From Candidatus Pelagibacter sp. (GTDB lineage Bacteria; Pseudomonadota; Alphaproteobacteria; Pelagibacterales; Pelagibacteraceae): a stretch of DNA of 10,417 bases. Below, piece after piece: positions 1-10,417 of this stretch. The position numbers and the translations under genes were made by a program. The notes beneath the pieces are model-generated. The model did not search any database. It saw only the letters and a list, made by a program, of their open reading frames with translations, and was not told where the DNA came from. Positions within the stretch are counted from its first letter, which is position 1. Each line of letters begins with the position of its first letter. The DNA is taken from the NCBI GenBank assembly GCA_028225715.1, contig JAOIXS010000026.1, forward strand, positions 1-10,417. The letters are read 5' to 3'.

Positions 1-696
1 TGTTAAAATTCCAAAAGATGACGAAAAGGAAATTGAAGTATTTCCTATAAATATATTTAATTGAGAAAAAGAAAAAATAATAAGAGGTAATGTTAACAAA
101 AAACCAAATAAAAAATAAAATTTTCCCTTACTATAAAAGAAAATGAATGGTGCTAAAAAAAGTGGATATATCTTAAGTGCAGCAGCTAAACCAATTAAAA
201 ATCCTGATACACCTCTCTGACTATATATACTAAGGTATATTAAAAAAAAAATTAACAAATCATTATTACCTCTATCAAAAATTAAAAATATGGGTGGTGA
301 AAAAATAATTAAACTATTTAGTAAAAAATTTTTTTTTACTCTTACCAAGTAAAAAACTGCAAATGAAAGGTAAATAAATATTTGCATGTAACCGAATAAA
401 TTATGTGGCTCACCCAACTTACTGATGAAATCAAAAATATACACCCAAATAAGTGGGTAATTCATAGGCCTATTCATTGTTTCTACTGAGCTAATTTTAT
501 CTTTGGTAGACATATTTTGTAAATTTAACTCTTCAAGTGATGGGATGATTGTTATTAAGTCTGCAAATATAGGATTAACTTTATATATAAGTCTATCTAT
601 ACCAAAATCATAAATTTGAAAAAAATCTAAGGAAAATATTGTAATGACGGTTGCCATAGATAAAAATCTAAATATATGTTCTGTTTTTTTTTTCAT
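1..696 (-). CDS. GT87/DUF2029-type membrane glycosyltransferase, C-terminus cut by window edge
   Basis: The reading frame opens with ATG at 694-696 and stays open for 232 codons to base 1, so the C-terminal part lies outside the window. The protein is strongly hydrophobic, with predicted membrane segments near residues 10-28, 75-90, 102-117, 125-137, 148-158, 167-188 and 193-215. Motifs resemble the polyprenyl-phosphate-mannose-dependent GT87/DUF2029 family: an N-Y-P motif followed by W (MNYPLIW), then D-R-G-N-N-D, then a G-x3-GLAAALKIYPLFLAPF stretch. Members of this family transfer sugars from lipid-linked donors on the outer face of the inner membrane, in envelope glycan synthesis. It starts 15 bases after the permease stop, so it is probably read through from the transporter operon, although a functional link is not obvious. 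A run of ten A follows the start codon directly. Family assignment is by motif recognition only; donor and acceptor cannot be told. Confidence 0.72.
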   Translation of the reverse strand, partial: MKKKTEHIFRFLSMATVITIFSLDFFQIYDFGIDRLIYKVNPIFADLITIIPSLEELNLQNMSTKDKISSVETMNRPMNYPLIWVYIFDFISKLGEPHNLFGYMQIFIYLSFAVFYLVRVKKNFLLNSLIIFSPPIFLIFDRGNNDLLIFFLIYLSIYSQRGVSGFLIGLAAALKIYPLFLAPFIFFYSKGKFYFLFGFLLTLPLIIFSFSQLNIFIGNTSISFSSSFGILT

Positions 697-711
697 CAGT
701 AATAAATATCT

Positions 712-1386
712 TTAATTAAAACTATATTTTTTTTCTAAATATTTTATCAGGTTATGAATAATAAAGGTCATAAACAGATAAATTCCACCTGCTAAAAGAA
801 ACACTTCTAAGGGTTTATAAGTCGTTGATACAATGTGTTTTGCAACACCTGTAATATCCATTAAAGTTACAGTACTTGCAAGGGATGTACCCTTCATCAT
901 TAATATAATTTCATTACCATAAGCTGGTAAAGATTGTCTGATCGCTACTGGAATTTGAATTTTATATAAAATAATTTTACTTGATATCCCTAAACTTTTA
1001 CCAGCTTCAATTATTCCAGGCTTTATAGTTTGAAAAGCAGATCTTAAAATTTCTGAAGTATAAGCTCCCGTATTTAAAGCAAATGCAATAATTGCACACC
1101 AATAAGGCTCTTTTAATATTGCCCAAAGAAAGGTTGATCTTAACCATTCAATTTGTCCAAGACCATAATAAATTATAAATATTTGAACCAATAATGGAGT
1201 TCCTCTAAATAAATAAGAATACCCATAAGCAAATTTATTAATAAATGGGTTTTTATTTAATCTTAAAACTGCAAATAAAAATCCAATAAATAAGCCAATG
1301 ATTAAAGATGCCGATAATAATTTTAAAGTTATAACTGCAGCACTTAAAAGTTTTGGCAAACTTGTTATCATTAAATCAAAATCCAT
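712..1386 (-). CDS. Polar amino acid ABC transporter permease (HisM/OccM family)
   Basis: This 224-residue inner-membrane protein is one of two permease subunits of a polar amino acid (PAAT/HAAT family) importer. Hydrophobic segments lie near residues 12-42, 55-77, 93-110, 160-180 and 193-212. The family motif RGTPLLVQ is at 61-68, and the cytoplasmic coupling (EAA) loop is at about 127-146, reading EAGKSLGIS and ending in a proline-containing helix (IPVAIRQ). Its length is normal for the family (220-240). The ATG at 1384-1386 shares one base with the TAA of the upstream permease (TAATG), which implies translational coupling. The pair would form the membrane heterodimer. No ATPase (HisP/OccP type) is seen next to it; the next gene downstream is a glycosyltransferase, so the ATP-binding subunit must come from elsewhere. 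The substrate is inferred from the neighbouring binding protein. Confidence 0.93.
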   Translation of the reverse strand: MDFDLMITSLPKLLSAAVITLKLLSASLIIGLFIGFLFAVLRLNKNPFINKFAYGYSYLFRGTPLLVQIFIIYYGLGQIEWLRSTFLWAILKEPYWCAIIAFALNTGAYTSEILRSAFQTIKPGIIEAGKSLGISSKIILYKIQIPVAIRQSLPAYGNEIILMMKGTSLASTVTLMDITGVAKHIVSTTYKPLEVFLLAGGIYLFMTFIIHNLIKYLEKKYSFN

Positions 1387-2078
1387 TAAAAGCCTCTACT
1401 ATACTTAACTTCAAGTCTGTTAATCAATTTCATGCTTAAAAAGGTAAGCATCAAATATAAAACTGCAGCAAAACAATAAAAGAATAAAGGATCTCTAGTA
1501 GAGCCTGCTGCAATATAAGATTGTCTCATAATTTCAACTAAACCAGTAACTGATATTAATGATGTGTCTTTTAAAGTGATTTGCCAAACATTACTTAAGT
1601 TTGGAATAGCAAGTCTTAACATTTGAGGCAAAATTATTTTATGAAATTGTACAAATTTACTAACCCCTAAAACTTTGGCAGCTTCAAATTGACCTTTATC
1701 TATTGATTGTATCGCTCCTCTAAATACTTCCGTTGAATAAGCTCCTGATATAATACCGATTGCAACCGAACCTGTAATAAAAGCATTAATTTCTATATAT
1801 TCAAAGTATCCAAAAATTGAAGCCACATACATAATCGCTCCACTTCCCCCAAAAAAGAAAAGGTAGATTACTAATAGTTCTGGCACACCTCTGATTACTG
1901 TTGTGTACGTATTTCCAATAAAATTTAGAAATTTATTATTTGATAATTTAAGTGGCGTAAAGATTAATGAAAATAAAAAACCAATTAACATTGCAGTAAC
2001 TGCTACTGCAATTGTCATTAGAGTTGCATAAAACAACTCGTCTCCCCAGCCTGTTTTTCCGAATGATAAAAGATCCAT
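1386..2078 (-). CDS. Polar amino acid ABC transporter permease (HisQ/OccQ family)
   Basis: This 230-residue inner-membrane permease is the partner of the subunit encoded directly after it. Membrane segments lie near residues 18-40, 58-78, 96-115, 165-182 and 198-215. RGVPELL is at 63-69 (the second family motif), and the EAA coupling loop is at 132-151 (EAAKVLGVSK, then ILPQ). The EAA loop contacts the ATPase, which is not encoded in this window. The start at 2076-2078 gives the expected N-terminus and lies eight bases downstream of an intercistronic stem-loop. No purine-rich ribosome site is visible between the stem and ATG. Together with the binding protein at 2124-2975 the order is binding protein, Q, M, as in many alphaproteobacterial octopine/arginine/ornithine-type systems. 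Assignment to the family is firm; the substrate is inferred. Confidence 0.93.
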   Translation of the reverse strand: MDLLSFGKTGWGDELFYATLMTIAVAVTAMLIGFLFSLIFTPLKLSNNKFLNFIGNTYTTVIRGVPELLVIYLFFFGGSGAIMYVASIFGYFEYIEINAFITGSVAIGIISGAYSTEVFRGAIQSIDKGQFEAAKVLGVSKFVQFHKIILPQMLRLAIPNLSNVWQITLKDTSLISVTGLVEIMRQSYIAAGSTRDPLFFYCFAAVLYLMLTFLSMKLINRLEVKYSRGF

Positions 2079-2082
2079 ATCG

Positions 2083-2112
2083 AAAGGGCGACTAATTAAA
2101 TAGTCGCCTTTT
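2083..2112 (-). promoter_or_regulatory. Intercistronic stem-loop between binding-protein and permease genes
   Basis: GGCGACTA at 2087-2094 pairs perfectly with TAGTCGCC at 2101-2108 around a six-base A/T loop. Flanking A and T runs extend the stem around one unpaired C on the minus strand. The hairpin fills most of the 45-base gap between the binding-protein stop and the permease start. In binding-protein transport operons such hairpins commonly stabilise the upstream message or stop part of transcription, so the periplasmic protein is made in excess over the permeases. On the minus strand only a short T run follows, so partial termination or RNA protection is more likely than full termination. 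That role is inferred from position. Confidence 0.7.
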
Positions 2113-2123
2113 CAAAATATTAT

Positions 2124-2975
2124 TTACATAGAAGCGTCAAAGCCAAAATGCTTGATCGCTAATTTGCTGATGATTCCTTTTTTTCTAGCAGTATTGATTG
2201 CTTTGTTGAAATCTCTAAGAAGCTTTGCGTCTCTTTTACCAATCGTATCAGTTCCGCCTTGTCTTATTCCAACTCCAACACCATTACCAAAAGCACCACC
2301 TGAAAAAGTAGGTCCAACTAGTACTACTGGTTTTCCTGATTTATCCGCATAATCAGTGAATGCAACTGCTGCAGCTAATGCAACATCACATCTACCAGAA
2401 GTTAAGTCTAAGTTTACTTCATCTTGAGTTTTGTAAGTTCTAACATTCACTTTACCTACATCACCCGACTCTAAAAAGTTTTGGTGAATAGTTCCAGTTT
2501 GTGTACAAACAGTTTTTCCAGCAAGTGCAGCAGTTAAAGTCTTAAGAGTTTTCTTAACAGCACTTCCACCTAAAGTTAAATTAATACCTTCTGGTGTATC
2601 CATGCTCTCTAAACTTGAACCTTTCATTGCTGCAAGGGCTGCAACTTCGTCAGCATAACCTTGTGAAAAAGTAATTGTTTTTTGTCTTTCAGCAGTAATT
2701 GACATTCCTGCCATGATCGCATCAAACTTTCTCATTAACAAAGCTGGAATCATTCCATCCCAATCTTGTTCAACGATAGTACATTCATATTTCATGATTG
2801 CACAAAGTTCTTTTGCTAACTCTACCTCAAAACCAATAAGAGCACCTGATGCATCCTTAGAATTCCATGGTGGGTAAGCGCCTTCTGTTCCAATCTTTAT
2901 TTTATCGGCATAAACATTTCCAATAATTAATAAAGAAGCAAGAACTGTTAGAATAGTTTTTTTAAATATATTCAT
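2124..2975 (-). CDS. Periplasmic amino acid binding protein (octopine/lysine-arginine-ornithine type, SBP_bac_3)
   Basis: This 283-residue solute-binding protein delivers an amino acid to the permease pair encoded downstream. Residues 1-23 form a Sec signal peptide (KK, a hydrophobic core, then VYA with cleavage before D24). The family signature GFEVELAKELC is at 48-58. Likely ligand contacts by comparison with LAO/HisJ proteins are the EGAYPPW loop at 31-37, Trp72, Arg97 in the MSITAER segment (carboxylate clamp) and Asp197 in SGRCDVA (alpha-amino clamp). About 30 residues at 118-150 are extra relative to HisJ, as in the octopine/nopaline (OccT/NocT) branch, which the GPTFSGGAFGNGVGVG stretch (221-236) also resembles. 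A basic or opine-like amino acid is therefore the best guess for the ligand. A clear AAAGGAG site precedes the ATG, the strongest in the window, fitting high expression. Neutral or other amino acids cannot be excluded. Confidence 0.92.
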   Translation of the reverse strand: MNIFKKTILTVLASLLIIGNVYADKIKIGTEGAYPPWNSKDASGALIGFEVELAKELCAIMKYECTIVEQDWDGMIPALLMRKFDAIMAGMSITAERQKTITFSQGYADEVAALAAMKGSSLESMDTPEGINLTLGGSAVKKTLKTLTAALAGKTVCTQTGTIHQNFLESGDVGKVNVRTYKTQDEVNLDLTSGRCDVALAAAVAFTDYADKSGKPVVLVGPTFSGGAFGNGVGVGIRQGGTDTIGKRDAKLLRDFNKAINTARKKGIISKLAIKHFGFDASM

Positions 2976-2981
2976 TATTTT

Positions 2982-2988
2982 CTCCTTT
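2982..2988 (-). promoter_or_regulatory. Shine-Dalgarno site of the binding-protein gene
   Basis: AAAGGAG on the minus strand lies six bases before the ATG at 2973-2975. It fixes the start of the binding protein. It stands out because most other genes here lack a recognisable site. Confidence 0.85.
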
Positions 2989-3014
2989 AATTTGTGACAA
3001 TTATTTCACAAATT
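2989..3014 (-). promoter_or_regulatory. Inverted repeat AATTTGTGA-N8-TCACAAATT before the binding-protein gene (possible operator or RNA hairpin)
   Basis: A perfect nine-base inverted repeat with an eight-base A/T spacer touches the Shine-Dalgarno site of the binding-protein gene and lies about 20 bases past the speDE stop. The half-sites contain TGTGA/TCACA, as in CRP/FNR-type operators, but with eight rather than six bases between them. No U run follows on the minus strand, so it is not a standard terminator. It could be a repressor or activator site, or an RNA hairpin affecting ribosome access. Symmetry is seen directly; the role is inferred. Confidence 0.5.
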
Positions 3015-3034
3015 TAATAATTAAAAAAGAAAAA

Positions 3035-4075
3035 TTAATGATTTATTGAAGAAGAAAAATTCCAAGAACAATCAAAACTAGGTATGTAAACTCTAGATAT
3101 TTTAGTATTTCCAAAATGATGGTTAAATACATTTAACCAGCTATCAACTTGTTTGGGTTTTTTATCTTGGCTACCAACTTGAGCTGTAATCACTCCTTTT
3201 GGTTTTAAAATTCTAATCATAGAATCCATATTTTTTGCAGCAAGATCTATGCAAAACTGATCATCATTAAGATCAACAAATATGTGATCATAGGTATCAT
3301 CTTGTACTGACTTTATACTTTCAAAAGCATCTCCCCATACACATTTTACTGAATTTTTTTCTGTAGATTTTTTTCCAATATCACCGAGGTGTTTATTGCA
3401 AACATCTACAACCTCAGGATCAAGTTCATACCAATCAACAAAACTAAAATTTTTAGAAATACATTCTCTAGCAACACCACCATCACCTCCACCAATAATA
3501 GCTGCTTTTTCATTGTCTTTATTTAAATTAAGACCTGCACCAACAAATGTTGAGCTGTATAAATGTTCATCAGTTGATGCAACTTGAATTTCGCCATCAA
3601 TAAATAAAGATTTACCAAATTGTTCTAATTCTAAAATTTCAATATGTTGACCAACTTTTGATTTAAAATCTTCAATCACATCATTTACTACATATGATTT
3701 TTGTAAACCAGATGAACTATAAATATCATGATAAAGGGATTTTGTGTCTCTATTGAACTCTTTTTTAACAATTCTTTTATGTTTAAATTCTTTTTTAACA
3801 ATATCGAGTGCAATAGAAGGACTTACCTTCCCACATGTAAAAAAATCAAAACTAGTAATTCCTTTTTCTGGAAAGGTATGAAAACTGATGTGACTTTCGG
3901 CTAATAAGGCAAGTATAGTAAAACCTTGAGGCTCAAATTTATACTTTGAAATTTCAAGAATTGTAACTTCTGCAGCTTTTGCAATTTTACGAATTACATT
4001 CTCGTAGACTGAAGGATCATACTCCTGAGTTGTACCAATGATGTCTAAAGTTATATGTTCACCGACTTTAGTCAT
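3035..4075 (-). CDS. speDE: Fused S-adenosylmethionine decarboxylase-spermidine synthase
   Basis: This 346-residue two-domain cytosolic protein makes spermidine from putrescine and S-adenosylmethionine. Residues 1-115 are a bacterial class 1B AdoMet decarboxylase. Self-cleavage would occur between Glu60 and Ser61 in ESHISFHTFPE, Ser61 becoming the pyruvoyl group, with His66 and Cys81 (DFFTCG) matching Ser63/His68/Cys83 of the Thermotoga enzyme at a constant offset. Residues 128-346 are an aminopropyltransferase: IDGEIQVASTDEHLY (159-173), the nucleotide loop GGGDGG (195-200), acidic YELDP (216-220), GDAF (248-251), and catalytic Asp268 and Asp271 in VDLNDDQ, where most spermidine synthases have D-S-S-D-P. 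The retained D-x-x-D fits a diamine acceptor. The by-product MTA is the substrate of the genes just upstream in the same operon; the gap to the aldolase is five bases. Such fusions are known in some bacteria. Cleavage would leave the transferase attached to the alpha chain. Confidence 0.93.
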   Translation of the reverse strand: MTKVGEHITLDIIGTTQEYDPSVYENVIRKIAKAAEVTILEISKYKFEPQGFTILALLAESHISFHTFPEKGITSFDFFTCGKVSPSIALDIVKKEFKHKRIVKKEFNRDTKSLYHDIYSSSGLQKSYVVNDVIEDFKSKVGQHIEILELEQFGKSLFIDGEIQVASTDEHLYSSTFVGAGLNLNKDNEKAAIIGGGDGGVARECISKNFSFVDWYELDPEVVDVCNKHLGDIGKKSTEKNSVKCVWGDAFESIKSVQDDTYDHIFVDLNDDQFCIDLAAKNMDSMIRILKPKGVITAQVGSQDKKPKQVDSWLNVFNHHFGNTKISRVYIPSFDCSWNFSSSINH

Positions 4076-4080
4076 AAAAA

Positions 4081-4713
4081 TTATCCCCTCTTATAATTTT
4101 TTGCTTTACTTAAAACTTTGCTCATTTCTCTTGATGATAAAATTTTAGGCTTACCAATTTTTAGCGCTTTTATATACTGGTTCGAAAGATTTTCAACCTC
4201 TTCAGCTAATTCAAATGCCTTTGATAAATTCTCAGAAAATGCAATTTGTCCGTGATTGCCTATTAAGCAAGCATTTCTCTGTTTTAATGCTTTAAGAATA
4301 TTTTGAGACAATTCTCTTGTTCCATAGGTTGCATATTTTGCACATTTAATATCCTTACCTCCTGCCATAGCGACCATGTAATGAAATGCTGGTATTCCTT
4401 TTCCATGAGTAGAGATTGCTGTTGCGTAGTTAGAGTGTGCATGCACTATTGCTTTAGCTTCTTTTTTATTCAAGTAAATATCCTGGTGAAATCTCCATTC
4501 AGAAGATGGTATTCCTTTTTTTTCATCAAATTCACCTTTTAGGGAAACAAAAACTATATCTTTATTTTTCAATGAAGAATATTTAGCTCCTGAGGGTGTT
4601 ATTAAAAAACCATCTTGAAATCTAGCAGATATATTGCCAGATCTAAGAGCAGATAACTTTCTACTATTCAGCATCTTAGCGTACTTAATAACTTCAGACC
4701 TTAAACTTTTCAT
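4081..4713 (-). CDS. FucA-like class II aldolase, probable 5-methylthioribulose-1-phosphate aldolase (DHAP shunt)
   Basis: This 210-residue zinc aldolase is very close in pattern to E. coli L-fuculose-1-phosphate aldolase (FucA). Zinc ligands are His91 and His93 (IVHAHSNYA) and His154 (GNHG), and the catalytic Glu72 lies in PSSEWRFH. GNIS (27-30) and TPSG (39-42) form the phosphate site. All are FucA positions shifted by one. Its ATG shares one base with the mtnA stop, so it belongs to the MTA operon. The likely reaction is cleavage of 5-methylthioribulose-1-P to dihydroxyacetone phosphate and 2-methylthioacetaldehyde, as described for Ald2 of Rhodospirillum rubrum and some E. coli. The alternative, MtnB dehydratase of classic methionine salvage, is the same superfamily, but the FucA-like motifs and the absence of mtnC/D/E/K genes nearby favour the aldolase. 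True fuculose-1-P aldolase activity is less likely given the neighbours, though enzymes of this group can be promiscuous. Confidence 0.82.
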   Translation of the reverse strand: MKSLRSEVIKYAKMLNSRKLSALRSGNISARFQDGFLITPSGAKYSSLKNKDIVFVSLKGEFDEKKGIPSSEWRFHQDIYLNKKEAKAIVHAHSNYATAISTHGKGIPAFHYMVAMAGGKDIKCAKYATYGTRELSQNILKALKQRNACLIGNHGQIAFSENLSKAFELAEEVENLSNQYIKALKIGKPKILSSREMSKVLSKAKNYKRG

Positions 4714-5783
4714 TATTCAAACATCTTCTTTAATGCATCACTTGATGCTTCACAAATTCCTTTTTCAGTTATTAATCCTGTTACATATTTTGCTGGTGTA
4801 ACATCAAAAGCAAGGTTCATTGCCTTGCTTTTTTTAGGATAAATCAAAATTTTTTTAATTTCATTATTTTCATCCACACCTTCAATATGAGATAGCTCTT
4901 CTGAATTCCTCTCCTCTATGGGAATATCTTTTCCCTCTTTAATTTTCCAATCAATAGTCGAGCTTGGTAACGCCACATAAAACGGGACATTATTGTCATG
5001 AGCAGCCAAAGCTTTAAGGTAAGTGCCTATCTTATTACAAACATCTCCATTAGATAAAGTTCTGTCTGTTCCAACGATACACATATCAACATCACCTCTT
5101 TGCATTAAAATTCCACCTGTATTATCTGCAATAATTGTATTTGGAATATTTTCTTCATTTAATTCATATGAGGTTAAATTTGCACCTTGGTTTCTAGGTC
5201 TTGTTTCATCAACCCAAACATGCACCGGAATACCCTTTTGATGAGCATGGTAGATCGGAGAAGTCGCTGTCCCCCAATTGATAGTTGCTAACCATCCTGC
5301 ATTACAATGAGTTAAAATATTAACTTTTTTTTTGGTTTTGTTATAAATTTCCTCAATTATCTTTAATCCATTAAGTCCAATATTTTCACAAAATTTTTCA
5401 TCTTCATCACATATTTCTTTAGCTTCATTTAAAGCAATATCTAAAATTTGACCACTATTAATGCCTGATAATTTTTTCATCATACGATCTACAGCCCACT
5501 TTAAATTTATAGCAGTAGGTCTTGATTCAATTAACTCTTCAGAACTTTTTTTAATAAAATCAGGATCATTATTTTCCTGAACTGCCAGTGCAATTCCATA
5601 GGCCGCTGTACCACCAATCAATGGTGCTCCTCTTACTTCCATTACTTTAATGGCATTAATTGCATCTTTGACTGTTTTTAAATCTTTAATAATAAACTGA
5701 TGTGGAAGTTTTGTTTGATCAATTATTTTGACAACATTTTCTTCGTACCAAATAGTTCTGTATTTTTTATTTTGAATTTTCAT
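4713..5783 (-). CDS. mtnA: S-methyl-5-thioribose-1-phosphate isomerase
   Basis: This 356-residue cytosolic enzyme converts methylthioribose-1-P to methylthioribulose-1-P, the second step after MTA phosphorolysis. It belongs to the eIF2B-alpha-like isomerase family and has the full active site: RGAPLIG at 51-57, Cys160 in THCNAGW, ETRPRNQGA at 193-201, Asp240 in GTDR, then NKIGTYLKALAA at 250-261. Cys160 and Asp240 carry the same numbers as in the Bacillus subtilis enzyme, so the N-terminus chosen at 5781-5783 is right and the gene is full length. The ATG overlaps the mtnP stop by four bases (ATGA), and its own TAA overlaps the aldolase start by one base, so all three are probably translated together. 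Archaeal ribose-1,5-bisphosphate isomerase is the main look-alike, ruled out by length and by the MtnP partner. Confidence 0.96.
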   Translation of the reverse strand: MKIQNKKYRTIWYEENVVKIIDQTKLPHQFIIKDLKTVKDAINAIKVMEVRGAPLIGGTAAYGIALAVQENNDPDFIKKSSEELIESRPTAINLKWAVDRMMKKLSGINSGQILDIALNEAKEICDEDEKFCENIGLNGLKIIEEIYNKTKKKVNILTHCNAGWLATINWGTATSPIYHAHQKGIPVHVWVDETRPRNQGANLTSYELNEENIPNTIIADNTGGILMQRGDVDMCIVGTDRTLSNGDVCNKIGTYLKALAAHDNNVPFYVALPSSTIDWKIKEGKDIPIEERNSEELSHIEGVDENNEIKKILIYPKKSKAMNLAFDVTPAKYVTGLITEKGICEASSDALKKMFE

Positions 5784-6652
5784 TTAGATAGAGCTCTACC
5801 AGCTACTGTCTTGAGTTTATCTATTGTTTTTTGAGTTCTTTTTTCAGGTGCAGTAATAATTGCTACATCTAAACAATTATTAGTAGGATCTTTTGGATCG
5901 ATATGACTTTCAAAATTATTAATAATACTTTTTATCATTTTTTTTGCTTTTTCAGCATTTCCTAAAAGAACTTTAATCACTTGCTGAACATCTACATTTT
6001 CATGATCGGGATGCCAACAATCAAAATCAGTGACCATTGATACAGATGCATACCTGATCTCAGCTTCTCTTGCGAGTTTTGCTTCAGGCATATTGGTCAT
6101 TCCAATAACATCCGCATTCCAAGATCTATATAAATTAGACTCAGCTAATGTTGAAAATTGAGGGCCCTCCATTACTACATAAGTTCCGTTTCTTTGATAA
6201 TCTATATTTGATTTCTTAATCGCATCTTCACAGGTATTCATTAACCCATTTGATGTTGGATGTGCCATTGATACATGAGCCACAATTTCATCATCAAAAA
6301 AAGTTTTTGATCTTGCAAAAGTTCTATCAATAAATTGGTCCACAATAACAAATTTTCCTGGAGTTAAATCCTCTTTAAGAGAGCCTACAGCTGAAACTGA
6401 AACTATATCTGTAACACCTAGTTGTTTAAGTGCATCAATATTTGCTCTAAAATTTATATTAGATGGAGAAACAAAATGACCCCTTCCATGTCTTGGCAAA
6501 AAATAAACTTCCTTATTGTTATAATTTGTTTTTAAAATTTGATCTGATGGTTTTCCCCAAGGAGTATCTATATCAAGTAATGCACGATCTTTAAATTCCT
6601 CAACATCATAAAGGCCACTTCCACCAATAATTGCTAATTTATTTGTTGTCAT
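5780..6652 (-). CDS. mtnP: S-methyl-5'-thioadenosine phosphorylase
   Basis: This 290-residue member of the PNP/MTAP family cleaves MTA with phosphate into adenine and 5-methylthioribose-1-P. It shows the phosphate loop GGSG (10-13), PRHGRGH (53-59), SAVGSL (87-92), EGPQFST (162-168), GMTNMPEA (184-191) and TDFDCW (208-213). The aspartate pair at 209/211 matches the adenine-reading residues of human MTAP rather than the Asn of guanine-type phosphorylases, so MTA is the likely substrate. A TTG two codons upstream would give 292 residues, but the ATG at 6650-6652 places M just before TTNKLAIIGGSG and is preferred. The last about 40 residues, after FESH, extend beyond the core, as in many bacterial MtnP. 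It is the first gene of the chain mtnP-mtnA-aldolase-speDE, and apt, which uses its adenine product, is divergent 41 bases away. Confidence 0.95.
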   Translation of the reverse strand: MTTNKLAIIGGSGLYDVEEFKDRALLDIDTPWGKPSDQILKTNYNNKEVYFLPRHGRGHFVSPSNINFRANIDALKQLGVTDIVSVSAVGSLKEDLTPGKFVIVDQFIDRTFARSKTFFDDEIVAHVSMAHPTSNGLMNTCEDAIKKSNIDYQRNGTYVVMEGPQFSTLAESNLYRSWNADVIGMTNMPEAKLAREAEIRYASVSMVTDFDCWHPDHENVDVQQVIKVLLGNAEKAKKMIKSIINNFESHIDPKDPTNNCLDVAIITAPEKRTQKTIDKLKTVAGRALSK

Positions 6653-6693
6653 AATCAAAAATTTATTTATTTATACTTTTATAATTAAGTATT
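6653..6693. promoter_or_regulatory. Divergent promoter region between mtnP and apt
   Basis: All upstream control of both genes must fit in or overlap these 41 bases, which are almost purely A/T. On the plus strand a perfect TATAAT at 6680-6685 would start RNA around 6692, one or two bases before the apt ATG, giving a leaderless or nearly leaderless message; no good -35 is seen. On the minus strand TATAAA (6675-6670), with a poor -35 (TTCATA, 6698-6693) lying over the apt start codon, would serve mtnP. Neither gene has a Shine-Dalgarno site. In such A/T-rich DNA single -10 matches are weak evidence, so only the shared region is firm. Confidence 0.55.
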
Positions 6694-7221
6694 ATGAATT
6701 TAAAAGATTATATTAGATCAATTCCAGATTATCCAAAAAAAGGGATTCTATTTAGAGATATTACAACTCTAATTAAGGATTCAGATGCATTTGAAGAGTG
6801 TATTAACCAAATAATTGAAAGATCTAAAAATTATAAAATAGATAAAATTGCAGCAATTGAATCGAGAGGATTTGTATTTGCTTCTGCAGTTTCTTACCTA
6901 CTTAAAAAACCATTTATAATGTTTAGAAAAAAAAACAAACTTCCTGCTGAAACTCATTCTGTTGATTTTGAATTAGAGTATGGAACAGCAACTATTGAAG
7001 TGCATAAAGATTCAATTGATAAAGACGATTCAGTTTTGATTATAGATGATTTAATAGCAACAGGTGGTACTGCTGAAGCTGCAGCTAAACTTGTAGAAAT
7101 GTCGAATGCCAAAATTGCAGCATTTGTTTTTGCAATTAATCTTTTTGACCTAGGTGGATCTGATAATTTAGTTAAAAAAGGTTATAAGGTTGAGAACTTA
7201 ATGGATTTTCCAGGGCATTAA
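6694..7221 (+). CDS. apt: Adenine phosphoribosyltransferase
   Basis: This 175-residue cytosolic type I phosphoribosyltransferase converts adenine and PRPP to AMP and pyrophosphate. The sequence shows IPDYPKKGILFRDIT at the N-terminus (10-24, the purine-binding part in APRT), ESRGF (56-60), the flexible-loop segment RKKNKLPAET (78-87) and the PRPP loop VLIIDDLIATGGTA (114-127). Length and order match bacterial Apt exactly. It lies back to back with mtnP, whose reaction releases adenine, so the pair recovers the purine part of MTA made by spermidine synthesis. The ATG at 6694 is preceded by TATAAT at a distance that leaves almost no 5' leader. Its stop ends one base before the 3' end of the convergent tRNA gene, so its transcript probably runs antisense into the tRNA; no separate terminator is seen. 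Confidence 0.96.
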   Translation: MNLKDYIRSIPDYPKKGILFRDITTLIKDSDAFEECINQIIERSKNYKIDKIAAIESRGFVFASAVSYLLKKPFIMFRKKNKLPAETHSVDFELEYGTATIEVHKDSIDKDDSVLIIDDLIATGGTAEAAAKLVEMSNAKIAAFVFAINLFDLGGSDNLVKKGYKVENLMDFPGH

Positions 7222-7222
7222 A

Positions 7223-7299
7223 TGGTAGCGGGAAGTGGAATCGAACCACTGACCTCAGGCTTATGAGTCCTGCGCTCTAACCGACTGAGCTACCCCGCC
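7223..7299 (-). tRNA. tRNA with CAU anticodon, probably elongator tRNA-Met
   Basis: The 77-base cloverleaf includes an encoded CCA (7223-7225). The anticodon CAU is at 7265-7263 in loop CTCATAA. The D arm is GCTC/GAGC and the T arm AGTGG-TTCGAAT-CCACT. The acceptor stem has Watson-Crick pairs at 2-71 to 6-67 but G-U at 1-72 and 7-66, and the anticodon stem has an A31-G39 mismatch. It is not the initiator: position 1-72 is not C/A, the three G-C pairs at 29-31/39-41 are incomplete, and 11-24 is C-G. G2-C71, C3-G70 and A73 suit methionyl-tRNA synthetase. The lysidine-modified tRNA-Ile(CAU) is the alternative; it usually has C4-G69 and C5-G68, while G4-C69 and G5-C68 are seen here. Confidence 0.9.
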
Positions 7300-7323
7300 A
7301 CTTAACTTAATTATTGTTGTTTT

Positions 7324-7352
7324 ATAATAGATTTTATTTTTAGTGCAATCAA
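7324..7352 (-). promoter_or_regulatory. Sigma-70-type promoter of the tRNA gene
   Basis: On the minus strand TTGATT (7352-7347) and TATTAT (7329-7324) are separated by exactly 17 bases, placing the start near 7317 and leaving an 18-base leader before the tRNA 5' end. Both hexamers match the consensus in at least four of six positions. Position and spacing make it the best-supported promoter in the window. Confidence 0.7.
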
Positions 7353-7369
7353 GTATTTGAATGAGTTGT

Positions 7370-7597
7370 TTACTTTAAGAGTGTGATAAAAGTTCCTAAT
7401 AAAGAAAGTCCTAAAACAGTAGAACTATAAAAAATGATTTTTCGTTTTGTTTCATTTTTTTGATCTATTTTTACTCTGTTAAGTAATTTGTTGATATCAA
7501 CAACTTGTTTTACACTTACGTGCTGTGCTTCAGATAATCTTTTTGTATTTGTATTTTGATCAATTGACCTATCATTATGAAAATACACTTTTCGCAT
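7370..7597 (-). CDS. Small tail-anchored hypothetical protein
   Basis: This is a 75-residue protein that I do not recognise. Residues 1-52 are polar and charged, with a segment at 20-44 (LSEAQHVSVKQVVDINKLLNRVKID) that could form an amphipathic helix or short coiled coil. A basic stretch (KNETKRK, 47-53) is followed by one hydrophobic segment (about 54-74) running to the C-terminus. It is therefore likely a single-pass inner-membrane protein with its N-terminus in the cytoplasm. It lies between the dehydrogenase gene (41 bases upstream) and the tRNA-Met promoter, all in the same direction. Start choice (ATG 7595-7597) is uncertain, as no ribosome site is clear. The regular charge pattern and the good fit into the gap argue for a real gene, but no function can be assigned. 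Confidence 0.62.
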   Translation of the reverse strand: MRKVYFHNDRSIDQNTNTKRLSEAQHVSVKQVVDINKLLNRVKIDQKNETKRKIIFYSSTVLGLSLLGTFITLLK

Positions 7598-7638
7598 AAC
7601 ATTATTTAACCACCAATTATTTAACTCGGCAACTAAAA

Positions 7639-10083
7639 TTATAAAAATCTAGCTTGTTTATCTTTTAGAGGAGTGATTTCTACTAGTGCTGGGAATTTCT
7701 GTTTAGCAACTTCAATATATAGATCCATTTTTGAAAGTTCTTCATTTGAATATGCTAAATTTATATATCCAAAAGACAAGTTTTTTTTATAATTAAAGGA
7801 ATAATTTCCAGATGTCGTTCTTCCTATAATTTTGTCCCCAAGATAAATTGGCTCTTCATGTAATAATAGAGGTGTGCCTGGCTTATTATCTTTAAGTGAC
7901 AACATAATAAATCTTCTATTTTGTTTTTGATTTTTGATTTTTAATAAGCTTTCTTTGCCAATAAAGTCGATTTCTTTTTTATAACTGATTGCAAAATTTA
8001 ATCCTGCCTCGTACTGATTTTCTTCAGGTGAAATGTCGTGACCCCAATGTAAAAAACCACTTTCCATTCTCATAGTGTCCATTGCATGCGATCCACAGTG
8101 AGATAAATCATGATTTTTTCCCTCTTCAACAATTAATTGATAAATTTCTTTAGCATCTTTATTTTCCATATAAAGCTCAAACCCTAATTCGCCCACATAA
8201 GATAATCTTTGAGCCCAAGCTTTTTTTGAACCGATGGTTACAAATTTTCCATAACCAAATTTAAATATTTTGTTGCTAAAATCATCATTTGAAATTTTTG
8301 AAATTAAATTTCTACTTTTTGGTCCAAAAATTCCTAAACAAACAAGATCATCCGTAATATCTTTAAATTCTAAATTGGGTGATAAATGTTTTAAAATATG
8401 TGCTTTATCATGAGTTCTTGTTGCAGCTGAACTTATTATTCTAAAATGATTTTTATCAATACAAATAACAGTTAAGTCTGTTTCAATTCCTCCTGCCTCA
8501 TTCAACATTTGTGTGTAAGTTGATCTGCCTATTTCATTCTTAATGTTAGCTGTACATATTCTTTGTAATTCACTGTGTGCTTCTTCTCCTTTTATTTCAT
8601 ATTTTGAGAAGGGAGAAAGTTCATACAATCCAACATTGGTAATTGTATTTTTTGTTTCAAATTCAACTGAAGGATACCAGTTTTGGTAATCAAAACTGTA
8701 TTTGTATTCTGCTTTTTCATTATTTTTTGCATACCACATAGGTCTTTCGTATTCACCCGATACACCAAAGCATGCACCTTCTTTTTTTAATTCTTCATGA
8801 TACGGTAATAATTTTTGATTTCTTGAAGTGCTATGCTGTTTGTAAGGCCAGTGCATTCCATATAAATCACCAAGAGTTTCCGTTACTCTTTCCATAATAA
8901 ATTTTTTAGATGAATGAAATTTTTGAAATCTTTTAATATCAAGTGAAAATAAATCTTCATTCATATATCCATTAATCATCCATTCAGCAGTAACTCTACC
9001 TGCACCCCCTGAACTTGCGATCCCAATACTGTTAAACCCACAACAAGTAAAAAGGTTATTCACTTCTGGCGTTTCTCCTAAAAGGTATTGGGTATCCGGT
9101 GTAAAAGATTCGGGTCCTGAAAAAAATTTTCTAATTCCAGCAGTTTCTAACATAGGCAATCTTTGAAAAGATTTTTCTAAATAAGGTTCAAAGTGATCAA
9201 AATCATCTGGAAATTCACCAAATGAAAAATCTTCTGGAACAATTCCCTTATCTTTAAAGGCAGGTTTTGCATTGGGTTCAAATATTCCAACTAACATTTT
9301 CCCTGCATCTTCTTTCAAATAAAGACAGGAATTATAGTCTCTTAAAACCGGTAAGTTTTTAGGTAACTTATCTAGTGGTTCTGTAATGATATAAAAGTGC
9401 TCATTTGGATATAATGGAATACTTACACCAATATCTTCTCCAATTTGTCTCGACCACATCCCAGTTGCAATTACAACGTATTCACAATCAATTTTACCAA
9501 ATTTCGTTTGAACACCAACAATTTTTTTGTCTTTAACTAATATTTTTTCAACAGGTGTTTTCTCAAATATCTGAGCACCTTCCATCTTTGCAGCTTTAGC
9601 TAATACATTAGTAACCCCTATAGGATCTGCCTGACCATCTTCTGGCATATAAACACCACCTAAAATGTCATCATCATTTATAACAGGATAAAGTTCTTTT
9701 ATTCTTTGTTTGTTAACGCTCTCAACATTGACATCAAATAATTGTGCAGCTGTTGCTTGTCTTAATAGTTCTTGCAATCTTTCAGGTGTGCTTGCAACTG
9801 TGATTGCTCCGTTTTGTTTTAATCCAGTTGATAATCCTGTTTTTTTTTCTAATTCTTTATAAAGATTTAAAGAGTATTTTCTAAGACGTGTAATGGTGGA
9901 TGAGGCTCCTAATTGACCCACAAGTCCTGCTGCATGCCAAGTAGTTCCTGATGTAAGCTGATCCCTTTCCAATAATATCGTATCTTTCCAACCATATTTT
10001 GCAAGATGATAGGCAACCGAACAACCAGCAACACCCCCTCCTATAACTACTACTTTAGCTGATTTTGGTAATACGGCTGACAT
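7639..10083 (-). CDS. Dimethylglycine/sarcosine dehydrogenase-like flavoprotein with GcvT (folate-binding) domain
   Basis: This 814-residue cytosolic flavoenzyme probably oxidatively removes a methyl group from N-methylated glycine (dimethylglycine or sarcosine), passing the one-carbon unit to tetrahydrofolate. Residues 10-370 are a DAO-type FAD domain with VVVIGGGVAGCSVAYHL (dinucleotide fold, 11-27). SGTTWHAAGL (45-54) contains His50, the position that binds FAD covalently in DMGDH/SARDH. About 370-430 is the central FAO_M-type linker. About 475-700 is an aminomethyltransferase (GcvT) domain with GGIETDL (531-537, Asp536 at the folate-site catalytic position) and YVGELGFELY (629-638). About 720-805 is the GcvT C-terminal barrel. 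There is no signal peptide. Length fits the 800-860 residue family. In SAR11 such enzymes act in glycine betaine breakdown, but several paralogues with different N-methyl substrates exist, so the exact substrate is open. The gene follows the cytochrome gene by 46 bases. No clear Shine-Dalgarno is seen. Confidence 0.88.
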   Translation of the reverse strand: MSAVLPKSAKVVVIGGGVAGCSVAYHLAKYGWKDTILLERDQLTSGTTWHAAGLVGQLGASSTITRLRKYSLNLYKELEKKTGLSTGLKQNGAITVASTPERLQELLRQATAAQLFDVNVESVNKQRIKELYPVINDDDILGGVYMPEDGQADPIGVTNVLAKAAKMEGAQIFEKTPVEKILVKDKKIVGVQTKFGKIDCEYVVIATGMWSRQIGEDIGVSIPLYPNEHFYIITEPLDKLPKNLPVLRDYNSCLYLKEDAGKMLVGIFEPNAKPAFKDKGIVPEDFSFGEFPDDFDHFEPYLEKSFQRLPMLETAGIRKFFSGPESFTPDTQYLLGETPEVNNLFTCCGFNSIGIASSGGAGRVTAEWMINGYMNEDLFSLDIKRFQKFHSSKKFIMERVTETLGDLYGMHWPYKQHSTSRNQKLLPYHEELKKEGACFGVSGEYERPMWYAKNNEKAEYKYSFDYQNWYPSVEFETKNTITNVGLYELSPFSKYEIKGEEAHSELQRICTANIKNEIGRSTYTQMLNEAGGIETDLTVICIDKNHFRIISSAATRTHDKAHILKHLSPNLEFKDITDDLVCLGIFGPKSRNLISKISNDDFSNKIFKFGYGKFVTIGSKKAWAQRLSYVGELGFELYMENKDAKEIYQLIVEEGKNHDLSHCGSHAMDTMRMESGFLHWGHDISPEENQYEAGLNFAISYKKEIDFIGKESLLKIKNQKQNRRFIMLSLKDNKPGTPLLLHEEPIYLGDKIIGRTTSGNYSFNYKKNLSFGYINLAYSNEELSKMDLYIEVAKQKFPALVEITPLKDKQARFL

Positions 10084-10129
10084 TTATATTTAAACAATAT
10101 TAAAATTTTTAAATACAAACAACTAAATC

Positions 10130-10417
10130 TTAATGTTCAGCTCTGAATTTTGAGTGACAAGACTTACAACTACTCCACATATATTTTCCAAGAGTTGCCC
10201 TCACATCTTCTGTGCTATCAATAACAGACATTAGCTCAAGCATATTACTTGAGGCTTTTGTCATTAATAAATTAAATTCATCTTTATTTTCCCAAATAGA
10301 AGGCAAAGCTTCTGTTTTAAATCCTACTTTTGAATTTTCAGGAAAAAGATCTAATAATCTTTTATAATTATCACTCATTTCAATCATCAGTTTTTTTGCT
10401 TCATCTATATCTCCATT
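10130..10417 (-). CDS. Cytochrome c'-like (class II) heme protein, N-terminus cut by window edge
   Basis: The frame is open from base 10417 to the TAA at 10130-10132, giving the last 95 residues. An internal ATG at 10385-10387 would give 85 residues but would remove helix A, so the frame almost surely continues beyond the window to a signal peptide. The C-terminal heme site CKSCH (CxxCH) sits a few residues before the end and is followed by KFR, as in cytochrome c'/c-556 proteins, where the heme lies on the last helix of a four-helix bundle. The preceding segments, LPSIWENKDEFNLLMTKASS and the L-G-K-Y stretch before the heme site, also fit that family. The mature protein would be periplasmic. 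It lies upstream of, and in the same direction as, the dehydrogenase gene. A role as electron carrier is likely, but the partner is unknown. Confidence 0.85.
   Translation of the reverse strand, partial: NGDIDEAKKLMIEMSDNYKRLLDLFPENSKVGFKTEALPSIWENKDEFNLLMTKASSNMLELMSVIDSTEDVRATLGKYMWSSCKSCHSKFRAEH

What the first reader, a model, noticed from the sequence alone, without database searches (positions are those of the whole stretch)
3035..6652. One operon couples spermidine synthesis to a complete MTA-to-DHAP shunt
mtnP, mtnA, a FucA-like aldolase and fused speDE are arranged with 4-base overlap, 1-base overlap and 5-base gap. SpeDE makes MTA; the three upstream enzymes would turn it into adenine, DHAP and 2-methylthioacetaldehyde. 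The DHAP shunt (MtnP-MtnA-Ald2) is known from Rhodospirillum rubrum and some E. coli, but there it is not, to my knowledge, fused in one transcription unit with the MTA-producing enzyme. In an organism of SAR11 type, which depends on reduced organic sulfur, the fate of the methylthio carbon is important: methylthioacetaldehyde could be reduced to methylthioethanol or release methanethiol.
Basis: partly seen in the sequence, partly recalled or inferred. Interest (0 to 1): 0.78.

Follow-up and report, generated by a model that had tools for sequence, protein, structure and literature searches.

The report
SAR11 polyamine operon with MTA-disposal cassette
In SAR11 ocean bacteria the gene that makes polyamines, and with them the toxic by-product MTA, sits in one gene row with three enzymes predicted to turn MTA into adenine, a sugar phosphate and a small sulfur aldehyde, and relatives carry one of two other MTA-disposal gene sets in its place.

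Summary
The window is SAR11 (Ca. Pelagibacter). In 105 relatives' loci, ald precedes speDE on the same strand in 99 of 99 measurable, within 20 bases in 93. MtnB and MtnD over cut-off: 0 of 198 SAR11-order genomes each.

Beyond the finding, the apt-speDE interval is an MTA-fate slot with three alternative contents. Of 198 genomes 160 carry speDE: 126 with the FucA-type aldolase, 23 with an aldolase-dehydrogenase fusion, 10 with a small MTA-nucleosidase-like gene, 1 with none (contig end); none has two. Contents swap repeatedly, even between near relatives. The fusion is also mtn-linked in other genomes of the class (18 of 30 loci) and is a candidate for the unidentified dehydrogenase after Ald2.

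Verdict: reader supported; a known pathway (DHAP shunt) in a polyamine-coupled, modular form. The chemistry of the SAR11 aldolase and the fate of the methylthio group remain unshown.

The parts
5780..6652 (-). mtnP, 5'-methylthioadenosine phosphorylase (MTA + Pi to adenine + 5-methylthioribose-1-P)
   Evidence: NF006492 445.7 bits (cut-off 437), TIGR01694 310.3 (274.85)
4713..5783 (-). mtnA, 5-methylthioribose-1-P isomerase; overlaps mtnP by 4 bases
   Evidence: TIGR00512 426.8 bits (cut-off 279); overlap
4081..4713 (-). FucA-type class II aldolase, predicted 5-methylthioribulose-1-P aldolase (Ald2 role); overlaps mtnA by 1 base
   Evidence: PF00596 163.6 bits; aligned to E. coli FucA: E72, H91, H93, H154, Y112, Y207 (210-aa numbering) kept at the FucA zinc and catalytic positions (roles of these residues recalled)
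3035..4075 (-). speDE, fused S-adenosylmethionine decarboxylase and aminopropyltransferase; the source of MTA
   Evidence: PF02675 95.7 and PF01564 85.1 bits; ESH processing motif at E60/S61 (motif recalled); the same kind of fusion is active in HTCC1062 and HTCC7211 (PMC11107197, passages; those sequences were not aligned here)
6694..7221 (+). apt, adenine phosphoribosyltransferase, divergent; returns the adenine to AMP
   Evidence: TIGR01090 198.6 bits (cut-off 185.85)
6653..6693 (.). 41-base spacer between divergent apt and mtnP; upper edge of the exchanged cassette at about 6684
712..2975 (-). amino-acid type ABC transporter genes (binding protein 2124-2975, permeases 1386-2078 and 712-1386) that follow speDE in many SAR11 loci; lysine/arginine/ornithine-like, substrate unproven
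   Evidence: TIGR01096 221.2 bits (below cut-off 256.35), PRK11123 181 and PRK11122 192 below cut-off; synteny

Best explanation
The locus is the SAR11 polyamine unit with its own by-product disposal. SpeDE decarboxylates S-adenosylmethionine and transfers aminopropyl groups, releasing one MTA per transfer. MtnP phosphorolyses MTA to adenine, which Apt returns to AMP, and 5-methylthioribose-1-P; MtnA isomerises that to 5-methylthioribulose-1-P; the class II aldolase cleaves it to DHAP and 2-(methylthio)acetaldehyde. MTA is thereby kept low, a purine and a phosphorylated C3 unit are recovered without a kinase step, and a two-carbon methylthio aldehyde is left for general dehydrogenases or export. 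The gene block between apt and speDE is a replaceable MTA-fate cassette: other SAR11 lineages hold there either mtnP-mtnA with an aldolase-dehydrogenase fusion or a nucleosidase-like gene alone. Shown here: gene identities, order, conservation, mutual exclusion, cassette exchange. Shown by others: activity of Pelagibacter SpeDE; the same enzyme trio in Rhodopseudomonas and Rhodospirillum. Inferred: substrate of this aldolase, one transcript, fate of the aldehyde.
For: Gene families and junctions. Conserved order in 105 loci. MtnB 0 of 198, MtnD 0 of 198, RuBisCO-like 1 of 198 over cut-off, so the searched alternatives onward from MTRu-1-P are absent. The aldolase is displaced by a class II aldolase-SDR fusion over the NF006192 cut-off (905.6 vs 639) with both active-site sets kept in at least 98% of 54 aligned rows. 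Window against L241/L249, in 200-base steps: 91-100% DNA identity over the transporter genes up to 2800 and 92-95% in apt, with the module between about 4102 and 6684 replaced. MtnP-MtnA-Ald2 gives DHAP and 2-(methylthio)acetaldehyde aerobically in R. palustris (PMC5893883, passages); E. coli uses mtnK-mtnA-ald2 (PMC10986504, passages).
Against: No enzyme assay or transcript. The aldolase lies below every NCBIfam cut-off listed (25 of 30 shown). It is nearer E. coli FucA (44-46%) than E. coli Ald2 (38-40%), and in the tree E. coli Ald2 groups with FucA, not with SAR11. R. rubrum Ald2 was not compared. Linkage to mtn genes does not mark one clade: L222 (mtnP-linked) falls among unlinked aldolases. 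In 19 of 104 loci mtnA and ald are more than 1200 bases apart, with antiparallel genes between in the nine that I listed, so one transcript cannot hold everywhere; the fusion is divergent from speDE in 22 of 22 loci. Five module-bearing genomes lack speDE (G091, G268, G090, G095, G106), and two more have mtnA alone (G188, G212). Fisher p-values are not corrected for relatedness.
Confidence: 0.85

Rival explanations
1. The block serves mainly 5'-deoxyadenosine from radical SAM enzymes: MtnP-MtnA-aldolase give DHAP and acetaldehyde (the DrdA role), and the link to speDE is incidental or secondary.
For: The same trio with a kinase or phosphorylase is reported for 5-deoxyribose salvage in six phyla (PMC6079011, passages); the shunt takes both substrates in E. 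coli (PMC10986504, passages); PDB entry 6btd (named fuculose phosphate aldolase there; that it is B. thuringiensis DrdA is recalled) matches the aldolase with 134 bits.
Against: Module presence follows speDE: 159 of 160 with, 5 of 38 without; ald lies within 20 bases of speDE in 93 of 99 loci. Two substrates are compatible, so this rival is partly complementary.
Confidence: 0.1
2. The aldolase-like protein acts as the MTRu-1-P dehydratase MtnB of the classical methionine salvage pathway.
For: MtnB is of the same superfamily; weak match TIGR03328 63.2 bits; in E. coli S88 an Ald2-like protein was annotated as MtnB (PMC6302742, passages).
Against: 63.2 is far below the 137.05 cut-off; MtnD over cut-off in 0 of 198 genomes; aldolase residues kept; replaced by an aldolase-dehydrogenase fusion in 23 genomes.
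Confidence: 0.03
3. The aldolase is an L-fuculose-1-P or other sugar-phosphate aldolase that happens to lie in the operon.
For: Nearest named family is FucA (211.6 bits; 44-46% to E. coli FucA).
Against: Below FucA cut-offs (211.6 vs 264; 194.6 vs 400.25); no fuc-like gene among the window's ORFs; next to mtnA or mtnP in SAR11 and in 5 of the 12 strongest matches outside it (L221, L222, L225, L226, L227).
Confidence: 0.05
4. The unit mainly consumes imported MTA (for example exuded by Prochlorococcus) for adenine and carbon rather than its own MTA.
For: Prochlorococcus exudes MTA under phosphate limitation (PMC11698098, passages); apt is divergent; E. coli uses the shunt on external nucleosides (PMC10986504, passages).
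Against: No nucleoside transporter is among the window's named genes; the module follows speDE genome by genome.
Confidence: 0.1

Closest known systems
DHAP shunt, MtnP variant (MtnP-MtnA-Ald2) of Rhodospirillum rubrum and Rhodopseudomonas palustris
   Same: Same three enzyme families in the same order of reactions; works aerobically in R. palustris (PMC5893883, passages)
   Different: In the passages read there is no tie to speDE and the dehydrogenase after Ald2 is called putative; here the trio is embedded between apt and speDE and is exchangeable
E. coli DHAP shunt mtnK-mtnA-ald2
   Same: Isomerase and aldolase roles; L239 shows the cluster
   Different: Uses a nucleosidase and a kinase, lies by a sugar transporter and a regulator; its aldolase groups with FucA, apart from SAR11
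5-deoxyribose salvage, kinase or phosphorylase with DrdI and DrdA (PMC6079011, passages)
   Same: Homologous trio, class II aldolase yielding DHAP
   Different: Assigned to the 5'-deoxyadenosine by-product; no polyamine gene in the passages read
RhaEW / RhaD_aldol-ADH bifunctional aldolase-dehydrogenase (PMC3870299, passages)
   Same: Domain order and length of the 677-aa SAR11 alternative; RhaEW makes DHAP and oxidises the aldehyde with NAD+
   Different: RhaEW orthologues were reported as always within rha loci; the SAR11 fusion lies by speDE and mtn genes and 18 of 30 others of the class by mtnA, mtnP or apt; TIGR02632 442 bits is below its 567.75 cut-off
Pelagibacter AdoMetDC-aminopropyltransferase fusion (PMC11107197, passages)
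   Same: This is the same fused enzyme type
   Different: A search of that paper's main text for operon, gene cluster, neighborhood and methylthioadenosine found nothing

Membership tests
DHAP shunt (MtnP variant) | MTA phosphorylase MtnP | tested here: met
   over two curated cut-offs
DHAP shunt (MtnP variant) | MTR-1-P isomerase MtnA | tested here: met
   TIGR00512 426.8 vs 279
DHAP shunt (MtnP variant) | class II aldolase with catalytic Glu, three zinc His, two Tyr | tested here: met
   alignment to FucA and E. coli Ald2; residue roles recalled
DHAP shunt (MtnP variant) | aldolase of the same clade as R. rubrum/R. palustris Ald2 | not tested
   those sequences were not fetched; E. coli Ald2 is not sister to it
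DHAP shunt (MtnP variant) | cleavage of MTRu-1-P to DHAP and methylthioacetaldehyde | not testable with these tools
   needs assay
Classical methionine salvage | MtnB dehydratase and MtnD dioxygenase | tested here: not met
   0 of 198 over cut-off each, (relatives; window genome not held)
MTA-isoprenoid shunt | RuBisCO-like protein | tested here: not met
   1 of 198 (G212, in which mtnA is found in pieces); its cupin partner was not searched
L-fuculose-phosphate aldolase FucA | NCBIfam FucA cut-off | tested here: not met
   211.6 vs 264, 197.3 vs 264, 194.6 vs 400.25
MtnB | TIGR03328 cut-off | tested here: not met
   63.2 vs 137.05
bifunctional aldolase/SDR (fusion found in relatives) | curated family NF006192 and both active sites | tested here: met
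   905.6 and 796.2 vs 639 for the two proteins scanned; residues
RhaD_aldol-ADH TIGR02632 (RhaEW) | equivalog cut-off | tested here: not met
   442 and 458 vs 567.75
MTA/SAH nucleosidase MtnN (174-178 aa gene in relatives) | curated cut-off | tested here: not met
   three proteins: 87.3-94.1 vs 129 (PRK05634), 38.6-57.8 vs 73.8 (TIGR01704)
MTA/SAH nucleosidase MtnN (174-178 aa gene in relatives) | conserved E174, D197 of E. coli Mtn | tested here: met
   invariant in E. coli Mtn and the 6 of 10 SAR11 genes aligned; roles recalled

The most novel reading that the evidence does not exclude
SAR11 polyamine loci are MTA-fate switches: one replaceable cassette between apt and speDE decides whether the ribose of MTA is wasted (nucleosidase), cleaved to DHAP and a free methylthio aldehyde (FucA-type aldolase), or cleaved and oxidised within one polypeptide to DHAP and methylthioacetate (aldolase-SDR fusion). 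The fusion, mtn-linked in many other Alphaproteobacteria, would be the missing aldehyde-handling enzyme of the DHAP shunt and a new source of methylated sulfur acids in the sea.
Probability: 0.5. Interest if true: 0.77.

Novelty: new variant of a known kind. Interest (0 to 1): 0.63.

Why it matters
SAR11 is among the most abundant cell types in the sea and cannot use sulfate (PMC5069961, passages), so how it treats the sulfur of every MTA it makes bears on reduced-sulfur budgets. A tie between polyamine synthesis and one of three MTA routes makes a testable trait that can be read from a genome. The mtn-linked aldolase-dehydrogenase fusion offers a candidate for the dehydrogenase step that PMC5893883 calls putative. 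The tie also bears on the proposal that SAR11 SpeE runs backwards to break down spermidine (PMC8437039, passages): a co-encoded MtnP would remove the MTA that the reverse reaction needs (inference).

Tried and rejected
Considered and set aside. Neofunctionalised SpeD (ornithine/arginine decarboxylase, PMC10407285, passages): the SpeD half keeps an ESH...HTFPE...FTCG pattern (recalled) and the Pelagibacter fusions made spermidine in an E. coli speD deletion strain (PMC11107197, passages). Riboswitch control: the Rfam scan of the window gave only the tRNA above gathering score. G001 as kin: it shares 25% of window words but has no close aldolase (best E 1.8e-12), so it was not used as the species. 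Inserted genes between mtnP and mtnA or mtnA and ald as pathway members: their families (weak alpha/beta hydrolase, GFA, PhyH, asparaginase II, DUF1015, TrpB-like, sulfatase) differ by lineage and I found no consistent role. No structure was predicted: the folds were not in doubt. The tree itself did not use the labels.

Limits. The genome sets are unnamed and partly incomplete; hits at contig ends were counted as they fell (G154, G240, G268 lie at ends; G188 ends about where its fusion would lie). Some window references on the minus strand ended 3 bases early (for example window:4081-4710, window:3035-4072), which left out the start Met; residue numbers are therefore one lower than in this report. 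North et al. 2020 (PMC7237333), by its title a survey of the shunt, is not held and was not seen. mtnC, mtnE, mtnK and methylthio-alkane reductase genes were not searched. Partial fusion rows (query coverage under 90%) were dropped before the residue count; rows under 85% coverage before the tree.
Full report
Observation. Curated models name MtnP, MtnA, Apt and the SpeD half over cut-off; the SpeE half matches Pfam Spermine_synth but lies under the NCBIfam SpeE cut-offs; the aldolase is a FucA-type class II aldolase below the NCBIfam cut-offs listed. The nearest database aldolase that bears an organism name is from Candidatus Pelagibacter (97% identity; unnamed ones reach 98%). apt is divergent from mtnP across 41 bases, so adenine recovery is in the same place.

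Aldolase. Aligned with E. coli FucA and E. coli Ald2, it keeps the glutamate, three histidines and two tyrosines that I recall as catalytic and zinc-binding in FucA. E. coli FucA Phe131 is Tyr130 here (210-aa numbering; the position is recalled). A tree of 38 aldolases puts 15 SAR11 sequences in one clade (97/92), beside four mtnA-linked aldolases from other genomes (L221, L225, L226, L227) and one unlinked row (87/85); E. coli Ald2 and six Xenorhabdus aldolases next to mtnA group with FucA instead. Of the 12 strongest matches, fetched, five lie beside mtnP or mtnA; the fifth, L222, groups with unlinked rows. So the role seems to have been taken up more than once from FucA-like stock.

Conservation. 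One scan of genome contigs returned 80 loci: 64 SAR11-type, 12 Xenorhabdus, 3 Yersinia, 1 other. With the window and 40 further SAR11-order loci this gives 105 ald-type loci. ald is followed by speDE on the same strand in 99 of 99 where both could be read, within 20 bases in 93; mtnA is upstream of ald on the same strand in 104 of 104, within 20 bases in 66; mtnP upstream of mtnA in 96 of 96, within 20 bases in 55. Genes inserted between differ by lineage; ald and speDE were never more than 400 bases apart.

Other salvage routes. In 198 SAR11-order genomes drawn evenly from a larger group: MtnD 0, MtnB 0, RuBisCO-like 1 over cut-off; MtnB in a first set of 20 genomes, 0 over cut-off (some are shared with the 198). 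MtnA: 149 with a match, 145 over cut-off.

The slot, second content. The aldolase has a strong match (E up to 1e-20) in 127 of 198 genomes (counted). 25 genomes have an MtnA match and no such aldolase; I fetched the mtnA region of all 25. In 17 of the 25 a 677-aa protein lies between mtnA and speDE on the opposite strand (in three of these with further genes between it and mtnA); in one it follows mtnA on the same strand; in six it is not in the stretch fetched; one is broken. It is a class II aldolase fused to a short-chain dehydrogenase (NF006192 905.6 bits, cut-off 639). It is full length in 23 of 198 genomes and partial in one; 23 of the 25 have it, the other two being G188, whose contig ends about where it would lie, and G212, where mtnA itself is in pieces. 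In 22 of 22 measurable loci the fusion is divergent from speDE with 85-100 bases between, also where many genes separate it from mtnA (L233-L236; in L237 it is on another contig). In G091, which has no speDE match, apt, mtnP, mtnA and the fusion run in one direction, followed by a PF04371 gene (the family that includes agmatine deiminase, recalled).

Third content. Eleven genomes have speDE but neither mtnA nor either aldolase; ten were fetched (all but G154). All ten have, between apt and speDE, a 174-178-aa gene of the MTA/SAH nucleosidase superfamily, below curated cut-offs in the three scanned but with E174 and D197 of E. coli Mtn kept in the six aligned. It is on the speDE strand in 10 of 10, 53-112 bases upstream, and occurs in 13 of 198 genomes.

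Counts. speDE is in 160 of 198 (E up to 1e-20). Of these 126 have the aldolase, 23 the fusion, 10 the nucleosidase-like gene, 1 (G154, speDE starting 149 bases from a contig end; not inspected) none; no genome has two. Of 38 without speDE, 33 have none of the three; the five exceptions are G268 (aldolase), G091 (fusion), G090, G095 and G106 (nucleosidase-like), and G188 and G212 have mtnA only. Fisher p for aldolase against fusion among MtnA genomes 5e-25, not corrected for relatedness.

Exchange. On a tree of the downstream binding protein and permease (117 loci; short search, simple model) the module label needs 22 changes against a least of 2; well-supported branches force at least 12 for the aldolase, 8 for the fusion and 5 for the nucleosidase-like state. 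The flank is itself open to recombination, so this counts local swaps, not species history. The window sits with L241 and L249, both nucleosidase-type, with 98% protein identity to L249. DNA identity to these two, in 200-base steps, is 91-100% from 800 to 2800, 86-88% at 2800-3000, 78-86% through 3000-3800 in speDE and 94% at 3800-4000; the match stops at 4102, resumes at 6684 just before apt, and is 92-95% in apt. The mtnP-mtnA-ald block has thus been exchanged as a unit between near relatives; which state is older is not known.

The fusion elsewhere. In 190 genomes of the class, 32 match the fusion at E up to 1e-100. Of the 30 loci returned, 18 show mtnA, mtnP or apt within about 1.5 kb; contig positions put mtnA within 2 kb in two more (G332, G354). 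MtnA is over cut-off in 29 of the 32 fusion genomes against 17 of 48 others tested (Fisher 6e-7, uncorrected; 48 of the 158 others were sent). On a quick tree linked and unlinked ones are intermixed and the SAR11 ones stand together without support. In 54 aligned rows (53 loci and a copy of the reference) both active sites are kept in at least 98% (E125, H139, H141, H200; S562, Y575, K579; roles recalled).

What is known. The MtnP-MtnA-Ald2 route and its products are established in R. rubrum and R. palustris, the dehydrogenase being called putative, with about 6.5% of bacteria in KEGG said to hold the three enzymes (PMC5893883, passages). E. coli and Bacillus variants are known (PMC10986504, PMC12632272, PMC6079011, passages). 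The Pelagibacter SpeDE fusion was assayed (PMC11107197, passages). RhaEW, the assayed relative of the fusion, makes DHAP and lactate with NAD+ and was reported always in rha loci (PMC3870299, passages). SAR11 with 'DHAP shunt' gave 0 papers; 'bifunctional aldolase', 'short-chain dehydrogenase' and 'methylthioribulose', two of three, gave 4, one of them the RhaEW paper, none on MTA by title and abstract start; '5-deoxyribulose', 'aldolase', 'short-chain dehydrogenase' listed 12 of 224, none on such a fusion by title and abstract start; searches with Pelagibacter or SAR11 and methylthioadenosine, methylthioribose, mtnA or MTA phosphorylase (the last two capped at 20 of 35 and 12 of 751) listed no paper whose title or abstract start describes this operon. 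The library holds open-licence papers only, so absence there is weak.

Mechanism and standing. The best reading is a polyamine unit that removes its own by-product by the DHAP shunt. Shown here: genes, order, conservation, absence of MtnB and MtnD in relatives, one module per speDE genome, cassette exchange. Inferred: aldolase substrate, transcript, aldehyde fate. If the fusion works like RhaEW, methylthioacetate would be the product in those lineages; in window-type cells a separate dehydrogenase must act. It is a new variant of a known pathway.

Noticed in passing
L192, L196, L200, L202, L204, L209 (mtnA region): In these six loci a 263-aa gene (PhyH family in the one scanned) lies between mtnP and mtnA, and a sulfatase plus a 114-aa unassigned protein follow mtnA; TRAP-like transporter genes (by eye) and further genes then separate mtnA from the fusion and speDE.
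   Followed up: partly
L049, L052, L083 4500-8000; L064, L066, L074, L078: Between mtnA and ald lie DUF1015 and TrpB-like genes antiparallel to the operon, in L049, L052 and L083 with an asparaginase II gene (families scanned in L049 only); ald stays with speDE.
   Followed up: partly
L051 6531-6929; L087 6148-6600: GFA-family gene (Pfam, L051) and a similar-looking one (L087, by eye) between mtnP and mtnA; an aldehyde/glutathione role is conceivable but untested.
   Followed up: no
L035, L036, L040, L049, L066, L068 and others, between mtnP and mtnA: A variable protein with a signal-like N-terminus and weak, sub-cut-off alpha/beta-hydrolase matches, in one or two copies.
   Followed up: no
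L225, L227: Two other genomes carry mtnP-apt-mtnA-ald in one row (with a 130-aa gene between apt and mtnA in L225), preceded by genes whose lengths suggest petABC (lengths only, not searched).
   Followed up: no
window 1-2975: The ABC transporter next to speDE has no ATPase gene beside it in the window, while many SAR11 loci have a 261-262-aa gene after the second permease that could be it (not scanned).
   Followed up: no
window 7223-7299: tRNA-Met (CAT) on the minus strand just past apt.
   Followed up: no
window 7370-7597: 75-aa ORF without a family over cut-off; 41-52% matches near the locus in L066, L158, L174, L241 and L250.
   Followed up: no
window 7639-10083: FAD oxidoreductase fused to a GcvT-type folate domain (dimethylglycine/sarcosine dehydrogenase-like), found in the same region in a number of relatives.
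   Followed up: no
G001: The nearest held genome by shared words (25%) is 2.6 Mb and lacks this aldolase; it may carry a stray SAR11 contig (guess).
   Followed up: no
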